Shown: positions 1 to 64,000, counted from the stretch's first letter. The stretch is 64,000 nt of DNA from Fibrobacterota bacterium (GCA_028287505.1 JAQBPN010000028.1:1-64000), one strand, 5' to 3'. Notes: generated from the sequence alone by a model not told the origin. Translations and numbers: made by a program.

Positions 1-2
1 TC

Positions 3-1034
3 AACACGGTGACCACCTTCAATCCCGCCTTCCGCATCAACACCTGGACGGCCGGCACCGTGCCGGAATTCGTGGAGGTGGACAACCAGGTGCTGAACCG
101 GGGATATCAATACAACGTCTACCTGAATACGGCCGGAGCCGGCGGCGGCGAATTGGTCCTGCAGTTCAACAAGACCCTGCCTCCCGGCAACCATGTGTTT
201 TACATCAGCCATAAGAACGGCTTGGCCGTCGCATTGCGATCTTTCGAAGCCAAGGGCGGCGACGGAGTGGACACGCTCACCTGGATCACGGAAAGCGAAT
301 TCGAAAATCTGGGGTACCACGTCTATCGCCGCGTGGCTCCTGCCGATGCGCAAATCGACACCAGCCTGGCGGAAGGCGGCGAGGTGGCGGGCGCCGGTAT
401 CGCCAACGCCCTGATGAATGCGGCGCGCACGGAACTGGCCAAACGCGCGGAAGCCAAGTTGGCCAAGGCCCAAGCGCTTGCTTCAGACGCCGGGGATTCC
501 TCCGGAGCTCTGGATACCCTGCCTTCCCAGGAATTGTCGCCGGAGGAACTGGCGGCCCTGGGTTACGCGCGGATTACGCCGAAACTGATTCCGGGAGCCA
601 AAAACGGATCCTCCGCCAGCACTTTGGAGTACCGTTACATCGATCGCACGGCCGCGTTCGGGACCGCCTATGAGTATCTGCTCGAGGCCGCGGATTTCAA
701 CGGAAGGCGGGTGCAATACGGTCCCAGGACGGCGCGCCCGTCCAATACCCTGAATACGGAACTCTATTCCAACTATCCCAACCCCTTCAATCCCATCACC
801 ACCTTGCGCTTCTCGCTCAAGGAAAAGCTCAAGGTCAGCCTGATCATCTACGATTCCAAGGGCCGCCTGGTGCGTACCCTGGTGCGGCCGGAAAAGGCCA
901 TGCTGCCCGGCAAGTACCGTCTCATCTGGGATGCGCGCGACGAGGGAGGAATCGAAGCGCCCTCGGGACAGTACTTCTACCGCTTCACGGCGGGAAGGTA
1001 TGTGAAGACGCGTAAGATGATCCTCGTCAAATAG
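3..1034 (+). CDS. C-terminal part of a secreted protein with a T9SS type A sorting domain (5' truncated)
   Basis: The reading frame is open to the left edge of the window, so the true start lies outside it; the first GTG at 9 is not a convincing start. About 340 residues are visible. The last ~90 residues form a FlgD/T9SS type A-like sorting domain. It opens with the typical YPNPFNP motif, followed by a beta-rich stretch with LIIYDSKGRLVRTL, then GQYFYRF and a final KTRKMILVK. Such domains direct export through the type IX system and are cleaved at the surface. The region before it is Ala/Glu-rich and not recognised. The sorting domain is clear; the function of the passenger is unknown. Confidence 0.8.
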   Translation, partial: NTVTTFNPAFRINTWTAGTVPEFVEVDNQVLNRGYQYNVYLNTAGAGGGELVLQFNKTLPPGNHVFYISHKNGLAVALRSFEAKGGDGVDTLTWITESEFENLGYHVYRRVAPADAQIDTSLAEGGEVAGAGIANALMNAARTELAKRAEAKLAKAQALASDAGDSSGALDTLPSQELSPEELAALGYARITPKLIPGAKNGSSASTLEYRYIDRTAAFGTAYEYLLEAADFNGRRVQYGPRTARPSNTLNTELYSNYPNPFNPITTLRFSLKEKLKVSLIIYDSKGRLVRTLVRPEKAMLPGKYRLIWDARDEGGIEAPSGQYFYRFTAGRYVKTRKMILVK

Positions 1035-1151
1035 TCAGGCCATTTCGGCCGCGCCCTTCCGGAAATTCGTTATCGGGATCCGGACTTTCGGAGCTACCAT
1101 AGGATTCGGTTGCCGCGCAAGGGCCGCGGGATCCGATTCGGGGGAGACATG

Positions 1152-2492
1152 ATGCGTGCGCCGTCGACATTCGCCTGGCTTGCCGTTCTCACCGGCATCG
1201 GCCATGGCCAGACCGACGGCCCCGTCCCTTTCCGGAAAATCCAACTCAACCCGCAGTTCTATTCCGAAGGGATCAACTTCGGGGATCTCAACCGCGACGG
1301 AAAACAGGATATCATCGCCGGGCCCTACTATTATCCGGGTCCGGACTTCACGGCGAAAACGGCGTTCCGGCCCCCCAAGGCCGCGCCCTTCGACTACGCG
1401 GGCGATTCGGATTGCTACTCGATTTTCGTTTTCGATTTCAACCAGGACGGATGGCCGGACATCCTATCGACGCGGACGCCCGGGGGCGCGGAGGGCGTCT
1501 GGTACGAGAACCCGAAAGGCGCGGGCGGATACTGGGCCGAACACGTGATCGCCAACTCCGTGAACGACGAAGCGGCCGCCTTGGCGGACATCGACGGAGA
1601 CGGCAAGCCGGAACTGCTTACCGTTTCCGGCGCCTACGGCGGCTGGATGCAGCCGGACTGGGCGCATCCGAACAATGCCTGGGCATTCCGGAGCGTGACG
1701 GCCAAGGGTCCCTGGGTGGCTTTCACCCACGGCATCGGAACGGGCGATGTGAACGGCGACGGCCGCTCCGATCTCATCCTTCCCGAAGGGTGGTGGGAGC
1801 AGCCCGCACAGGCCACCGCCACGCCCTGGGTCCAGCATAGGGCCGCCTTCTGGGGCCAGGAGGCTCCTGCGGAGACCTACGGCGGCGCCCGGATGTTCGC
1901 GTATGACGTGGACGGGGACGGGCGCAACGATATCGTCACCAGCCTGCAGGCGCATGGCTGGGGATTGTCCTGGTTCCAGAATGCGGATGCGGGTTTCACG
2001 GAGCATCGCATCATGGACAACCGGAACAATCAGTCGCAATACGGCGGCGTCGCCTTCGCGCAGTTGCACGCCTTGGCGCTCGCGGACCTCGATGGCGACG
2101 GTCTGAAGGACATCATCACCGGAAAGCGCAAGGGCGCGCATGGCAATGGATTGGGATCGGAAGTGGATTCGCCGGCCGTGCTCTATTGGTTCAGATTGAG
2201 CCGCCCATCCGGTCAAGCGCCGCATTATGCGCCTTACCTGATCGATTCCCAGGCGGGCGTGGGAACGCAGTTGATTGTCGCCGACGTCGATGGGGACGGC
2301 GCTCCGGATATCCTGACCGCGGGCCGCGCCGGCGCATTCCTGTTCCTCAACCAAAAGAAACCGACTGCGGGGAATGGGTTTCTCCGGTTCCGCAAAGGGT
2401 CGAAAGGGTCGGCGCCTCTCTTCATCCATGGCCGACTCGGCTTCCCGGGAACGGAGGCCATCTTCGGGGTTTCGGGAGCGCCTCTTCGATAG
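1152..2492 (+). CDS. Secreted FG-GAP/VCBS repeat beta-propeller protein
   Basis: The ~446-residue protein carries about seven Asp-rich Ca-binding-type repeats of the form DxDGDGxxD (for example DLNRDGKQDIIAG, DIDGDGKPELLT, DVDGDGRNDIVT). This is the signature of FG-GAP/VCBS integrin-like propellers. The N-terminus MRAPSTFAWLAVLTGIGHGQ is a signal peptide. I chose ATG 1152 over ATG 1149 and the upstream start because GGGGAG at 1141-1146 sits five bases before it. The last ~35 residues are low-complexity and resemble no sorting domain. It is probably an extracellular or surface protein that binds a ligand or substrate, which is not identifiable. Confidence 0.75.
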   Translation: MRAPSTFAWLAVLTGIGHGQTDGPVPFRKIQLNPQFYSEGINFGDLNRDGKQDIIAGPYYYPGPDFTAKTAFRPPKAAPFDYAGDSDCYSIFVFDFNQDGWPDILSTRTPGGAEGVWYENPKGAGGYWAEHVIANSVNDEAAALADIDGDGKPELLTVSGAYGGWMQPDWAHPNNAWAFRSVTAKGPWVAFTHGIGTGDVNGDGRSDLILPEGWWEQPAQATATPWVQHRAAFWGQEAPAETYGGARMFAYDVDGDGRNDIVTSLQAHGWGLSWFQNADAGFTEHRIMDNRNNQSQYGGVAFAQLHALALADLDGDGLKDIITGKRKGAHGNGLGSEVDSPAVLYWFRLSRPSGQAPHYAPYLIDSQAGVGTQLIVADVDGDGAPDILTAGRAGAFLFLNQKKPTAGNGFLRFRKGSKGSAPLFIHGRLGFPGTEAIFGVSGAPLR

Positions 2493-2662
2493 TTTCTTTC
2501 ATCCGGTTGCCGCTGATGGCGGAATGATCGAATGAGAACGTTATGGGAACAAAATCTGGAATCAACAGGATAAATCGCGCTTTTCGGAAAAGATCCGGGC
2601 TAATTTGAGAACGATATGCAATGCGCCCTTCGCGTTGTCCATCGCAAACCAAGGAGTCCAGC

Positions 2663-3370
2663 ATGCCCAGCGCCACCGCAACTTCGCCAAGCCTCAGACA
2701 TAGCGGGTTCACGCGTTGGAACCGAATCGCCTCTTTGCTTATCCTGGGCGTGCCGCTTCTGGGTTTGGCCCAGCCCGGCGCTTGGAGCTTGAGCGTAAAG
2801 CAGGTGCAGGCCGGCAAACCGTTCACCTTGCAGCTGCTGAACGCGGGATACGGCAAGTGCTCCAGCACCTTTTCCCACCTCGGGGCGGAAAAAACCGGCA
2901 AAGGCCTGGCACTCATATTCAACACCGTTATCGACAGCGCCAAGGTTTGCAATCCGGATACCAAGCCTTGGGGACCGGCCTTCGATATCGACGCCCTCTC
3001 CGCGGGCGAATATACCGTGTCCTTCTGGGAAGTGCCGGCCTGTTACCCGGACTGCCACGTCATTCCCGGTTTCAAGCCGGTGGATACGCTTACGGCGGGT
3101 TCGACGGCGGTCTTGGCCCGGACGGGCGCGTCTTCGGACGCCGGGATGCGATTCCAGGGAAATCCCTTGAGCCTGTTCCTGCCCGCCGATTCCGGGCCCC
3201 GTAGCGTGGAGCTGCGTTCCGTCACCGGCATGCTCCTGGAAACCCACCAAGTATCGGATGCGGATGAGGCCCTTGTTCCCGTGGGCGCCGGCCTGGGCCG
3301 GGGATTGTTCCTGGTGCGCGTCGTTTCGGCCACGGGGGAAATCCGCAGCCGGAAGTTGTTCAAGCCTTAG
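2663..3370 (+). CDS. Secreted protein with one four-cysteine module and a sorting-like tail
   Basis: The start at 2663 is fixed by AAGGAG six bases upstream. A signal peptide (hydrophobic core LLILGVPLLGLAQ) is followed by one copy of a ~100-residue module that recurs in the three genes at 4535-7582. It begins with AGKPFTLQLLN, has its first Cys in KCSSTF and a second in KVCNP, then WGPAFDIDALSAGEYTV and a Cys pair in PACYPDC. The C-terminal ~65 residues (VELRSVTGMLLE ... GLFLVRV ... RSRKLFKP) resemble a T9SS-type sorting domain. I do not recognise the module as a named family. It is likely a disulfide-bonded exported protein. Confidence 0.7.
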   Translation: MPSATATSPSLRHSGFTRWNRIASLLILGVPLLGLAQPGAWSLSVKQVQAGKPFTLQLLNAGYGKCSSTFSHLGAEKTGKGLALIFNTVIDSAKVCNPDTKPWGPAFDIDALSAGEYTVSFWEVPACYPDCHVIPGFKPVDTLTAGSTAVLARTGASSDAGMRFQGNPLSLFLPADSGPRSVELRSVTGMLLETHQVSDADEALVPVGAGLGRGLFLVRVVSATGEIRSRKLFKP

Positions 3371-3385
3371 ACAGGGGGCGCGCGA

Positions 3386-4372
3386 CTACTCCTGCTGGAG
3401 CGCCTGGGCCTTCAAAAGCTGGACCGCCAGATCCCAGGCCGCCATCATGGACTCCGGCTCGGCCAACCCGCTGCCGGCTATTTCGAACGCGGTGCCGTGG
3501 TCGGGCGAGGTCCGCACAAAGGGCAGGCCCAAGGTGCAATTGACTCCGTTGGCCATGTCCACGGTCTTCATGGGCCCGAAGCCCTGATCATGGTACATGG
3601 CGAGCACGGCGTCGAAGCGGCCTTTAAGGGCCTGCAGGAACACGGTATCGCCCGGCAAGGGACCGAAGGTGGGAAATCCTTCCGCGCGCAATTGCTCCAT
3701 GGCGGGCCGGAGGATTTCGATCTCTTCCCGGCCGAACAGGCCGTTCTCGCCGGCGTGAGGGTTCACCCCGGCCAAGGCGATGCGGGGCGTATGCGTGCGC
3801 GTGGCCACGAGAGTCTTCCACGTGAGCTTCACCACTTCCTTGATGCGCGGGATGGTGATGGAATCCAGGGCGCGGCGCAAAGGCACGTGATCGGTCACGT
3901 GGCTGACGATGACCTTGGGATGCACCAGCGCCATGATCACGGTCTCGGCCCCGGTCATCTTTTCCAGGATGTCCGTATGTCCCACGTAATGGTGGCCGGC
4001 CAGGTTCATGGCCTCCTTGTGGATGGGCGCGGTGACGATGGCCTGGGCTTCCCCCGCCAGGCAGGATTCCACCGCATGGGCGAAATAATGGTAGGCGGCG
4101 TTGCCGCACATGGCGGAGATCTTGCCGAGTTCGAAGTCCCCATGGCGCACCAGATCCATGCTGCGGACCTTGATGCGGCCGTGGCGCGGGGAATCGTCCG
4201 GGCAGAATTGGATTTTCAGGCCCAGGGCCTTGGCGGTCTCTTCCAGGATCTCGCGCTCTCCCACCACCACCGGTTCCAGATCCTCCTGATGGGTGATCTT
4301 GGCCAGGCATTTGACGACCACTTCCGGGCCGATGCCGGCGGGATCGCCCATGGTGATGAGAACCTTGTGCAT
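3386..4372 (-). CDS. pdxA: 4-hydroxythreonine-4-phosphate dehydrogenase
   Basis: The 328-residue protein has the usual PdxA length. It catalyses the NAD-dependent oxidation of 4-phosphohydroxy-L-threonine in the DXP-dependent pathway to pyridoxal 5'-phosphate, in the cytosol. Family landmarks are the N-terminal ITMGDPAGIGPEV, the metal-binding His regions HYVGHTDILEKM, GVNPHAGENG and MYHDQGFGPMK, and the C-terminal GTAFEIAGSG. The start ATG at 4372 is preceded by AAGGATAGGAT. No other pyridoxine gene is in the window, and it sits alone between secreted-protein genes. Confidence 0.95.
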   Translation of the reverse strand: MHKVLITMGDPAGIGPEVVVKCLAKITHQEDLEPVVVGEREILEETAKALGLKIQFCPDDSPRHGRIKVRSMDLVRHGDFELGKISAMCGNAAYHYFAHAVESCLAGEAQAIVTAPIHKEAMNLAGHHYVGHTDILEKMTGAETVIMALVHPKVIVSHVTDHVPLRRALDSITIPRIKEVVKLTWKTLVATRTHTPRIALAGVNPHAGENGLFGREEIEILRPAMEQLRAEGFPTFGPLPGDTVFLQALKGRFDAVLAMYHDQGFGPMKTVDMANGVNCTLGLPFVRTSPDHGTAFEIAGSGLAEPESMMAAWDLAVQLLKAQALQQE

Positions 4373-4534
4373 GCGATATCCTATCCTTAGGTTAAGATAC
4401 CTAGTAATGCGATGGGGTCAAAGATCGGCCATCCGCGTCGAATCGGCGGGTGGAAAGGGGCGGTCGCGGGATCAAAGGAGATCCGCCCCCCTGAATCGGG
4501 TATTTTCAGGGAAGCGGCGCTTCAAGAATCCGTT

Positions 4535-5098
4535 TCATTCGTTTCTGCCGGTAAGCGTATTTAAGGATCCCCGCCAGGACACCCGTCCGGAACGGTCGAA
4601 TTCCCAGCGCTCCTCGTGCCCGGAAAGGCGCGGCCCGGAGGCGGGCGAAGGCGCCAATGCCGCCGAAGTCCCCACCGTCAAGGTTCCCGCGAATTGCGGA
4701 ATGATCACGGGAAGGCACATGACTCCTTTGGGGCAGGTGATGAGCGGGGAGACATAGACCTGGTAATTGCCCGCGTGCAGAGCGGGGATATCGAAGGCGG
4801 GGCCGAAATCCCGGTTGGCGCAAAGCACCGCTATCTTCGTGTCGGGCACCGAATCCCGGAAGGTCAGGTCGATGCGGCCTTCCGTCACGCGCACGGATTG
4901 GTCGTAATATTTCAGGGTGCAGTATAAGTCATGGTTCAAGGTGGAAAGGACGAAAGCCTTGTCCGCCTCCGCCCGGTCCGGGGCGAGGTAGAACTTGGAC
5001 GCCACCGGATCGATGGTGGCTTGGGCCCGGGTGGCCAAGGGGCGGACCAGCGCGGCCGCGGCCATGAGCAGGGAAAGGGTTGCTCGGATGGTTTTCAT
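4535..5098 (-). CDS. Secreted protein with one four-cysteine module
   Basis: 187 residues; GAGGAGG lies just upstream of the ATG at 5098. The signal peptide (LSLLMAAAALVRPLATRAQA) precedes one copy of the shared Cys module: ADKAFVLSTLN, a Cys in LYCTL, LCANRDFGPAFDIPALHAG with the second Cys, then Cys in ITCPKGVMC and a closing FAGTLTVG. It belongs to a same-strand run with the two genes to its right, which hold two and three copies. The tail ends abruptly after NTLTGRNE, where the related gene at 6110-7582 continues into a full sorting-like domain. Function unknown. Confidence 0.65.
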   Translation of the reverse strand: MKTIRATLSLLMAAAALVRPLATRAQATIDPVASKFYLAPDRAEADKAFVLSTLNHDLYCTLKYYDQSVRVTEGRIDLTFRDSVPDTKIAVLCANRDFGPAFDIPALHAGNYQVYVSPLITCPKGVMCLPVIIPQFAGTLTVGTSAALAPSPASGPRLSGHEERWEFDRSGRVSWRGSLNTLTGRNE

Positions 5099-5114
5099 GG
5101 ATACCTCCTCGGGC

Positions 5115-6035
5115 CTATTTCGATTCCAAAGATATATTCCGGCGGCCGGTAAGCGTGCTCGATTTTCCGTGCCACAGGCCGGTCACGCCCTGGCGCGCAT
5201 CGATGCGCAAAGCCCCGGATCCGTTGGCGTCCCGCAATGCCGATTTCCCGGAGGCGGCTTTTCCGCCGCCGCCCACGGCGGCCGTTCCGTCGGTGGCCGT
5301 CAAAGCGCCGGCGAGTTGCGGCAGCACAAATGCCACCGGGCACGGACCCACGGTGCCGCAATAGGGCATGGAAGTAGCGAAAACCTGATAGGTCCCGGCC
5401 TTCAGCGCCGGAATGGGGAAGGTGGGCCCGTAGTCCTTGATGACGGCGGCGCAAAGCGCTTCCGGATGGGGCCGATTGGTGAAGGACAGGTAGAGGATAT
5501 GTCCTTCCACATGCGAGGACAGGTCCGAAAATTCATTCCCGCAGGTAAACTGTTTGTTCGTCAGGAACAGATCGAAGGCCTTGCCGCCCTGCACGAGCTT
5601 GGGCCGGATGGCGTAATTCAGGTCCGCGGAATCCTTCACGCCCAAGGTGCCGGCATAATCCAGAATCATGGCGAACGGGCATAGGGGTTGCGAGTATGCG
5701 CAAGCGGGTTGCAGAGAGACGTTCACTTCGTACGCCGCCGCCTTGAGGGCGGGCAAATCGAAATCCGTCTGATAGTCGTGTTCGCCGGCGGTGCATTTGG
5801 CGACGGGGTCGTTCACGGCCATCACGGAAAGCAGGATGCTTCCATTGTCCACCGTCGCCTTCTGGTGCGAGAACTGCGGATTGCAGAGGGTGGTCTTTCC
5901 GGAGACGGTCACGGAAAAGGGCTTCCCCGATTCCGCCAGGTTGGGAGCGAGATAGGCCGTCTGGGTGCGCGTCTGCGCCCAGAGGGAAGCGGACATCAGG
6001 CAGCTTGCGGCGAGAAGGCGGGTTGCGAAAAGCAT
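5115..6035 (-). CDS. Secreted protein with two four-cysteine modules
   Basis: 306 residues with a signal peptide ending near SLWAQ. Two copies of the unrecognised Cys module follow. The first has LCNPQFSH, KCTAGEHDYQTDFDLPALK and PACAYSQPLC. The second has TCGNEFSDL, LCAAVIKDYGPTFPIPALK and PYCGTVGPC. Each ends in an (A)GxLxV-like strand. The C-terminal segment is Gly/Ala-rich and stops soon after SSTLTGRRN, so any sorting domain would be very short. The start ATG 6035 has GGAG upstream. It lies 16 bases from the one-module gene and 74 bases from the three-module gene. Confidence 0.65.
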   Translation of the reverse strand: MLFATRLLAASCLMSASLWAQTRTQTAYLAPNLAESGKPFSVTVSGKTTLCNPQFSHQKATVDNGSILLSVMAVNDPVAKCTAGEHDYQTDFDLPALKAAAYEVNVSLQPACAYSQPLCPFAMILDYAGTLGVKDSADLNYAIRPKLVQGGKAFDLFLTNKQFTCGNEFSDLSSHVEGHILYLSFTNRPHPEALCAAVIKDYGPTFPIPALKAGTYQVFATSMPYCGTVGPCPVAFVLPQLAGALTATDGTAAVGGGGKAASGKSALRDANGSGALRIDARQGVTGLWHGKSSTLTGRRNISLESK

Positions 6036-6109
6036 AGGACTCCTATCGATGGGAAAAAGGAAACGTCCGGGCCCCCACTTGGCCCGGACGGCGACCGCTT
6101 ATCGGCCGT

Positions 6110-7582
6110 TCAATCTTTGCGGACGACAGGTAACATGTGGGTTTCCCCGTCCGGCGCCTGAAGGCGCAGCAGGTAGACGCCCTTTTCGAGAGCGCCGCCC
6201 AGTTCAATCTCGGCGCGGCCACCGCCCTCCCCGGCGAAAGAGGAGGCGGACAGGCGCCGGCCGGATAGCGTCAGCAGTTCCGTCTTCCAGATGCCGCCTA
6301 TGCCTTGGGGCAGGATGAACGCGGCGCGCGAACCGATCATATCCACCTTGGGCGAATGGGCGCGGAGCTCCGAGAGCATCACCGACAAGGTCTGCGAGAC
6401 GATCAGGGTGTCGGAGAGCGCGGGCGCGATCTTGACGGCGCAATACGGCGCGGTCACCTGGCATGCGAGGAGTTCCGTGACGTAGACCGGGTAGGCGCCG
6501 GCCTTCAGCGCCGCCATTTCGAAGGACGGGCCGTAAGGATGCAGGTCCACCAGGCACTCCACTTGCTGATGCTCCACCAGGAAGGAGGCATAGATGCCGG
6601 CCGCGTCCGCAGTCACGGACTTGTGGGAGAAGGAGGTCCCGCAATTCCCCAACGCATTGTTGAGCAGGTTCATGGTGAAAGGCTTGCCGGCCAGGGTTTC
6701 CCCTTCCTTCAGGAACCATCCCACGCGAGCCACGGCAGGCCCCACCGTGAGCGTGCCCGCCTCTACGGTTTCACCCAGCATCTTGCAGGGATAACAGGCC
6801 GGCAGGCGGTAGGCCATCACCTTGTAAGTACCCGCCTTCAGGGCCGTCATCTTGTAAGTGGGGCCGTAAGCCTTGTAAATGGCGGGGCAGATGGATGCCG
6901 TTTCACGATCCAGGAAGCTCAGCGTGATTACGTTGCCCACCACGTCGGTGGCCAGGTTGCTGAAGACGGTGCCGCAAGTGAACTGATAGCTGAGCAGGCT
7001 GAGCTCGAAATCCTTGCCCGCGTTCGCCGTGGTGGGGGTGATGGAATAGGTGATGGCTCCTGCCGGTTGCACGGTCAGCGTTCCCGCGCTCACCGCCTGG
7101 GGCGCGATCAGACACGGCTTCGCGGCGTACATGCATTCGGACATCTGGGTGACCCACACTTCATAAGCCCCGGCTTTGAGAGCGGGCATGTTGTAGGTGG
7201 GCTGACTGAATATCGGCATCGGCATCATGATATTGGGATTCGCGGGCTGATCGTAGACCGGACAGACAATATCCGCTTTCCCTGTGCTGGCGCTGTCCTG
7301 CACCTCGGGGGGGGTCGTATAGACCACGCTGTTGGCCACATAGGACAAGTCAATCCGCTTGCCCACCACCGTGACGCTCTCGCGCGTGAACGTGGTACCG
7401 CAGCCGGTACCCGCCCCGCTCAAATAAAGGGTGAACGCTTTATCGGCCGGCGCCGGGTTGGGCGACACCGAATATTGTTGGACCGGCGCGACGACGGCGC
7501 GGCTCTGCGCGGGCAGCACCAAGGCAAGGCCGGCCAGCAGGGAAAGAGCGGCAAGATTGAAAGAGTGGATTCGGGATGACAT
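6110..7582 (-). CDS. Secreted protein with three four-cysteine modules and a sorting-like C-terminus
   Basis: 490 residues from ATG 7582, chosen because AGGAGG lies seven bases upstream; an in-frame start at 7645 would overlap the promoter -10. The signal peptide is followed by three modules at roughly residues 36-177, 182-287 and 291-405. Each has the pattern of an early Cys near a TF/SF pair, a second Cys before YGPxF/YNM, then ALKAGxYxV and two closely spaced Cys before an AGTLTV-type strand. The first module has an insertion with the run MMPMP. The C-terminus (TLSGRRL ... GVYLLRLQAPDG ... VRKD) looks like a complete T9SS-type domain. Function unknown. Confidence 0.7.
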   Translation of the reverse strand: MSSRIHSFNLAALSLLAGLALVLPAQSRAVVAPVQQYSVSPNPAPADKAFTLYLSGAGTGCGTTFTRESVTVVGKRIDLSYVANSVVYTTPPEVQDSASTGKADIVCPVYDQPANPNIMMPMPIFSQPTYNMPALKAGAYEVWVTQMSECMYAAKPCLIAPQAVSAGTLTVQPAGAITYSITPTTANAGKDFELSLLSYQFTCGTVFSNLATDVVGNVITLSFLDRETASICPAIYKAYGPTYKMTALKAGTYKVMAYRLPACYPCKMLGETVEAGTLTVGPAVARVGWFLKEGETLAGKPFTMNLLNNALGNCGTSFSHKSVTADAAGIYASFLVEHQQVECLVDLHPYGPSFEMAALKAGAYPVYVTELLACQVTAPYCAVKIAPALSDTLIVSQTLSVMLSELRAHSPKVDMIGSRAAFILPQGIGGIWKTELLTLSGRRLSASSFAGEGGGRAEIELGGALEKGVYLLRLQAPDGETHMLPVVRKD

Positions 7583-7624
7583 GCGTATTCCTCCTATCGT
7601 CGAGTGGGTCAGCAACCCATCAAG

Positions 7625-7719
7625 TTGTAGTGTACCATGACCCAATTATAACCGAGTGAATGGGAATTACAAAGCGATATTTCCATTTTATTCCGCTATT
7701 TTGTAGTGTAAAAATGGAA
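7625..7719. repeat. Repeated decamer and inverted repeat between divergent genes
   Basis: In the AT-rich gap between the gene starting at 7582 (minus) and ettA (plus), TTGTAGTGTA occurs twice (7625-7634 and 7701-7710). The second copy lies within an inverted repeat, TTCCATTTT at 7681-7689 and AAAATGGAA at 7711-7719. This could be a regulatory site or a leader hairpin for ettA. No further evidence. Confidence 0.35.
7645..7672 (-). promoter_or_regulatory. Sigma-70-like promoter for the three-module secreted protein
   Basis: On the minus strand, TTGTAA (7672-7667) and a perfect TATAAT (7650-7645) are separated by 16 bases. The predicted start of transcription is near 7638, giving a leader of about 55 bases before the AGGAGG/ATG at 7582. 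Inferred from sequence only. Confidence 0.5.
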
Positions 7720-7830
7720 GTTTTTCTCACATTCCTTCCTCAAATCCGCAAAATCCCGTTTTTCAGGGCCTTTTTCAAGCCCTTTTCCCAGTTAACTACC
7801 TTTGCTGCTTTCCTACCAGAAGAGGATTCC

Positions 7831-9510
<1,680 letters not shown>

Positions 9511-9657
9511 GAAGTAGAAGAGGGGCGGCTGGGCAACCTTCCGGGGGATTCCGCAGCCGCTTCCAAGGGGCCTCCGCAAACACGGGACGCCGATACTCTA
9601 CATGTGGAACGGCAAAATCATTGAGGATTATCTCTAGGTATTTGCATGTTACAAAGT

Positions 9658-9683
9658 CTCGGTATCCGTAAATGGATACCGAG
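9658..9683. terminator. Hairpin between convergent ettA and hsdR
   Basis: A perfect 10-bp stem (CTCGGTATCC and GGATACCGAG) closes a GTAAAT loop, just after the end of hsdR on the minus strand and downstream of ettA. It lacks a long T-run on either side, so a bidirectional terminator is inferred, not certain. Confidence 0.5.
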
Positions 9684-9691
9684 GAAATGTG

Positions 9692-12600
9692 CTAACCCGT
9701 TTTTCGCCTTTCCTCGAATCCGTACCAGGCCATATCCACCATGATATCGATGAATGTCTTGAGCTTGTTGTCGTCCGCCAAGATTTGACCGGCCATGGCA
9801 TTGTTGGCGGAGCGGTGCTCGATGACCGCATCGGTCACCATGTTCCGGATATCGCCCAAAGCGAACTGAGGCTTTGTATTGGCCGCCGCTTGCTGCGCCA
9901 ACTCTTCCGATTCCATCAGCTTGTCGCGCACGCCGTGGGCGTAGTTGACCATATCCGTCCCGGACAATTCGCCCTCGAACAAATCGTTGAGCCGTTGGAT
10001 GATTTCGGAGAGGAAAACCTTGTCCTTGGGATTGAGCTTGCCCGACCCGGCATCGAAGATCCCTTCCAGCTCCGAGACCTTGCCGGGATCCAGCTTCAAC
10101 TCCTGCGCCTCCTTGGCGCGGATGGAGTAGTGCGTCAGCTTCACGCCGGACAGATCCACATGAGGCCTGTCTTCCGGAGCAAGGCGCATGGCTTCTTTGA
10201 GGGGATGCAGGATGTGCTTGAAGAGGGCGTACCTCTTGGCGAGATCGGTATCTTCGTAGTTGAGGATCTGACCCAGGAACTCGTAGAGCTTGCAGTAGGT
10301 CCCTACGTCCTTGACCAGCATGATGATCCCATCAATCGCTTCCTGGTTTTTGGCGAAGCGCGCTTCTTTAAGGCGATCCTTCACTCGTTGCACCGGCGGC
10401 GCGATCAATTTCTGGAGTTCGCCATGGGACCGCCTCCCGGTGGGGTTCCAATAGAATTGGAAGAAGGCTTCCACCTCGGATGCGAGATAGAATCCGTCCG
10501 CGTCCAGTTTGGCTTGCAGTCGTAACAGCACCTCGGGATCCGAACCTCCGGGCATGCTGGCCGCGCGGAAATAGACCTGGAAATCCTCCAGGATCTGCTG
10601 CGGATCGTTCACGAAATCGATCACGACGGTCCAGTCTTTCTTCATTGCCGGATAGATGCGGTTCAGGCGGCTCAGGGTCTGCACCGTGGCCACGCCCCCC
10701 AGCCGTTTATCCACGTACATCGCGACCAGCTTCTTTTGATCGAAGCCGGTCTGGTACTTATTCGCGACCAGCAGGATATGGTATTCGTCGCTGTCGAAGG
10801 CCTTCGGGATATCCCGTCCCCGCAGGTGCGGATTCATGGATTTCTCGGTAACCGGATCGGGCCCCACTTCCTTGTCATTAATCTCGCCCGAAAAGGCCAC
10901 CAAGGTGCCGATAGGATAGCCCTTTTCGCGGATATACCGGTCCATCGCGATCTTATAGCGCGCCACCTCTTGCCGTGAGGCGGTCACCACCATCGCTTTG
11001 GCTTGACCTTCCAGCCGGTAGGCCACGTTCTCCCGGAAATGCTCGACGATGATTTCCACCTTCTGGGCGATGTTGTGAGGGTGCAGGCGAACCCAGCGCA
11101 CCAGCATCTTGGTGGCCTCCGACTTGTCGACTTCGGAATCCTCGTAATCCTTGCCGCCATGCGCGAGCTTCCAGGCCACCTTGTATGGGGTGTAGTTCTG
11201 GAGTACGTCCAGGATGTACTCCTCTTCTATGGCCTGTTGCATGGAATAGGAGTGGAAGGGTCGCAGCACGCCCTCCGCGTCCCGGCGGCCGAACAGCTCC
11301 ATGGTTTTGGGCTTGGGCGTGGCCGTGAAGGCGAAGTAGGAGAGGTTCCGGCTATTCGCCTGCCGGTCCATTTCCGCCATCAACAGGTCTTCGGCGGTGA
11401 CCTCTTCCTCGCCTTCCGGTTGAAAGCCCAGGGCCTGCTTGACCTTTTTGGCCGCTTCGCCGGTCTGAGAGGTATGGGCCTCATCGGCGATCACGGCGAA
11501 AGGCAATTCCTTCAGGGATTGATCGGTCGCGAGATGCTCCAACACCCGCCCGAAGGATTGGATGGTGACGATGATGATCTGCTTGCCGCCCAGCAGCGCT
11601 CCGCTGAGTTTGCCCGACTTGGAGCCTTCTTCGTTGGTGATGCGTTCCACCACGCCTTCGGTGCGCTCGAACTGCTTCACCGTGGCCTGCAACTGCTTGT
11701 CGAGCACGGTGCGATCGGTGATGATGACCACGGACTTGAAGACCTTGGTTTCGGCGCCCGAGAGATCCGTGCGGTGCAAGCTGGCGAGGTGATGCGCCAG
11801 CCAGGCGATGGAGTTGGACTTGCCCGATCCTGCCGAATGCTGCACCAGGTAACGCTTGCCGGCCCCCTCCGTCCGCGCGGCCGCGACGAGCTTGAGCACG
11901 GCATTCCATTGATGGTAACGGGGGAAGATGAGAGCTTCCTTACGGATCGTCTTGCCGTCCGGCCCTTCCTCCTCGGTGACCTCCAGATGGATGAATCCGC
12001 CCAGGATATGGATCCATGCATCGCGCTCCAGCACCTGTTCCCACAGGTAGCTGGTCTTGATCCCGTGCGGATTGGGCGGGTTGCCCGCGCCTTCGTTGTG
12101 GCCAAGGTTGAAGGGTAGGAAATGGGTACCGCCGCCCTTGAGATGCGTGGTCATGTATGCTTCGTCGGTGGACACGGCGAAATGCACCAGGCAGCGGGTC
12201 TTGAATTGGAGCAGGGGCTCCTTGGACCGGGTCTTCGGATCTATCGGGGGCCGGTCCAGCTTGTACTGGCGGATGGCATCGTGGACCGATTGGGTGGAAT
12301 CGGTCTTCACTTCCAAGGTGGCTACGGGAATGCCGTTTAGGAAGAGCACGAGGTCGAAAGACTCGGCGGGCCGGAAGGGCGAGAAGTGGACTTGGCGGAC
12401 TACGCGGCAGATGTTCTTGGCGTAGCGCTCCTGGGCCTCGGGATTGAGTCCGAAGGCAGGCTTGAAAGAGGCCATCTCGAAGTAGGTGTTGCCGGTGCCG
12501 ACCAGCTTGAAGCCCTTGCGCAGCACGTGCAGGGTGCCGTCGCGTTCGAGATTTTCGGCGAGCTTGCGAAGGAAGAACTCTTCCGCGCCGGACTCGGTTC

Positions 12601-12799
12601 TGCTGGCCTCGACGAGCTTCAGCCATTCCTTGGGATAGGCGAAGCGGACCCAGTCGAATACGTCTTCGGGATAGAGGGCCTGGTAGGCGACGTATCCGGA
12701 TGGATTTTTTTCGCCGCCGACCCAGCCGTGAGCCAGGAGGTGGTCGACGATTTCGGCCTCGAAGTGTTCTTCGTGGTGGATGCTAAGGGATGGCGTCAT
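9692..12799 (-). CDS. hsdR: Type I restriction enzyme R subunit
   Basis: 1035 residues; the motor and nuclease subunit of a type I restriction-modification enzyme. The N-terminal PD-(D/E)xK nuclease is seen in SFDLVLFLNG...LEVK (Glu163 and Lys165). The SF2 helicase/translocase part has Walker A HSAGSGKS near residue 300, TDRTVLDKQLQ, the DEAH box VIADEAHTSQTG and motif III FAFTATPKPK. The C-terminal ~150 residues are helical, as expected for HsdM contact. The start ATG 12799 overlaps the hsdS stop (ATGA, 12796-12799), so it is probably translationally coupled. It appears intact. Confidence 0.95.
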   Translation of the reverse strand: MTPSLSIHHEEHFEAEIVDHLLAHGWVGGEKNPSGYVAYQALYPEDVFDWVRFAYPKEWLKLVEASRTESGAEEFFLRKLAENLERDGTLHVLRKGFKLVGTGNTYFEMASFKPAFGLNPEAQERYAKNICRVVRQVHFSPFRPAESFDLVLFLNGIPVATLEVKTDSTQSVHDAIRQYKLDRPPIDPKTRSKEPLLQFKTRCLVHFAVSTDEAYMTTHLKGGGTHFLPFNLGHNEGAGNPPNPHGIKTSYLWEQVLERDAWIHILGGFIHLEVTEEEGPDGKTIRKEALIFPRYHQWNAVLKLVAAARTEGAGKRYLVQHSAGSGKSNSIAWLAHHLASLHRTDLSGAETKVFKSVVIITDRTVLDKQLQATVKQFERTEGVVERITNEEGSKSGKLSGALLGGKQIIIVTIQSFGRVLEHLATDQSLKELPFAVIADEAHTSQTGEAAKKVKQALGFQPEGEEEVTAEDLLMAEMDRQANSRNLSYFAFTATPKPKTMELFGRRDAEGVLRPFHSYSMQQAIEEEYILDVLQNYTPYKVAWKLAHGGKDYEDSEVDKSEATKMLVRWVRLHPHNIAQKVEIIVEHFRENVAYRLEGQAKAMVVTASRQEVARYKIAMDRYIREKGYPIGTLVAFSGEINDKEVGPDPVTEKSMNPHLRGRDIPKAFDSDEYHILLVANKYQTGFDQKKLVAMYVDKRLGGVATVQTLSRLNRIYPAMKKDWTVVIDFVNDPQQILEDFQVYFRAASMPGGSDPEVLLRLQAKLDADGFYLASEVEAFFQFYWNPTGRRSHGELQKLIAPPVQRVKDRLKEARFAKNQEAIDGIIMLVKDVGTYCKLYEFLGQILNYEDTDLAKRYALFKHILHPLKEAMRLAPEDRPHVDLSGVKLTHYSIRAKEAQELKLDPGKVSELEGIFDAGSGKLNPKDKVFLSEIIQRLNDLFEGELSGTDMVNYAHGVRDKLMESEELAQQAAANTKPQFALGDIRNMVTDAVIEHRSANNAMAGQILADDNKLKTFIDIMVDMAWYGFEERRKTG

Positions 12800-14115
12800 G
12801 CGAGGTGCCTGACGTCGATTTTGCCGGTGACGGCTTCGGAGATCAGGCTGGCGCGGTGTTCTTGCATGAGATTGATTGACTCCTCCGCTTCCTCAATCAG
12901 AATATCAAGATTATTTGCTTTTTTTCTTATGAACTTGATGATTTCACTTTGCTCGAAATCGCTCGGACAAGGTAGAGTCAGTTCCTTAAGATTCGAAGAA
13001 GAAATTGACGCGAGGTTTGTGCTTTGTTTCGCTACCGACATGAAGTAGAATTTCGCGGGACTTGAAGAGGCATACACAGCTAGCCAATCAGCAGTTATCG
13101 ATATCGTTCTGACCGAGAACACATGGTTCTGGTGGACGCAAGGTGAAACTTGTCCGTCCCAAACGCATCCACGTCCGAGCTTATCGAAGTCACCGCCTTC
13201 GTTCATCAATACGTCACCAGGGCGAAGTTCATATCTTGATTTTTCGTCCTCTCCGATCTCGATCTCAGCAACATCCTCTAAGTCTAAGTAGCCATCCTGC
13301 ACGTTTGCAACCCTAAGGTATGGAACCATAATGGTATTGATTCCAGTTAAGTCCCGGCCTTTTGCGATACCTCCTCGAACTTCGGCGACTTGCTTGAGGC
13401 GCTTTATCTTCCAATGCTCCGGCACCTCCCCCAGCCACTCCACCCCCGAATCCTTCATCTTCGCTTTTGGATTCAAGCCCTTGGTCACGGCGTTCGAAAT
13501 CAAGGCCTGCCGCTTTTCTTGCAGAAGGGCAATGAGTTCTTTTTGCTCGCGGATGAGGAGGTCGAGTTTTCCGGTTTCGCGGTCGAGAAACTTGGCAATA
13601 ATTTCCTGCTCAGAAAACGTAGGAACCAAAATTGGAAATACCATTAGGTCGTCGCGACTCATTTGAAGCGAATTGGGTCGAATTCCAGTCAAATATTTTG
13701 TATACCCAATCACGTATATCGAACTACGCATAAGATGATGAATATATTGCTTATGGATGCCGCTTTTCAGCCAATAACATCGGTATGCTGGACTGACATA
13801 TCCTTCAAACTCTGATATTCCTAATCCAGTGTAGTTCAACCACATTGTATTAACGACGAGTTGCCCCTTTCGAACGACTCGATACCCAATCAAATCTTCT
13901 TCATTTCTCTTTCTATTCTCGTCATCGTACTGCTTGATTTCAATCCCACGATACCCGCTAACTGAAAGCATTTCTCCGACAATTTCCGATTCGATTTTTT
14001 CCGAACTTTCACTAAAAATGAAGCGAAATTTCTCGAGATTCCAGTTTTCTGGAATGTCTCCGATCCAATCTATTTCTAATGCTCTGTACTTGGGATACGG
14101 TTTAATGCTTCTCAC
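12796..14115 (-). CDS. hsdS: Type I restriction-modification specificity subunit S
   Basis: 439 residues, beginning at a GTG that overlaps the hsdM stop (GTGA, 14112-14115). The architecture is standard. TRD1 starts at [11 protein letters not shown] and ends before the helical repeat [21 protein letters not shown]2 starts at [11 protein letters not shown] and ends at a second helical repeat ending [12 protein letters not shown]. The two half-subunits set the bipartite DNA target, which cannot be read from sequence. Both TRD-coding stretches are clearly more AT-rich than the neighbouring genes, consistent with exchange of target-recognition domains. Confidence 0.93.
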
Positions 14116-15863
14116 TCCGCCACCTCCGTCAACAAAGCCTGAATCTGCGCCACCTTCTGCTTAAGCTCCTTGTTAATCTCCTTCAACGGCCGTGGCGGTA
14201 CATACTTGTAGAACTCCCTCGTAAAAGGAATCTCATACCCTATCTTGGTCTTCTCCTCATCGATCCATGCATCCGGCACATGCGGCAGTACTTCTCGCTT
14301 AAAGTACCTCTCCACCTTCTCAGTCAGCGGTACGTTCTCCGTATCCCGCAACTTCGAATCGGCCTTCGTTTGCCCTTTCTTGTCCAGCACCGGCTTCCCA
14401 TTCTCATCCAACAGCGGCCGTTCCACCGTGATGGTCCGGTACCCGAACTCTTCCGTCTTCAGAATCCGGCACGTCTCGCCTTTCTTGAAATCCCCGTATT
14501 GCTTGGTGATGGCCGCTACCTGATCCGGCGGGATTTCCCTGCGCTTGGAGCCGAGGGATTTCTTCATCTTCTGGAAGCGATCCACCGCGTTCACCAGCTG
14601 CACCTTGCCCTTGCGCTCCGGCGCCTTGTGGTTGCTCAGGATCCAGATGTAAGTACTGATGCCCGTGTTGTAGAACATGTCGGTGGGCAGGGCCACGATG
14701 CCTTCGAGCAGGTCGTTCTCGAAGATCCATTTGCGGATATCGGACTCGCCCGACCCAGCGCCGCCCGTGAATAGGGGCGAACCATTCAATACGATGCCGA
14801 TGCGCGAGCCGCCTTCCGCCACGGGACGCATCTTGGAAAGGAGGTGCATCAGGAACAGCAGCGATCCGTCATTCACGCGGGGCAGGCCCGCGCCGAAGCG
14901 GCCGGCGAAGCCTTTGTCCTCATGTTCATCCTCAATCTTCTTCTGCACCTTTTTCCACTCCACGCCGAAGGGAGGGTTGGAGAGCATGTAGTCGAACTTC
15001 TGCCCCGAGTGCTTGTCTTCGGACAGCGTGTTGCCCTGAACGATGTTCCCCACGTCCTGCCCCTTGATGAGCATGTCGGCCTTGCAGATGGCGTAGGATT
15101 CGTCGTTCAGCTCTTGCCCGAAGGCGACCAGCTTCACCTTGGGGTACATCGCGCGCAGATGCTCCTCGGCCACCGAAAGCATGCCCCCCGTACCCGCAGT
15201 GGGATCATATATGGACTGGACCACGCCCGGCTTGCCGAGCTTCGGATCATCGCCTAGAAACAGGAGATTGACCATGAGCTTGATGACTTCACGCGGGGTG
15301 AAGTGCTCACCGGCCGTTTCGTTGGAAAGTTCGGCGAACTTGCGGATGAGTTCTTCGAAGGCCAGACCCATCGACGTGTTGGGGATCTTCTTGGGATGGA
15401 GGTCGATCTTGGCAAATTCTTCCGCCACCTTGAACAGCAGATTTTTGCTGTCGAGATACTCGATCTGATCCTGGAACTTGTAATGATCGAAGATGTCCCG
15501 GGCCGAGGAGGAGAAGGCGTTGAGGTAGCGGATGAGATTGGCCTTGATCTTGTTCGCGTCGCCCAGGATGATTTTCAGATCCATCGGTGAGGTATTGTAG
15601 AAAGCGTATCCTGACGCTTTGCGAAGTTGCGACTCCTGGACCTTTTCCGAATCCTTGGCCACTTTCGGAGCCACTTTCAGGACGGCGGCTTTGGTATCGG
15701 CCAGCACGCAGTCCAGTCGGCGCAGCAGGGTGAAGGGCAGGATGACCGTGCCGTAATCGGATTGCTTATAGTCGCCGCGGAGTAGGTTTGCGACGGCCCA
15801 GAGATTAGAAGAGAGGTTGGTATCCATGGTTCCCTTGATTGGATGCGGATTGGTGATTTTCAT
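14112..15863 (-). CDS. hsdM: Type I restriction-modification methyltransferase subunit M
   Basis: 583 residues. The N-terminal helical HsdM domain ([19 protein letters not shown]) is followed by a gamma-class N6-adenine methylase with the SAM motif [10 protein letters not shown] near residue 220 and the catalytic NPPFG near 295. It modifies the sites recognised by HsdS and forms the M2S core of the restriction complex. Start ATG 15863 overlaps the abiEii stop by four bases (ATGA). A later ATG at 15827 ([10 protein letters not shown]) is a possible alternative and would break the overlap. No Shine-Dalgarno is seen, which fits coupling to the upstream gene. Confidence 0.93.
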
Positions 15864-17050
15864 AGTTCGATTGCGTAGCGCGGCCGGAACTCGATGTTCG
15901 AAACCGTTGCAGATTGGATATCGTTGACGTTGTAACTCCGATGCGCCCCTACCGGCCTGCCGCTCTTTTCGATTTCCCAGACGTGCAGGATCTCGTTCCC
16001 CGTGGATGGGTAACGCAGGGAGTATGGCTCCACGAGCCGCGTCGAGTCATGGTATTCCACGTATGCCGCCAACCGCCGATGGGCGGCCTGCTTTATACGT
16101 TCCATCGAAGCTGGGCCATTGCGGGACGGGAAATACGCGTATGTCGTTCGCTCCGCAACACGATCATCCGGCCCGGCTATCGGTGGCGGTTTGGGTTGGG
16201 CTTTTGTCGGCTCCAGCCACCATGCCAGGGCGTCCGGAAGATCCGCCAGGAAGGAATCAACGCTTGCAAGCTGGTGGATTTGATGTGCCAGTTGATCTTC
16301 CCACGCCGCCCTTAACTGGCCCGCATCCACGGCTGCCAAAACTCCCTCCACGGTTGGCATAGGAAGGTCCTTGAATTTGAATTTGGCATGCGCAATTCGG
16401 CGGGCGCGTTCCGGATCCACTTGATCGCGGAAATTGCGGCTGATGTTCACCAAGTCATAAACGTCGCGGGCCCGGCCTTTTCGCTGCAGCAATGCCCGGG
16501 TTTTTTCGGCCAGGATTTCGTGTATTGAATAGCACCGGATCAAGGACGGCGGATAATCTGCATCCGAATAGCCGTGGTGAAGCGGCCTCAGATCCGGTTC
16601 GTCCACAAGAATTTCATCTTGGGTCAGGTCGAATTTGATTCGTTGAAGGGAGCGCGCGGGTTGAGGATGCGGACCGGCGTAGGAGATCTTCGCCATATGC
16701 GCCGGCTTACCCCGCGGATTGAGGTACTCTTCGATTTTCCAATCCTGGCGCGGGAAGATAAGCCCACATCGGGCTTCCACCCATTTAACCATGGTTTCCA
16801 AATGGCTTTCCAAATAGGGAACGCTCACGGTATGCGCCACCGGTATCGTAAAGTCCAAGTCTTCGGAAAACCGGTAGGTTTCGAAGTAGCACTTCTTCAG
16901 GCATGTGCCGCCTTTGAACAACCATTCCTTTAGGATTGGATGCGCAGAGACGGATCGCAGGATCCATCCCAACGCATAATCCTTCTGGATGGTAGTGGCG
17001 GGAAGCTGTTGAAACTCACCCACAGCGTTGAGTTCGGCCCGTGTAATCAT
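15860..17050 (-). CDS. abiEii: AbiEii-family nucleotidyltransferase toxin with a WYL-like C-terminal domain
   Basis: 396 residues from ATG 17050, which overlaps the abiEi stop (ATGA). The N-terminal ~280 residues are an AbiEii/DUF1814 nucleotidyltransferase: FKGGTCLKK (46-53), RFSEDLDF with the paired acidic residues (60-67), a third conserved strand IKFDLT (138-143) and the helical motif [20 protein letters not shown] (181-200). The toxin blocks growth until neutralised by AbiEi. The family is usually nearer 300 residues. Here residues ~315-396 add a segment with [24 protein letters not shown] and FRPRYAIEL, which I read as a WYL-type ligand-binding fold. A Pro-rich linker (about 281-295) joins the two. 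Confidence 0.85.
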
Positions 17051-17856
17051 GCAGCCTCCCAAGGCAGGTTGATGCGTAGGTTCCAACGGGTCACGATCCG
17101 GCCTTGTTTCGGGGCTCCTGGATCAAGCTCACTGATTCCTTGGGTCACATGTGAACGGCAAATTCCGAACCATTCTTCGCCAAGCGGTGCCTTCAACACT
17201 TCCATCAGAAATCCTAGCCGTTTGAAGACCGAACCTTTGTCGAATCGCGTGGCGTAATCCAACAAGATCGGGCCGTCGCATTTGCCCTTGCGCAGGTATT
17301 CGCGAATGATATCGACGGTATGCCTTCCGCCGCCTCCGAAGGAGGGATCATCGAGGATGTCGATAACCAATCGATGGGGATCCGCTATTTCGATTTTGCT
17401 GCTCCCCGTCCAAATCGGCGTATAGCCGAACCTCCGATGCTCAGGCAAGGTTTTGGTCCGGAATTCAATGCCACCGATTGATTGCGAAGCGGGGTGTTGA
17501 GGATGGCCTGTAACGAGTGAAACGCTGTTGAAGATCTGCTCCGTTAAATCCCAGTGTTCCGCAGCTGTCCAGCCCGACAAGAATGCGGGCTTGAAAAGAT
17601 CCATGGCTACCGACCAAGGGTTTTCCAGCGGAGCCTGAGGGGTGGCGTGAAGCGGGATAATGCGAAAGACCCCGGCGCGGAGTTTTTGCAACCAACCTTT
17701 TTGGGCCATCCGGTTCAGGATCTGGCTGCCGATTTTCCTGGAGCCTGGAAATAGGGAGAGTACGTCATCGATGCGAATTGTTGATGCTTCAGTCGCGGAG
17801 AAATGCCTAAGCACCTCACACTCATGATCGCTTAACCCTTGGCTCCTTTTAACCAT
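17047..17856 (-). CDS. abiEi: AbiEi-family antitoxin and transcriptional autorepressor
   Basis: 269 residues. The N-terminal winged-helix region (LRHFSATEASTIRIDDVL to AGVFRIIPL, about residues 16-70) and a C-terminal domain with WTGSSKIEIADPHRLVIDIL match type IV AbiE antitoxins. Known family members neutralise AbiEii without a stable complex and repress their own promoter by binding paired inverted repeats. It is the first gene of the five-gene leftward operon, and two related inverted repeats lie directly upstream. The ATG at 17856 has no clear Shine-Dalgarno. The sequence is recognisably AbiEi, but the operon-wide role is inferred. Confidence 0.85.
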   Translation of the reverse strand: MVKRSQGLSDHECEVLRHFSATEASTIRIDDVLSLFPGSRKIGSQILNRMAQKGWLQKLRAGVFRIIPLHATPQAPLENPWSVAMDLFKPAFLSGWTAAEHWDLTEQIFNSVSLVTGHPQHPASQSIGGIEFRTKTLPEHRRFGYTPIWTGSSKIEIADPHRLVIDILDDPSFGGGGRHTVDIIREYLRKGKCDGPILLDYATRFDKGSVFKRLGFLMEVLKAPLGEEWFGICRSHVTQGISELDPGAPKQGRIVTRWNLRINLPWEAA

Positions 17857-17876
17857 GTTATATTTTAATTCTATAA

Positions 17877-17895
17877 ATCCTCAGTTTATGAGGAT
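17877..17895. promoter_or_regulatory. abiEi: Inverted repeat 1 upstream of abiEi (putative operator)
   Basis: ATCCTCA and TGAGGAT flank GTTTA, 21 bases upstream of the abiEi start. It shares 15 of 19 positions with the core of repeat 2, and the substitution at position 4 is matched by a compensating one at position 16. Confidence 0.65.
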
Positions 17896-17931
17896 ATTTG
17901 GTAAATATATACTATTTAAATTACATAATAC

Positions 17932-17966
17932 ATTAAATTATCTTCTATTTATGAAGATAATTTAAT
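17932..17966. promoter_or_regulatory. abiEi: Inverted repeat 2 upstream of abiEi (putative operator)
   Basis: Perfect 14-bp arms (17932-17945 and 17953-17966) flank TATTTAT. The inner 19 bases (17940-17958) match repeat 1. The two cores start 63 bases apart, about six helical turns, so bound proteins would face the same side of the DNA. The 17857-17985 region is very AT-rich. Confidence 0.65.
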
Positions 17967-18094
17967 CTAGAATATATTAAACCCGCGAAATTTGGGCTGC
18001 CTAAATGAACTGAATACAGCACATTTAGTGTTGTGAGCTAGATTGTCGATGCTAATCGGGTCTCTCCCATACGAAATAATCCGGAGAAAAAATC

Positions 18095-18549
18095 TTGGAA
18101 AGCATCTGGAGCGACACCTACGTCGGCAACATGACCGCCCGCATCGAGAGAAACTGACCCCGGACACCCGGCCTCTGTGGGGGAAAATGACCGTGGGCCA
18201 GATGCTCGCGCATTGCAATGTCAGCTATGAGCTGGCCTACGAAAACAAGCACCCGAGGCCTAACGCCTTCGTAAAGCTCCTCCTCAGGCTGTTGGTAAAG
18301 AATCCCGTGGTCAATGAGAAGCCGTACAAACACAACTCCCCCACCGGACCGGTTTTCGTCATGAAGGAGACCAAGGATTTCGAAGCGGAGAAGCGACGCC
18401 TGATCGACTATATCCGCAAGACCCGGGACCTGGGCGAAGCCCATTTTGAGGGTAGGGATTACCGTTCGTTCGGACGGTTGACCGCGAGGGAGTGGAACAA
18501 TATGTTCTCCAAGCACCTCGATCACCATCTCAGCCAGTTCGGGGTCTAA
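18095..18549 (+). pseudogene. DUF1569 (DinB-like) family gene with a 2-bp frameshift near its 5' end
   Basis: The body of the protein (LTPDTRPLWGKMTVGQMLAHC to LDHHLSQFGV) is a DUF1569 family protein, related to the DinB/YfiT four-helix fold with metal-binding His. The family normally begins with a short helix ending ARIxxLTPD. That helix is present in another frame: TTG 18095, with GGAG eight bases upstream, encodes ESIWSDTYVGNMTARIE and then meets a TGA. Removing two bases in the GAGAGA run at 18146-18151 joins it perfectly to KLTPDTRPLW. An uninterrupted frame starting at 18043 exists, but its first ~35 residues resemble nothing. This is either a real mutation or a sequencing/assembly error. 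Confidence 0.65.
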
Positions 18550-18556
18550 GCAGCGG

Positions 18557-18955
18557 TCAGGTCGTTTCCCTCTCCAGATCCAGGAGATGGAAGTCCAAGG
18601 CCCGGACGGAAATCCGGATTTCCACGAAAGACAATATCAGTGAGACCAGCATGCACACCATGCTGGCCCCGAACGCCGCTTCCCCCAGGCGGTGGAAGCT
18701 CCGGAACAGCAGGAACATGCAGGTGGTGCAAAGGATCAATCCCAGGACGCCCCAGGATTGCATATCCCGAATCAGACGGATCCTTTTGCGGAGGCTGGCG
18801 ATTTCCCGCAGGTAGACGGGCTTGGGGGATTCGGAATGGGTCTTGTGCAATTGGCGGATCACCGAGGCCAGGCCCAGGAACCGGTTGGTATAGGCCAGCA
18901 TGAGCAGGGAAATGGCCGGGAACAGGAGCGCGGGAGTGGAGATGTCGATTTGCAT
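18557..18955 (-). CDS. DUF2721 family membrane protein
   Basis: 132 residues with three hydrophobic segments (ALLFPAISLLMLAYTNRFL, WGVLGLILCTTCMFLLF and AFGASMVCMLVSLILSF) and a central charged helix LREIASLRKRIRLIRDM. The layout and length fit the DUF2721 family of inner-membrane proteins, whose function is unknown. It is convergent with the DUF1569 gene, with only seven bases between the stops. Confidence 0.7.
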   Translation of the reverse strand: MQIDISTPALLFPAISLLMLAYTNRFLGLASVIRQLHKTHSESPKPVYLREIASLRKRIRLIRDMQSWGVLGLILCTTCMFLLFRSFHRLGEAAFGASMVCMLVSLILSFVEIRISVRALDFHLLDLERETT

Positions 18956-19038
18956 GACAGCAGATGTAACAAACCTGACCCTCTTTTGCCCTCGGCCCCT
19001 CAGGTATCGATTTTATAGGAATACACCGGGAGGCAATC

Positions 19039-19473
19039 ATGTTCAAGGATACCAAGGCATTCGCCAGTTTTTCCGTAAATGACTCCGAAAAAGCCAAAGC
19101 TTTCTACGGCAAGACTTTGGGTCTCGACGTCCGCGAGTTGCCCGGCATGGACGGCTTGCTGCAACTTCGCTTGGCGGGAGGCGGCAAGGTGATGATCTAT
19201 CCGAAAACCGATCACGCGCCCGCCAGCTTCACCGTGCTCAATTTCCCCGTGGATGACGTGGACAAGGCCGTGGACGGCCTGAAAGGCATGGGCGTCCGCT
19301 TCGAGTCCTACGCCCAAGAGGAGATCAAGACCGACGCCAAGGGCATTTCCCGGGACGAGGGAATGGCTATCGCCTGGTTCAAGGACCCCGCCGGGAACAT
19401 CTTGTCCGTACTGAGCGGCAAGGCCACGGAGCAAGAGGAGGAATTGGAGTCGGTGGGAGCCGCGGGGGCTTAA
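19039..19473 (+). CDS. VOC (glyoxalase/dioxygenase superfamily) protein
   Basis: 144 residues with paired beta-alpha-beta-beta-beta units ([20 protein letters not shown] and [31 protein letters not shown] near the end). This is typical of small bleomycin-resistance/glyoxalase fold proteins. GGGAGG lies before the ATG. Specific metal ligands cannot be assigned with confidence, so substrate and activity are unknown. Its stop codon overlaps that of the fucosidase on the other strand in a shared TTAA (19470-19473). Confidence 0.8.
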
Positions 19474-21287
19474 GGAGAAGCCTTCCCATTCTTTTTCAAG
19501 TGGTGCGCGCGCACGGCCTCACCCGTGAGATCATAGACCCTGCCCGCGTCGCCGTGTTGGAAAAGCGGCGTGGCCATTCGATCTTGCGAAAGGGTTTGCG
19601 TCTTTTTTGACCGCGCGCCGCCTCCCTTGCCTTGGCCCAACAGCGTGGTGGGCAGCGAATCCACCAGCACCTGCACTTCGGCGAGACTCAAGTATCCGGA
19701 ACCGGTCAGCTGGATCCTGACATAACGGCAGGCGCGGCTTCCGGCGTCGATATTGGCGATTGGGTTGGGATAGGCCGTCTGGTGGCTGGTCCAGACCGGG
19801 TTCCGGTTCTGATCCAGCAGGATCAGATTGTAGTCTCCCAGCCTGCCCATGAGTTCATCGGTCCGGTTGTAGATGCCGACATAACTCACGGGATAGGAAG
19901 CGCCCAGGTCCACTTCCCACCAGGCGCCGGCCGCGCTGTCGGTATGGGTGACGGAGTTGCCGTTGAAGTTGCCATCGGTATTCCCGTCGATGGCCCTTGC
20001 TGGCACGCCTCCGAATCCCGTCGAGCTTTGCGTCGCCGTGCCGCCCAAGGCGACGTTCTTGTAGTGCATGACCGGCCTGGAATGATCCAGGACCATTTTC
20101 AGGACGGTATACAAAGGGTCGATGTCCTGCGCGGGGAGCGTGATCTTGATCGCCATGGGAGTTTGGACCACGGTAGGCGCGCCTCCGCTCAGGCTGGCGG
20201 CGGAAACGATGGTGGCGTTGACTCCGGGAAGGGTCACGGTGCCGGCGAAGGGTTTGAGGTGGACGTACATGGTGTCCCCGCGATGCGTGGCGCCTCCCCA
20301 GCTTCCTCCCACGATGGGGCCCCCCACCGTTCCGTAAATGCTTTCCCCGTATCGCCCCATCCAATCGCCTATCTCCCTGAGTCGGGCCACCATGGGAGGA
20401 TCGATGATGCCATCGGGCCGGGGCCCGACGTTCAGCAGGCAATTGCCGCCGCCGTCGGCGGTCTGCACGATCATGCCCACAAGCTGGCTCAGGGGCTTCA
20501 GCCCGCCGTTGGGGTTCCAGGCCCATTGGTTGGTGCCGTCGATGGTCATGCAGGATTCCCAGGCATGCAAGGTGTCGAACGCGCCTACCCTCTGCTCCGG
20601 AGTGGCGTAGTCGCCGAGGGTCACATGATCGCCCCGGTTGTTGACCAGGATCCAGGGTTGTTTTTGGCGCATCCGCTTGAGGAGGGCGGCGGGATCGGCG
20701 CCCACCGGATCCAGATCCCACCACACCGTTTCGATGCGGCCGTAATGGCTCAGCAATTCGTCCACCACCTGGTTGGTGTATTGGGTGAGATAGGCGGGGC
20801 TGCCGTTGTTGCCCACGTACCAATCGGCGGGAGAATAGTAGAGCCCGATTCCCATCCCCAATTGGTGCGCCGAATCCACCAGCTCTTTGGTCACGTCGCG
20901 GCGGAAAGGGGACTGCGGGGACATGATGCCGTAGTCGGTAAGCGCGGTGTTGAATTCGCAAAACCCGTCATGGTGCTTGGCGACGAACACCATGTATTTC
21001 ATCCCGGCCCGCTGGGCGATGCGCACCCATTCCCCGCCGTTGAATCCGGTGGGATTGAACTGCTTGTACAGCGCGTCGTACTCCGCGGTCGGGATCTGAT
21101 TGCCCCGGGACCAGCTGATCTCCTGGCCGCGCAAGGCCACCGGGCCCCAATGGATGAACATTCCGAAGCGTTGCTTTTTCCACCAGTCCATTTGCTGCGC
21201 ATGGGTGGTGTCCAGGGAATGATCCTGGGCGTGGAGTGCGGAAGCGGCTAAGGCGACGATAATCGACAGGGTTTTCATTTTTCTCAT
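19470..21287 (-). CDS. Secreted GH29 alpha-L-fucosidase with an F5/8-type carbohydrate-binding domain
   Basis: 605 residues with a signal peptide ending near SALHAQ. The GH29 catalytic barrel shows FGMFIHWGP (41-49), [13 protein letters not shown] (101-113) and the strand [10 protein letters not shown], whose Asp191 is the likely nucleophile. It ends with [15 protein letters not shown] coagulation-factor 5/8 C (CBM32/47-like) domain follows at about 408-540 ([28 protein letters not shown]). It would release terminal fucose from glycans outside the cell. The C-terminal tail has [12 protein letters not shown] and then stops, resembling the start of a sorting domain. It is probably the last gene of the operon beginning at 24002. 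Confidence 0.92.
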
Positions 21288-21369
21288 GGCTCTTTCCGGT
21301 TCTTTTTTGGAAAATTCCTGAATAGGGCTTCCTGGGGAAGCCCGGTTTAATCCGCGTCTTGTCTGAGCC

Positions 21370-23154
21370 TTAGGGCAGGTTGTCCCGCAGGCTGATGGAA
21401 TCCTTGCCTGGAAAATCCCCAGGTACCGGCAAAGTTACTGTGCCGGATGCCGCCCACTCCGCTCCCCGGGAGAACGTGGTCTGGTAACCGGCGCACCGGT
21501 ATGCGGTATTGGCCGTTCCCGGGTAAAGGTGTCCCACCGTGCTCGTGAAAACCCGGCCTTTGCCGAATTGCTTCACCCATTGCTGCGGTTCCCGGCTTCC
21601 CGTGAACGGGTTGACCGAATATTCCAACACCGTGACCCCTTGCGGACTGCCCTTGAGATGATAGAGCAGCTCGGAAGGGGGAAGCAGCCATTGGGCGGGA
21701 AGCCCGCGGTTGAGGGGGTGGTCCGGATTCGCGATGCCCATGCGTTCCCCCGGGTTTCCGGGCGCGGCGTTTTCGATGGATCCGGAATCGAGGGTAGCCG
21801 GATCGGCTACCAGCGCGTCGAGAGAGTCGAGACGGTAACTGGACCCGGCGGGTTGGGTGGCTTTCCACATCAACCCGCGCATCTCGTCGAAGGCGGGCCA
21901 GCCGGAGAAGCCGGGAAAGGTGGCATGGGTGTTTACCAGGCCTCCCCCCGAGGCCACGAAGGCTTCCAGGCGCGCCTTGATGGAATCCGGCCAGGGATTG
22001 GCGGAGTCGTTGACCGTATACCCGGAATTGCAATGCAGGATCACTACGTCGTTTTCGGAGAACTGCGGGTTCCAGGCGGCCCACGCCTGCGGGCCGGACT
22101 GGTCCGGAGGAGTGGTGGAAACCGCGACGTCGAAAATCCCGGATGCTTTCAGAATGGCGGAATGATACAAGGTCATCCGCTTCCAATCATGGTTGGCGAT
22201 GCCGTCCACGATCAGAGCTTTGATCTTGAACCGTATCTCGCCCGCCGCCGTGGTCAAGCCGGGCTTGACCGATATTCCCGCAAGCCGCAAAGTATCCCGG
22301 AAGGGATTCTCGCCCCAGGCCAAAACCGTATGGCTTCCCGCCGTCACGTCCTGGAAAAGCACGGCTCCGCCGGAATCCGCGGTCAGGATTCCTCCGCCCT
22401 CTTCCAGCCGCGCCTTCAGGCGGCCGGCCAACGGTCCAGGAAAGGCAAGGCGCAGGGATAAAGCGCCCGCGGAGGTATCCAAGGCGGGTCCCGCGGTCAG
22501 GGAGAGATCGGTCACGGTCTTTCCGGGAAGAACTTCTATCAAGGTATCCACGGCTTTGCGTACGGGATGGATTCCTTCCACGCGCACCTGATATTCGCCG
22601 GGAGGCAGGCTATAGAATCCGAAGGCGCCCGTTCCGGCGGGAGCGGCTCCCGGGGGAATATATTCGGACAGATGCGTCCCGAGCAAAGTGACCACCATTC
22701 CGCCGAATGCGGAAGGGGGCAGGCTTACCTTGCCCGTGATCCCGCCGATCGCGCGCAGGACCAGGTCGCCCAGCCGCACGGACTGCTTCGGCTCGCGCCG
22801 GAAGTTCGCGCGCGCGCCTTTGACTTCGTTCACCAAGGCTTCGACCACGAAATCGCCGGTGTCGGCGGGCCCCGGGAAAAAGGCGAAGCCGCCATCCGGA
22901 CCGGTGGTGTCGGACCATTCCATGCCCGGAGAGGAATGTCCCAGGAGGGAATCCGCCAGGCTTCCCTGGAAATCCGCGGGCCGCATTTGGATGAGCCGAC
23001 CCGCCACCGCAAGGCCGGACGTATCCGTCAGGATCCCGGCCACCTTGTCGGCATTGCCCGCATCCGTGCCCGCCGAAGGGCCATCGCCGCACCCCGCCAT
23101 CAGGAAACCGGCCAGCATGGCCCCGGCGATCGGCAGCCTGGCACGGAGTTTCAT
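21370..23154 (-). CDS. Lipoprotein with carboxypeptidase-regulatory-like repeats and a ThuA-like domain
   Basis: 594 residues. The lipobox LMAGC puts the lipidated Cys at about residue 22. Residues 35-300 contain beta-sandwich repeats of the carboxypeptidase-regulatory type (GILTDTSGLAVAGR, GITGKVSLPPS, SLPPGEYQVRVEG). Residues ~312-565 match a ThuA/trehalose-utilisation, class I amidotransferase-like fold (KALIVDGIANHDW, VILHCNSGY, GGGLVNTHATFPGFSGWP, HPLNRGLPAQW, WVKQFGKGRVF). ThuA-like domains occur in sugar-use gene sets but have no settled reaction. The start overlaps the end of the TIGR02147 gene by four bases, and an 82-base gap precedes the fucosidase. Confidence 0.8.
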   Translation of the reverse strand: MKLRARLPIAGAMLAGFLMAGCGDGPSAGTDAGNADKVAGILTDTSGLAVAGRLIQMRPADFQGSLADSLLGHSSPGMEWSDTTGPDGGFAFFPGPADTGDFVVEALVNEVKGARANFRREPKQSVRLGDLVLRAIGGITGKVSLPPSAFGGMVVTLLGTHLSEYIPPGAAPAGTGAFGFYSLPPGEYQVRVEGIHPVRKAVDTLIEVLPGKTVTDLSLTAGPALDTSAGALSLRLAFPGPLAGRLKARLEEGGGILTADSGGAVLFQDVTAGSHTVLAWGENPFRDTLRLAGISVKPGLTTAAGEIRFKIKALIVDGIANHDWKRMTLYHSAILKASGIFDVAVSTTPPDQSGPQAWAAWNPQFSENDVVILHCNSGYTVNDSANPWPDSIKARLEAFVASGGGLVNTHATFPGFSGWPAFDEMRGLMWKATQPAGSSYRLDSLDALVADPATLDSGSIENAAPGNPGERMGIANPDHPLNRGLPAQWLLPPSELLYHLKGSPQGVTVLEYSVNPFTGSREPQQWVKQFGKGRVFTSTVGHLYPGTANTAYRCAGYQTTFSRGAEWAASGTVTLPVPGDFPGKDSISLRDNLP

Positions 23155-24002
23155 TTCACTCCCTTCCGGATGCTCTTGGTGGCGGGGAAGAGATTCAGAT
23201 TCAGCTGATAGACCCGATCGTAGGCGCGATCCTCCTCCGAAATCTTCAACACCCTGTCGCGGAAATTGCGGGCTTCCTGCTTCACGCGCTCCAGGCCTTC
23301 AGCGGACAGGGGGATGGTGGTGACGGAAATGCTCCGTTCCATTGCGGGGATATGGTCCAGGGCCTCCATGGCTTTCTTCAAAGTCGCCTGCTGGAACTTG
23401 ACCACGTCGGTGGAAGTGATCTCATCTCCCGTCTTCATGCTCGCGTGCACTTGTTCGTAAACGCCCTTGGCGGTCTTACGGAGGAGCAAAAGGCTTTCCA
23501 GCACCTCGAGCGCTTTCCGCACGTCGTCGGGCTTGACCGCGGCATCGAACAGGTCCGCGATTTCCTTGTGGTTGTCGCCAACCCGCATCACGGTCACCAG
23601 ATCGAAGACGATCGGATACAGCCATTTGGAAAAGAGCGAGTACTGCCGGGGGTCCAGTTTTTTATAGCGGCCGCGCACCTGGGTGCGCAGGCTGTCGAGG
23701 GCGTCTCCCTTTTCCTCGATGGAGCGCGCTTGGGTATAGGCCACCAGGGTCTGGAAAAAGCGGGCCTCGGACGGATTCAGCCTGAAGATCTCCGTCAGCG
23801 CCGTGGTTTGCCGCGCGTTCAGGTTGCTTTTGCCGGAGAGGACATTGGCGATGAAGCCGGTGGAGGAAACCTCCATCTTTTCCAGCAGGGTGCGATGGGT
23901 GAAACCCTGCCTGTGCTCCTTTCCCCAATGCAGAAAATCCCGGAGGTAATCCCGGGAATTGAGATAGTCGAAGACGATGGGAGGGTTGGAGTTCGGTTCC
24001 AT
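23151..24002 (-). CDS. TIGR02147 family protein (putative transcriptional regulator)
   Basis: 283 residues beginning VFDYLNSRDYLRDFLHWGKE, then FTHRTLLEKMEVSSTGFIAN (an HTH-like segment), LNPSEARFFQTLVAYTQA and LYPIVFDLVTV, and ending with RNFRDRVLKISEED. This is the TIGR02147/DUF4423 family, known mainly from Fibrobacter, where it has expanded; several members sit beside lipoprotein genes. A DNA-binding role is suggested by the HTH-like N-terminus but not proven. It is the first gene of the regulator-lipoprotein-fucosidase operon. Confidence 0.85.
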   Translation of the reverse strand: MEPNSNPPIVFDYLNSRDYLRDFLHWGKEHRQGFTHRTLLEKMEVSSTGFIANVLSGKSNLNARQTTALTEIFRLNPSEARFFQTLVAYTQARSIEEKGDALDSLRTQVRGRYKKLDPRQYSLFSKWLYPIVFDLVTVMRVGDNHKEIADLFDAAVKPDDVRKALEVLESLLLLRKTAKGVYEQVHASMKTGDEITSTDVVKFQQATLKKAMEALDHIPAMERSISVTTIPLSAEGLERVKQEARNFRDRVLKISEEDRAYDRVYQLNLNLFPATKSIRKGVK

Positions 24003-24118
24003 TTTGCTTATTTAATATAAGCAAGTATAGAACTCACGCTGGCAATTTTTCAACAAAAAATGCCTTAAATTACAATTTTTAAGACCATTTCAGGTTTTTT
24101 AAGAATCATTTTGCTTAT
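24000..24118. repeat. Direct repeat and inverted repeat at the TIGR02147 gene start
   Basis: CATTTTGCTTAT occurs twice (24000-24011 and 24107-24118). The first copy overlaps the start codon and forms half of an inverted repeat, GCTTAT-TTAAT-ATAAGC (24006-24022). The 24003-24129 gap is strongly AT-rich. It may be an operator for autoregulation; no direct evidence. Confidence 0.4.
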
Positions 24119-24129
24119 AAATTGAATGG

Positions 24130-25221
24130 CTAAAGATGGGAAATCAGGCGCGCAGCTGCGACCACCCCATGCACGAACCGCAGCTTTTCCAGCGCCGGTG
24201 CGGACAAGACGAACGGATAGCCATCCGGCAGGCCCAATCCGCGGTTGAGATTGTTCAGCACATAGGTCAGCGGGTACCAGGCATCCACCATCGACGCGAA
24301 GGAATCTCCGGGCGCGTTCACGTTCGCCGTCTTCAGGGAGGGCTCGTCGGAACGGCGGGGCTTGAGGGTCAGGCCGCAAGCGGCGGCCGTTTCCAGGCTG
24401 TCCGTCATGTGCAGATAGTGGGCCCAGGTCTCGGCCCAATCCTCCCAGGGATGCGAACTCGCATAGGTGCTGACGAAGCATTGCTGCCAATCCGCGGGCG
24501 CGCCGTTGGAGTAATGGCGCTTCAAGGCTTCGCCGTAGTCCTGCCGTTCGTCCCCGAACAGATTCCGGAATCCGATCAGGTCGCCACTGTCCGCCACCAG
24601 GCGGTCCCAATAGTAGTGGCCTATCTCGTGGCGGAAATGCCCGAGCAGGGTGCGATAGGGTTCGTGCAGCTGGGTCCGGCGCCGTTCCCGCTCGCTGTCG
24701 TCCGCCTCCGCCACGTTCAAGGTGATGACGCCGTCGTTATGCCCGGTGAGGACCGGCCCGGCGCCGGGGAGGGAGGTGTCGGCCATGAATTCGAAGACCA
24801 CCCCGTGGCCGAAAGTCCCGTCGCCCGAATCCTCCTTGCCTTCCAGGGGCAGGCCCAGGGCGAGCAGGCTGTAGATAAGGCGCCGCTTGGCGGACTCCAG
24901 CCGGTACCAGGCTTCCTTGTTGCCGGGAACGCTCAGATCCGGAATGACCAGGGTGAGACGGCAGGAAACGCAGAGCGGGTTGGGATCGTCCGCGGGAACG
25001 GTCCAGTTGCAGATATTCTCGCGATCATAGTTCGCGCAGAGGCGATAGGTGCGGCCCCGCGCTCCCGTGTTCGGCGATTGCCACAAAGAATTTCCCGCCG
25101 GATCCATGGAGCCCATATCCTGCACGTCGGGCAGGAATCCCAGGGCCCTGCCGCAGGCGACGCAACGGAAGTTCTCGAAGAAGACCAGGTGTTGGCAATG
25201 ATCGCAATGGAATATCTTCAT
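24130..25221 (-). CDS. Putative zinc-binding metallopeptidase with N-terminal zinc ribbons
   Basis: 363 residues. The N-terminus has CDHCQ and CVACG (Cys 6, 9, 20, 23), and a second cluster at LCANYDRENICNW and LCVSCR. The C-terminal half has the gluzincin motif HEIGHYYWD (His198, Glu199, His202), followed by a Glu/His-rich helix EDWAETWAHYLHM likely to give the third ligand. This matches the family annotated as putative zinc-binding metallopeptidase (Peptidase_Mx-like). Without a signal peptide it should be cytosolic. Substrate unknown. Confidence 0.85.
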   Translation of the reverse strand: MKIFHCDHCQHLVFFENFRCVACGRALGFLPDVQDMGSMDPAGNSLWQSPNTGARGRTYRLCANYDRENICNWTVPADDPNPLCVSCRLTLVIPDLSVPGNKEAWYRLESAKRRLIYSLLALGLPLEGKEDSGDGTFGHGVVFEFMADTSLPGAGPVLTGHNDGVITLNVAEADDSERERRRTQLHEPYRTLLGHFRHEIGHYYWDRLVADSGDLIGFRNLFGDERQDYGEALKRHYSNGAPADWQQCFVSTYASSHPWEDWAETWAHYLHMTDSLETAAACGLTLKPRRSDEPSLKTANVNAPGDSFASMVDAWYPLTYVLNNLNRGLGLPDGYPFVLSAPALEKLRFVHGVVAAARLISHL

Positions 25222-25289
25222 GTGGATAAGAACTAAATTAATTGGGCCGGACGGGGACAGCCTTTAGAGGCCTTTCGCGGATTTCCCCA

Positions 25290-26345
25290 TTACATCAGTT
25301 CCCGCCACCCGTGCGTCTTCAGCGCCTCCACCAATTCCAGCAAGCCCTGGCTGGTGCTATACATGTCCCGGCGTTGCTTCAGGAACTTGACATCCTTCCG
25401 CACCGCCGCCAGGTGCGTATTGTAGGCCGCCTCGTTCAGCTTTCCGCCTTTGATGAAAGTGGAAAGGACGGGATCCATGCCCCAGTCCAGGTCCGCCAGG
25501 CGCGTGCGCAGGGCATCCAGCTCCCGGCGCAGGCGTTTGGCGAACCCCTGCACGGTTTTCAGGGGAGCCTGGGTAAGATAGGGTCCCACCGCGTCCAGGG
25601 GATTGGCTGCCAGGATATCCAGAAGGCGGGCCAGGTCCCGGTTGGCGTAGGCGGCGGTGACCTGCTGCATCCACCCGGTCTTTTCCGCCAGGCGGGAAGG
25701 ATCGGTTTCCTTGTCCGGATGGAGGGCCCGGGCCAGCATCAGATAAAGCGCGCGGATGTCCCCGGCGATGGATTCATCGCGGAGTTCCTGCTTTTGCCTG
25801 GCTTTGGATCGGGGCCCCTCTTTACGGCCCGCGCCGGCGTCCTTGTCCGACGCGCGGCCGGCGAAGTCCGATTCGCGGTAGGAGTACGATCCGGGATCCT
25901 GTCCGTACGGATCCGCGGGCCCGTCCTCCTGGCCTTCGAAAGCGTCATCGTTCTCCTCCGGCGGAAATTCCTCTTCGAAGATGCGGTTCCGATCCTGGCG
26001 GAGATCGACGCCGTATTCCTTTTCCAATTCATCGGCCAGATCGTACAAGGCCAGTTCCAGGACCTTGTGCGCGCGCTTGTTGAGCCGGCCGGACTTGAGA
26101 TGCTTGCCCAGCACCCGGAATGTGTCGACGCGGATTTCCACGATCTTTTCTTCCATGGGACGCAACTCGGTTTGCAGCTTCCGTTGCAGATCGGACACGA
26201 GGTTTTCCCGGCGGGCGATATCGGCCCGGCATTTGGAAATGTCGTGCATGAGCGAGGCCAGGCCGGTGAGGGCCTTGCCTGGATCGGGCGTCCGGGGGAT
26301 GCCGTCCCCGGAGGGGCTTAAGGCCTGGTTGGGCGGCTTGGTCAT
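25290..26345 (-). CDS. Coiled-coil protein with a J-domain-like segment
   Basis: 351 residues from ATG 26345 (an in-frame start at 26411 adds residues unlike the rest). Helical, charged segments (about 30-100) precede an acidic, disordered, Gly/Asp-rich linker (about 125-185). Then comes a J-domain-like stretch, IRALYLMLARALHPDKE, with HPD at 209-211, followed by helical repeats to the end. J-domains stimulate DnaK through the HPD loop. The rest resembles no DnaJ class I know. Likely a specialised DnaK co-chaperone, moderate confidence. Confidence 0.6.
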   Translation of the reverse strand: MTKPPNQALSPSGDGIPRTPDPGKALTGLASLMHDISKCRADIARRENLVSDLQRKLQTELRPMEEKIVEIRVDTFRVLGKHLKSGRLNKRAHKVLELALYDLADELEKEYGVDLRQDRNRIFEEEFPPEENDDAFEGQEDGPADPYGQDPGSYSYRESDFAGRASDKDAGAGRKEGPRSKARQKQELRDESIAGDIRALYLMLARALHPDKETDPSRLAEKTGWMQQVTAAYANRDLARLLDILAANPLDAVGPYLTQAPLKTVQGFAKRLRRELDALRTRLADLDWGMDPVLSTFIKGGKLNEAAYNTHLAAVRKDVKFLKQRRDMYSTSQGLLELVEALKTHGWRELM

Positions 26346-26573
26346 GGGGCGCGCGGGAAGAGGGAAGTCACAGATATGGAAAATAGCAATGCAGTGATCG
26401 GATTGACGCAAGCATTATTTGTATCGCCTGCGCGTTTCCGGGCGCCCTCCACATCACGGAAAAATCATCGGTTTTCCGGAAGTAAGGGCGCAGAATAAAC
26501 TTGCGCGGGGTCTTTCCATTAGTTTATTTGGTCAAGTCCTTTTGAAAAACCGTCCAAGCACAGGGGCTTAACA

Positions 26574-26894
26574 ATGCAAAACCAAGTAGTGGAAGCGGCG
26601 CCGATGAGGCAGGTGAAGGGGTTCACGGGAAACCGGTATTCCCAGGCCCAGAAGAAGCGCGTCACCCAGTACGTGCAAGAGTACGACAGCAAGCATGGCC
26701 GGGGCGGCATCGCCGCGGCGCAGAGGCAGTTCAAGGTAAGCTATATCGCCTTGCGCAATTGGCTGACCGGGAACGACGACCCCAGGCGCAAGCGCGGACA
26801 GGGATTCAATCCCGTCATCGATCGCCTGCTCTCCATCAAAGGGCAGATGCGGGATCTGGAAAAGGAACTCCGGCGCCTGCGCCGCCGGGTCTGA
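26574..26894 (+). CDS. Small basic protein with an HTH-like segment
   Basis: 106 residues, Arg/Lys-rich. Residues ~20-65 (YSQAQKKRVTQYVQEYD ... AAAQRQFKVSYIALRNWLTG) resemble the helix-turn-helix of transposase orfA and similar DNA-binding proteins. The C-terminus is a basic coiled coil (DRLLSIKGQMRDLEKELRRLRRRV). No transposase partner or terminal inverted repeats are nearby, so I do not call it a mobile element. The ATG at 26574 is preceded by AGGGG. Confidence 0.5.
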   Translation: MQNQVVEAAPMRQVKGFTGNRYSQAQKKRVTQYVQEYDSKHGRGGIAAAQRQFKVSYIALRNWLTGNDDPRRKRGQGFNPVIDRLLSIKGQMRDLEKELRRLRRRV

Positions 26895-27144
26895 TCCGTT
26901 TTCCTTGAAATCGCGGCGCGGTCCCATCCCGCGCCTCCCGCCGTCCGATCGGGAGCTTGCGCCGGAAACCGGCCCCTGCAGGTCCCGATCAGGCGCGGAA
27001 ACCGCCCCCAATCCCTTTTGGGCGGACTTCCGGGCGCCGAGCGGGGGCATATTATAGGATTTTGAGCCCAATCCCAAGGCCTTGGATCCCCCAAACCAGG
27101 CCTCCCAGTGGTATGATCCGAGTACCGACAAGGGGGGATTCCGA

Positions 27145-27669
27145 ATGCGGAATTCCGGGGGTGAGATGGTTCTGAACGCCAAAGATGGGTTCTCCGCATT
27201 GGAGATTCTGGTCGCGCTGATCGTGGTGTCGGTGCTGACGGCGCTTTGCATCAAACCGGTCACCGGCTTGTTGCAACGGATCAAAATCCAGAATTCCGCG
27301 GATGGAATCAAACACCTGATCCTCAATGCCAGGATGCGCGCGGTGGCGAATCCCAGCCGCCATTGCGGGGTGGTTTTCCGATCGCACACGTCTTCGGCCA
27401 TCAACGACAGCGTTTTCGCCTTCCTGGAAGGCGCTCCCCAGGATTATCTCTACACGGCCGCCAAGGACGAAGTCTACGGCGCCCCGTTCGTGGTGGACAA
27501 GAAGTACAAGCTTTCCTCGGTCATTCCCATGGGATCGCCCACGGTAATCGTCTTCCGCGGAGACGGCTCCGCCAATGCCAGCGCCAAGTTCATCCTGACC
27601 CTCGGCGGCAACCAGGACACCGTCAGCGTCCTGGCCAGCACGGGCAAGGTAAAGGTGGTGGTCAAATGA
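27145..27669 (+). CDS. Minor prepilin, GspH/FimT-like
   Basis: 174 residues from ATG 27145, preceded by AGGGGGG; ATG 27166 is an alternative. A short basic leader ends in KDG, then the mature N-terminus FSALEILVALIVVSVLTALC, with Glu at +5 and a single hydrophobic helix. This is the class III (type IV pilin) signal cut by prepilin peptidase. The globular part is beta-rich. It is the first of four tightly packed prepilin-like genes and overlaps the next by four bases. Likely a pilus or pseudopilus tip component. Confidence 0.8.
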   Translation: MRNSGGEMVLNAKDGFSALEILVALIVVSVLTALCIKPVTGLLQRIKIQNSADGIKHLILNARMRAVANPSRHCGVVFRSHTSSAINDSVFAFLEGAPQDYLYTAAKDEVYGAPFVVDKKYKLSSVIPMGSPTVIVFRGDGSANASAKFILTLGGNQDTVSVLASTGKVKVVVK

Positions 27670-28058
27670 ATCAGCGCGGCTGGTCCCTCATTGAAGCGCT
27701 TGCCGCCATCGTGGTGATCGGCATCGGGGTTTCCCTTTTCGTCAAGGTGCAAGGGATGACGAGCCGGAACAGCGCCACCAATTCCAAGATCCTCATGGCC
27801 GGCAAGATGATCGAAAAGCACCTCGAGGATACGCGCATCAGCATCAGCATGGACACGGTGGCCAATTGGCCGCCCAAGAGCAAGACCATCGCCGCCACCC
27901 CGCCGGACAATATCAAGGTGGTCAGCACCGTGGGCGTGGCCCATTCGCCCAAGGACGGCGCCGTGGTCGCCAACGTGGTGCGGATGGACATCGTGGCTTC
28001 CTGGACCAACCCCTCCGATACCCTGAAGGTCACAACCTATGTCTCCAAGCGATTCTAG
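27666..28058 (+). CDS. Minor prepilin, GspI/PilV-like
   Basis: 130 residues. The start ATG 27666 overlaps the previous stop (ATGA). The leader MNQRG is followed by WSLIEALAAIVVIGIGVSLF, with the usual Glu at +5 but Trp in place of Phe at +1. Its small size and position as second gene fit GspI/PilV, the subunit that nucleates the tip complex in known systems. Confidence 0.75.
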   Translation: MNQRGWSLIEALAAIVVIGIGVSLFVKVQGMTSRNSATNSKILMAGKMIEKHLEDTRISISMDTVANWPPKSKTIAATPPDNIKVVSTVGVAHSPKDGAVVANVVRMDIVASWTNPSDTLKVTTYVSKRF

Positions 28059-28902
28059 CCGCGCCGCCCATGGCGGCCGGGACAAATCGGGCGAGGGCGG
28101 CTTCTCATTGGTCGAGCTGCTGATTACCATGGTGGTCGCCGTACTCCTGGGCGTCGCCGTGGTCCGGTTCTACAAGGACTCCTACCACGCCTACAGCATG
28201 CAGGACCAAATCGCGGACCGGAACCAGAACGCGCAGTTCACCCTGGGCAAGATGGTGGAAGTCCTCCAGCAGGCGGGTTCGGTCCTGCCGGATTCCGGTT
28301 GGCCCGTGATCAAAGTATCGTCCGGCGTTTTGACCGTCGGCATCAACCCGCGGGGCGCCCAACAGTACAACTCGACCGATGCCCCAGCGAGCTATTTCAT
28401 CCCCGTGATGGATGGATCCAAGTTCATCAATACCGGAAACGTCCTGTTGAATACCACCCATGTCCTGGTGCAGTTCGCGGATCCCCTGAAGGCCGTGCAA
28501 AAGCTGAACATCGACTTGAGCTACAATAGCGGCGGGTTTTCCGCGGGGGTCAAAAACAACGGCGCCGGTCTCGACAGCATCCGCGTCACGACGCAGATCG
28601 ATCTGTCCGATGGGGACAAGATTTACGGATACCGGGAAGACGAGTACAGTCTTTCCGGGAGCGACCTGGTCATCCGTCCCAATGGCAACGTCGCCTTGCA
28701 AATGGTGCTTTCCGAAAACATCGACTCAATCGGCTTCACCTTCAAGACCGGAGCCGGAGCGGCCACCACCACATGGTCGAAGATGCGGTCGGCGAGCATC
28801 ACGGTGCGCGCCAGGACGGAAAGGCCCGATCCCAAACTGCCGGCCCCGGGCTATCATAAAATCAGCCTGCCCATGAACGTCATTTTGCGGAATAGAATCT
28901 GA
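28039..28902 (+). CDS. Minor prepilin, GspJ/PilW-like
   Basis: 287 residues. A 21-residue leader ends in EGG, then FSLVELLITMVVAVLLGVAV with Glu at +5. The ~250-residue globular domain is beta-rich, with VLQQAGS after the helix, as in PilW/GspJ. It overlaps the previous gene by 20 bases and is separated from the next by 12. In related systems this subunit links the GspI-like and GspK-like proteins at the filament tip. Confidence 0.78.
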   Translation: MSPSDSSRAAHGGRDKSGEGGFSLVELLITMVVAVLLGVAVVRFYKDSYHAYSMQDQIADRNQNAQFTLGKMVEVLQQAGSVLPDSGWPVIKVSSGVLTVGINPRGAQQYNSTDAPASYFIPVMDGSKFINTGNVLLNTTHVLVQFADPLKAVQKLNIDLSYNSGGFSAGVKNNGAGLDSIRVTTQIDLSDGDKIYGYREDEYSLSGSDLVIRPNGNVALQMVLSENIDSIGFTFKTGAGAATTTWSKMRSASITVRARTERPDPKLPAPGYHKISLPMNVILRNRI

Positions 28903-28914
28903 AGCGGAGGTGCC

Positions 28915-30678
28915 ATGCGCCAAGAACCGGACTCACCAGCAAACCTCTCCGGCAATCCCGCCGGCTCCCGCGGGTTCGTACTGGCCTTCACCATCATCCT
29001 CATCCTGGGGGTGACGGCCATTTCCGTGGGCACCATGTACAACGGCAAGATGGGCCGCATGTCCGCCCTCAATTACAAACATAAGATCCAGACTTTCACC
29101 GCTTCCGACGGCCTCATGACCCTGCTGGCCCAGGAGCTGATCAACGGAAACGGGAACAAGTACATCGATACCAGCCGGTTCGGAATCATCAACGGCCAGG
29201 AGTGGACCGGCCTACCCGGCACTTCGGTGCAAGACGTGAAGGATGCCATCATCAGCAATCCCACCGGCTTCAAGAACATCACCTCCTATTATCTGGGTTC
29301 CGCCCTGAACGAAGACAACTACGGAATCAAGTGGTCGGGCTGGTTGATCCCGCCCCTTTCCGGGAATTACACCTTCTACACCCGTTCCGACGATGCCTCC
29401 GCATTCTACCTGAGCTCGGACGGCAATCAGTCGAATCTTTCTTCCTCTCCCATTTGCGCGGAAAACGGTTGGGCGTTCCGTTGGCCGACCGGCGGGAGCG
29501 CCGTTTCCAAGCCCATCCCGCTCATCGGCGGGAACCGGTACTATTTCGAGTACTTTCACAAAGAAGGCGGCGGCAACGATCTGGGCCAGATGGGCTGGGA
29601 CGGACCGGAATTCTTCAGTGAGCGTCCCATCACGGGCAGATACCTGAGCCAATACAGCAAGGACCCCTCCTGGGCCGGGACCGACACGGTCGGCATCTTG
29701 CCCGTACGCTATCAGGTGCTGGGTACCGGGCAGGACCAGTACCGGATTTTCACCGAAGCGCTGGACACCCGGGCCGGCCATGCCAGCGATACCGCTTTCC
29801 GCGCCCCCCTGGAACAATCCGTTTCCATGAAAGGCAGCGTGGTGACTCCCCCCAAGACCATGTGGCTGCGCGTCATCCATTACGATTACAAAACGGACGG
29901 CAGCAATCCGGAATTCAATATGGATCCTTACGACGGCGGCGTCAAAAAGGACATGGTGAAAGACAAACTCACCGATTTCACCTCCAAAGATGCGGACTAT
30001 TTCGGATTGTCCTCCATCCCCAAACCCACGCATAATCTGAATACGCGCAACAATTCCTGCGGCTTGAACATGTGGTTCAAGGATTGGGTCAAGGTGAATA
30101 ACCGTTACGACTATCCCCAGCCGGACAATTGTTCGTCCACCACCTGGGATGCCTCCGGGGACGCCTGGAAAAACAAGAAGTACTACGATTCCCTGGACTT
30201 CACTTTGGATGAAACCCAAGGGCACAATACCTATGTCTACAGCCACATGGGCAATTACAATACCGGCGATGCGACCACCAGTTGGCGCGGCGACCCCTCC
30301 GAATATTTTCCGTTGGACAAATACGGACAGGATCCGCCCGGGTCCGGTCACAACTTCTCCTTCTGCACGGAATTGCACACCACCTTCCAATACCAATCGG
30401 GCATGAAGTTCGAATTCACCGGCGATGACGACGTCTGGGTATTTATCGACAATTCCCTGGTCATCGATCTGGGCGGCGTGCACGTTTCGAGCAACGCCTA
30501 TTTGAATCTGGACGACCTGACCAGCCTGAAATTCGGCCAGACCTATGATTTCGATTTCTTCCAATGCGAACGGCATATGACCAATTCCACCAGCCGCATC
30601 GTCACCAACATCAAGATGCCCCTCCCCAAGGGAAATCCCGTGGCCAGCTGGAAGCGGGATTACGGAACCGTGGACTGA
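28915..30678 (+). CDS. PilX/GspK-like prepilin fused to PA14 and fibro-slime domains
   Basis: 587 residues; GGAGG precedes the ATG. After SRG (residues 18-20) the helix [19 protein letters not shown] follows and has no Glu at +5, as in GspK/PilX tip subunits. Residues ~120-235 form a PA14 domain ([33 protein letters not shown]). Residues ~318-575 form a fibro-slime domain ([46 protein letters not shown]). Both domain types are linked to carbohydrate binding or adhesion. The likely role is the adhesive tip of a type IV pilus-like filament. Four cysteines in the fibro-slime part may pair. Confidence 0.85.
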
Positions 30679-30836
30679 AAAGATCCCACGGGCCCCCTGC
30701 CCGCGGACAATCCGCCCGTCTTTCCGGATGGGCGTACCCGGTACGAAACGGTTGATTCCCGAAGTGATATTGCTTACGTTCCTGGGGACCCTTGCCGGTG
30801 CGCAAGGGAGCGTTCGCTTCGGATTGGGAAAAAACC

Positions 30837-31658
30837 ATGACTGGATTATTGGAGAAGATCGAAGCCGCCCGCGCCTACGTCGCCGGGCGTTGCCGTTTGA
30901 CGCCGGAAATCGGAATCATCCTGGGCACGGGCCTGGGACCGGTTGCGGCCAGCCTGGAGCCGGACGCGGACATTTCCTACGGGGACATTCCGCATTTCGC
31001 CAGGCCCACGGTGGACGGCCATGAAGGCCGCTGGATCTCGGGCCGGGTTTCCGGGCGCCCCGCGGCGGTGATGCAGGGCCGGTTCCATTTCTACGAAGGC
31101 CATTCCATGGAGGATATCGCTTTTCCCGTGCGGGTGATGAAAGCGTTGGGCGTCAAAACCATTTTCATCACGAATATCGCGGGCGGGGTGAATCCGGGTT
31201 ATCAGCCGGGCGATCTGATGGTCATTACCGACCATATCAACCTGCTGGGGGCCAACCCGCTCATCGGTCCGAACACGGACGCATTGGGTCCGCGTTTTCC
31301 CGACATGAGCCGGCCTTACGACAAGGCCTTGGCCGGACGGTTGATGGCCCTGGGAGCCGCCAGGGGCATGGCATTGAAGCGGGGCGTTTACGCCTGCATG
31401 TCGGGCCCATGCCTGGAAACCGCCGCCGAGTACAGAATGCTCCGGATCCTGGGAGCGGACGCGGTGGGCATGTCCACGGTGCCGGAAGTGATTGCCGCCG
31501 TGCACGCGGGATTGCGGGTGGTCGCACTCAGTTTGATCACGGACGCATGCGATCCGGACAACCTGGAGCCGATCGACATTCCCAAGATCATGCGCGTGGC
31601 CGGAGAGGCCGAGCCCAAGATCGCGCAGCTGGTGCGTGACTTGGTGCCGGAAATGTGA
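30837..31658 (+). CDS. Purine nucleoside phosphorylase (trimeric family)
   Basis: 273 residues from ATG 30837. It cleaves purine nucleosides with phosphate to free base and ribose 1-phosphate in salvage. Motifs are ILGTGLG (phosphate), GRFHFYEGHS (81-90), ITNIAGGVNP (111-120), YACMSGPCLETAAEYRML (185-202) and GADAVGMSTVPEV. At the base-selecting position the human enzyme has Asn243 in SLITN; here the aligned residue is Asp236 in SLITDACDPDNLEP. Some bacterial relatives share this, so it is probably a lineage variant, though it may alter 6-oxo versus 6-amino preference. Confidence 0.9.
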   Translation: MTGLLEKIEAARAYVAGRCRLTPEIGIILGTGLGPVAASLEPDADISYGDIPHFARPTVDGHEGRWISGRVSGRPAAVMQGRFHFYEGHSMEDIAFPVRVMKALGVKTIFITNIAGGVNPGYQPGDLMVITDHINLLGANPLIGPNTDALGPRFPDMSRPYDKALAGRLMALGAARGMALKRGVYACMSGPCLETAAEYRMLRILGADAVGMSTVPEVIAAVHAGLRVVALSLITDACDPDNLEPIDIPKIMRVAGEAEPKIAQLVRDLVPEM

Positions 31659-31835
31659 AATCATGGGAATTGAACGGTCCAGTCCGCGGCCGTATTCCCG
31701 GCGAATACGTTTCCTTTATCACATTCGTGAAATCAGGTTTGTCCGGACGTCTTCGGCCTTAATTTGATTCAGGGGAGACAACCATCGGGATGTCCGCGCA
31801 TCCTTTCCCCGATCGTTCCGTTCTTGGGGGAGCCT

Positions 31836-33863
31836 ATGCCGATCAGCGTCACAACCCGATTCCGTTCCGTTCCAAAGTTGGCGTTCCTGCTCGGCCTTGC
31901 CGGCGCCGCCTGGGCGGATCCGTCACCGTTCGCAGCCTATGTCCGCACAGTTCCCGCGCCCTTCCTGAGCAGGATGACCGGTCTCGCCACCGTCGCCGGC
32001 ACCCTGTTCGAAACCTCTCCCACGGCGCTGTACCGGTCCGTGGACGGAGGGCTCAATTGGGACGTCTGCCAATTCCGGAGCGGGACGGGATTCACATCCG
32101 GATCCATCTCCGTGGCCGCGGGCGGAAGCCGGCTTTGGATGGCCCTGGGCGGCCAGGGCGGCGCTCTCCTCCACTCCGAAGATGCCGGCCTATCCTGGTC
32201 GCATGCCAATCCGTTCACCCCTTATACCACGCCGACGGGGCTGGTTTCCCGCGGTGACACCGTGTTCGCGTACGGGGGCTATGGCCTCTCGGACGATATG
32301 GACATCGGATTCCAGCCGCCGGGATCCGGGGATTGGATCCCATTCCAGGCCGCGGATGGATGGACAACCCATTCCCTTGCCGCCGCCGGCCGATACTTCT
32401 ACGCGCTCCGCTCCAAGGGTCAGGACAGTTCCGGCCTCTTCCGCACGCCGGGCCCCCGCCGCGCCTGGGAGCGGGTGGATAAGGGAATCGTGGAGGTGCA
32501 GAAGCCCGGATTGCCTTATGGGAATCCCGCAGCCGAGCCCCAGATCAGCTACCGCGGCGGCCTGGTGTTCGCGGCCATTCCGGGCTGGGGTGTATTCGAA
32601 AAGCAGGACGAGGCCAAGGAGTGGCGGTGGATCGAAAAGGATTTCGGAATCCTGTCCGAAGCCCGGTTTTTTCCGGGACGGGATTTCCTGGGCCTGATCA
32701 CGGGGGATTCCACTTTCATCCGCGGGGATGCCGCCGGATCCTGGCGCGCGGTGGCGGCAAACGCCGAGGGCGGGTATCCGTTGGAGGGCTTCGCCATATG
32801 CGGAGACAGTTTGCTGTCTCTCCGGAACCAGCAGGTGAAAGTGTCCACGGACGCAGGGGTTTCCTGGCGGCTTCTGGAAATGAAGTCGGGTCCCAGAGAA
32901 AGCGGGAACAATCGGCTCATCGCCCTGGAGGAATGGGGCGGAAGGATTTTCATGCAATACAACAGGGACAATTACCGCAGCGCGGATGCGGGAAAAACCT
33001 GGCGATCCCAGGATTGGACCCTGTTGTCGGAACCCTTCTATTCCTCGCAGCCGGAAGCCGTACTCATCTCCACCCGGAAAAGACTCGTACTGGCATCGCG
33101 GTTATATCGGAACGCCGCGGTCTTCAATCCCGTCTCGGACCAATGGGAATCCCTGCGGCTTGCGGAAGATGCGCTCGACGCGGTGGGCGGGGACGGGGAA
33201 CGGATCTACCGATACTCCATCGCGGGCTCTCTCGAATATAGCGAGGACCCGGCGACGGGCTGGATCCGTATTCCTTTTCCGAGCGCAATTTCCGGGGGCT
33301 TGTATCAACGGATCCAGGCCTCCGGGGACCGAATACTCCTCACGTCCGCCGAGTCGAGTCCTCAGCAGAATCCGCTGGGAACTTTCGATGGCGGCGCCAC
33401 CTGGACGTTTTATCCGGATTCGGCCCGGATGCTGATTGATGGGGATTGTTTCCGTTGGATCGACCGCGGCGCCCTCTACTCCCAATGCGGGTCGGCACCC
33501 CGGGCGCTGACCCGGCCCGCCCCGTTCCATTCGGCGCAACGGCTTTTCAGGGATGGGAAGGGAGCCCTCTTCGCCTTGGCGGACTCCACCCTGTTCACCT
33601 TGGACCTGAATGGGGCCGCGCCGGACTGGGGCGTCCTGGCTTCCAAAGCCGACCTGCGCGGTTGGGATCTGAAATCGAGCGTGCTCTACCGGCACGTAGA
33701 TGGAAAGGTGCAGTGGTTCTCTCCGGAGGCGGCCCATGGGACGGACGTTTCAATGCCGGCCCGCCGCTTCGAGCGCATACCTTCCAATTCCCGCCCCGCC
33801 TGGATCGAAGCAGGGCGTCGTCCAGATGGCCGCGCGGTCGGATCGGACAAGTTGCGGCAATGA
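31836..33863 (+). CDS. Secreted BNR/VPS10-like beta-propeller protein
   Basis: 675 residues from ATG 31836, chosen for GGGGGAG nearby and a signal peptide ending GAAWADP. Repeats containing Asp-box-like motifs (YRSVDGGLNWDVC, LHSEDAGLSWSH, VSTDAGVSWRLL, YRSADAGKTWRSQ, FDGGATWTF) define a sialidase-type propeller. No catalytic sialidase residues or sorting domain were recognised, so a binding or structural extracellular role is more likely than hydrolysis. Confidence 0.75.
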   Translation: MPISVTTRFRSVPKLAFLLGLAGAAWADPSPFAAYVRTVPAPFLSRMTGLATVAGTLFETSPTALYRSVDGGLNWDVCQFRSGTGFTSGSISVAAGGSRLWMALGGQGGALLHSEDAGLSWSHANPFTPYTTPTGLVSRGDTVFAYGGYGLSDDMDIGFQPPGSGDWIPFQAADGWTTHSLAAAGRYFYALRSKGQDSSGLFRTPGPRRAWERVDKGIVEVQKPGLPYGNPAAEPQISYRGGLVFAAIPGWGVFEKQDEAKEWRWIEKDFGILSEARFFPGRDFLGLITGDSTFIRGDAAGSWRAVAANAEGGYPLEGFAICGDSLLSLRNQQVKVSTDAGVSWRLLEMKSGPRESGNNRLIALEEWGGRIFMQYNRDNYRSADAGKTWRSQDWTLLSEPFYSSQPEAVLISTRKRLVLASRLYRNAAVFNPVSDQWESLRLAEDALDAVGGDGERIYRYSIAGSLEYSEDPATGWIRIPFPSAISGGLYQRIQASGDRILLTSAESSPQQNPLGTFDGGATWTFYPDSARMLIDGDCFRWIDRGALYSQCGSAPRALTRPAPFHSAQRLFRDGKGALFALADSTLFTLDLNGAAPDWGVLASKADLRGWDLKSSVLYRHVDGKVQWFSPEAAHGTDVSMPARRFERIPSNSRPAWIEAGRRPDGRAVGSDKLRQ

Positions 33864-34154
33864 GCCGCTTCGGGCCCGATCTTCGCTTCCTGCGCCGGCA
33901 ATCCCGTTGGTCCCAAGGGATTTGGCTTGAATTGGGCGATTCTCCCGTTGATATTCCAATCCGCACTGCTCACCCCAGGGAAACCGGATCGCTTTCCGCT
34001 TCCTCTCCGCCGCATTAATCCCCGCTTTTTGCTAAATTTCCCCCTCCTTCCCGGAGGGCCGCCACCGCTGTGAGGGCGGTATCGGCTCGGCTTGGTACTT
34101 TGTTTGACCGGCCCTTTTCGCCCCTTTCCAGGGTGCTTGAACAGTTAGGCAGAT

Positions 34155-37100
34155 ATGTTTCGCAATCTCGACAAAAGCCAATCCTTCCCGGAAATGGAAG
34201 AGCGCCTCCAGAAGCTCTGGGAAGCCGACGACAGCTTCCGGAAAAGCGTGCAGGCGCGTCCCGCCGATAAGACCTTCATCTTCAATGACGGCCCGCCCTT
34301 CGCCACCGGGCTGCCCCATTACGGCCACTTGCTGGCCGGTACCATCAAGGACATCGTCCCGCGTTACTGGACCATGAAGGGTTACCGCGTGGAGCGCCGC
34401 TTCGGCTGGGATTGCCACGGCCTGCCCATCGAGAACCTGATCCAGGACAAACTCAACCTCAAGACCGTGCGCGACATCATCGACTACGGCGTGGACCAGT
34501 TCAACGAGGCCTGCCGCGCCAGCGTGCTCACCTATACCGCCGAATGGCGCAAGACGGTGGGCCGCATGGGCCGCTGGGTGGATTTCGACAACGACTACAA
34601 GACCATGGATCCGGAATTCATGGAATCCGTATGGTGGGTGTTCAAGCAATGTTTCGATAAGGGCTTGATCTACCAGGGATACCGGATCCAGCCGTACAGT
34701 CCCGCCCTCGCCACTTCGCTTTCCAATTTCGAGGTGAACCAGGCGTACCGGGACCGCCAGGATCCGTCCGTAACCCTGGCGTTCCAACTGGAAGCGCCCC
34801 ATCACGCCGCCGGCCACCAGGCCCCCTCGACCGCCGGAGAATCCGACGAGAGCATCCTGGTATGGACCACCACGCCCTGGACGCTTCCCAGCAACATGGC
34901 CATCGCCCTGCATCCGGACCTGGACTATACCCTGGTGCGCTACGAAGGCAAAAAATACTGGATCGCGGAAGCGCGCCGACCGGCCTACTTTCCGGAAGCC
35001 AAGGCCGGCGGGACGCCGGGCGGTGCGACGCCGGGCGCGGAAGTCCTGGAAACCCGCAAGGGCCGCGACTTCGCCGGACGCAGGTACAAGCCGCTGTTCC
35101 AGTACATGCCCTACATGACGGACAAGCAGTACACCATCCTGATGGCGGATTTCGTCAGCGCCGAGGACGGCGCCGGCTCCGTGCACATCGCCCCCTCGTT
35201 CGGCGAAGAGGATTTCCAGCTCGGAAAGCAGGAAGGCCTGCCGCTTTTCGATCCCTTGGATGCGGAAGGCAAGTTCACCAACCTGGTCCCCGAATGGCAG
35301 GGCGTGGGCGCCAAGGATGCGGACAAGTCCATCCTCCAGCATTTGAAGGCGCAAGGGCGCGTGTTCAAGCACGAGACCATCGTCCACAGTTATCCCCATT
35401 GCTGGCGCACGGACGTGCCCCTGCTGTATCGCGCCCAGAAGAACTGGTTCCTGAGCGTGGAAAAGGAAATCACCTCCGCCGAAGGCGTCACCAAGACCCT
35501 CAAGCAATGGATGATCGACAGCAACCAGCAGATCAATTGGGTGCCCGATCACATCAAGGGCGGCCGCTTCGGCAAATGGCTGGAAGGCGCGCGGGACTGG
35601 AACCTTTCCCGCAACCGCTTCTGGGGCACCTGCATCCCCATCTGGCTGGCCGAGGACGGAGACATGCTCTGCGTCGGCAGCGTCGCGGAACTGGAAGCCC
35701 TCACCGGCAAGAAGGTCACCGATCTGCACAAGCACATCGTCGATCCGCTCGTGATCCGTACGAACGACAAAAAGACTTTCGCCGCGGCCGGGAAGGAATA
35801 CCGCCGCACTCCGGAAGTCCTCGACTGCTGGTTCGAATCCGGATCCATGCCCTATGCCCAGCCCCACTACCCCTTCGAGAACAAGGAGTGGTTCGCCGGC
35901 AACTTTCCCGCGGACTTCATCGCGGAAGGCCTCGATCAGACCCGCGGCTGGTTCTATACCCTGACCGTGCTGGGCGCGGCCCTGTTCCAGAAGCCCGCCT
36001 TCAAGAACGTGATCGTGAACGGCATCATCCTGGCCGAAGACGGCCAGAAGATGTCCAAGCGGCTCCAGAACTATCCCAATCCCAACGAGCTCATCGATCG
36101 CACCTCCGCGGACGCGATCCGCCTGTTCATGATCGATTCCGCCGCGGTCAAGGCCGAGGAGCTCAAGTTCAGCGAAACCGGCGTGAAGAACATCATCCGC
36201 GCCGTGCTCCTGCCCCTTTGGAATTCACTGTCCCTGTTCATCACCTATGCCAATGCCGATGCGGGCAAGGGCCAGCTCACCTGGCGCCCCGGGCAGGACC
36301 TGAAGTCGGAAAACGAACTCGATCGCTGGATCCTGTCCGATCTGCAGCAGCTGCTCGCCAAGGTCCAGGCCGAGATGGACGCCTATCGTCTCTTCAACGT
36401 GGTACCGGCCGTGGTGGAGTTTATCGACGATCTGACCAACTGGTACATCCGCCGGTCGCGCCGCCGCTTCTGGAAGTCCGAGGATGATCAGGACAAGAAC
36501 TTCGCCTATGCCACTCTCTATCGGGTCTTGGTGGAATTCTCCAAGGTACTGGCGCCTTTCCTGCCCTTCCTCGCGGAAGAGATTTACCAGATCCTGGTCC
36601 GGGAGCCGGAAGCGGATGGAACCCTGGTCAAGACCGCGGCCAATGCGCCGGGGGGTAGCGTCCCCGTTTCCGTTCATCTATGTGACTTTCCCGTCTTCGA
36701 CGCGACGGAACATGACCCCGCCCTGAACGCCAAAATGGCCCGGGTGCGCCAGGCCGTGAACCTGGGCCGCTCCTTGCGATCCCAGCACAACATCAAAAAC
36801 CGGCAACCTTTGCGGCAGTTGATCGTCGTGGTCCGCAATGAGGGGCAAAAGCGGGAAATCCTGGATATGGAAGACCTGATTCGGGAGGAGCTCAACGTGA
36901 AATCCGTGGAGGTTTCCCTGGACGAAACCTCCCTGGTCACTTATAAGGGGAAGGCCAATTTCAAGAGTCTGGGCGCCCGCCTGGGCAAGGCCATGAAAAC
37001 GGTTGCGGAAAAGGTTGCAAAACTCTCCCATGAAGAGATAAAATCTGTCCTTTCAGGCAAACCTTTGGCCGTGGAAGAGGGCGAATTGACGGCGGAAGAC

Positions 37101-37460
37101 ATCCTTGTAATACGCGAAACGAAGGAGGGGCTGGTGGTGGAAGCGAGCCCGGAATTGACAGTCGCCCTGGATACCTCGGTGGATCATGGCCTGCGCTTGG
37201 AAATGCTGGCTCGTGAAAGTGTGAGCAAAATCCAGAATTTGCGCAAAGACGCGGGTTTTGAAGTAACCGACAAGGTGGAGGTAAGCGTCAAAACAGGTTC
37301 GTCGCTTTTCCGTGAGGCTTTGGAAACGCATTTTACATATATTACGGCCGAAGTTTTGGCGAGCTCGTTGGGCTTTTCAGCAGCGGTTCGAGAGGAGGAC
37401 GGCAACTCTTTGGATATCAATGGTGAAATTGCAGTATTTTCGGTGTCAAAAAAAGTTTAG
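34155..37460 (+). CDS. ileS: Isoleucyl-tRNA synthetase
   Basis: 1101 residues, of the long type resembling eukaryotic and mupirocin-insensitive enzymes rather than the ~940-residue E. coli type. Signatures are PPFATGLPHYGHLLAGT (class I HxGH), WDCHGLP, the editing (CP1) domain with WTTTPWTLPSN, and KMSKRLQNYPNP (KMSKS-like) near residue 635. The C-terminal tRNA-binding extension continues to the end. It charges tRNA-Ile in the cytosol. A DksA-type gene follows 54 bases later, as in several FCB-group genomes. Confidence 0.96.
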   Translation: MFRNLDKSQSFPEMEERLQKLWEADDSFRKSVQARPADKTFIFNDGPPFATGLPHYGHLLAGTIKDIVPRYWTMKGYRVERRFGWDCHGLPIENLIQDKLNLKTVRDIIDYGVDQFNEACRASVLTYTAEWRKTVGRMGRWVDFDNDYKTMDPEFMESVWWVFKQCFDKGLIYQGYRIQPYSPALATSLSNFEVNQAYRDRQDPSVTLAFQLEAPHHAAGHQAPSTAGESDESILVWTTTPWTLPSNMAIALHPDLDYTLVRYEGKKYWIAEARRPAYFPEAKAGGTPGGATPGAEVLETRKGRDFAGRRYKPLFQYMPYMTDKQYTILMADFVSAEDGAGSVHIAPSFGEEDFQLGKQEGLPLFDPLDAEGKFTNLVPEWQGVGAKDADKSILQHLKAQGRVFKHETIVHSYPHCWRTDVPLLYRAQKNWFLSVEKEITSAEGVTKTLKQWMIDSNQQINWVPDHIKGGRFGKWLEGARDWNLSRNRFWGTCIPIWLAEDGDMLCVGSVAELEALTGKKVTDLHKHIVDPLVIRTNDKKTFAAAGKEYRRTPEVLDCWFESGSMPYAQPHYPFENKEWFAGNFPADFIAEGLDQTRGWFYTLTVLGAALFQKPAFKNVIVNGIILAEDGQKMSKRLQNYPNPNELIDRTSADAIRLFMIDSAAVKAEELKFSETGVKNIIRAVLLPLWNSLSLFITYANADAGKGQLTWRPGQDLKSENELDRWILSDLQQLLAKVQAEMDAYRLFNVVPAVVEFIDDLTNWYIRRSRRRFWKSEDDQDKNFAYATLYRVLVEFSKVLAPFLPFLAEEIYQILVREPEADGTLVKTAANAPGGSVPVSVHLCDFPVFDATEHDPALNAKMARVRQAVNLGRSLRSQHNIKNRQPLRQLIVVVRNEGQKREILDMEDLIREELNVKSVEVSLDETSLVTYKGKANFKSLGARLGKAMKTVAEKVAKLSHEEIKSVLSGKPLAVEEGELTAEDILVIRETKEGLVVEASPELTVALDTSVDHGLRLEMLARESVSKIQNLRKDAGFEVTDKVEVSVKTGSSLFREALETHFTYITAEVLASSLGFSAAVREEDGNSLDINGEIAVFSVSKKV

Positions 37461-37514
37461 ATTAAAACGATCCACCGCTCTGTCGGTGGCTGATTTGCGA
37501 AAGGATCGCCTTTT

Positions 37515-38048
37515 ATGAAGAAGACCGCTGGTAAGGAAACCCCGACCAAGGTGACGACCGCCAAGGAAGCGACGAAGGAAGTTCCTAAGGAAAAACCCAA
37601 GGCCAAGGCCGTGGAAACCGATGAAGCACCGGCACCCTCGGGCCCCCGGGCCAGAATGACCAAGCCTGAGCTGAAGTTCTTTGAAGGCCTGCTGAATGAG
37701 AAAAAAGAGACCCTGATACAGGAATTGGGCTACCTGGAGGATAACACCATGCGCCTCAACTCGAAAGAGGGCGCCGGAGATCTTTCCAGCCATGCCTATC
37801 ACCTGGCGGACCATGCTACGGAGACCCAGGATCGGGAGCAGGCATTCCATATGGCCAGCCGGGAAGGCAAATACCTCTTCTATATCGAGGAGGCGCTGGA
37901 TCGTGTCCGGAACGGCACCTTCGGTGTTTGCAAAAAGTGCGGCAAGCTGATTCCCAAGGCCCGTCTGGAAGCGGTTCCCACCGCCAAGATGTGCATCGAC
38001 TGCAAGACCAAGCAGGAACGGGCGGCCGAAGCCGCTTCGGCGGGCTGA
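37515..38048 (+). CDS. DksA/TraR-type zinc-finger protein
   Basis: 177 residues. A Lys/Glu/Pro-rich, probably disordered N-terminus (1-45) precedes the helical DksA-like core and a C4 zinc finger (CKKCGKLIPKARLEAVPTAK, then MCIDCK). DksA proteins bind the RNA polymerase secondary channel and alter rRNA and amino-acid gene transcription with ppGpp. The coiled-coil tip here reads DHATETQDREQ, so it is unclear whether the activity is DksA-like or TraR-like. It follows ileS closely and probably shares its transcript. Confidence 0.85.
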   Translation: MKKTAGKETPTKVTTAKEATKEVPKEKPKAKAVETDEAPAPSGPRARMTKPELKFFEGLLNEKKETLIQELGYLEDNTMRLNSKEGAGDLSSHAYHLADHATETQDREQAFHMASREGKYLFYIEEALDRVRNGTFGVCKKCGKLIPKARLEAVPTAKMCIDCKTKQERAAEAASAG

Positions 38049-38122
38049 AGCTTTCAGGCATGGGAGGAGGGCCTCCCATTCCCGGCTTTGCTCTAAATTT
38101 GAATCTCAGAGAGTGAGTTTGC

Positions 38123-38145
38123 AACGGGTCCCGATGGGACCCGTT
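38123..38145. terminator. Bidirectional hairpin between convergent genes
   Basis: AACGGGTCCC and GGGACCCGTT form a perfect 10-bp stem with a GAT loop, between the ends of the DksA-type gene (plus) and the SRPBCC gene (minus). On the plus strand it is followed by TTGCTTC, a weak T-tract. Confidence 0.7.
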
Positions 38146-38149
38146 TGCT

Positions 38150-38800
38150 TCAATGGGCTTTCTTGTGGGCCGGCGCGGGCTTCGCGGCGGCTGCGGCCTC
38201 GGCGGCTTTGGTACTGTCGGCAACGGCGGCCGCGGCGGCTGCCAGCTGGGCGGCGGCCTTTTCCTTTTCGACCTCGGCGGCGCGGGTTTCCGAAACCTGC
38301 TTCAGGGCGGCCAGGCCCTTTTCGAAATAGGGGCCGATCCATTTTTCCGACATCAGGTTCATCCAACGCCTGACCGGGTTGTTGCCCGCATCGTTGACCA
38401 TGACTTCCGTCACCTTGATGCCGTCGCTCTCCGGCACGAAAGTCCACAGGGCCTTGGATTTGCCCATGCCGCCGAAATCCAGACCGATGTTGATCGCCGA
38501 GTAGGGAACGCTTTCCTCGATGGTCATGGTGCCGCTGCCCATGCCTTTGGAGACCCAGCTGGACACTGCGCCCTTGCCTTCGGTTACGGGACCGTAGGTC
38601 AGTTTCATGGTCGGATCCTTCCACGGGGACCAGGCTTCGTTTTTCTTGAGATCGTTCACCTGGGTGAAAATCACTTCGGCGGGAGCCTGGATGACGGTGG
38701 AGCGTGACACATTGGACATGCGCGGGAGCAGCAGGCCAATCACGGCCAACGCGACCATCAGGATAATCAGGGCCAGGATGATGTTTTTCAGGATTTTCAT
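38150..38800 (-). CDS. SRPBCC (START-like) domain protein with a membrane anchor
   Basis: 216 residues. An N-terminal membrane segment (NIILALIILMVALAVIGLLL) precedes an SRPBCC/polyketide-cyclase-like domain (SRSTVIQAPAEVIFTQVNDL, WSPWKDPTM, GTMTIEESVP, WTFVPESDG). The C-terminal ~45 residues are an Ala/Lys low-complexity tail. Such domains bind hydrophobic ligands; the ligand is unknown. It is convergent with the DksA-type gene. Confidence 0.78.
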   Translation of the reverse strand: MKILKNIILALIILMVALAVIGLLLPRMSNVSRSTVIQAPAEVIFTQVNDLKKNEAWSPWKDPTMKLTYGPVTEGKGAVSSWVSKGMGSGTMTIEESVPYSAINIGLDFGGMGKSKALWTFVPESDGIKVTEVMVNDAGNNPVRRWMNLMSEKWIGPYFEKGLAALKQVSETRAAEVEKEKAAAQLAAAAAAVADSTKAAEAAAAAKPAPAHKKAH

Positions 38801-38959
38801 GGGTATTCTCCGGTAAAGGAATGGGAAAAGGTAACAATAAGCACGTTTTGGGCCCGATGGAAGGCTTTTCGGCCCCAGGATTTGTCCCTCCTATAACCCA
38901 AAAAACAGATGAATTTCCAGTACGCCCTGTACTATGATAATAGGGCGAGGAAAACGACA

Positions 38960-39283
38960 ATGTCCCAAGAACGAAGAGGTTCCGCCCGCTGGCCCGTGGC
39001 GGTGACGGCCCGGGTAACCCTGCAAAACGGCCAGTACTACGATACCAGCATTCTGAACGTGAATCTGGGCGGCTGCTTCCTGGAAGGCGGAATGGGGCTC
39101 CGGGAAATGGATATCGTCCTGGTCCACAGCTATTACAACCCGCAACTCGCCGGAATCTACGCCCAGGTGATCTGGGTGGTGGACGAACCCGGCCTCAAGG
39201 GCATCGGAGTTCGTTTCCAACCCATGGATGACTCCCAGAAGTTCGAACTGGTGCGCTGGTTCAATCAAGTAACCGGCCGATAG
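38960..39283 (+). CDS. PilZ domain protein
   Basis: 107 residues from ATG 38960, with GAGGA eight bases upstream; an earlier in-frame start at 38909 lacks support. The PilZ cyclic-di-GMP motif is present as RRGSAR near the N-terminus and the variant ILNVNLGGCF in place of the usual (D/N)xSxxG. The Ser is replaced by Asn, which could weaken nucleotide binding. A stand-alone PilZ domain of this size is typically an effector that acts on motility or surface structures by contact. Confidence 0.78.
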   Translation: MSQERRGSARWPVAVTARVTLQNGQYYDTSILNVNLGGCFLEGGMGLREMDIVLVHSYYNPQLAGIYAQVIWVVDEPGLKGIGVRFQPMDDSQKFELVRWFNQVTGR

Positions 39284-39425
39284 GACTGCCGGGTCGCTAG
39301 ACCCGCGGCCCTTCCCAATCGGATGGGCCCGGTGACTCAATGCCGCTCTCCGGCGTCAAAGGTCATGTACCCAAACCCGCCACCTGGGAAATAGTCTGCC
39401 TTCACCCGCTACCAGCCACCTTGCC

Positions 39426-40058
39426 TTGCGACTGCTCTGTGCGGCGGCACTGCTACTTTGCGAGGGATGCTTTATGGGTCCTCCCAACCTCGCTTCCGTC
39501 GTCGCAACCGGGAAAACGCGGCAAGGCCCGTTTTCCGTCGGGGAAGCGGGAGCGGACCTCGCCCAAGGCTATGTGCTGGAAGGCACGGAAAATTCATCCG
39601 ACCCCACCCACATGGGATACCACAGTTACAATTTTTCCGCCGGCGTCGGCCTGATCGGGGACTACGTCTTTGCGGCGCCATACTTGTCCGACCAAACCCT
39701 CATCTATCCCGGGATCCTCGCAGGGGTGAAATACGACAGGGTCTACCTGGCGTTCTATGCCAGTTACCTCCCCGACGCCGGGAACCTGAAGGATCACCAG
39801 AACTGGGGTTGCCAGACCGGCGTGCGCGTCACCGATTGGGTCACGGTGGTGGCGGATCGGCAGCAGATGGTTTTCTACAACTACGCGAGCAAGGCCGGCC
39901 TGATTTTTTCTCCCACCGACCATCTTGCCGTGTGGGCCTATCGCGTGACTCCGGCGATCCGGTTGGGAGCATACGGGACCCTCAATCCATCCGTGTTCTA
40001 CGTTCCGGAGAAGCGGCGGTTGGGGGGCGGCTTGGCCCTCGGTTGGTTCGTACTATGA
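39426..40058 (+). CDS. Putative outer-membrane lipoprotein, beta-barrel-like
   Basis: 210 residues from TTG 39426. The N-terminus MRLLCAAALLLCEGC is a possible lipoprotein signal, though the residues before Cys (CEG) are not the usual lipobox. The mature part alternates polar and hydrophobic residues in beta strands (YVFAAPYLSD, YDRVYLAFYASYLP, WVTVVADRQQMVF) and ends LGWFVL with a C-terminal aromatic. This resembles a small outer-membrane barrel. No ribosome-binding site is obvious, so the start is uncertain. No known family recognised. Confidence 0.55.
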   Translation: MRLLCAAALLLCEGCFMGPPNLASVVATGKTRQGPFSVGEAGADLAQGYVLEGTENSSDPTHMGYHSYNFSAGVGLIGDYVFAAPYLSDQTLIYPGILAGVKYDRVYLAFYASYLPDAGNLKDHQNWGCQTGVRVTDWVTVVADRQQMVFYNYASKAGLIFSPTDHLAVWAYRVTPAIRLGAYGTLNPSVFYVPEKRRLGGGLALGWFVL

Positions 40059-40179
40059 AGAAGCCCGAAGCGTTTGAATATCAGGAATGTCCCCGGGGCG
40101 GGATTACGCTCCGCCCAACGGTTCACTATCTTTTCCAGGATCCGGCCCGGACAGGTTTCAATGCGAGGAAGGCCAAGCG

Positions 40180-40917
40180 ATGGCGCGACAGGAAGAAAAA
40201 ACGCAACCGCGCACCCGCCTTGAGCTCGGTCTGGTTTTCCTCTTCGCGATGTTGTCTTCGGGCTGCTCTTCGCATTATTGCGGCGCCCCCTGCGATCCCG
40301 CTCCCCGCAAGCCCCCGCCGGTGCGGCATGAGTCCGTGGTCAACCAATATGGATCCGTGTTCGGCTATCTGGAAGTGGACACGATGACCATGATCCAGTT
40401 GCGGACGGAAAAGGCCAGCCTGGAACTCCTCCTGGGCCAGGACCCCAAGGACGGGGAAATCCTGAAGGCCTTGAAGGACAAGGATGACAGCGCCTTCGAT
40501 TTCGCCTACAACGATTATTCCACCGGCGGATCCCGGTTCAACGCCAACGGCAAATTGCGCCGGGACGCGGCGGTGAAAAACCCGGAACGGAAGATCCCGC
40601 GCATGATCAGCGAATCGCAGAACCGGGAGCTGTTCGAACGCTATCGGCGGGTGCGGTTGAGGATCCCCGTACTGGCCAGGCGGCTGGCCCTGGCTCCGCC
40701 GCCGGATACCGCCGCTCCAACCCCTTCGGATACCTTATGGTCCGGATTCTTCCGCGCGGATCAAGACACGCTTTCCCCCGGGCCCGGGAAGTTCCCGGCG
40801 CTGGGGGAATGCCTGGCCTGGGGCGAAGGCAAAGCGGAATCTTTCCGGCAGAAGGCGTATGCATTCGAGTATGAATGCCGCCGGAGCGCGGAGTCGGTGA
40901 AACGGAAGATCTGGTGA
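40180..40917 (+). CDS. Hypothetical lipoprotein
   Basis: 245 residues from ATG 40180, with GAGGAAGG upstream. The signal ends in the lipobox LSSGC. The mature part is Pro/Cys-rich at first (SSHYCGAPCDPAP), then a charged helix-rich region with KASLELLLGQDPKDGE and FERYRRVRLRIPVLARRL. No family recognised. It lies between a barrel-like protein and a CBM21-like protein, so a surface role is plausible. Confidence 0.6.
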   Translation: MARQEEKTQPRTRLELGLVFLFAMLSSGCSSHYCGAPCDPAPRKPPPVRHESVVNQYGSVFGYLEVDTMTMIQLRTEKASLELLLGQDPKDGEILKALKDKDDSAFDFAYNDYSTGGSRFNANGKLRRDAAVKNPERKIPRMISESQNRELFERYRRVRLRIPVLARRLALAPPPDTAAPTPSDTLWSGFFRADQDTLSPGPGKFPALGECLAWGEGKAESFRQKAYAFEYECRRSAESVKRKIW

Positions 40918-40920
40918 AGC

Positions 40921-41928
40921 CTACCTGCTTCTCCCGATGCCGTCGACCAGGCCGCGCGCGCCGGCGCTGAATACCGGAGACGGGCGCATGCGCAGATATC
41001 CGCGGGCCGCGTTGCGAGGGACGCGCGCGTTGGCCGGATAGCGCAAGGCCGCGGGAACGGGCAGCTCTTCATAGACCAGGTTTTCCAGCTTCATCCCCAG
41101 GCCGAGCGCGTATTGATGGGACCGGTTGTCGTCCTGCCAGGCGTGGACGCTGTCCGAATAGATCAGGTGGAAATGCAGGCTGGGGTTCTTCTCATAGGGC
41201 AGCTTGATGCCCGCGAACGAGAAGTCGTAAAGCCAGACCCTGTCCGCTTCCGCCATCGGGCTTGTTCCCGTCCAAGTGGGGACGGGCGTTCCGACCGCTT
41301 CGCGGATGTCCTGGGTTTTCAGATTGTCGGGAGTCAAGGAGACCTTCAGGGTGTTTCCCGGCCGATAGCCGCGCACTTCCGCCTGTCCGGAGAAAATGGA
41401 CGTGTCCGCGCCGAGGCCCGTATCCACGGCCCATTTCGCGTTCCTGAGCAATACGTTCACGCCTTTCAACAGGGAGCCGCCGTTCCTGGACAACGAATAA
41501 TTGAGGCCGCCATTGTCGTCCCAATAGGTATGCACCCCCTCCACGTATTCGATCTTGAACACCAGATCCCGCACCGGATCCGTAAGCCCGTACTTGAGGG
41601 TGAAGTTCTTCGCCAGGTCCCAGTATTCATTGTCGTCGTCGGCCTGGCGCGACCAGGCGCAGGGCAGGGTATCCCAGGCGGTATCGTTCCTGACCCAAAG
41701 CGTCACGGATTTCGAATAGGCGATGTTCTTGATGAGGATCAGGAAATACGCGGATTGCACGGTGTTGGTATCCGCGGCCGGGTCTCCGGCGGTTGCCGTA
41801 TCCTTGGCGAGGGTGGAACTGGCCCGGATGAGGCTGACTTCGCCGGCGGCGGAGACCTTGCCGGAAAATACCGCGGCGGCGGCGGCCAGCAGGACGGGCG
41901 CAATGCGGTTGAAAATCGGATACACCAT
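40921..41928 (-). CDS. Secreted protein with tandem CBM21-like domains
   Basis: 335 residues with a signal peptide ending near VSAAGE. The first domain (about 60-150) carries the CBM21 pattern FLILIKNIAYSKSVTLWV ... VFKIEYVEG ... TYWDDNGGLNYSL, as seen in starch-binding and phosphatase-targeting domains. A second, more divergent copy (about 155-290) ends with HAWQDDNRSHQYALGL. No catalytic domain is attached, so it is probably a surface polysaccharide-binding protein. The ligand is unproven. Confidence 0.7.
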   Translation of the reverse strand: MVYPIFNRIAPVLLAAAAAVFSGKVSAAGEVSLIRASSTLAKDTATAGDPAADTNTVQSAYFLILIKNIAYSKSVTLWVRNDTAWDTLPCAWSRQADDDNEYWDLAKNFTLKYGLTDPVRDLVFKIEYVEGVHTYWDDNGGLNYSLSRNGGSLLKGVNVLLRNAKWAVDTGLGADTSIFSGQAEVRGYRPGNTLKVSLTPDNLKTQDIREAVGTPVPTWTGTSPMAEADRVWLYDFSFAGIKLPYEKNPSLHFHLIYSDSVHAWQDDNRSHQYALGLGMKLENLVYEELPVPAALRYPANARVPRNAARGYLRMRPSPVFSAGARGLVDGIGRSR

Positions 41929-42110
41929 GGATCAATCTCCCCTGTTATGGACTTGCGCAGGAATCTATATCGCCAATCGGCCCGTGGACAACGCATTGCG
42001 CCGATCGGATTGCGAATCCGTGATCAACCGGATCACGCCGCGCCTTTCTCGCTATATTTTGGGGACCACTTCCAAGGACTCCTTTGAACGGATCCGGATA
42101 CGGGGAACAC

Positions 42111-42497
42111 ATGGAAAAGCAGGAAGCGTTCGGTCTCTCAACCTTGGGCCAAATCGCGATCACGGTTTCGGATCTGGACAAGAGCCGGGCCTTTTACGGC
42201 CAGGCCTTGGGCCTGAAGCCCATGTTCGCCATGCAGCACATGGCCTTCTTCGATTGCGGCGGCGTGCGCCTGATGATCTCCACGCCTGAAGCCGATTTCA
42301 AGGCGGGCGGCCAGCCCGGAACCGTGTTCTACTTCAAGGTAGCCTCGGCGCGGGAAGCGGAGGCGCAGCTTACCGCCCGCGGCGTCCGGTTCGAGAAACC
42401 GGCGCACCTGTTGGCGAAGATGGGGAGCTACGATTTATGGATGGCCTTCTTCCGGGATCCGGACGGCCAGCCGTTGGCGTTGATGAGCGAGGAGTAG
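42111..42497 (+). CDS. VOC (glyoxalase superfamily) protein
   Basis: 128 residues from ATG 42111 (GGGGA upstream). It has two beta-alpha-beta-beta-beta units (IAITVSDLDKSRAFYGQAL, YFKVASAREAEAQLTARG) and FRDPDGQPLAL at the end. Related in fold but not closely in sequence to the VOC gene at 19039. Substrate unknown. The TAG stop is followed directly by the tandem repeats. Confidence 0.8.
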   Translation: MEKQEAFGLSTLGQIAITVSDLDKSRAFYGQALGLKPMFAMQHMAFFDCGGVRLMISTPEADFKAGGQPGTVFYFKVASAREAEAQLTARGVRFEKPAHLLAKMGSYDLWMAFFRDPDGQPLALMSEE

Positions 42498-42669
42498 TAA
42501 GGCTCCTCGCTCCAGAGTTTGCTTTGCAAACTCTACGCTCGTCGCGTGTAATGGCCAGTAAGGCTCCTCGCTCCAGAGTTTGCTTTGCAAACTCTACGCT
42601 CGTCGCGTTCAATTGACTGTTAGGCTCCCCGCTCCGGAGTTTGCTGCGCAAACTTCACGCTCGCCGCTC
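42498..42669. repeat. Three tandem 61-bp units with a palindromic core
   Basis: Units begin at 42498, 42559 and 42620. Fifty bases of units 1 and 2 are identical and eleven are variable; unit 3 differs at about ten positions. Each has a core hairpin: AGAGTTTGC-TTT-GCAAACTCT in units 1 and 2 (42514-42534, 42575-42595) and a slightly imperfect one with a TGC loop in unit 3. They lie between convergent genes, so they may also act as terminators. Confidence 0.85.
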
Positions 42670-42680
42670 ATCCTCGTCTG

Positions 42681-45650
42681 TTATCTGAGGGAGTTGTACT
42701 CCGCCGAATCGACCAGGATTTTTTCCTCCCGGGTCTTCACATCCATCCACATGATTTTGCGGGAGCCTTCCGTGGCGGCTTCGAACAGGATTCCGTCCCG
42801 CGTTCCCAATAGCTTCGGGGTAGGATTCGCTTCGTTGCGGGGGGTTATGCTTGCCGCGGTCACCTTGCTCAAGGTCATGGAATCGAGGCGGTACGCGTTC
42901 ACGTCCCCCAGGTTCACGCCCGCGGCGTAGAAGATGCGCGCGCCGTCCGCGGACCAGGCGAAGCTGCGCACGCGGCTTTGCAGGGTGCCTTTGATGAGGG
43001 CTTTGCTGGTGAAATCGAAGATGCGGAGTTCTCCCGCCGGGCCGTCGTCCGGGGCGGGAGTCGTGTCCGCGGCGGCGACGAGGAATGCCACCTTGTCCCC
43101 TTGCGGGTTCCAGCGCGGGGATCCCAGGAAAGCCTTATCGGAGGCGATGGACAGCGGGGCCGCCAAATCCGTGTTGGTGACCCAGATGGTGCCCGCCTTG
43201 CCGTCATCGGCGTTCAGGATCAGGGATTCCCCGCGCTTGTCCACGTCGAATCCCTTGATGTTCCCGAACTTTCCTTTGGTCAGGTCGCGCACTTCCCGGC
43301 TCCAGGGATCGATGCGGTAGATATCGGACTTGCCGTCTTTTTCGTACACGGTCAGCAGGGCGTTGTTGCGCAGGATCCAATGCAGGTCCCCCGCGCGCCC
43401 GCCCAGGTCCGTCAACGTGTCCAGCCGGCCGGGACCGGGCTCGAAGGCATAGACCTCGCGCGCGCCGGAACCGTCTTCCCCTTCGAAGGCCACCCGGTTT
43501 TTGCCGTAGCCGAGGATGGGATGCGAACAGGAGAGACCGGGAGTGAGGATGGGATAATCGTTGCCGGTGCGCAGATCGCGGAGGTACAGATCGCCTCCCG
43601 GGCCCGGATCCCGGGACCGCAGATAGGCGATCACCTGGGCGCGGTAATCGTCATCATATCCGTCCATGTCGAACTTGTTGGGATCCACGGTGACCGGCTC
43701 CAGGTATTTCTTCAGCTCTTCATCTTCCGGGACGCTCGCGTCCAGGGGCAACAGGAAATGGCGGAAGGAGCGGAGGCTGCCGTCCCGGTTGAGCTGCAAG
43801 GTGAGTTCGCCGATATGGGTGCCGCCCAGACCGGGCGAGCAGATGAGGGTTTTGCCCGCCTTCATGGGGCTGCCCAGGGCCTGGGCTTCCCCGGACAGGA
43901 TGATCACATCCAGTTCCGGGACCTTGGCGGCCAACTTGTGGGCTTCGGCGAGATTGCCGCACAGGAGCAGCACCAGGATGCGCATGGCCTTGGGCGCGCC
44001 CGCGCGCCGGCGTATCGCCTCCGCTACCCTCTCCAGTTCCTTGCCCCCCAGCGCTTCGCTGCGGACCGTGCGGGGATCCAGGGCGCCCAACACCATCACC
44101 TCCTGCCCGTTTTTCAGGGTCAATGACTTTTCCGTGAGGAGGCCGCGATGGCTGTCGTTCAGGGGTTTCTGCGTGGCCAGGAACGGCAGGCGCGGGTCCC
44201 ATCGATCGGTCCCTAGCGTTAGTTCCGCGGAGCCTACGTTCACGGCATCGTAGGGCATCTGGGCGTAGGCCCCATACACGTATTTCTCCTTGCCCAATCC
44301 GGACCCCGGAAGCGTGAGGTCGCCGGCGTCCAGGATCAGGATCTTGCCGTCCGCGCCCTTCAGTTGCAACAGCTTGGTCTTGCGCCTCGGCAGCCCGCCC
44401 ATGGGACGGCCCTCGCGCCATTCCGAGGCGAGCCGTCCGTCCGTGTTGGCCGTGTAGGCCAGGGTCACGGCCATTTCGTCCAGGCGATCCATCTCCAACT
44501 TGATCTTCTGCGCCAGGGCCTGGGCCTTGAAATTGTAGGGATTGGCGGCGATGGCGCTGCGCGCCAGGGACAGGGCCGCGGCGTATTTGCCTTTGCCGTA
44601 CTTATCCATGGCCCGCTCCAGCAGGAGTTCATCCCGGGCCTGGAACTGGGACTTGTGGGAATAGTTGAGGGTGAAGGAATGGTAATCCCCCAGCGGCCCC
44701 AGCGCTTTGTATCCGTAGTCGAGGGTGATGCGATCATATTTGATTCCGATGCCGGTGGCGAGGCCCGCCCAGGAGCCGAGTTCCCGATCCTGGCTCGTGC
44801 CCTCGTATCCCGCGCGGACCAGCAGATATTTGATCAAGCGCCATTCGGCTCCGGCGTAGAACCGGGTGATGCCGTCGTTTCCCTGGGACAGTCCCAATTG
44901 GCCGGACCAGCGCGTGTCCAGCAGGGGTTTGCCCAGTTCCAGGCCCACGCTCAAAGGCAAGGGCTCGGTGGGGGAATCCGGGGAGGCATCGTAGGTGATG
45001 CCATGGGACAGATTGTTCACCGTAAACGCAAGGCGCAGATCGTGGACCATCATGAAGATGAGTCCGGTGGTGACGGCGTAGCCGTTGGCCACGTCGCCGT
45101 CCAGGTTGCTGCGGATCAGATCCACGCGCCCGCCCGCATGGATGTTGTCGTTCCAGAGGTTTTTTCCGTAGCTGAAACCCAGGGCTATGTCGTAGGCGGA
45201 AGGCGTGGTCCGGTTTTCGTCGATGTCGCGGGCGTCTTCGAAGCTGGTGGCGGCCAGGATCCGGGCGGAGCCCCCGAAGCTGCCGTAGCTGGGAGTGGGC
45301 CAGGTGAACGCCAGGTTCTCGTGGCGGAACTCGCCCAGGATCTCGGCATGGGAAACGGAGTAGTAGTAATCCTGCACAAGGGAGAGCAGGGCGGGATTGC
45401 CCTGGATGGCGGTGGCCTCTTCGTCCGTGGTCAGGGAAGTGGCGCCCATGCCGATGCTGCGCGCGGAAGACGGCAATTTGAGGAAGGTCAGGACGGGAAC
45501 GCCCGCTCCGCCCCCATGGACATCGATCAGGCCCTGGGGATTCAGATCGGCGGCGCGGATCAAGGACCCGCGGGCCAATGGCCCGAGGCAGAGGGCCGCG
45601 AGCGCTATCGCGAGCGCTGGGAGCGGACCGGAGAAACCTTTAACGACCAT
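42681..45650 (-). CDS. PorV/PorQ-like barrel fused to a degenerate 5'-nucleotidase fold and a beta-propeller
   Basis: 989 residues from ATG 45650; a longer frame to 46205 only shadows the neighbouring gene. After a signal peptide, residues ~40-335 match PorV/PorQ-type outer-membrane proteins (FLKLPSSARSIGMGATSLTT, AIQGNPALLS, RAGYEGTSQDRELGS). A helical linker (~336-390) with ALSLARSAIAANPYN looks TPR-like. Residues ~395-655 follow a 5'-nucleotidase metallophosphatase (PMGGLPRRKTKLL, ILILDAGDL, YDAVNVGSAEL), but the usual GNHE is GSAE and the first metal motif is TANTDG. Residues ~685-985 form a TolB-like propeller. PorV carries T9SS cargo to the attachment complex; here it may be a scaffold. 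Confidence 0.75.
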   Translation of the reverse strand: MVVKGFSGPLPALAIALAALCLGPLARGSLIRAADLNPQGLIDVHGGGAGVPVLTFLKLPSSARSIGMGATSLTTDEEATAIQGNPALLSLVQDYYYSVSHAEILGEFRHENLAFTWPTPSYGSFGGSARILAATSFEDARDIDENRTTPSAYDIALGFSYGKNLWNDNIHAGGRVDLIRSNLDGDVANGYAVTTGLIFMMVHDLRLAFTVNNLSHGITYDASPDSPTEPLPLSVGLELGKPLLDTRWSGQLGLSQGNDGITRFYAGAEWRLIKYLLVRAGYEGTSQDRELGSWAGLATGIGIKYDRITLDYGYKALGPLGDYHSFTLNYSHKSQFQARDELLLERAMDKYGKGKYAAALSLARSAIAANPYNFKAQALAQKIKLEMDRLDEMAVTLAYTANTDGRLASEWREGRPMGGLPRRKTKLLQLKGADGKILILDAGDLTLPGSGLGKEKYVYGAYAQMPYDAVNVGSAELTLGTDRWDPRLPFLATQKPLNDSHRGLLTEKSLTLKNGQEVMVLGALDPRTVRSEALGGKELERVAEAIRRRAGAPKAMRILVLLLCGNLAEAHKLAAKVPELDVIILSGEAQALGSPMKAGKTLICSPGLGGTHIGELTLQLNRDGSLRSFRHFLLPLDASVPEDEELKKYLEPVTVDPNKFDMDGYDDDYRAQVIAYLRSRDPGPGGDLYLRDLRTGNDYPILTPGLSCSHPILGYGKNRVAFEGEDGSGAREVYAFEPGPGRLDTLTDLGGRAGDLHWILRNNALLTVYEKDGKSDIYRIDPWSREVRDLTKGKFGNIKGFDVDKRGESLILNADDGKAGTIWVTNTDLAAPLSIASDKAFLGSPRWNPQGDKVAFLVAAADTTPAPDDGPAGELRIFDFTSKALIKGTLQSRVRSFAWSADGARIFYAAGVNLGDVNAYRLDSMTLSKVTAASITPRNEANPTPKLLGTRDGILFEAATEGSRKIMWMDVKTREEKILVDSAEYNSLR

Positions 45651-45675
45651 GCGCAACCATCCGGGAGGGAACGGG

Positions 45676-46647
45676 CTAATGTTTCCACAGATCCGGCGTC
45701 TCGCGATCGGTCCATAGTTCCTTGGCCTTGTCCAACCAGCGATCCACATGGGCCGTATTGATGGAGGGATCGTCCTTGGCGGCCTTGGCGAGTTCGGACT
45801 TCCACTTGTCCAGGACGCCCATGTAATTCTGGCATTGGGTCTGATCGTCCAGGCGCAGATAGAGCGCGGACAGCAGGTAGACCAGTTGATATTCCATTTC
45901 CGGGTTCTTGAGTTCGCTTTGCCGGAAACTCTTCGCCAGGTAGGCGACCGCATCCTTGAGGATGGCGTCGTCATCCTTGCCGGCGTCCCGCTGGAGCAGG
46001 GCGATTTTAAGGGAGTACATGCCGGCCTTGTACCAGGCCAACGGAGACTCCAGGGAGGTTTCCACCAGGGCGCGATGGATGGCCAGGCGGTAACTGGCGA
46101 TGCCGGTTTCCGTGGTGCGCGGATGCTTGAAATAGTCGGTGAAGTCCGCGGCGTTGATGAGGGCCTTGCGCTCATCGACCTTCTTGCGCAGGTCCTCCAG
46201 GACAAAGGGGCTGATCTGGGATTTGTTCTCGGTGCGGGACTGGACGGAAAAGGTCAGGAAATCCTTTTTATCCGGCGAAGCGAACAGGCAGGACGGGCAT
46301 ACGGTAACCGCCATGAGACTGTAGTTGACGGTGCGGAAGGGCTTTACGCCGGAATAGCGCGGCACCAGGAACCGATCCGGGGCGGTGGTCAGGCTCTTGG
46401 CCTTGATCTCGTAGCAGGAGAGATCCGCCTGATTGCAAATGGGGCATTTGACCTTGATGACATAGGTGGGATCGTCCTTCTCCCCCATGCTCCCTTCCGG
46501 AGAGGCCCGCAAATGGTCCTGTTTGAGTTTGTTGATATTGTTCATATCCAGCCGCGGGCCGAAAATGCGGAGATACTTTTGCACCAGGATTTCGTCCTTG
46601 AGAAGCACTTCCAGCTTCTTCCGGACCAACTTGTCGTCCAAACCCAT
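45676..46647 (-). CDS. DUF2225 family zinc-ribbon protein
   Basis: 323 residues. Two CxxC pairs (KCPICNQ and VCPSCLF) frame the DUF2225 core, followed by a helical TPR-like C-terminus (about 150-300). No signal peptide is present, so cytosolic. It lies 25 bases upstream of the PorV-fusion gene on the same strand, probably one transcript. Function of the family is not established. Confidence 0.75.
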   Translation of the reverse strand: MGLDDKLVRKKLEVLLKDEILVQKYLRIFGPRLDMNNINKLKQDHLRASPEGSMGEKDDPTYVIKVKCPICNQADLSCYEIKAKSLTTAPDRFLVPRYSGVKPFRTVNYSLMAVTVCPSCLFASPDKKDFLTFSVQSRTENKSQISPFVLEDLRKKVDERKALINAADFTDYFKHPRTTETGIASYRLAIHRALVETSLESPLAWYKAGMYSLKIALLQRDAGKDDDAILKDAVAYLAKSFRQSELKNPEMEYQLVYLLSALYLRLDDQTQCQNYMGVLDKWKSELAKAAKDDPSINTAHVDRWLDKAKELWTDRETPDLWKH

Positions 46648-46740
46648 AATCCGTCCTTTTACCGGGGGGGCGCGAGCCAGGGAATAGCTAGATTCGCACT
46701 AAGCGCATTGACCGCCGGAACATCCCATCCATTATCCAAC

Positions 46741-47871
46741 GTGGTCACGAGGAATTCAATTTTATCAGGATTTAGACCTGTTTTAGGCCGCCCGATTCCG
46801 GTCTTTTCCGCCCTTTCCCGCCGGATTTGGAGGCCCTCCCCCTGGCTTGCGCCTCTTTGCCCCCTGTACTGGTCCCTTTCCCGCCTGCACCGCCTTGGCA
46901 TGCGGGCCACGGCCGAAGCCGGATTCGTTCCCGCTCTGCCCCTGGTGGTGGTGGGAGCCCTGCGTTCCGGGGGGTCCGGCAAGACCAGTGTCGCCCTGGA
47001 GTTGGCCCGGGCTTTGGCCGCGCGGGGCTGCCGACCCGCCCTGCTGGCGTATCGGATGTCGGGAAAGGCGGGGAAGGCCGTGAAGGCTGGGAAGGCTGGG
47101 AAGGCGGCCGGACCGGATCCGGTGCTGGAAGTCCGCGACGGAGACGATTGGCGCCTGTCCTCGGAAGAAGCGGTCCTTCTCAGCAGGGAGTCCGGATGCC
47201 GCGTTTTCGTGACCCGCAACCGCGCGGCCGCCTGGCGACGTCTCCATGATGCGGACATCCAGGAGGGGGGCGCCTTCGATATCGTCATTTCCGATGACGG
47301 GTTCCAGGATCCCCGGCTCCACGGGGCCCTGCGCCTTTTACTGACCGCGCCGGGAGAACGTCCCGGCCTGTTCGACCTGTTGCCCGGCGGACCGTTCCGG
47401 GAAACCTGGGCCGCCGGCGCCGGGGCGGACCTCCGGCTTGAAGGACCCTATCCCGCGGAGATAGGCGATGGGGTAACGTCCACGCTTCCCCTCCACGGCT
47501 TCCGCCGCGGGCTTCTCCTCCCTCCGGATTTCGATCGCGGAAGGCCCTGGATCGCTTTCTGCGCCCTGGGAGACAACCGGCCTTTCCTGCGGGACCTCGA
47601 GCGGCAAGGCGTCCGGCCCGTGGCGGTGATTGAAGGACGGAACCATGCCGTACCGCCCCTGAAAATCCTCCAAGCCTGCGCGGCGCGGCATCCCGCCGCG
47701 GGCATCCTTTGCACGCAGAAGGATTGGCTGAAACTGCGGACGGAAAGGGCCCGGGAACTGCCCCTGTTCCCCGTCGATCAGATCGTATCCCTGGACCCGG
47801 AAACCGTCTCGGCGGTGGAAACATATCGGCTACTCTTCCGGAACCGATATTTGGTACATTACCCCGGATGA
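46741..47871 (+). CDS. lpxK: Tetraacyldisaccharide 4'-kinase
   Basis: About 376 residues; it phosphorylates the lipid A precursor at the 4' position at the inner membrane. The Walker A is GALRSGGSGKTS (72-83), and DDGFQDPRL matches the conserved DDGFQ motif. The N-terminal membrane-associating helix region RRIWRPSPWLAPLCPLYW supports a start at GTG 46741, but no Shine-Dalgarno is obvious and the start is uncertain. Where other LpxK proteins have the RGYG motif this one reads YRMSGKAGKAVKAGKAGKAAG (104-124), a run of Gly-Lys-Ala repeats. The stop overlaps the next start (ATGA). Confidence 0.82.
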   Translation: MVTRNSILSGFRPVLGRPIPVFSALSRRIWRPSPWLAPLCPLYWSLSRLHRLGMRATAEAGFVPALPLVVVGALRSGGSGKTSVALELARALAARGCRPALLAYRMSGKAGKAVKAGKAGKAAGPDPVLEVRDGDDWRLSSEEAVLLSRESGCRVFVTRNRAAAWRRLHDADIQEGGAFDIVISDDGFQDPRLHGALRLLLTAPGERPGLFDLLPGGPFRETWAAGAGADLRLEGPYPAEIGDGVTSTLPLHGFRRGLLLPPDFDRGRPWIAFCALGDNRPFLRDLERQGVRPVAVIEGRNHAVPPLKILQACAARHPAAGILCTQKDWLKLRTERARELPLFPVDQIVSLDPETVSAVETYRLLFRNRYLVHYPG

Positions 47872-48875
47872 TATTGCCAGTAGCCATAGTCGGTTGCGGT
47901 TATTGGGGCCCCAATCTCATCCGCAATTTTTTCGCCTCCCCGCATTTCCGCGTCGCGGCCGTGGTGGATAAGGATCCGGCCCGGCTGGAGGCCATCCGCA
48001 GCATCTATCCCTCCCTCCCCACTTCTTCGGACTTCGCCTCCGCCTTGGCCCCGGAAATAAAACTGGTGGTCCTGGCCACGCCGCCGGAGACGCATCACCC
48101 CATGGGACTCGCGGCCCTCAATGCGGGCAAGCATCTGCTGGTGGAAAAACCCATGGCTTTGAGTTCCGCCCATTGCCGGGAACTCAACGACCTGGCTGCG
48201 CAAAAAGATCTCAAGATCCTGGTGGATCATACTTTTCTCTTCAATCCCGCGGTGGAATACATCAAGTCCTTCATCTCCTCCGGAGACCTGGGCGAACTGC
48301 GCTACCTGGATTCCACGCGCATCAACCTGGGCCTGTTCCAGGAAAAGATCAACGTGGTATGGGATCTGGCCCCGCACGATTTCTCCATCGTCGACTATTT
48401 GCTGGACGAGAAGCCGTCTTCCGTGAGCGCGATCGGCGCCGGCCACCTCAACAAAGATGTCGAAAACCTGGCCTACGTGACGTTCAAATATCCCAGCGGC
48501 ATGATCTGCCACTTCAACTTCAACTGGCTTTCACCGGTCAAGGTGCGCAAGACCCTGCTGGGCGGATCCAAGAAGATGATCCTGTTCGACGATACCGAAC
48601 CCACCGAGAAATTGCGCATCTACGATCACGGCGTGGAGCGCAAGCCGGACCAATTGAAATACTCGCTGCTTGTGGACTACCGCACCGGCGACATCGTGAT
48701 CCCCAAGCTGCCCCAGGTGGAGGCCCTCAAGAAGCTGGTCGATCACGTATACCGGAGCCTTTCCGGCAGCGCGGCCACGCATATCGGCGGGGACGCCGGG
48801 GAGCGCATCGTGCGCTTGCTGGAAGCGGCCCAGAGTTCCATGGCGGCCGGCGGCATTCCCGTGGCGCTGGGCTGA
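47868..48875 (+). CDS. Gfo/Idh/MocA oxidoreductase, WbpB/WlbA-like
   Basis: 335 residues with Rossmann motif VGCGYWGPN, the signature EKPMALS and VVWDLAPHDFSI. In LPS gene clusters, enzymes of this type (WbpB/WlbA) oxidise C3 of a UDP-sugar before a DegT aminotransferase and an N-acetyltransferase act. Matching WbpD-like and WbpE-like genes lie at 52125-53695. It is translationally coupled to lpxK and followed 18 bases later by the PorZ-like gene. The sugar substrate is inferred. Confidence 0.78.
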   Translation: MILPVAIVGCGYWGPNLIRNFFASPHFRVAAVVDKDPARLEAIRSIYPSLPTSSDFASALAPEIKLVVLATPPETHHPMGLAALNAGKHLLVEKPMALSSAHCRELNDLAAQKDLKILVDHTFLFNPAVEYIKSFISSGDLGELRYLDSTRINLGLFQEKINVVWDLAPHDFSIVDYLLDEKPSSVSAIGAGHLNKDVENLAYVTFKYPSGMICHFNFNWLSPVKVRKTLLGGSKKMILFDDTEPTEKLRIYDHGVERKPDQLKYSLLVDYRTGDIVIPKLPQVEALKKLVDHVYRSLSGSAATHIGGDAGERIVRLLEAAQSSMAAGGIPVALG

Positions 48876-48893
48876 AGGGCCGGGAGGAGAAAC

Positions 48894-51140
48894 GTGCGCA
48901 TCGCTTGTCTGATAGGCCTGACCGCCGTAACCCTTTCCCAGGCCCTGGTGGGGGATTGGACCAGCTTTACCCATTTGCAGGTGATCCGGGATCTGGAAGC
49001 GTCCAAGGGCGAGCTGTTCATCGCCACCACGGGAGGCATCCGCAAGCTCGACGTCAAAGGCGCGGAAAAAGTCTACCGCAACACCGAGGGATTGCGCGAC
49101 GTGGGCATCAGCGCCTTGGCGGCCGGCCCGCAAGGGGAGGTCTACGCCACATCGGAACTGGGGTATGTCTACCGCTACGATTCCGGAGCGGATGATTGGG
49201 AAATCCTGGGCACTTCCTATCGCGGCGCCGGGTGGAAGATGAACAAGCGCGCGCTGCTTTACCGCGCGGGTTACCTGGTGCTGGGCAGCGAGAAAGGCCT
49301 CAGCTTCTTCAACCTGAAAAAGAAGGTGGCCGAGGCCAACGTGACCAAGATGGGAAAGGTCAGCGGCATGTCCGTGAATTCGGTCCTGTTCGTCGGGGAC
49401 ACCTTGTTCGCGGGCACCAGCCGCGGCATTTTCAAGACGGTCCTCCATCTGGACAGGCTTCTCACGGATCCGCAGGCTAACATCTTCAATCCGGGCATCT
49501 GGACCAATGTGGGAGGGACCGACGGGGCCTATTTCTTCGATCCCGAGGCCAACAGGGACGACTCCGCATACAAGGAAGACTCCCTGAAGGACATACAGAC
49601 CATCCTGGAGAACAAGCCCGCGCATATCGACGACGCCGCCTTTTACTCCCACGGCTCCCTATACTATGGGGATTCGGGCATCGCCAGCGATTACGAAGGA
49701 TCGTCCTGGCCGGCCGGGAATGCCAGGGTCTCCGCATACGGAAAGCTCATTCTCGACGGGAAGGTCGTGACGGATTCGCCCAGGCTGGAGGCCATCATCA
49801 ACCTCGACGGGAAATGGTACCTGGGCAACCTGTACGGCCTGTATCACTATTATCCCGAATCCGGGAGCTTCCAAAACATCGACAATCGCGAGGACATCCC
49901 GAAGGACGGGATCATCGCCGTCAAAGCCACCCGGTCCGGCGTTTACTTGTGGGCCGCCCCAAGGGTGTATAAGCTGATCGGCAAGGAGTGGAAACCGGTC
50001 GGTGATTTCGAGGTCATGAGCGATGCAACCGACTCCAAGATCCGCGGGCAGCATGCGTTCGATGTCCCCGGAGCGGACCAGCTTTATCTGGGCACTTGGG
50101 GACAGGGGTTTCATACCTATGTCAACGGCGAGCACAAGACTTACGACGCCGGCAATTCCTGCATCGTATCGACGGTGGATGCGAACCCGAACTATCCGGT
50201 TATCTGGTCCCAGACGCTTTATAAGAACAAAGGGATCTGGATGACGAACTGGGTAGTCGGCAAGGGGTACCATTTCGGTTACTACGATTTGGATAAAGGA
50301 ACGATGCAGTGCTTTGCGCCCGATGCCAAGGACGATGAGCCGAGGAATCTCCAGGTTGTAGGGGATTCCGTCCTCACTGTGGTCACGGAACGCGGCGTGG
50401 AGGCCTACCGCTTTCACGACAACGGCGGTTCGATGACGGTGGAGCCGGCCAACCTTCTGGCCGGCCTTCCCAGCGCCGGAGATTCTCCCCTGGCCGCCAA
50501 GATGGACCGGTTAGGCAATCTCTGGGTGACCACGAAAGGGTCCAACCTGTTTTATATCCCTTCCGTCACTTTCAACGCCGGCACCGCACAATCCTTCAAA
50601 TCCCTGGATGGATTCACAGGCACGGCCTGCCTGAATCTCGAAAGCGATCCGCAAGGACACCTGTGGGCGGGATGCACGGAGGGAGGCGTCTTCGAAATCA
50701 TCCCGGGCCGCGACAGCCTGTCGCACACCTTCCGCAAGTACGGCTTGAACGAAGGATTGCTATCGGACGTCATTTTCCACCTGGATGTGAACCAGGACAA
50801 CGGAGATGTCTGGGTCGCCACGGAAAAAGGGCTGGCCCGCCTGGAAAGCACGTCCCGCCCCACGCGTCCCGATCTGTCCGAGGTGAAGGTGTATCCCAAT
50901 CCCTTCCTGGCCAAGCATGCCAACGTGGTTTTCTCCAACCTCAGTCCCGGCAGCCAGGTGCAGGTGACCACCCAATCCGGTTCCGTGGTGTACCATCAAT
51001 CCCTGACCGGGGGCACGGGAGACCAGATCCGTTGGAACGGCCGCAATCAGGCGGGCGAGCGGGTGCGGGAAGGCGTCTATTTTTACATAGTGAGATCCCC
51101 CAAGGAGACCAAGAACGGGAAGATTATCGTAGCGCGATAA
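48894..51140 (+). CDS. PorZ-like secreted beta-propeller protein with a T9SS type A sorting domain
   Basis: 748 residues from GTG 48894, with GGGAGGAG upstream. The signal peptide precedes a two-propeller body (LFIATTGGIRKLDV, NTEGLRDVGISALAAGP, LWVTTKGSNLFYI, VWVATEKGLARLE). The C-terminal ~80 residues are a complete T9SS type A domain (VKVYPNPFLAK, GVYFYIVRSPK, NGKIIVAR). Length, layout and the GLRDVGI motif agree with PorZ, a member of the PorU/V/Q/Z attachment complex that binds the anchoring lipopolysaccharide in Porphyromonas. A generic regulator-propeller remains possible. Confidence 0.78.
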   Translation: MRIACLIGLTAVTLSQALVGDWTSFTHLQVIRDLEASKGELFIATTGGIRKLDVKGAEKVYRNTEGLRDVGISALAAGPQGEVYATSELGYVYRYDSGADDWEILGTSYRGAGWKMNKRALLYRAGYLVLGSEKGLSFFNLKKKVAEANVTKMGKVSGMSVNSVLFVGDTLFAGTSRGIFKTVLHLDRLLTDPQANIFNPGIWTNVGGTDGAYFFDPEANRDDSAYKEDSLKDIQTILENKPAHIDDAAFYSHGSLYYGDSGIASDYEGSSWPAGNARVSAYGKLILDGKVVTDSPRLEAIINLDGKWYLGNLYGLYHYYPESGSFQNIDNREDIPKDGIIAVKATRSGVYLWAAPRVYKLIGKEWKPVGDFEVMSDATDSKIRGQHAFDVPGADQLYLGTWGQGFHTYVNGEHKTYDAGNSCIVSTVDANPNYPVIWSQTLYKNKGIWMTNWVVGKGYHFGYYDLDKGTMQCFAPDAKDDEPRNLQVVGDSVLTVVTERGVEAYRFHDNGGSMTVEPANLLAGLPSAGDSPLAAKMDRLGNLWVTTKGSNLFYIPSVTFNAGTAQSFKSLDGFTGTACLNLESDPQGHLWAGCTEGGVFEIIPGRDSLSHTFRKYGLNEGLLSDVIFHLDVNQDNGDVWVATEKGLARLESTSRPTRPDLSEVKVYPNPFLAKHANVVFSNLSPGSQVQVTTQSGSVVYHQSLTGGTGDQIRWNGRNQAGERVREGVYFYIVRSPKETKNGKIIVAR

Positions 51141-51192
51141 TCCGGTATCGTCGCACGATGATCCGTTCCCGCGGGATGCGGTGCTAAGGCCG

Positions 51193-52113
51193 TTAAGGCC
51201 GCGAGGCCGGAGCCTGACGACCGGGCGGCGCTTGCCGATAGCCGCGCGCGTAGCAGTTGAAGATCACATAGCGATAGAAGGCGTACGGCCAGGGCCAGCC
51301 TTTGGCCCCGGTGACCAGCGAGCGGCAAAGGGAAAAGGCCACGGGATTGACGAACAGCAGGTCCCAGGGCTTGCGTACGAACCCCAACTTGAACTGGGCC
51401 GCCAGCTCCGGGTTGTCGCCGATGAGCACGGGCAGGTTCACCCGGCCGAAATGGAACAGGCGCGCGAAATAGGATTCCAGGCCCGTAACCGAGGGGTGAC
51501 GGACCTCCGCCTCTCCGTTGTAACGCAAGGGTACGCCCAGCTTGCGCAGTTTGCAGCCCAGGTCCACGTCCTCGCCGCCCCAGCCGAGCAGGTCCGTGCG
51601 GAAGCCCCCGGCTTTTTCGAACACGGCCTTGGAAAGCCGGAAGTTCTGGGAGATGAAATACGCCGGGGGAATGACTTCCTTGCGGCTGAGCTTGCCGATG
51701 CCGGAACCCTTGGAGAGAAAACGGCTGAAGCCGCTCCTGGGATTGCCGTCGTACGAGACCTTGCCGATGTAAGCGATGTCCGGATCGAGGTCTTCCCAGG
51801 CCTTGAAGAAGCCGGGCAGGATCTTGCAGTCTCCGTCCAGGAAGACCAGGATGGGAGCGGAGGCCTCTTTGGCCAGCAGGTTGCGGATGGCCCCGCGGCC
51901 CAGGTTTTCCGGGGGGCGGATGAGGCGGAAGGGAAAGAGACCGGCCAGCTTCCCCAGGCGCTCGTAGGTTCCGTCGTCGGAGAAGTCGTCGGCGAAGCAG
52001 ATCTCCCAGGCGGGATTGCCCGCGAGGTCCGCGAATACCGAGCGCACCACTTCGTCGATGCGGCCGGCCTCGTTCCGGACCGGAAGGAGAAGACTATATT
52101 TTGCCGTATGCAT
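51193..52113 (-). CDS. Family 2 glycosyltransferase
   Basis: 306 residues. LLPVRNEAGRIDEVVRSV at the N-terminus, the DxD-type FLDGDCK and LLGWGGEDVDLGCKL are typical of GT2 enzymes. A C-terminal hydrophobic stretch may attach it to the membrane. It transcribes leftward, divergent from the acetyltransferase and against most of the cluster. Donor and acceptor unknown. Confidence 0.85.
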   Translation of the reverse strand: MHTAKYSLLLPVRNEAGRIDEVVRSVFADLAGNPAWEICFADDFSDDGTYERLGKLAGLFPFRLIRPPENLGRGAIRNLLAKEASAPILVFLDGDCKILPGFFKAWEDLDPDIAYIGKVSYDGNPRSGFSRFLSKGSGIGKLSRKEVIPPAYFISQNFRLSKAVFEKAGGFRTDLLGWGGEDVDLGCKLRKLGVPLRYNGEAEVRHPSVTGLESYFARLFHFGRVNLPVLIGDNPELAAQFKLGFVRKPWDLLFVNPVAFSLCRSLVTGAKGWPWPYAFYRYVIFNCYARGYRQAPPGRQAPASRP

Positions 52114-52124
52114 GAGGACCGGGA

Positions 52125-52592
52125 ATGAGCGCTTCGGAAAAACGGAACATCGTGGACGTGAAACAGGGGAAGGACGTGCGCATCGGCGATTTCGTGAACC
52201 TGTATGGCTGCGAAATAGGCGACGATAGCATGATAGGTCCCTTCGTGGAAATCCAGCGTGGAGCCGTCATCGGCCGCCGGTGTAAGATACAAAGCCACTC
52301 TTTCATTTGCACAGGAGTCGCCATCGGGGATGATGTGTTCATCGGGCACGGAGTGGTGTTCAGCAACGATAAACACCCAAGGTCCTCCAAGGACGGCAGG
52401 CTCATCAACAGCCAGGACGACTGGACCCTGCTGGAAACCAAGGTGGGCGCGGGCGCGTCCATCGGCAACAACGCCACCATCCTGCCCGGCATCGAAATAG
52501 GCGCGGGCGCCGTGATCGGAGCGGGGGCGGTGGTGACCAAATCCGTGCCCGCCGGCAAAACCGTGCTCGGCCCCCCGATGCGGTTCAAATGA
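52125..52592 (+). CDS. Left-handed beta-helix sugar N-acetyltransferase, WbpD/WlbB-like
   Basis: 155 residues of hexapeptide repeats (IGDDSMIGPFVEIQ, GAVIGRRCKIQSH, VGAGASIGNNATILPG, IEIGAGAVIGAGAVV) with the loop FSNDKHPRSS. This resembles WbpD/WlbB, which acetylate the 3-amino group of UDP-2-acetamido-3-amino sugars. It overlaps the aminotransferase gene by four bases, supporting sequential steps. Confidence 0.82.
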   Translation: MSASEKRNIVDVKQGKDVRIGDFVNLYGCEIGDDSMIGPFVEIQRGAVIGRRCKIQSHSFICTGVAIGDDVFIGHGVVFSNDKHPRSSKDGRLINSQDDWTLLETKVGAGASIGNNATILPGIEIGAGAVIGAGAVVTKSVPAGKTVLGPPMRFK

Positions 52593-53695
52593 AGACCTCC
52601 GTGCCCTTCCAGGATCTCTATCCCGCCAACCGTCTCGTGGAAAACGCCTTCCTGCAGGGCGCCGCCAAGCTGTACCGGGAAAGCGCATTCAGCGGCGGCC
52701 CCTACGTGGAGTCCTTTGAAAAGGCCTTCGGCCGCTATCTGGGAGCGCCCCATTGCCTGGGCCTCAACAGCGGCACCTCCGCCGTCCATCTGGCACTGGC
52801 CGCCCTGGGGATTGGTCCCGGGGATGAAGTGGTCGTGCCCGCATTCACCTTCGTAGGCAGCGCCTGGGGCATTCTCTACTGCGGCGCCAAGCCCGTCTTC
52901 GCGGACGTGGAGGCCGATACCGCTTGCATCGATCCGGAATCCCTGGCCGCCGTCCTCACCCCCCGCACCAAGGCCGTGATCGTGGTGCACCTGTTCGGCC
53001 GCCCGGCGCCCATGGATCGCATCAAGGCGGTCCTGAAGGCGCGCAAGGGACCCCGCATCGCCCTCATCGAGGACGCGGCCCAGGCCCACGGGGCCGTCTG
53101 GAAGGGCCGCCAAATCGGGACCCTGGGGGACGCGGGATGTTTTTCCTTCTATCCCAGCAAGAATCTGGGCGCGGCCGGAGAGGCCGGCGCCGTGGTGACC
53201 AAGAGCGCGGCCCTGGCGGAAAAGATCGCGCGCCTGCGCAATCATGGGCAGAAGGTCCGCTACCAACACGAAATGCTGGGATTCAATTACCGCATGGACG
53301 GCCTGCAGGGCCTGTTCCTGGAAAAGAAACTGGTCCATCTGGAACGCATGAATGCGGACCGGGAAGGGATCGCGGCCGCCTATCTGGCCGGCCTGGATAA
53401 CCCGGAAGTCACCCCGCTGGACGGCGGTCCCGGATCGGCCTGGCATCTGTTCGTCTGCCGGGTCCCGCGCCGCAAGACCTTCCTGGCCCATCTGGACAAA
53501 AAGGGCGTGGGCTACGGGATCCATTATCCCCTGATCCTGCCGGAGCTGCCGCCCTTCCAATCCCGCCAGGGGAATCCGGCGCGTTACCCCAACGCCCTGG
53601 CCCTGTCGCGATCGGTGGTGAGCCTGCCGCTGTATTACGGGATGCCTTCCGAACACGTGGAACGCGTCATCGACGCGGTCGATGGTTGGCGCTGA
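52589..53695 (+). CDS. DegT/DnrJ/EryC1 PLP aminotransferase, WbpE-like
   Basis: 368 residues. SGTSAVHLALAALGIGPGDE, FTFVGSA, IEDAAQAHGA and the PLP-lysine motif SFYPSKNLGA define a sugar aminotransferase. The coupled acetyltransferase and the WbpB-like dehydrogenase at 47868 suggest the C3-amination step. Full length; start overlaps upstream stop. Confidence 0.88.
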   Translation: MKTSVPFQDLYPANRLVENAFLQGAAKLYRESAFSGGPYVESFEKAFGRYLGAPHCLGLNSGTSAVHLALAALGIGPGDEVVVPAFTFVGSAWGILYCGAKPVFADVEADTACIDPESLAAVLTPRTKAVIVVHLFGRPAPMDRIKAVLKARKGPRIALIEDAAQAHGAVWKGRQIGTLGDAGCFSFYPSKNLGAAGEAGAVVTKSAALAEKIARLRNHGQKVRYQHEMLGFNYRMDGLQGLFLEKKLVHLERMNADREGIAAAYLAGLDNPEVTPLDGGPGSAWHLFVCRVPRRKTFLAHLDKKGVGYGIHYPLILPELPPFQSRQGNPARYPNALALSRSVVSLPLYYGMPSEHVERVIDAVDGWR

Positions 53696-53714
53696 AACCG
53701 CCTTCGGCCCAAGT

Positions 53715-54884
53715 TCAGCGGTACAGGGACAGGTAGGCGGATTCTTCCGCTTCCCAACACAACGCGGCCCCGGCCGCCGGCAGATTCCCCAGGAAACCCT
53801 CGCGCAGCCCGGGCTCCTCGCGCATGCGCCGCAAGGCCGCCGCCAGCGTTTCCGGCGCGTACGGCTCCAGGCATATCCCCACGCCATACCCTTCCACCAC
53901 CTTGCGGATTTCCGGCAAGGCCGTGGCGATGACGGGCACGCCCGCCTGGATGTATTCGAACAGCTTTCCCGGAAGCGAATACAGGTAACTTGCCGATAAC
54001 GCCTGGAAGGGAGCCAGTCCCGCGAAGGCGCCGCGCGTCAGGGTAACCAGATCGCGGAAATCCACCTCGCCCAGGAAATGCGTCCGATCCGCGCAGCCTT
54101 CGGCCTTGGCCAAGGCGCGCAAGGATTCCCGCAAAGGGCCGTCGCCGATGACGGCGAAGTGGATTCCGGGAGCGGAGGGCAGGGCGCGCAAGGCGGTTTC
54201 CAGGCCGCGGCCTTCTTGGAGCATGCCTTGGTAAATCAGAATGGGCGCTTCGGCGGGGAGACCGCAACGGGCATGCAGGGCATCGGGGCCGTTACCGGCC
54301 GCGGGGGGGATTACGGCGGAACGCTCGGGCACGTTGCGGACCGTCACCACCGGGATCTTGAAATCCGCGCGCAGGTGCGCGGCGATGCTGTCGCACACCG
54401 TGGCGGCCACGGCGGAGCCACCGGCGCCCCAGCGTTCCAGGCCCCGCCAGATGCGGCGCTTCCAGGGCTTGGCGCGCAGGCTGGGAAGCTCGGAAAAATA
54501 TTCCATGGAGAAATAGGCGATTCGGATCCGCCTTCCTCCGGCCAGAAAGGAATACAATCTGGCGGGCGCCAAGGCATAGGGGTCGATGGCTTCGATGGAT
54601 TGGGGCCGCATGCGACGGAGACGGAAGAAAAAACCGGCCATCAATCTGAGGAAGAAGACCGTCCCGCCGCTCCCGAAGGGCAGGACCAGGCGTTCCGTCT
54701 CGACGCCGGGAAAGGAGTATACGGGTTCGTTGCCATCCTTTTCCCAATACAGGAGCCGGACCCGGGCGAATGCCTTTTTCAGGCTTTTGAGATGCCGTTC
54801 CACGTGGGGGTAATAACGCGGGGATTGGGCGACCACCAGGGTAATCTCGCCGGTACCGGGTTCAGCTTTTTGGGAGGTCTCCAC
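53715..54884 (-). CDS. Family 4 glycosyltransferase
   Basis: 389 residues from GTG 54884; the ATG at 54974 would overlap the divergent gene and its extra residues look unrelated. The N-terminal half has ITLVVAQSPRYYPHVERHLKSL; the C-terminal half has PILIYQGMLQEGRGL, VIGDGPLRESL and GKLFEYIQAGVPVIA, as in GT4 retaining enzymes. It is divergent from the deacetylase-like gene. Confidence 0.85.
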   Translation of the reverse strand: METSQKAEPGTGEITLVVAQSPRYYPHVERHLKSLKKAFARVRLLYWEKDGNEPVYSFPGVETERLVLPFGSGGTVFFLRLMAGFFFRLRRMRPQSIEAIDPYALAPARLYSFLAGGRRIRIAYFSMEYFSELPSLRAKPWKRRIWRGLERWGAGGSAVAATVCDSIAAHLRADFKIPVVTVRNVPERSAVIPPAAGNGPDALHARCGLPAEAPILIYQGMLQEGRGLETALRALPSAPGIHFAVIGDGPLRESLRALAKAEGCADRTHFLGEVDFRDLVTLTRGAFAGLAPFQALSASYLYSLPGKLFEYIQAGVPVIATALPEIRKVVEGYGVGICLEPYAPETLAAALRRMREEPGLREGFLGNLPAAGAALCWEAEESAYLSLYR

Positions 54885-54967
54885 CGATTGCGCCCCTGCG
54901 CCGGCCCGGGTGTGCGCGGAGGCGCCACCCTGCCGGCAAGGGCCCAAACTATGATTGTGCCCGGAAA

Positions 54968-56491
54968 ATGTCAATGCGCCGAACTTTCTATATTCCCTGC
55001 GGCACGGAAGCGATGATGGAACAACCTCTCAGCCCCATGCGCTTCCGCGGCAACCGCTCCAACCCCAATCATCCCGCCGTCCTGCATTTGCTGCGCACCT
55101 ATGCGGCCCATCTCGGCGCGGGTTTGCGCGAAGTGGACGACGGTGAAGCGGACATCCATTGGGATCGCCCGCTCCCGGAATCCCCGGGAGCCTGCATCTT
55201 CCTTCCCGGCCGGCCGCAAGCGATTGTGGACGCCGGGTGCGCCAGGACCCGGGACGGATTCCCGGTGCCCATCCGCGGCATCCGATCGCCGCCGATGGGG
55301 AAGCCGGAACTTCCCGATGCCGGCGGTTCCGCCGGTGCGCCGGAAGTCCTGGACGCCTGCGGCGAGGCCGGGCTTTCCTTGCGCGACGGCATCCTCCGCG
55401 CGGATTGGGATCTGCTCTCCTTCTGCGCCGACATTCTTTTCAAACGCGCCGATTTCCTTCCGGAATACCGCGAGGCCTCCCGGGAGGGTCATTGCCGGGA
55501 TCTGTCCGACGCCGCCCTGGGCCTGGCGAAGGAGCCTTGGGTGGATCGATGGATGTTCCGCCTGCTGGAACATCTGCCGCGTTTCCGCGGCCCCATCGCG
55601 GCCCTGCCTTCCCGCGCCCGCATCTGGCTCACGCATGATCTGGACAATCTTTCCAAATGGCGCGTGCGCTCGGTGGCGGGACAGTTGGCGCGCACGCCTT
55701 TGCAAGCCGCCCGCGGCCGCTTCGGCCTTCTGCGGCGGAATTACGGAGAGATGCTGACCCTCGCCTTCACCGGCAAGGATCCTTACGACACCATGGACGC
55801 CATCCACGCCCTGGAAGGCGCGCGCAAGTCCGCGAGCTTCTTCCTGGCCAACGGCCTGGATCATCTCTTCCACCGTTATGAACTTTCGCGGCCGCGCTAC
55901 CGGCGGGTGCTGGCCGATTGCCTGCGCGCCGGAAAGGACATCGGCCTGCATGGGCAGGTGCACGTCATATCCGACGCGGCCGGTATCAAGGCCGAGGTGG
56001 ACAAGCTGGCGGGCCTGGCGGAAAAACCGGTGGCGCTCAACCGGCAGCACTACCTGCGTTGGGACGCGGCAAGGACGTTCGCGTGCCTGGAAGCGGCCGG
56101 CATCCGGGTGGACTCCACCTTGGGTTACAATGACACTCCCGGTTTCCGCACCGGCACGGCCTGGCCCTACCTCTGGTTCGACTGCGCCGCGGACCGGCCC
56201 ACCCGGCTTTTGGAGGTCCCTCTCATCCTGGCCGAATTCCAATTCTACGATCCGCAGAAATTCGACGGCGACGCGGTGCGGCGGGTGATGAAGACCTATC
56301 TGGAGACGGCCTGCCGGCAGGGCGGCGTTTTCACCGTGCTCTTCCACAACCAGTATTTCCACGAACCGGAATTCCCCGGTCACGGACGGGTCTACGCGGA
56401 CCTCCTGGCCTGGGCGGACGAACGCGGCCTGCCGGACTTCGATCCCCTGGGGACGCATGCGCGTTACGCGGAGGCGGATGTCCGCGGATAG
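54968..56491 (+). CDS. Polysaccharide deacetylase-like protein
   Basis: 507 residues. WLTHDLDNLSKWR supplies the Asp pair of the NodB-type fold, GKDIGLHGQVH the His pair region, and FTVLFHNQYFHEPEF the C-terminal His. An N-terminal ~200-residue domain precedes it and is unrecognised. The start may be ATG 54968 or one of the ATGs near 55013. Likely acts on a glycan in the same cluster; metal dependence is inferred. Confidence 0.72.
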   Translation: MSMRRTFYIPCGTEAMMEQPLSPMRFRGNRSNPNHPAVLHLLRTYAAHLGAGLREVDDGEADIHWDRPLPESPGACIFLPGRPQAIVDAGCARTRDGFPVPIRGIRSPPMGKPELPDAGGSAGAPEVLDACGEAGLSLRDGILRADWDLLSFCADILFKRADFLPEYREASREGHCRDLSDAALGLAKEPWVDRWMFRLLEHLPRFRGPIAALPSRARIWLTHDLDNLSKWRVRSVAGQLARTPLQAARGRFGLLRRNYGEMLTLAFTGKDPYDTMDAIHALEGARKSASFFLANGLDHLFHRYELSRPRYRRVLADCLRAGKDIGLHGQVHVISDAAGIKAEVDKLAGLAEKPVALNRQHYLRWDAARTFACLEAAGIRVDSTLGYNDTPGFRTGTAWPYLWFDCAADRPTRLLEVPLILAEFQFYDPQKFDGDAVRRVMKTYLETACRQGGVFTVLFHNQYFHEPEFPGHGRVYADLLAWADERGLPDFDPLGTHARYAEADVRG

Positions 56492-57857
56492 CGCGCCCGG
56501 GGCGCGCGAAGGCCTGCGCTCCCGGGAGGGCGATCCGGAGGCGGTGGCCCCCGGCGCGCTGGTCCCCGCCAGGCCCACGGCCCTGGTGTTCGCCTCGCTG
56601 GCGGCCGGCCAGGCGCTCAACTTCGTCGCCCTCTCGCTCTTCTCCGCCTGGCTGGGGCTGGAGACCTTCGGCAAATACGGCATCTGCCTGCTGGACTTCA
56701 CCGTCTTCTGCAATCTCGCCAACTTCGCGTTGCCCGCCGCCTCCATCACCATGGCCGTGCGCGGCGGTTTCCGCGATCGCGATTTCTCCCTGGCCATGGG
56801 CACCCGGTGGTGGACCTCCCTGGCCGCCGCCGCCCTCTACCTGCTTTTCGAGGTAACCTTCCGGGAACGAAACATGCGGATTACCGCGTTCGCCCTGGCG
56901 CCCGCCGTGCTTTTCAACCCCGCGCAGCTGGAATGGTGGTTCGTGGCCCGGCAGTCCTGGCGGGACCTGGTGATCCATCGCTGCCTGGGCGGGGCCGTCA
57001 CCCTCTGCGCGGCATTCCTGCTGGTGCGCGGCCGGCCCATCCTGCCCGCGGCCGCGGCGGCCTATAGCGCGGGCGTGATTGCGGCCACCTTTTATCTGAT
57101 CGCCCGGTCCGCGGGCGGCGGCAAGGGTCTGCGTCTTCCCTGGCCGCGTCCCGGCGTGCCGCGCATGCGCTGGCTCTGGCGCAAGTCCTTGCCTCTGGCC
57201 CTCACCGGCGGATTCGACTTCCTTTTTCTGCCCCTGGGATTCTACGCTTTCAAAACCATGCAAGGGGAAGGGCCGTTGCTAGGGGCCTACGGCGCCGCGT
57301 ACCGGCTCATCCTGGCGGCGTCCCTGTTCGCTTCTTCCCTGTTCGTGGTGCTGCTGCCGCGTTTTTCCAAGCCGCGCTTCGATCTGGAATCCTCCCTGCG
57401 CCGTCTCTTCGACGGGATGGCGTTGATCCTGGCGGTCCCGTTGCTTGCCGCTCCCTTTCTGGCCAAACCCATTCTGTCCCTTCTTTTCCCAAAGGCGGGA
57501 TGGGACCCGGTATCCTTCGCCTATGCCGCCTGGACCTTGTCCACCATGGCATTGGCCACCTATCTCCACTTGTTGCGCATGCCGCCGCTTACCCGCACCC
57601 TGGCGGCGGGCGGGTCCTGGACGTATTGCCGCCGTTTCATCCTCGCCGGCCTCGTCAACGGGGTTTCCATCGGCATGGGAGTCTGGGCCGGGAAACCCGA
57701 GTGGCTGCCGGTATGGGCGTTGGCGGGGGACCTGGTCTTCACCGCCGGATGGCTGGCCACCCTGCATCCGCGGGCACGGGCCGGATTATGGGGGCGTCTG
57801 GCGGCATTGGCCGCATGGTCGGGATTCTACCTGGCCTGGGCGCGCCATTGGGCCTGA
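56478..57857 (+). CDS. Wzx-like oligosaccharide flippase (MOP superfamily)
   Basis: 459 residues from ATG 56478, with GGAGGCGG just upstream and overlapping the previous stop by 14 bases. About twelve hydrophobic segments, starting ALVFASLAAGQALNFVALSLF, and a GKYGICLLDFTVF motif fit polysaccharide biosynthesis exporters. It would move a lipid-linked oligosaccharide across the inner membrane. Confidence 0.82.
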   Translation: MSADSAPGAREGLRSREGDPEAVAPGALVPARPTALVFASLAAGQALNFVALSLFSAWLGLETFGKYGICLLDFTVFCNLANFALPAASITMAVRGGFRDRDFSLAMGTRWWTSLAAAALYLLFEVTFRERNMRITAFALAPAVLFNPAQLEWWFVARQSWRDLVIHRCLGGAVTLCAAFLLVRGRPILPAAAAAYSAGVIAATFYLIARSAGGGKGLRLPWPRPGVPRMRWLWRKSLPLALTGGFDFLFLPLGFYAFKTMQGEGPLLGAYGAAYRLILAASLFASSLFVVLLPRFSKPRFDLESSLRRLFDGMALILAVPLLAAPFLAKPILSLLFPKAGWDPVSFAYAAWTLSTMALATYLHLLRMPPLTRTLAAGGSWTYCRRFILAGLVNGVSIGMGVWAGKPEWLPVWALAGDLVFTAGWLATLHPRARAGLWGRLAALAAWSGFYLAWARHWA

Positions 57858-57908
57858 GAGGGCGCGTCCGCCGCGCGGGCCGGGTAAACGCGGTAAAAAT
57901 CATACATT

Positions 57909-59294
57909 ATGGGGATTCCGGAATCGGGCATGCAGGATAAACGGGTCGTATCGGCCGCCAAACCGGCCATGAGGGAAGCAGCCGCGGAGCCAAGGCCCGC
58001 GGTGCGCGCCCGTCCTTCCCTTTTGCAGTTCGGTCTGGTCGCGCTTTTGTGGCTGGCGGCGGTCCTCGTCTACGGTCGCACCCAGAAGCCCGTCAGCCAG
58101 AATGGGGGCCTGGGTTGGGACGGCGCCAAGTACGAACACATGTACCGGCAAGCGCGGGAGGGCGAACGTTTCGCGGAGGAAAAGCCCTACGTATTCCGGG
58201 TGGCCACGCCTTGGCTGGCCGCGCACCTGGGGTTGAGCGACACGCGTACGGCATTCCATGCCGTCAATCTGGGATCCGTACTCCTCACCGGCCTGCTCCT
58301 GCTCTGGATCATGACGGCGGCGGGCGCCCGTCCCGGGATTTCCATTTTCCTGGTCGCGGTTTTCTTTCTGCAATGGCATGCCCCCCTGCGCCAGCAGTTC
58401 TACGATTCCTTCGGCGTGGACGCGGCGTCGCAACCCTTCACCTGCCTCATCTTCCTCGCGCACCTATGCCTGCGGGGCAAGGTCCCGCGCCTCGCCGCGC
58501 TGTCGGCCGCCACCTTCATCGGGGTCTTCTTCCGCGAGTCCGTTCTGTTCGCCACCTTCGCCGTGTGGGCCGCGGAAGTTTTCGCCGCCGCGCGGACTCG
58601 GGGCGGATGGAGCATCGGGCTGGCGCGGGAGCGATCGCTCTGGGCCGCCGCCTTGCCCATGGCCGCGGGATTGGCCGGCGTCGCCATCACCCATGTGATG
58701 GTCCAAGGGAGCGGCCCTTACAGTTTCCTCGTCACCGTCCTGTACTACCTGTATCATAAGCCCCTGATGGTCCTCATCCACGCGTTCTACAACGGGTACG
58801 GCACCCTGCTCATTCCCGTGCTGGTCTTCTGGCGCCGGGCCTGGGCCTATGTGCGCGCGGAGCCCTTGCTGGGCATCTATCCCTTGATCACCTTCGCCCT
58901 GGGCTGGACGGCGGGCGGGGATACCACGCGCATCAATTTCTGGGGCTGCTTCGCGCTCCTGCCTTTGGCGGCCCGGGTGCTTTCCGATCTCAGGCTCGCC
59001 ACCTTCGGCATCGGCGCGTTCCTGGCGCTGGAAGCCGTCACCACGCGCATGTTCTTTTCCATTCCGGATTATCCCGGGCCGGAGGCCTGGCGCATTCCCA
59101 TCCTGACCGGCTGGGGAACCCAAGTCCCCGTCTTCGATCTCTGGTCCGAGCTGGCCAATCCGCGCGTGCTCATGATCAGCCTGTTCCAGTACCTGGCCCT
59201 CACCGCGTTCGCCTTCCTGTGGATCCGCAAGGCCGGCATGGACGGATACCTGCGCCCGGCCCCGGAACGCGCCCGCATGGATGAAGGGCTTTGA
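57909..59294 (+). CDS. Polytopic membrane protein, GT-C-like
   Basis: 461 residues with about ten membrane segments (LLQFGLVALLWLAAVLVYG, ISIFLVAVFFLQW, LWAAALPMAAGLAGVAI, LTAFAFLWIRKAG). A periplasmic-type loop after the first segment carries GWDGAKYEHMYRQ, acidic as in GT-C glycosyltransferases that use lipid-linked donors. No family assigned with confidence. Confidence 0.65.
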   Translation: MGIPESGMQDKRVVSAAKPAMREAAAEPRPAVRARPSLLQFGLVALLWLAAVLVYGRTQKPVSQNGGLGWDGAKYEHMYRQAREGERFAEEKPYVFRVATPWLAAHLGLSDTRTAFHAVNLGSVLLTGLLLLWIMTAAGARPGISIFLVAVFFLQWHAPLRQQFYDSFGVDAASQPFTCLIFLAHLCLRGKVPRLAALSAATFIGVFFRESVLFATFAVWAAEVFAAARTRGGWSIGLARERSLWAAALPMAAGLAGVAITHVMVQGSGPYSFLVTVLYYLYHKPLMVLIHAFYNGYGTLLIPVLVFWRRAWAYVRAEPLLGIYPLITFALGWTAGGDTTRINFWGCFALLPLAARVLSDLRLATFGIGAFLALEAVTTRMFFSIPDYPGPEAWRIPILTGWGTQVPVFDLWSELANPRVLMISLFQYLALTAFAFLWIRKAGMDGYLRPAPERARMDEGL

Positions 59295-59296
59295 CC

Positions 59297-60277
59297 GTGT
59301 CCGAGAGCGCTTGCGAATGGTCCCTGGCGGACGCATGGGACCATCTGCCCGGGGAAGAGACGGTTTTCGCTTCGCCCGCCTGGCTCACCGCCACCGCCAA
59401 GGCCCTGCCCTTCGAACTCAAGGTGCTGGAAGGCCGGAAGGGTGGGAAACTCCTGTGTTACCTCCCCCTGCAGATCATCCGGCGCGGCGGCCTGGCCAAG
59501 GCGTTCACGCCCATTCTCACCTATTACGGCGGCCCCTATTTCCCTCCGGCCTCCGATCTGCGTTTCCACGAGAGGACCAAACTCCGCTATGACCTGCAGG
59601 CGGAAGCCCTGCGCTGGCTGGGGAAACGCTTCCATTACGTGCTCCTCACCCCGGACGATAGCGACGTGCGCGCCGGCTTGGACGAGGGCTGGGACTGCCG
59701 TCCCAAGGTCACCGTGGTGAACCGCCTCAAGTCCGGGGGCAGCCTGGATCTGGGCGGCGACTCCCTCCGCAACGTGCGCAAGGCGGAGAAAGCCGGCTTG
59801 ACCCTGGGCCCCTCCCGGGACGAGGACGGCTTCCGGAAGGCATTCGAGCGCACCTTTCTGCGCAAGGGCCTGGCCATGCAATGGAAGCCGGAATGGGCCG
59901 TGGACCTGCGCCGGGAACTGACGGCGGCCGGACTGTTGGAGAACCGGTCGGTGCTGACCGCGGAAGGGGCGGAAATCGCTTTCGCCAGCGTGGCCCTGGA
60001 CAGGCCCCGCAAACGCGCGGTGCTGTGGTACTCCTGTTCCCTGCGGGAGGCGGACCGCACCGGCGCCATGCACTTCCTGCTCTACAGGCTGTTGGAGCTC
60101 TACCGCGCGGATTTCGAAGTCTTCGATCTGTGCGGCGCCGATCACCGCGGATTGTCCGAGTTCAAGGAAAAGTTCGGCCAGGAGCTGATCGTGCGGCATT
60201 CCCTGGAGAAATACCGGGGGCCGGTATCGCGGGTGCTGCTGGGCGCGTTCGCGCGGGCGCGGAAGCTCGCGGGTTGA
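59297..60277 (+). CDS. GNAT/FemAB-like acyltransferase
   Basis: About 326 residues. GTG 59297 has AAGGG eight bases upstream; TTG 59291 overlapping the upstream stop is the alternative. FASPAWLTATAKALPFELKV, a central KAEKAGLTLGPSRD and FDLCGADHRGLSEFKEKFG match the FemAB/acetyltransferase-6 group found in polysaccharide clusters. It probably adds an acyl or aminoacyl group to a glycan intermediate. Confidence 0.75.
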   Translation: MSESACEWSLADAWDHLPGEETVFASPAWLTATAKALPFELKVLEGRKGGKLLCYLPLQIIRRGGLAKAFTPILTYYGGPYFPPASDLRFHERTKLRYDLQAEALRWLGKRFHYVLLTPDDSDVRAGLDEGWDCRPKVTVVNRLKSGGSLDLGGDSLRNVRKAEKAGLTLGPSRDEDGFRKAFERTFLRKGLAMQWKPEWAVDLRRELTAAGLLENRSVLTAEGAEIAFASVALDRPRKRAVLWYSCSLREADRTGAMHFLLYRLLELYRADFEVFDLCGADHRGLSEFKEKFGQELIVRHSLEKYRGPVSRVLLGAFARARKLAG

Positions 60278-60318
60278 TGGGCTGAAAGGGCCGGGAACAA
60301 TGAGGCGAGGAACCGTGC

Positions 60319-61089
60319 ATGGCTGAAAAGACCCTGTCCAGCGACTATTCGGACTACTACGAGAAGGCGGCGATCTTCCCCCAGCAGCTCGACCAAGAGG
60401 AGTTGCTCCGGTTCCAAGGCATGCTGCCCAAGGGAAGCCTGGACGTCCTGGACCTTGGCTGCGCGGAAGGCCGTTTGGCGGTGGGATTGGCAAGAGCCGG
60501 CCACCGCGTGAGCGTGGGCGACATCGCGCCTTCCCAACTGCGATTCGCGGAAGCGGAAGCCGCCAAGGCGGGCGTGGTTTTGCAAGGTTCCTTCCACGCG
60601 GATATCGAAGCCGGCATCGACGCTTTCGCGGGCCGCCGTTTCGACGCGGTGTTTTTCATGGACGTGATCGAGCATCTAAAGAATCCCGTGGCCGGGCTGG
60701 AGCATTTGCGGGCCTTGCTCAAGGAGGACGGAGTGCTCATCCTGCACACGCCCAATGCGTCGACGCCCTATCGGTTCCTGTGGCATCTGTTCCGCCGCGG
60801 GCCTTCCATGGATTATTGGAATCCCGCCAAGCTGCAGGATTTCCATTTCCAGACCTATGACTATCTCACTCTGGAAAAGACCCTCAACTTCATCGGGCTG
60901 AAAATCGCCGAAGTGGTGCCGACGCGCGTCACCGTGCCACGCCTTTTTTCATCCCGGGCGCTGGCGCGCCTGTTCCCGCTGCTCTCGGATACCTTGCTGG
61001 TCAAATGCCGGAAGGTCGCCCCCATCGATCTGGATTCGCATCTGGAACATTGGAAGCGCACGCGGCCCGTGCACGGCGGAAAGACCTGA
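60319..61089 (+). CDS. Class I SAM-dependent methyltransferase
   Basis: 256 residues. Motif I is VLDLGCAEGRLAVGLA; motif II has VSVGDIAPSQL; FFMDVIEHLKNP is typical of sugar-nucleotide or glycan methyltransferases. It abuts the next methyltransferase gene by one base (TGATG). Confidence 0.85.
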   Translation: MAEKTLSSDYSDYYEKAAIFPQQLDQEELLRFQGMLPKGSLDVLDLGCAEGRLAVGLARAGHRVSVGDIAPSQLRFAEAEAAKAGVVLQGSFHADIEAGIDAFAGRRFDAVFFMDVIEHLKNPVAGLEHLRALLKEDGVLILHTPNASTPYRFLWHLFRRGPSMDYWNPAKLQDFHFQTYDYLTLEKTLNFIGLKIAEVVPTRVTVPRLFSSRALARLFPLLSDTLLVKCRKVAPIDLDSHLEHWKRTRPVHGGKT

Positions 61090-61922
61090 TGGCGCGGAAA
61101 CTGATCAGCTACCTGCTGCGCGCCTCCGGATTGCTGAGGCTTTCCGATACCGTGAAATACCGCATGCAGGCGGCGAGCATGCGCACGGGCAACCGGGCGT
61201 TCTTGCGGGAACATCCCGGCGTGCCCGTGCCTCCGCCCTATCTGGTCTACGAATCCTACGCGCTGGACTACCGCGGCTATTACTACGACGGCTTGGACAC
61301 CGCCAAGTTCGTGCTCGCCACCCTGGGCAGGCACAAGGAGATGAAAGGCGTTTCCCTGCTGGATTGGGGTTGCGGTCCCGCGCGCGTGGTCCGCCACATG
61401 CCCGGCCTGCTGGCCGGAAAGGAATGCGCGGTATCCGGATCGGACTACAATCGGGAATCCATCGCCTGGTGCAAGACGAACATCCCCGGCGTCGCCTTCT
61501 CGCTCAACGGAAGCGAACCGCCCCTGGACTATCCGGACGCGACGCATGATGCCATCTACGGGATTTCCGTGCTGACGCATCTTTCCCCGGCCCAGCATGG
61601 GCAATGGGTCCGGGAGCTCAATCGGGTGCTGCGGCCGGGAGGAATCGCGTTCCTGTCCACCCACGGCAGCCGCTTCCGGTTCAACCTGATGCCCTGGGAG
61701 GTGCGCGCCTTCGACAACGGGGAATTGGTGGCGCGCGGTAACGCAAAAGAGGGGCATCGGACTTATACCAGCTTCCAGCCGGCCGCGTTCATGGAAAAGC
61801 TGGCCGGGGATGCGGGTTTCCGGGTCCTGGAGCATCGCGAGGGCGGCCCCGGCTCCGAGGAATTCACCCAGGACGTTTGGATCCTGAAAAAATCCGCGGC
61901 TCCAGCCGGGAACCCGGGGTAG
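61089..61922 (+). CDS. Class I SAM-dependent methyltransferase
   Basis: 277 residues from ATG 61089, which shares its A with the upstream TGA. LLDWGCGPARVVRHMPG is motif I, SGSDYNRESIAWCKTN motif II and YGISVLTHLS the post-motif. The N-terminal ~70 residues resemble no catalytic part and may bind the acceptor. Paired with the upstream gene, it may act on successive glycan sites. Confidence 0.82.
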   Translation: MARKLISYLLRASGLLRLSDTVKYRMQAASMRTGNRAFLREHPGVPVPPPYLVYESYALDYRGYYYDGLDTAKFVLATLGRHKEMKGVSLLDWGCGPARVVRHMPGLLAGKECAVSGSDYNRESIAWCKTNIPGVAFSLNGSEPPLDYPDATHDAIYGISVLTHLSPAQHGQWVRELNRVLRPGGIAFLSTHGSRFRFNLMPWEVRAFDNGELVARGNAKEGHRTYTSFQPAAFMEKLAGDAGFRVLEHREGGPGSEEFTQDVWILKKSAAPAGNPG

Positions 61923-62021
61923 TTGACCATGGCGTCCACATACGGTTTTTTGAGGAATTACTCCATGCCTTTGTTCCGTGAAAACCTTAGATTTTGGAGC
62001 GTCGGACGGCGAGAAGCCGGC

Positions 62022-62726
62022 ATGCGTCCGTCAAAGGTTGTGGGAGTGCGCGCGTTTGCCGTTACATCGTTCTGTCTGGCGCTTTTTTCCGGATGCGTTT
62101 TCGAAACCCGTCGTCAAGGACCGTCCATCTTGTTCATGGGAAACAGCATTACGCGCAATCTGCCCGTGCCCAGTCTGGACTGGACCGGGGATTGGGGCAT
62201 GGCGGCCACCGCGCTGGACAGGGACTATGCCCATCAGACGGTGCGCCTCCTCAAGGAAAAGGGATTGGAGCTGGAAATGACGCTGGCCGATCGCAATTGC
62301 CCGGATTGCGACGGAGCCATCGATGAGCAGATCCACAACATGGATCAGGTGCGTCGCTTGCATCCCCGCTACGTGGTGTTGCAGCTCTCGGAACATAGCG
62401 GCGAAATCGAACTCCGGAGCGGGAAGATGACCGACCAATACCGCCGTCTGCTGCAAGGCCTCAAGGACGCGGGCGTGCCCCACGTCTATTGCCTGAGCTC
62501 ATGGGGCGAAAAGGACGTCAACGGCCCCCATGCGACGGGCATCTTGATGGCCCTCAAGGATTTCCCCGAATACGCTTACGTGGACATCACCCCCGTGGCC
62601 ACGGATACCTTGAACTACGGCGACTCGACCTTGTTCACGGATGTCGCGGTACGCTGGCATCCCGGGGATAGGGGCATGCTCGGAATCGCCGAGACGCTTT
62701 CCGGCGCGATTTGGGAGGACCGGTGA
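62022..62726 (+). CDS. SGNH/GDSL-like hydrolase lipoprotein
   Basis: 234 residues from ATG 62022; earlier in-frame starts (61923, 61929) precede the signal peptide. The lipobox is LFSGC. ILFMGNSITRNLP provides a GDSL-like Ser block, and DVAVRWHPGDRG fits the C-terminal DxxH block. Such enzymes often deacetylate surface glycans. The stop overlaps the next GTG start by four bases. Confidence 0.7.
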   Translation: MRPSKVVGVRAFAVTSFCLALFSGCVFETRRQGPSILFMGNSITRNLPVPSLDWTGDWGMAATALDRDYAHQTVRLLKEKGLELEMTLADRNCPDCDGAIDEQIHNMDQVRRLHPRYVVLQLSEHSGEIELRSGKMTDQYRRLLQGLKDAGVPHVYCLSSWGEKDVNGPHATGILMALKDFPEYAYVDITPVATDTLNYGDSTLFTDVAVRWHPGDRGMLGIAETLSGAIWEDR

Positions 62727-64000
62727 AATCCCTCCGGGCGCACCGCGGCGTTTGCCTTCGGGCCTTGATTGCCTTCGCGTTGTCCGCGTCCGCCCTGATG
62801 ATCCGCCCCGCCTCGGCGGGCCCGCAGTTGACGGGACAGGAAGCCCGCGCATTCCTGGGAGGACGGACGGGAAAAATCGTTTATTTGAAAAGCCTGGTAA
62901 AACAGGTTTACTACCTGGACTTTTCCGACAGCGTCCTCAAGGAAAAGCGGGTCTCCGACGACTCCTATTGCTGGAGTCCGATGATCCATCCGGACGGCTC
63001 CCGCATCGTTTACGAGTCGCAGGCGAACATTTACATCCGCTTCCTGGAAGAGAACAGCACGCAACGCTTCCTGATCTATTCCGGGACGCCCATGAACGGA
63101 TTGTCCCTGGAACCGCATTGGTGGATCCACCCCAAGACCGGCGACGAATACATCATCTATTGCACCGGGAACATAGCGGATCTCGAGTGGCCGCCCAAAA
63201 GCGGCCAGACCTTCATCCAGAAGATCAACAAGCAGACCAACCTTCCCGATGGGCCGCCTCTCACCCTGCTTCCTTTCATGATGGCGAGCGGCCGATCCAA
63301 GAGCGGCCTGTGGGGCGCCACCTCGCACCATTCGACCGGGATGTACAAGTTCTACCCCGACAAGGTGGACAACGCCTTCTTCGCGGCCAAGAATTGGCAG
63401 GACTCGGGGGGATGGGGAGCGTGCAACGGTTCCATCAGCCCGTCCAAGGATCCGGCCCGGCAAAACCGCATGATGCATCTGAATTCATATCTGGCCCTTC
63501 CCGGCGGCGAAACCTTCGACAACCACAAGGGAATCGTCATGCGCAGCTGGGACGATGCGGATCTCGACCACCCGCTCTGGGTGATGGGCATACCGGGCGT
63601 GCGCTGCAACAACGACAGCAGCGGAAACCTGTTCTGGGACCACTCCGAATGGTCCACCGATGAGGAATACTTCACCGCGATCGGATCCAAAGTGGTGGAA
63701 AATTTCGATTCCTCCGACATCTATATGGGGCGCATCAATTACGTCGGCGAGAATCAGATCCGGCGCGTTCTCAAAGGGAACATCAACCAATACCCGCACC
63801 TGTGGATCAAAGACGGTGTCCTCCCCGCCAAAATCCACCTTGAGAAAACGGCCATCGACTTCGTATCGCTCAAAAAGGATTCCGCCGGTCCCCCGTCCCA
63901 GACCGTGGGCGCGGCCAACAGCGGGGACGGAATCCTGCCTCCGCTGGAAATCGGCAAACTCCCCGCCTGGCTCAAGGTGGCCATCACCGGTAACGGCGGC
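62723..64000 (+). CDS. Secreted propeller protein with a BACON-like domain start (3' truncated)
   Basis: The frame runs open to the right edge, 426 codons. GTG 62723 overlaps the upstream stop (GTGA) and has GGGAGG upstream. A signal peptide ending RPASAG leads to repeated WD-like segments (VYYLDFSDS, SRIVYESQANIYIRFL, EYIIYCTGNIADLEW, IYMGRINYVGEN). From about residue 375, KIHLEKTAIDFVSL and PPSQTVGAANSG resemble a BACON-type Ig domain. The function is not known. Confidence 0.7.
   Translation, partial: MKSLRAHRGVCLRALIAFALSASALMIRPASAGPQLTGQEARAFLGGRTGKIVYLKSLVKQVYYLDFSDSVLKEKRVSDDSYCWSPMIHPDGSRIVYESQANIYIRFLEENSTQRFLIYSGTPMNGLSLEPHWWIHPKTGDEYIIYCTGNIADLEWPPKSGQTFIQKINKQTNLPDGPPLTLLPFMMASGRSKSGLWGATSHHSTGMYKFYPDKVDNAFFAAKNWQDSGGWGACNGSISPSKDPARQNRMMHLNSYLALPGGETFDNHKGIVMRSWDDADLDHPLWVMGIPGVRCNNDSSGNLFWDHSEWSTDEEYFTAIGSKVVENFDSSDIYMGRINYVGENQIRRVLKGNINQYPHLWIKDGVLPAKIHLEKTAIDFVSLKKDSAGPPSQTVGAANSGDGILPPLEIGKLPAWLKVAITGNGG

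Follow-up and report, generated by a model that had tools for sequence, protein, structure and literature searches.

A Fibrobacterota minor pilin operon predicted to cap a type IV pilus with a modular fibro-slime protein bearing an exchangeable insert

An open reading frame that starts like a type IV prepilin and ends like a fibro-slime protein raises the question whether Fibrobacterota can carry a fibro-slime adhesin at the tip of a pilus and, if so, what such a tip would hold on to. We addressed this question for an operon in a stretch of 64,000 nucleotides from a Fibrobacterota bacterium (GCA_028287505.1 JAQBPN010000028.1:1-64000), referred to below as the window, which belongs to a genome of 6.07 Mb in 130 contigs that is 98.7% complete. 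A first-pass annotation had described four adjacent prepilin genes here in the order H-I-J-K, and we found these to be intact open reading frames on the + strand, packed into a tight operon at 27145-30678 whose arrangement recurs in relatives. The gene for an H-like (FimU-type) minor prepilin occupies 27145-27669, with an alternative start at 27166, and encodes a leader of 15 amino acids; it is followed by the genes for an I-like (PilV-type) minor prepilin at 27666-28058, with the leader MNQRG, for a J-like (PilW-type) minor prepilin at 28039-28902, with a leader of 21 amino acids, and for a K-like (PilX-type) modular tip prepilin at 28915-30678, which is 587 amino acids long and has a leader of 20. 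H and I overlap by 4 bases, I and J by 20, and a gap of 12 bases lies between J and K. In all four proteins a short charged leader ends in Gly, the next residue is aromatic and a hydrophobic helix follows, and the residues after this Gly, FSALE in H, WSLIE in I, FSLVE in J and FVLAF in K, bear out the claim that Glu at position +5 is present in the first three subunits and absent from the fourth. When searched against family profiles, H matched TIGR02532 with 19.9 bits, above the cut-off of 16.3, and gave a weak match to PRK10506 (E 2.8e-5); I matched the PilV model TIGR02523 under the cut-off (E 4.2e-6) and N_methyl also weakly, and J matched N_methyl weakly (E 4e-4). The operon has a small transposase-like HTH open reading frame upstream and genes for purine nucleoside phosphorylase (PNP), a BNR-repeat protein and ileS downstream. 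Promoter and terminator signals at the operon did not rise above shuffled sequence, and no riboswitch match to Rfam was found upstream of it, either in the window or at nine homologous loci.

The fusion of the fourth gene to PA14 and fibro-slime domains, also described at first pass, was confirmed by matches of K to PA14 (PF07691, E 7e-17, in two stretches) and to Fibro_Slime (TIGR02148, aa 479-567, E 8e-34, 116 bits against a cut-off of 45 bits), and there was a weak match to GLEYA at aa 137-186. The K protein of the window matched no pilin family profile, neither N_methyl/TIGR02532 at E values up to 1 nor PilX, GspK or T2SSK, and it did not match PF05567, the C-terminal propeller of PilY1. 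Its relatives matched PilX_N (PF14341) at E 7e-6 to 0.05, only one of them (L128) above the cut-off. We regard K as a pilin because of its leader, its hydrophobic helix, the gene order and these PilX_N matches of its relatives, which lie near the cut-off; since K itself lacks an N_methyl match, annotation by profiles would hide its pilin nature. By its anatomy, a class III leader, a pilin helix and a non-pilus domain, K is a modular type IV pilin. The naming of the four genes after GspH, GspI, GspJ and GspK was right in the order and not in the identity, as the weak profile matches, of I to PilV and of K relatives to PilX_N, suggest a set closer to FimU-PilV-PilW-PilX than to the GspHIJK of type II secretion (T2SS).

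As predicted from sequence, K is built on a conserved chassis in which a pilin helix is followed by the insert, a short beta segment, the fibro-slime module and an invariant tail. The putative alpha1 helix (aa 21-76, 28975-29142) belongs to an N-terminal half whose profile finds this helix phylum-wide, and an AlphaFold model of full-length K, built from a seven-sequence alignment with a mean pLDDT of 50, places a long helix of low confidence at aa 19-76. The only reliable part of this model is the PA14 domain at aa 91-230 (pLDDT about 80), the confident core of an insert that spans aa 85-261 (29167-29697) and contains a DD motif at aa 159-160. Then comes a beta-rich segment (aa 262-307, 29698-29835), which has strands in the model and is kept in 20/20 chassis members whatever their insert; it is proposed to be the remainder of a pilin head, an idea that a profile comparison of this segment against H, I and J failed to support. 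The extended fibro-slime module (aa 308-578, 29836-30648) includes the TIGR02148 core at 30349-30615 and a GDDD motif at aa 503-506 and is kept in all chassis relatives, and a tail of the form W-x-R-D/E-Y/F-G-x-x-D/N/E (30649-30675) is the extreme end of the protein in all 20 fusions. None of the 20 aligned K proteins has Glu at +5. Foldseek and profile searches placed the insert nearest to RsgI PA14 domains and yeast Epa/Flo lectins, the nearest solved structures being the RsgI3 PA14 dyad of Clostridium thermocellum and Flo/Epa lectins; unlike K, RsgI3 is a sensor and Flo/Epa are yeast adhesins, and neither is a pilin. The DD pair of the PA14 domain, which may mark a calcium and sugar site as it does in Flo/Epa lectins, is present in nine of ten genus members and is DN in the tenth, and the fibro-slime DD pair is present in 20/20 fusions.

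The fusion was found in other Fibrobacterota: five of the six genus genomes have it, and it also occurs in three further families. The genus genomes hold 11 full-length homologues of K with 43-66% identity, to which the genome of the window contributes three, on contigs C76, C94 and C78; these homologues form three lineages, each with its own H, I and J upstream, and in one genome (G003) two tandem K genes stand behind a single H-I-J set. Three of the K-bearing genus genomes are the MAGs Fibrobacteres bacterium nzgw217, RYN_349 and Fibrobacteria bacterium Chersky_265. With a profile of the N-terminal half of K, matches that share the pilin helix only were obtained in other families of the phylum, and these loci proved to be complete H-I-J-K sets with a more divergent K, in the three further families; all nine of their K genes with a complete C-terminus end in TIGR02148 above the cut-off. 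The first-pass annotation had asked whether the fusion also recurs without minor pilins nearby, and we did not clearly find this: wherever enough flanking sequence is available, homologues of J and I immediately precede K. The one exception is L127, a fusion on a short contig from an incomplete genome, with a non-pilin open reading frame upstream and no pilins visible. Homologues of H, I and J were counted at 18, 19 and 20 loci, respectively, and sets at 17 to 19 loci besides the window. After removal of the first 30 residues, the window J still matched all other J proteins (E 1e-107 to 2e-7), and the distances among J proteins followed those of the K chassis with a Mantel r of 0.85, with r of 0.61 for I and 0.59 for H, none of these values being reached in any of 2000 permutations; the co-divergence of J and K is partly due to common species history. 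The relatives in family f11 have a J with Gly, not Glu, at +5. A chance arrangement or a misreading of motifs was ruled out, because the whole arrangement recurs across the genus and the three other families.

Fibro-slime-like proteins as such are widespread, occurring in 157 of 168 genomes of the phylum, several of the genomes compared being incomplete. A K-type N-terminus was detected in 19 of the 168, including some weak matches to K proteins of another kind. In the same 168 genomes, the matches that reach the end of the fibro-slime model are these K proteins or fragments cut by contig ends, and most free fibro-slime proteins stop matching at position 276-286 of the 297 in the model. The large family f3, which is probably Fibrobacteraceae, has free fibro-slime forms without a match to the K tail, and the pilin end of the fusion, searched as a profile, found no match in any of its genomes. 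Outside the phylum, 289 genomes from the phylum of genome G188 (locus L099, titled Verrucomicrobia) gave 3 fibro-slime-like matches, none of which reached the tail, and among 25 genomes from further phyla in which PA14 relatives occur there was 1 fibro-slime-like match.

The comparison of these K proteins revealed that PA14 is only one of several domains that can occupy the same place. At a single insert site at least four kinds of insert occur: PA14, found in the window's genus only; a DUF1349 or DUF1349-like domain in L116, L117, L122 and L124, with L116, L122 and also L127 placed in this group by insert-to-insert similarity (E 1e-9 to 1e-39); a GH115_C-like domain in L119, L120 and L123; and two F5/8C domains in L121 and L125. 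The invariant part of the protein, overlooked at first pass, is made up of the pilin, the fibro-slime module and the tail. On a chassis tree built without the insert columns, four insert changes are required among the four classes, the minimum being three. The DUF1349-like L122 is nested in the GH115_C group with support of 99/97, and therefore the insert has been exchanged at least once beyond simple differences between lineages. In the K-type protein L128 of genome G093, the helix and a similar middle part are followed not by fibro-slime but by an Asp-box propeller, so that the module at the C-terminus, too, may be open to exchange. On balance we favour the view that in several families K serves as a standard chassis with one swap site for at least four families of domains of carbohydrate-binding type, and that duplicated tip operons would supply exchangeable adhesive tips for a shared pilus machine.

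HIJK sets are operon-encoded tip complexes that prime assembly and are capped by a K subunit without Glu5 (PMC9934059, PMC10191384, PMC7541494), and in S. sanguinis glycans are bound by lectin modules that are grafted onto minor pilins (PMC9934059). The products of the four genes of the window probably form a tip-priming complex for a type IV pilus, of the kind built from FimU, PilV, PilW and PilX, in which K would be a modular capping adhesin. The anatomical part of the earlier proposal, a pilus-tip adhesin with a fibro-slime module, appears well supported as far as sequence can tell, and the position of K at the tip is suggested by homology together with the missing Glu5. Prepilin processing, on which the first-pass annotation had made this reading depend, seems to be provided for, as the genome has a gene for one A24 prepilin peptidase that contains both domains, and cleavage is predicted. 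The genome moreover contains a PilM-PilN-PilO-secretin (PilQ) cluster with pilins on contig C57, genes for PilB, PilT-like and PilC proteins on contig C56, eight T2SSE-family matches, and 33 places with a pilin motif in about a dozen clusters (at least ten). PilY1 (PF05567) gave no match in 168 phylum genomes, in a search run without a positive control. In the mechanism that we propose, the peptidase would cut the leaders off H, I, J and K, H, I and J would join via their Glu5-bearing helices, and K, having no Glu5, would cap the filament. The K helix would dock in this complex with the PA14 lectin-type domain placed between helix and beta segment, and the fibro-slime module with the conserved tail would form the C-terminal part. 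PilB and PilC would then push the pilus through PilQ, the tip would present PA14 and fibro-slime to a glycan surface, and retraction by PilT-like ATPases would draw the cell in. A counterpoint is that a K protein of such size has to pass through the secretin; in M. xanthus, fusion of sfGFP to PilY1.3 or PilW3 blocked function (PMC7541494).

What the tip would bind is a separate question. It had been suggested that it offers a route for contact with plant polymers, and this was not supported by our analysis: of the glycoside hydrolases of the kinds searched, the genome encodes a single GH9 and a single GH10, and no genome of f3 gave a match to the pilin end. Because there is only one GH9 and one GH10, other glycans, including cell-borne ones, are equally likely targets. 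It is accordingly possible, and we hold this view tentatively, that the adhesin is directed at other cells or at the cell's own surface polysaccharide, as in aggregation, biofilm formation or predation, and not at dead plant polymer. The glycans bound by PA14, F5/8C and DUF1349-like folds are of many kinds, which together with the few hydrolases found is in keeping with such targets. The several tip operons per genome also resemble the interchangeable prey-recognition tips of Myxococcus (PMC12075869). However, fibro-slime proteins are tied to cellulose adhesion in F. succinogenes, where, on cellulose, they are part of the extracellular fraction and antibodies to them blocked 62% of adhesion (PMC4668043), the PA14 domain of RsgI3 binds pectin-like polysaccharide (PMC4711584), and among the neighbours of the C78 copy is one with a weak CBM6-like match, all of which speak against this view.

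A type IV pilus is not the only machine to which such a set could belong, since homology links the HIJK sets of T2SS with those of type IV pili and the two can replace each other (PMC10191384), and the set might instead form the tip of a T2SS pseudopilus whose extra K domains hold or recognise secreted enzymes, with no adhesin involved. Contig C84 does carry a separate T2SS-like cluster with T2SSE and T2SSM_b genes, and given this cluster and the many pilin clusters, the set of the window is one of several possible tip sets. We nevertheless find the pseudopilus explanation unlikely: I matches PilV, the K relatives match PilX_N and not the T2SS K profile, pilin-type genes of its own are present in the C84 cluster, and no secretion genes flank the HIJK set in the window. 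It is similarly doubtful that PA14 and fibro-slime are structural parts without a ligand, spacers or a plug that shapes the tip or gates the secretin, since the insert is swapped among different families that all have carbohydrate-binding relatives and the DD pairs, a motif typical of PA14 lectins such as Flo/Epa, are kept in both domains (with the one DN in PA14), even though conservation of the tail and fibro-slime module lies far above the need of a ligand-exploring tip and the pilus-tip domains of M. xanthus form a plug density (PMC7541494).

The type IV pilus tip complex proposed here resembles the FimU-PilV-PilW-PilX and PilY1 complexes of Myxococcus xanthus and Pseudomonas in its H-I-J-K order, in a K without Glu5, in the several paralogous tip clusters per genome and in the adhesive tip, and differs from them in that the adhesin is built into K itself (PMC7541494). 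It shares with the modular pilins PilB and PilC of S. sanguinis an adhesive or lectin module on a minor pilin within a tip complex (PMC8179133, PMC9934059), but in K the insert separates the helix from the beta segment and a second module comes after it, and the subunit that bears these modules is the K, lacking Glu5, of an HIJK set. Like the Kil (Tad) pilus of Myxococcus, it involves several minor-pilin complexes per genome with differing tip domains; unlike it, Kil uses the Tad (Flp) pilins KilL/M/N and not HIJK, and PA14 and fibro-slime are unmentioned there (PMC12075869). The fibro-slime proteins of Fibrobacter succinogenes have the same C-terminal domain (TIGR02148), implicated in cellulose adhesion, but were described apart from pilins (PMC3079729, PMC4668043). 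Modular adhesive pilins are already known, including some with PA14 (IPR011658), which is among the 15 commonest additions to modular pilins (PMC8179133), and so are exchangeable tips, in the Kil pilus (PMC12075869). In the searchable literature we found no PA14 domain together with a minor pilin, and fibro-slime and PA14 together in a single paper, on Fibrobacter proteomics. Within that literature, fibro-slime on a Glu5-less cap, the internal swap site and the spread over several families appear to be new.

The modular-pilin survey searched by an N-terminal IPR012902/N_methyl signature (PMC8179133), for which K has no match, so that a survey based on IPR012902 would probably miss K; pilin caps without this signature can thus escape such surveys. 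Since the swap site provides natural tip sets that differ mainly in one module, the share of a lectin module in the grip of a pilus becomes directly testable. Both fibro-slime proteins and type IV pilins are proposed means by which Fibrobacter holds on to cellulose, no link between them being known, and here they are joined in one polypeptide at a predicted pilus tip.

The fusion proteins that form the predicted tip cap, here called K, carry a nearly invariant W-x-R-D-Y-G tail, which was found at the extreme C-terminus of 20 such fusions (positions 30649-30675 in the window); the majority of free-standing fibro-slime proteins had no match to this tail. As for the residue at position 5 of the mature pilins, in four loci of family f11, a family of the phylum with divergent K fusions (L119, L120, L122 and L123), Glu+5 is retained in the minor pilins H and I and absent from K, and the J-like minor pilin has Gly in its place. 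Thus, two of the tip subunits in this family lack Glu5.

Elsewhere in the window, on the minus strand, hsdR, hsdS and hsdM, which encode type I restriction-modification, continue directly into a gene for an AbiEii-type nucleotidyltransferase (PF08843, E 9e-34) and its unassigned partner gene (9692-17856), a block in which defence and toxin-antitoxin genes are combined. An alpha-L-fucosidase with an F5/8C domain and the adjoining ThuA-like protein (19470-23154, minus strand) make up a small predicted glycan-use cluster.

K-type proteins without the fibro-slime module were also observed. In one, at locus L128 (1341-3305, minus strand), a K-type N-terminus is followed by a DUF1349-like middle part and by an Asp-box/BNR propeller where the fibro-slime module otherwise sits; no pilin genes were seen upstream of it at this locus. 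A second K family of about 600 amino acids (L059:7889-9679, L131, L132 and L133) does have pilin genes upstream, and occurs in four genomes of the phylum, the window's own among them. Finally, in G003, a genome of the window's genus, a single upstream minor-pilin set is followed by two tandem fusion K genes (locus L031, C50:16615-20098), as if one base were common to two alternative caps.
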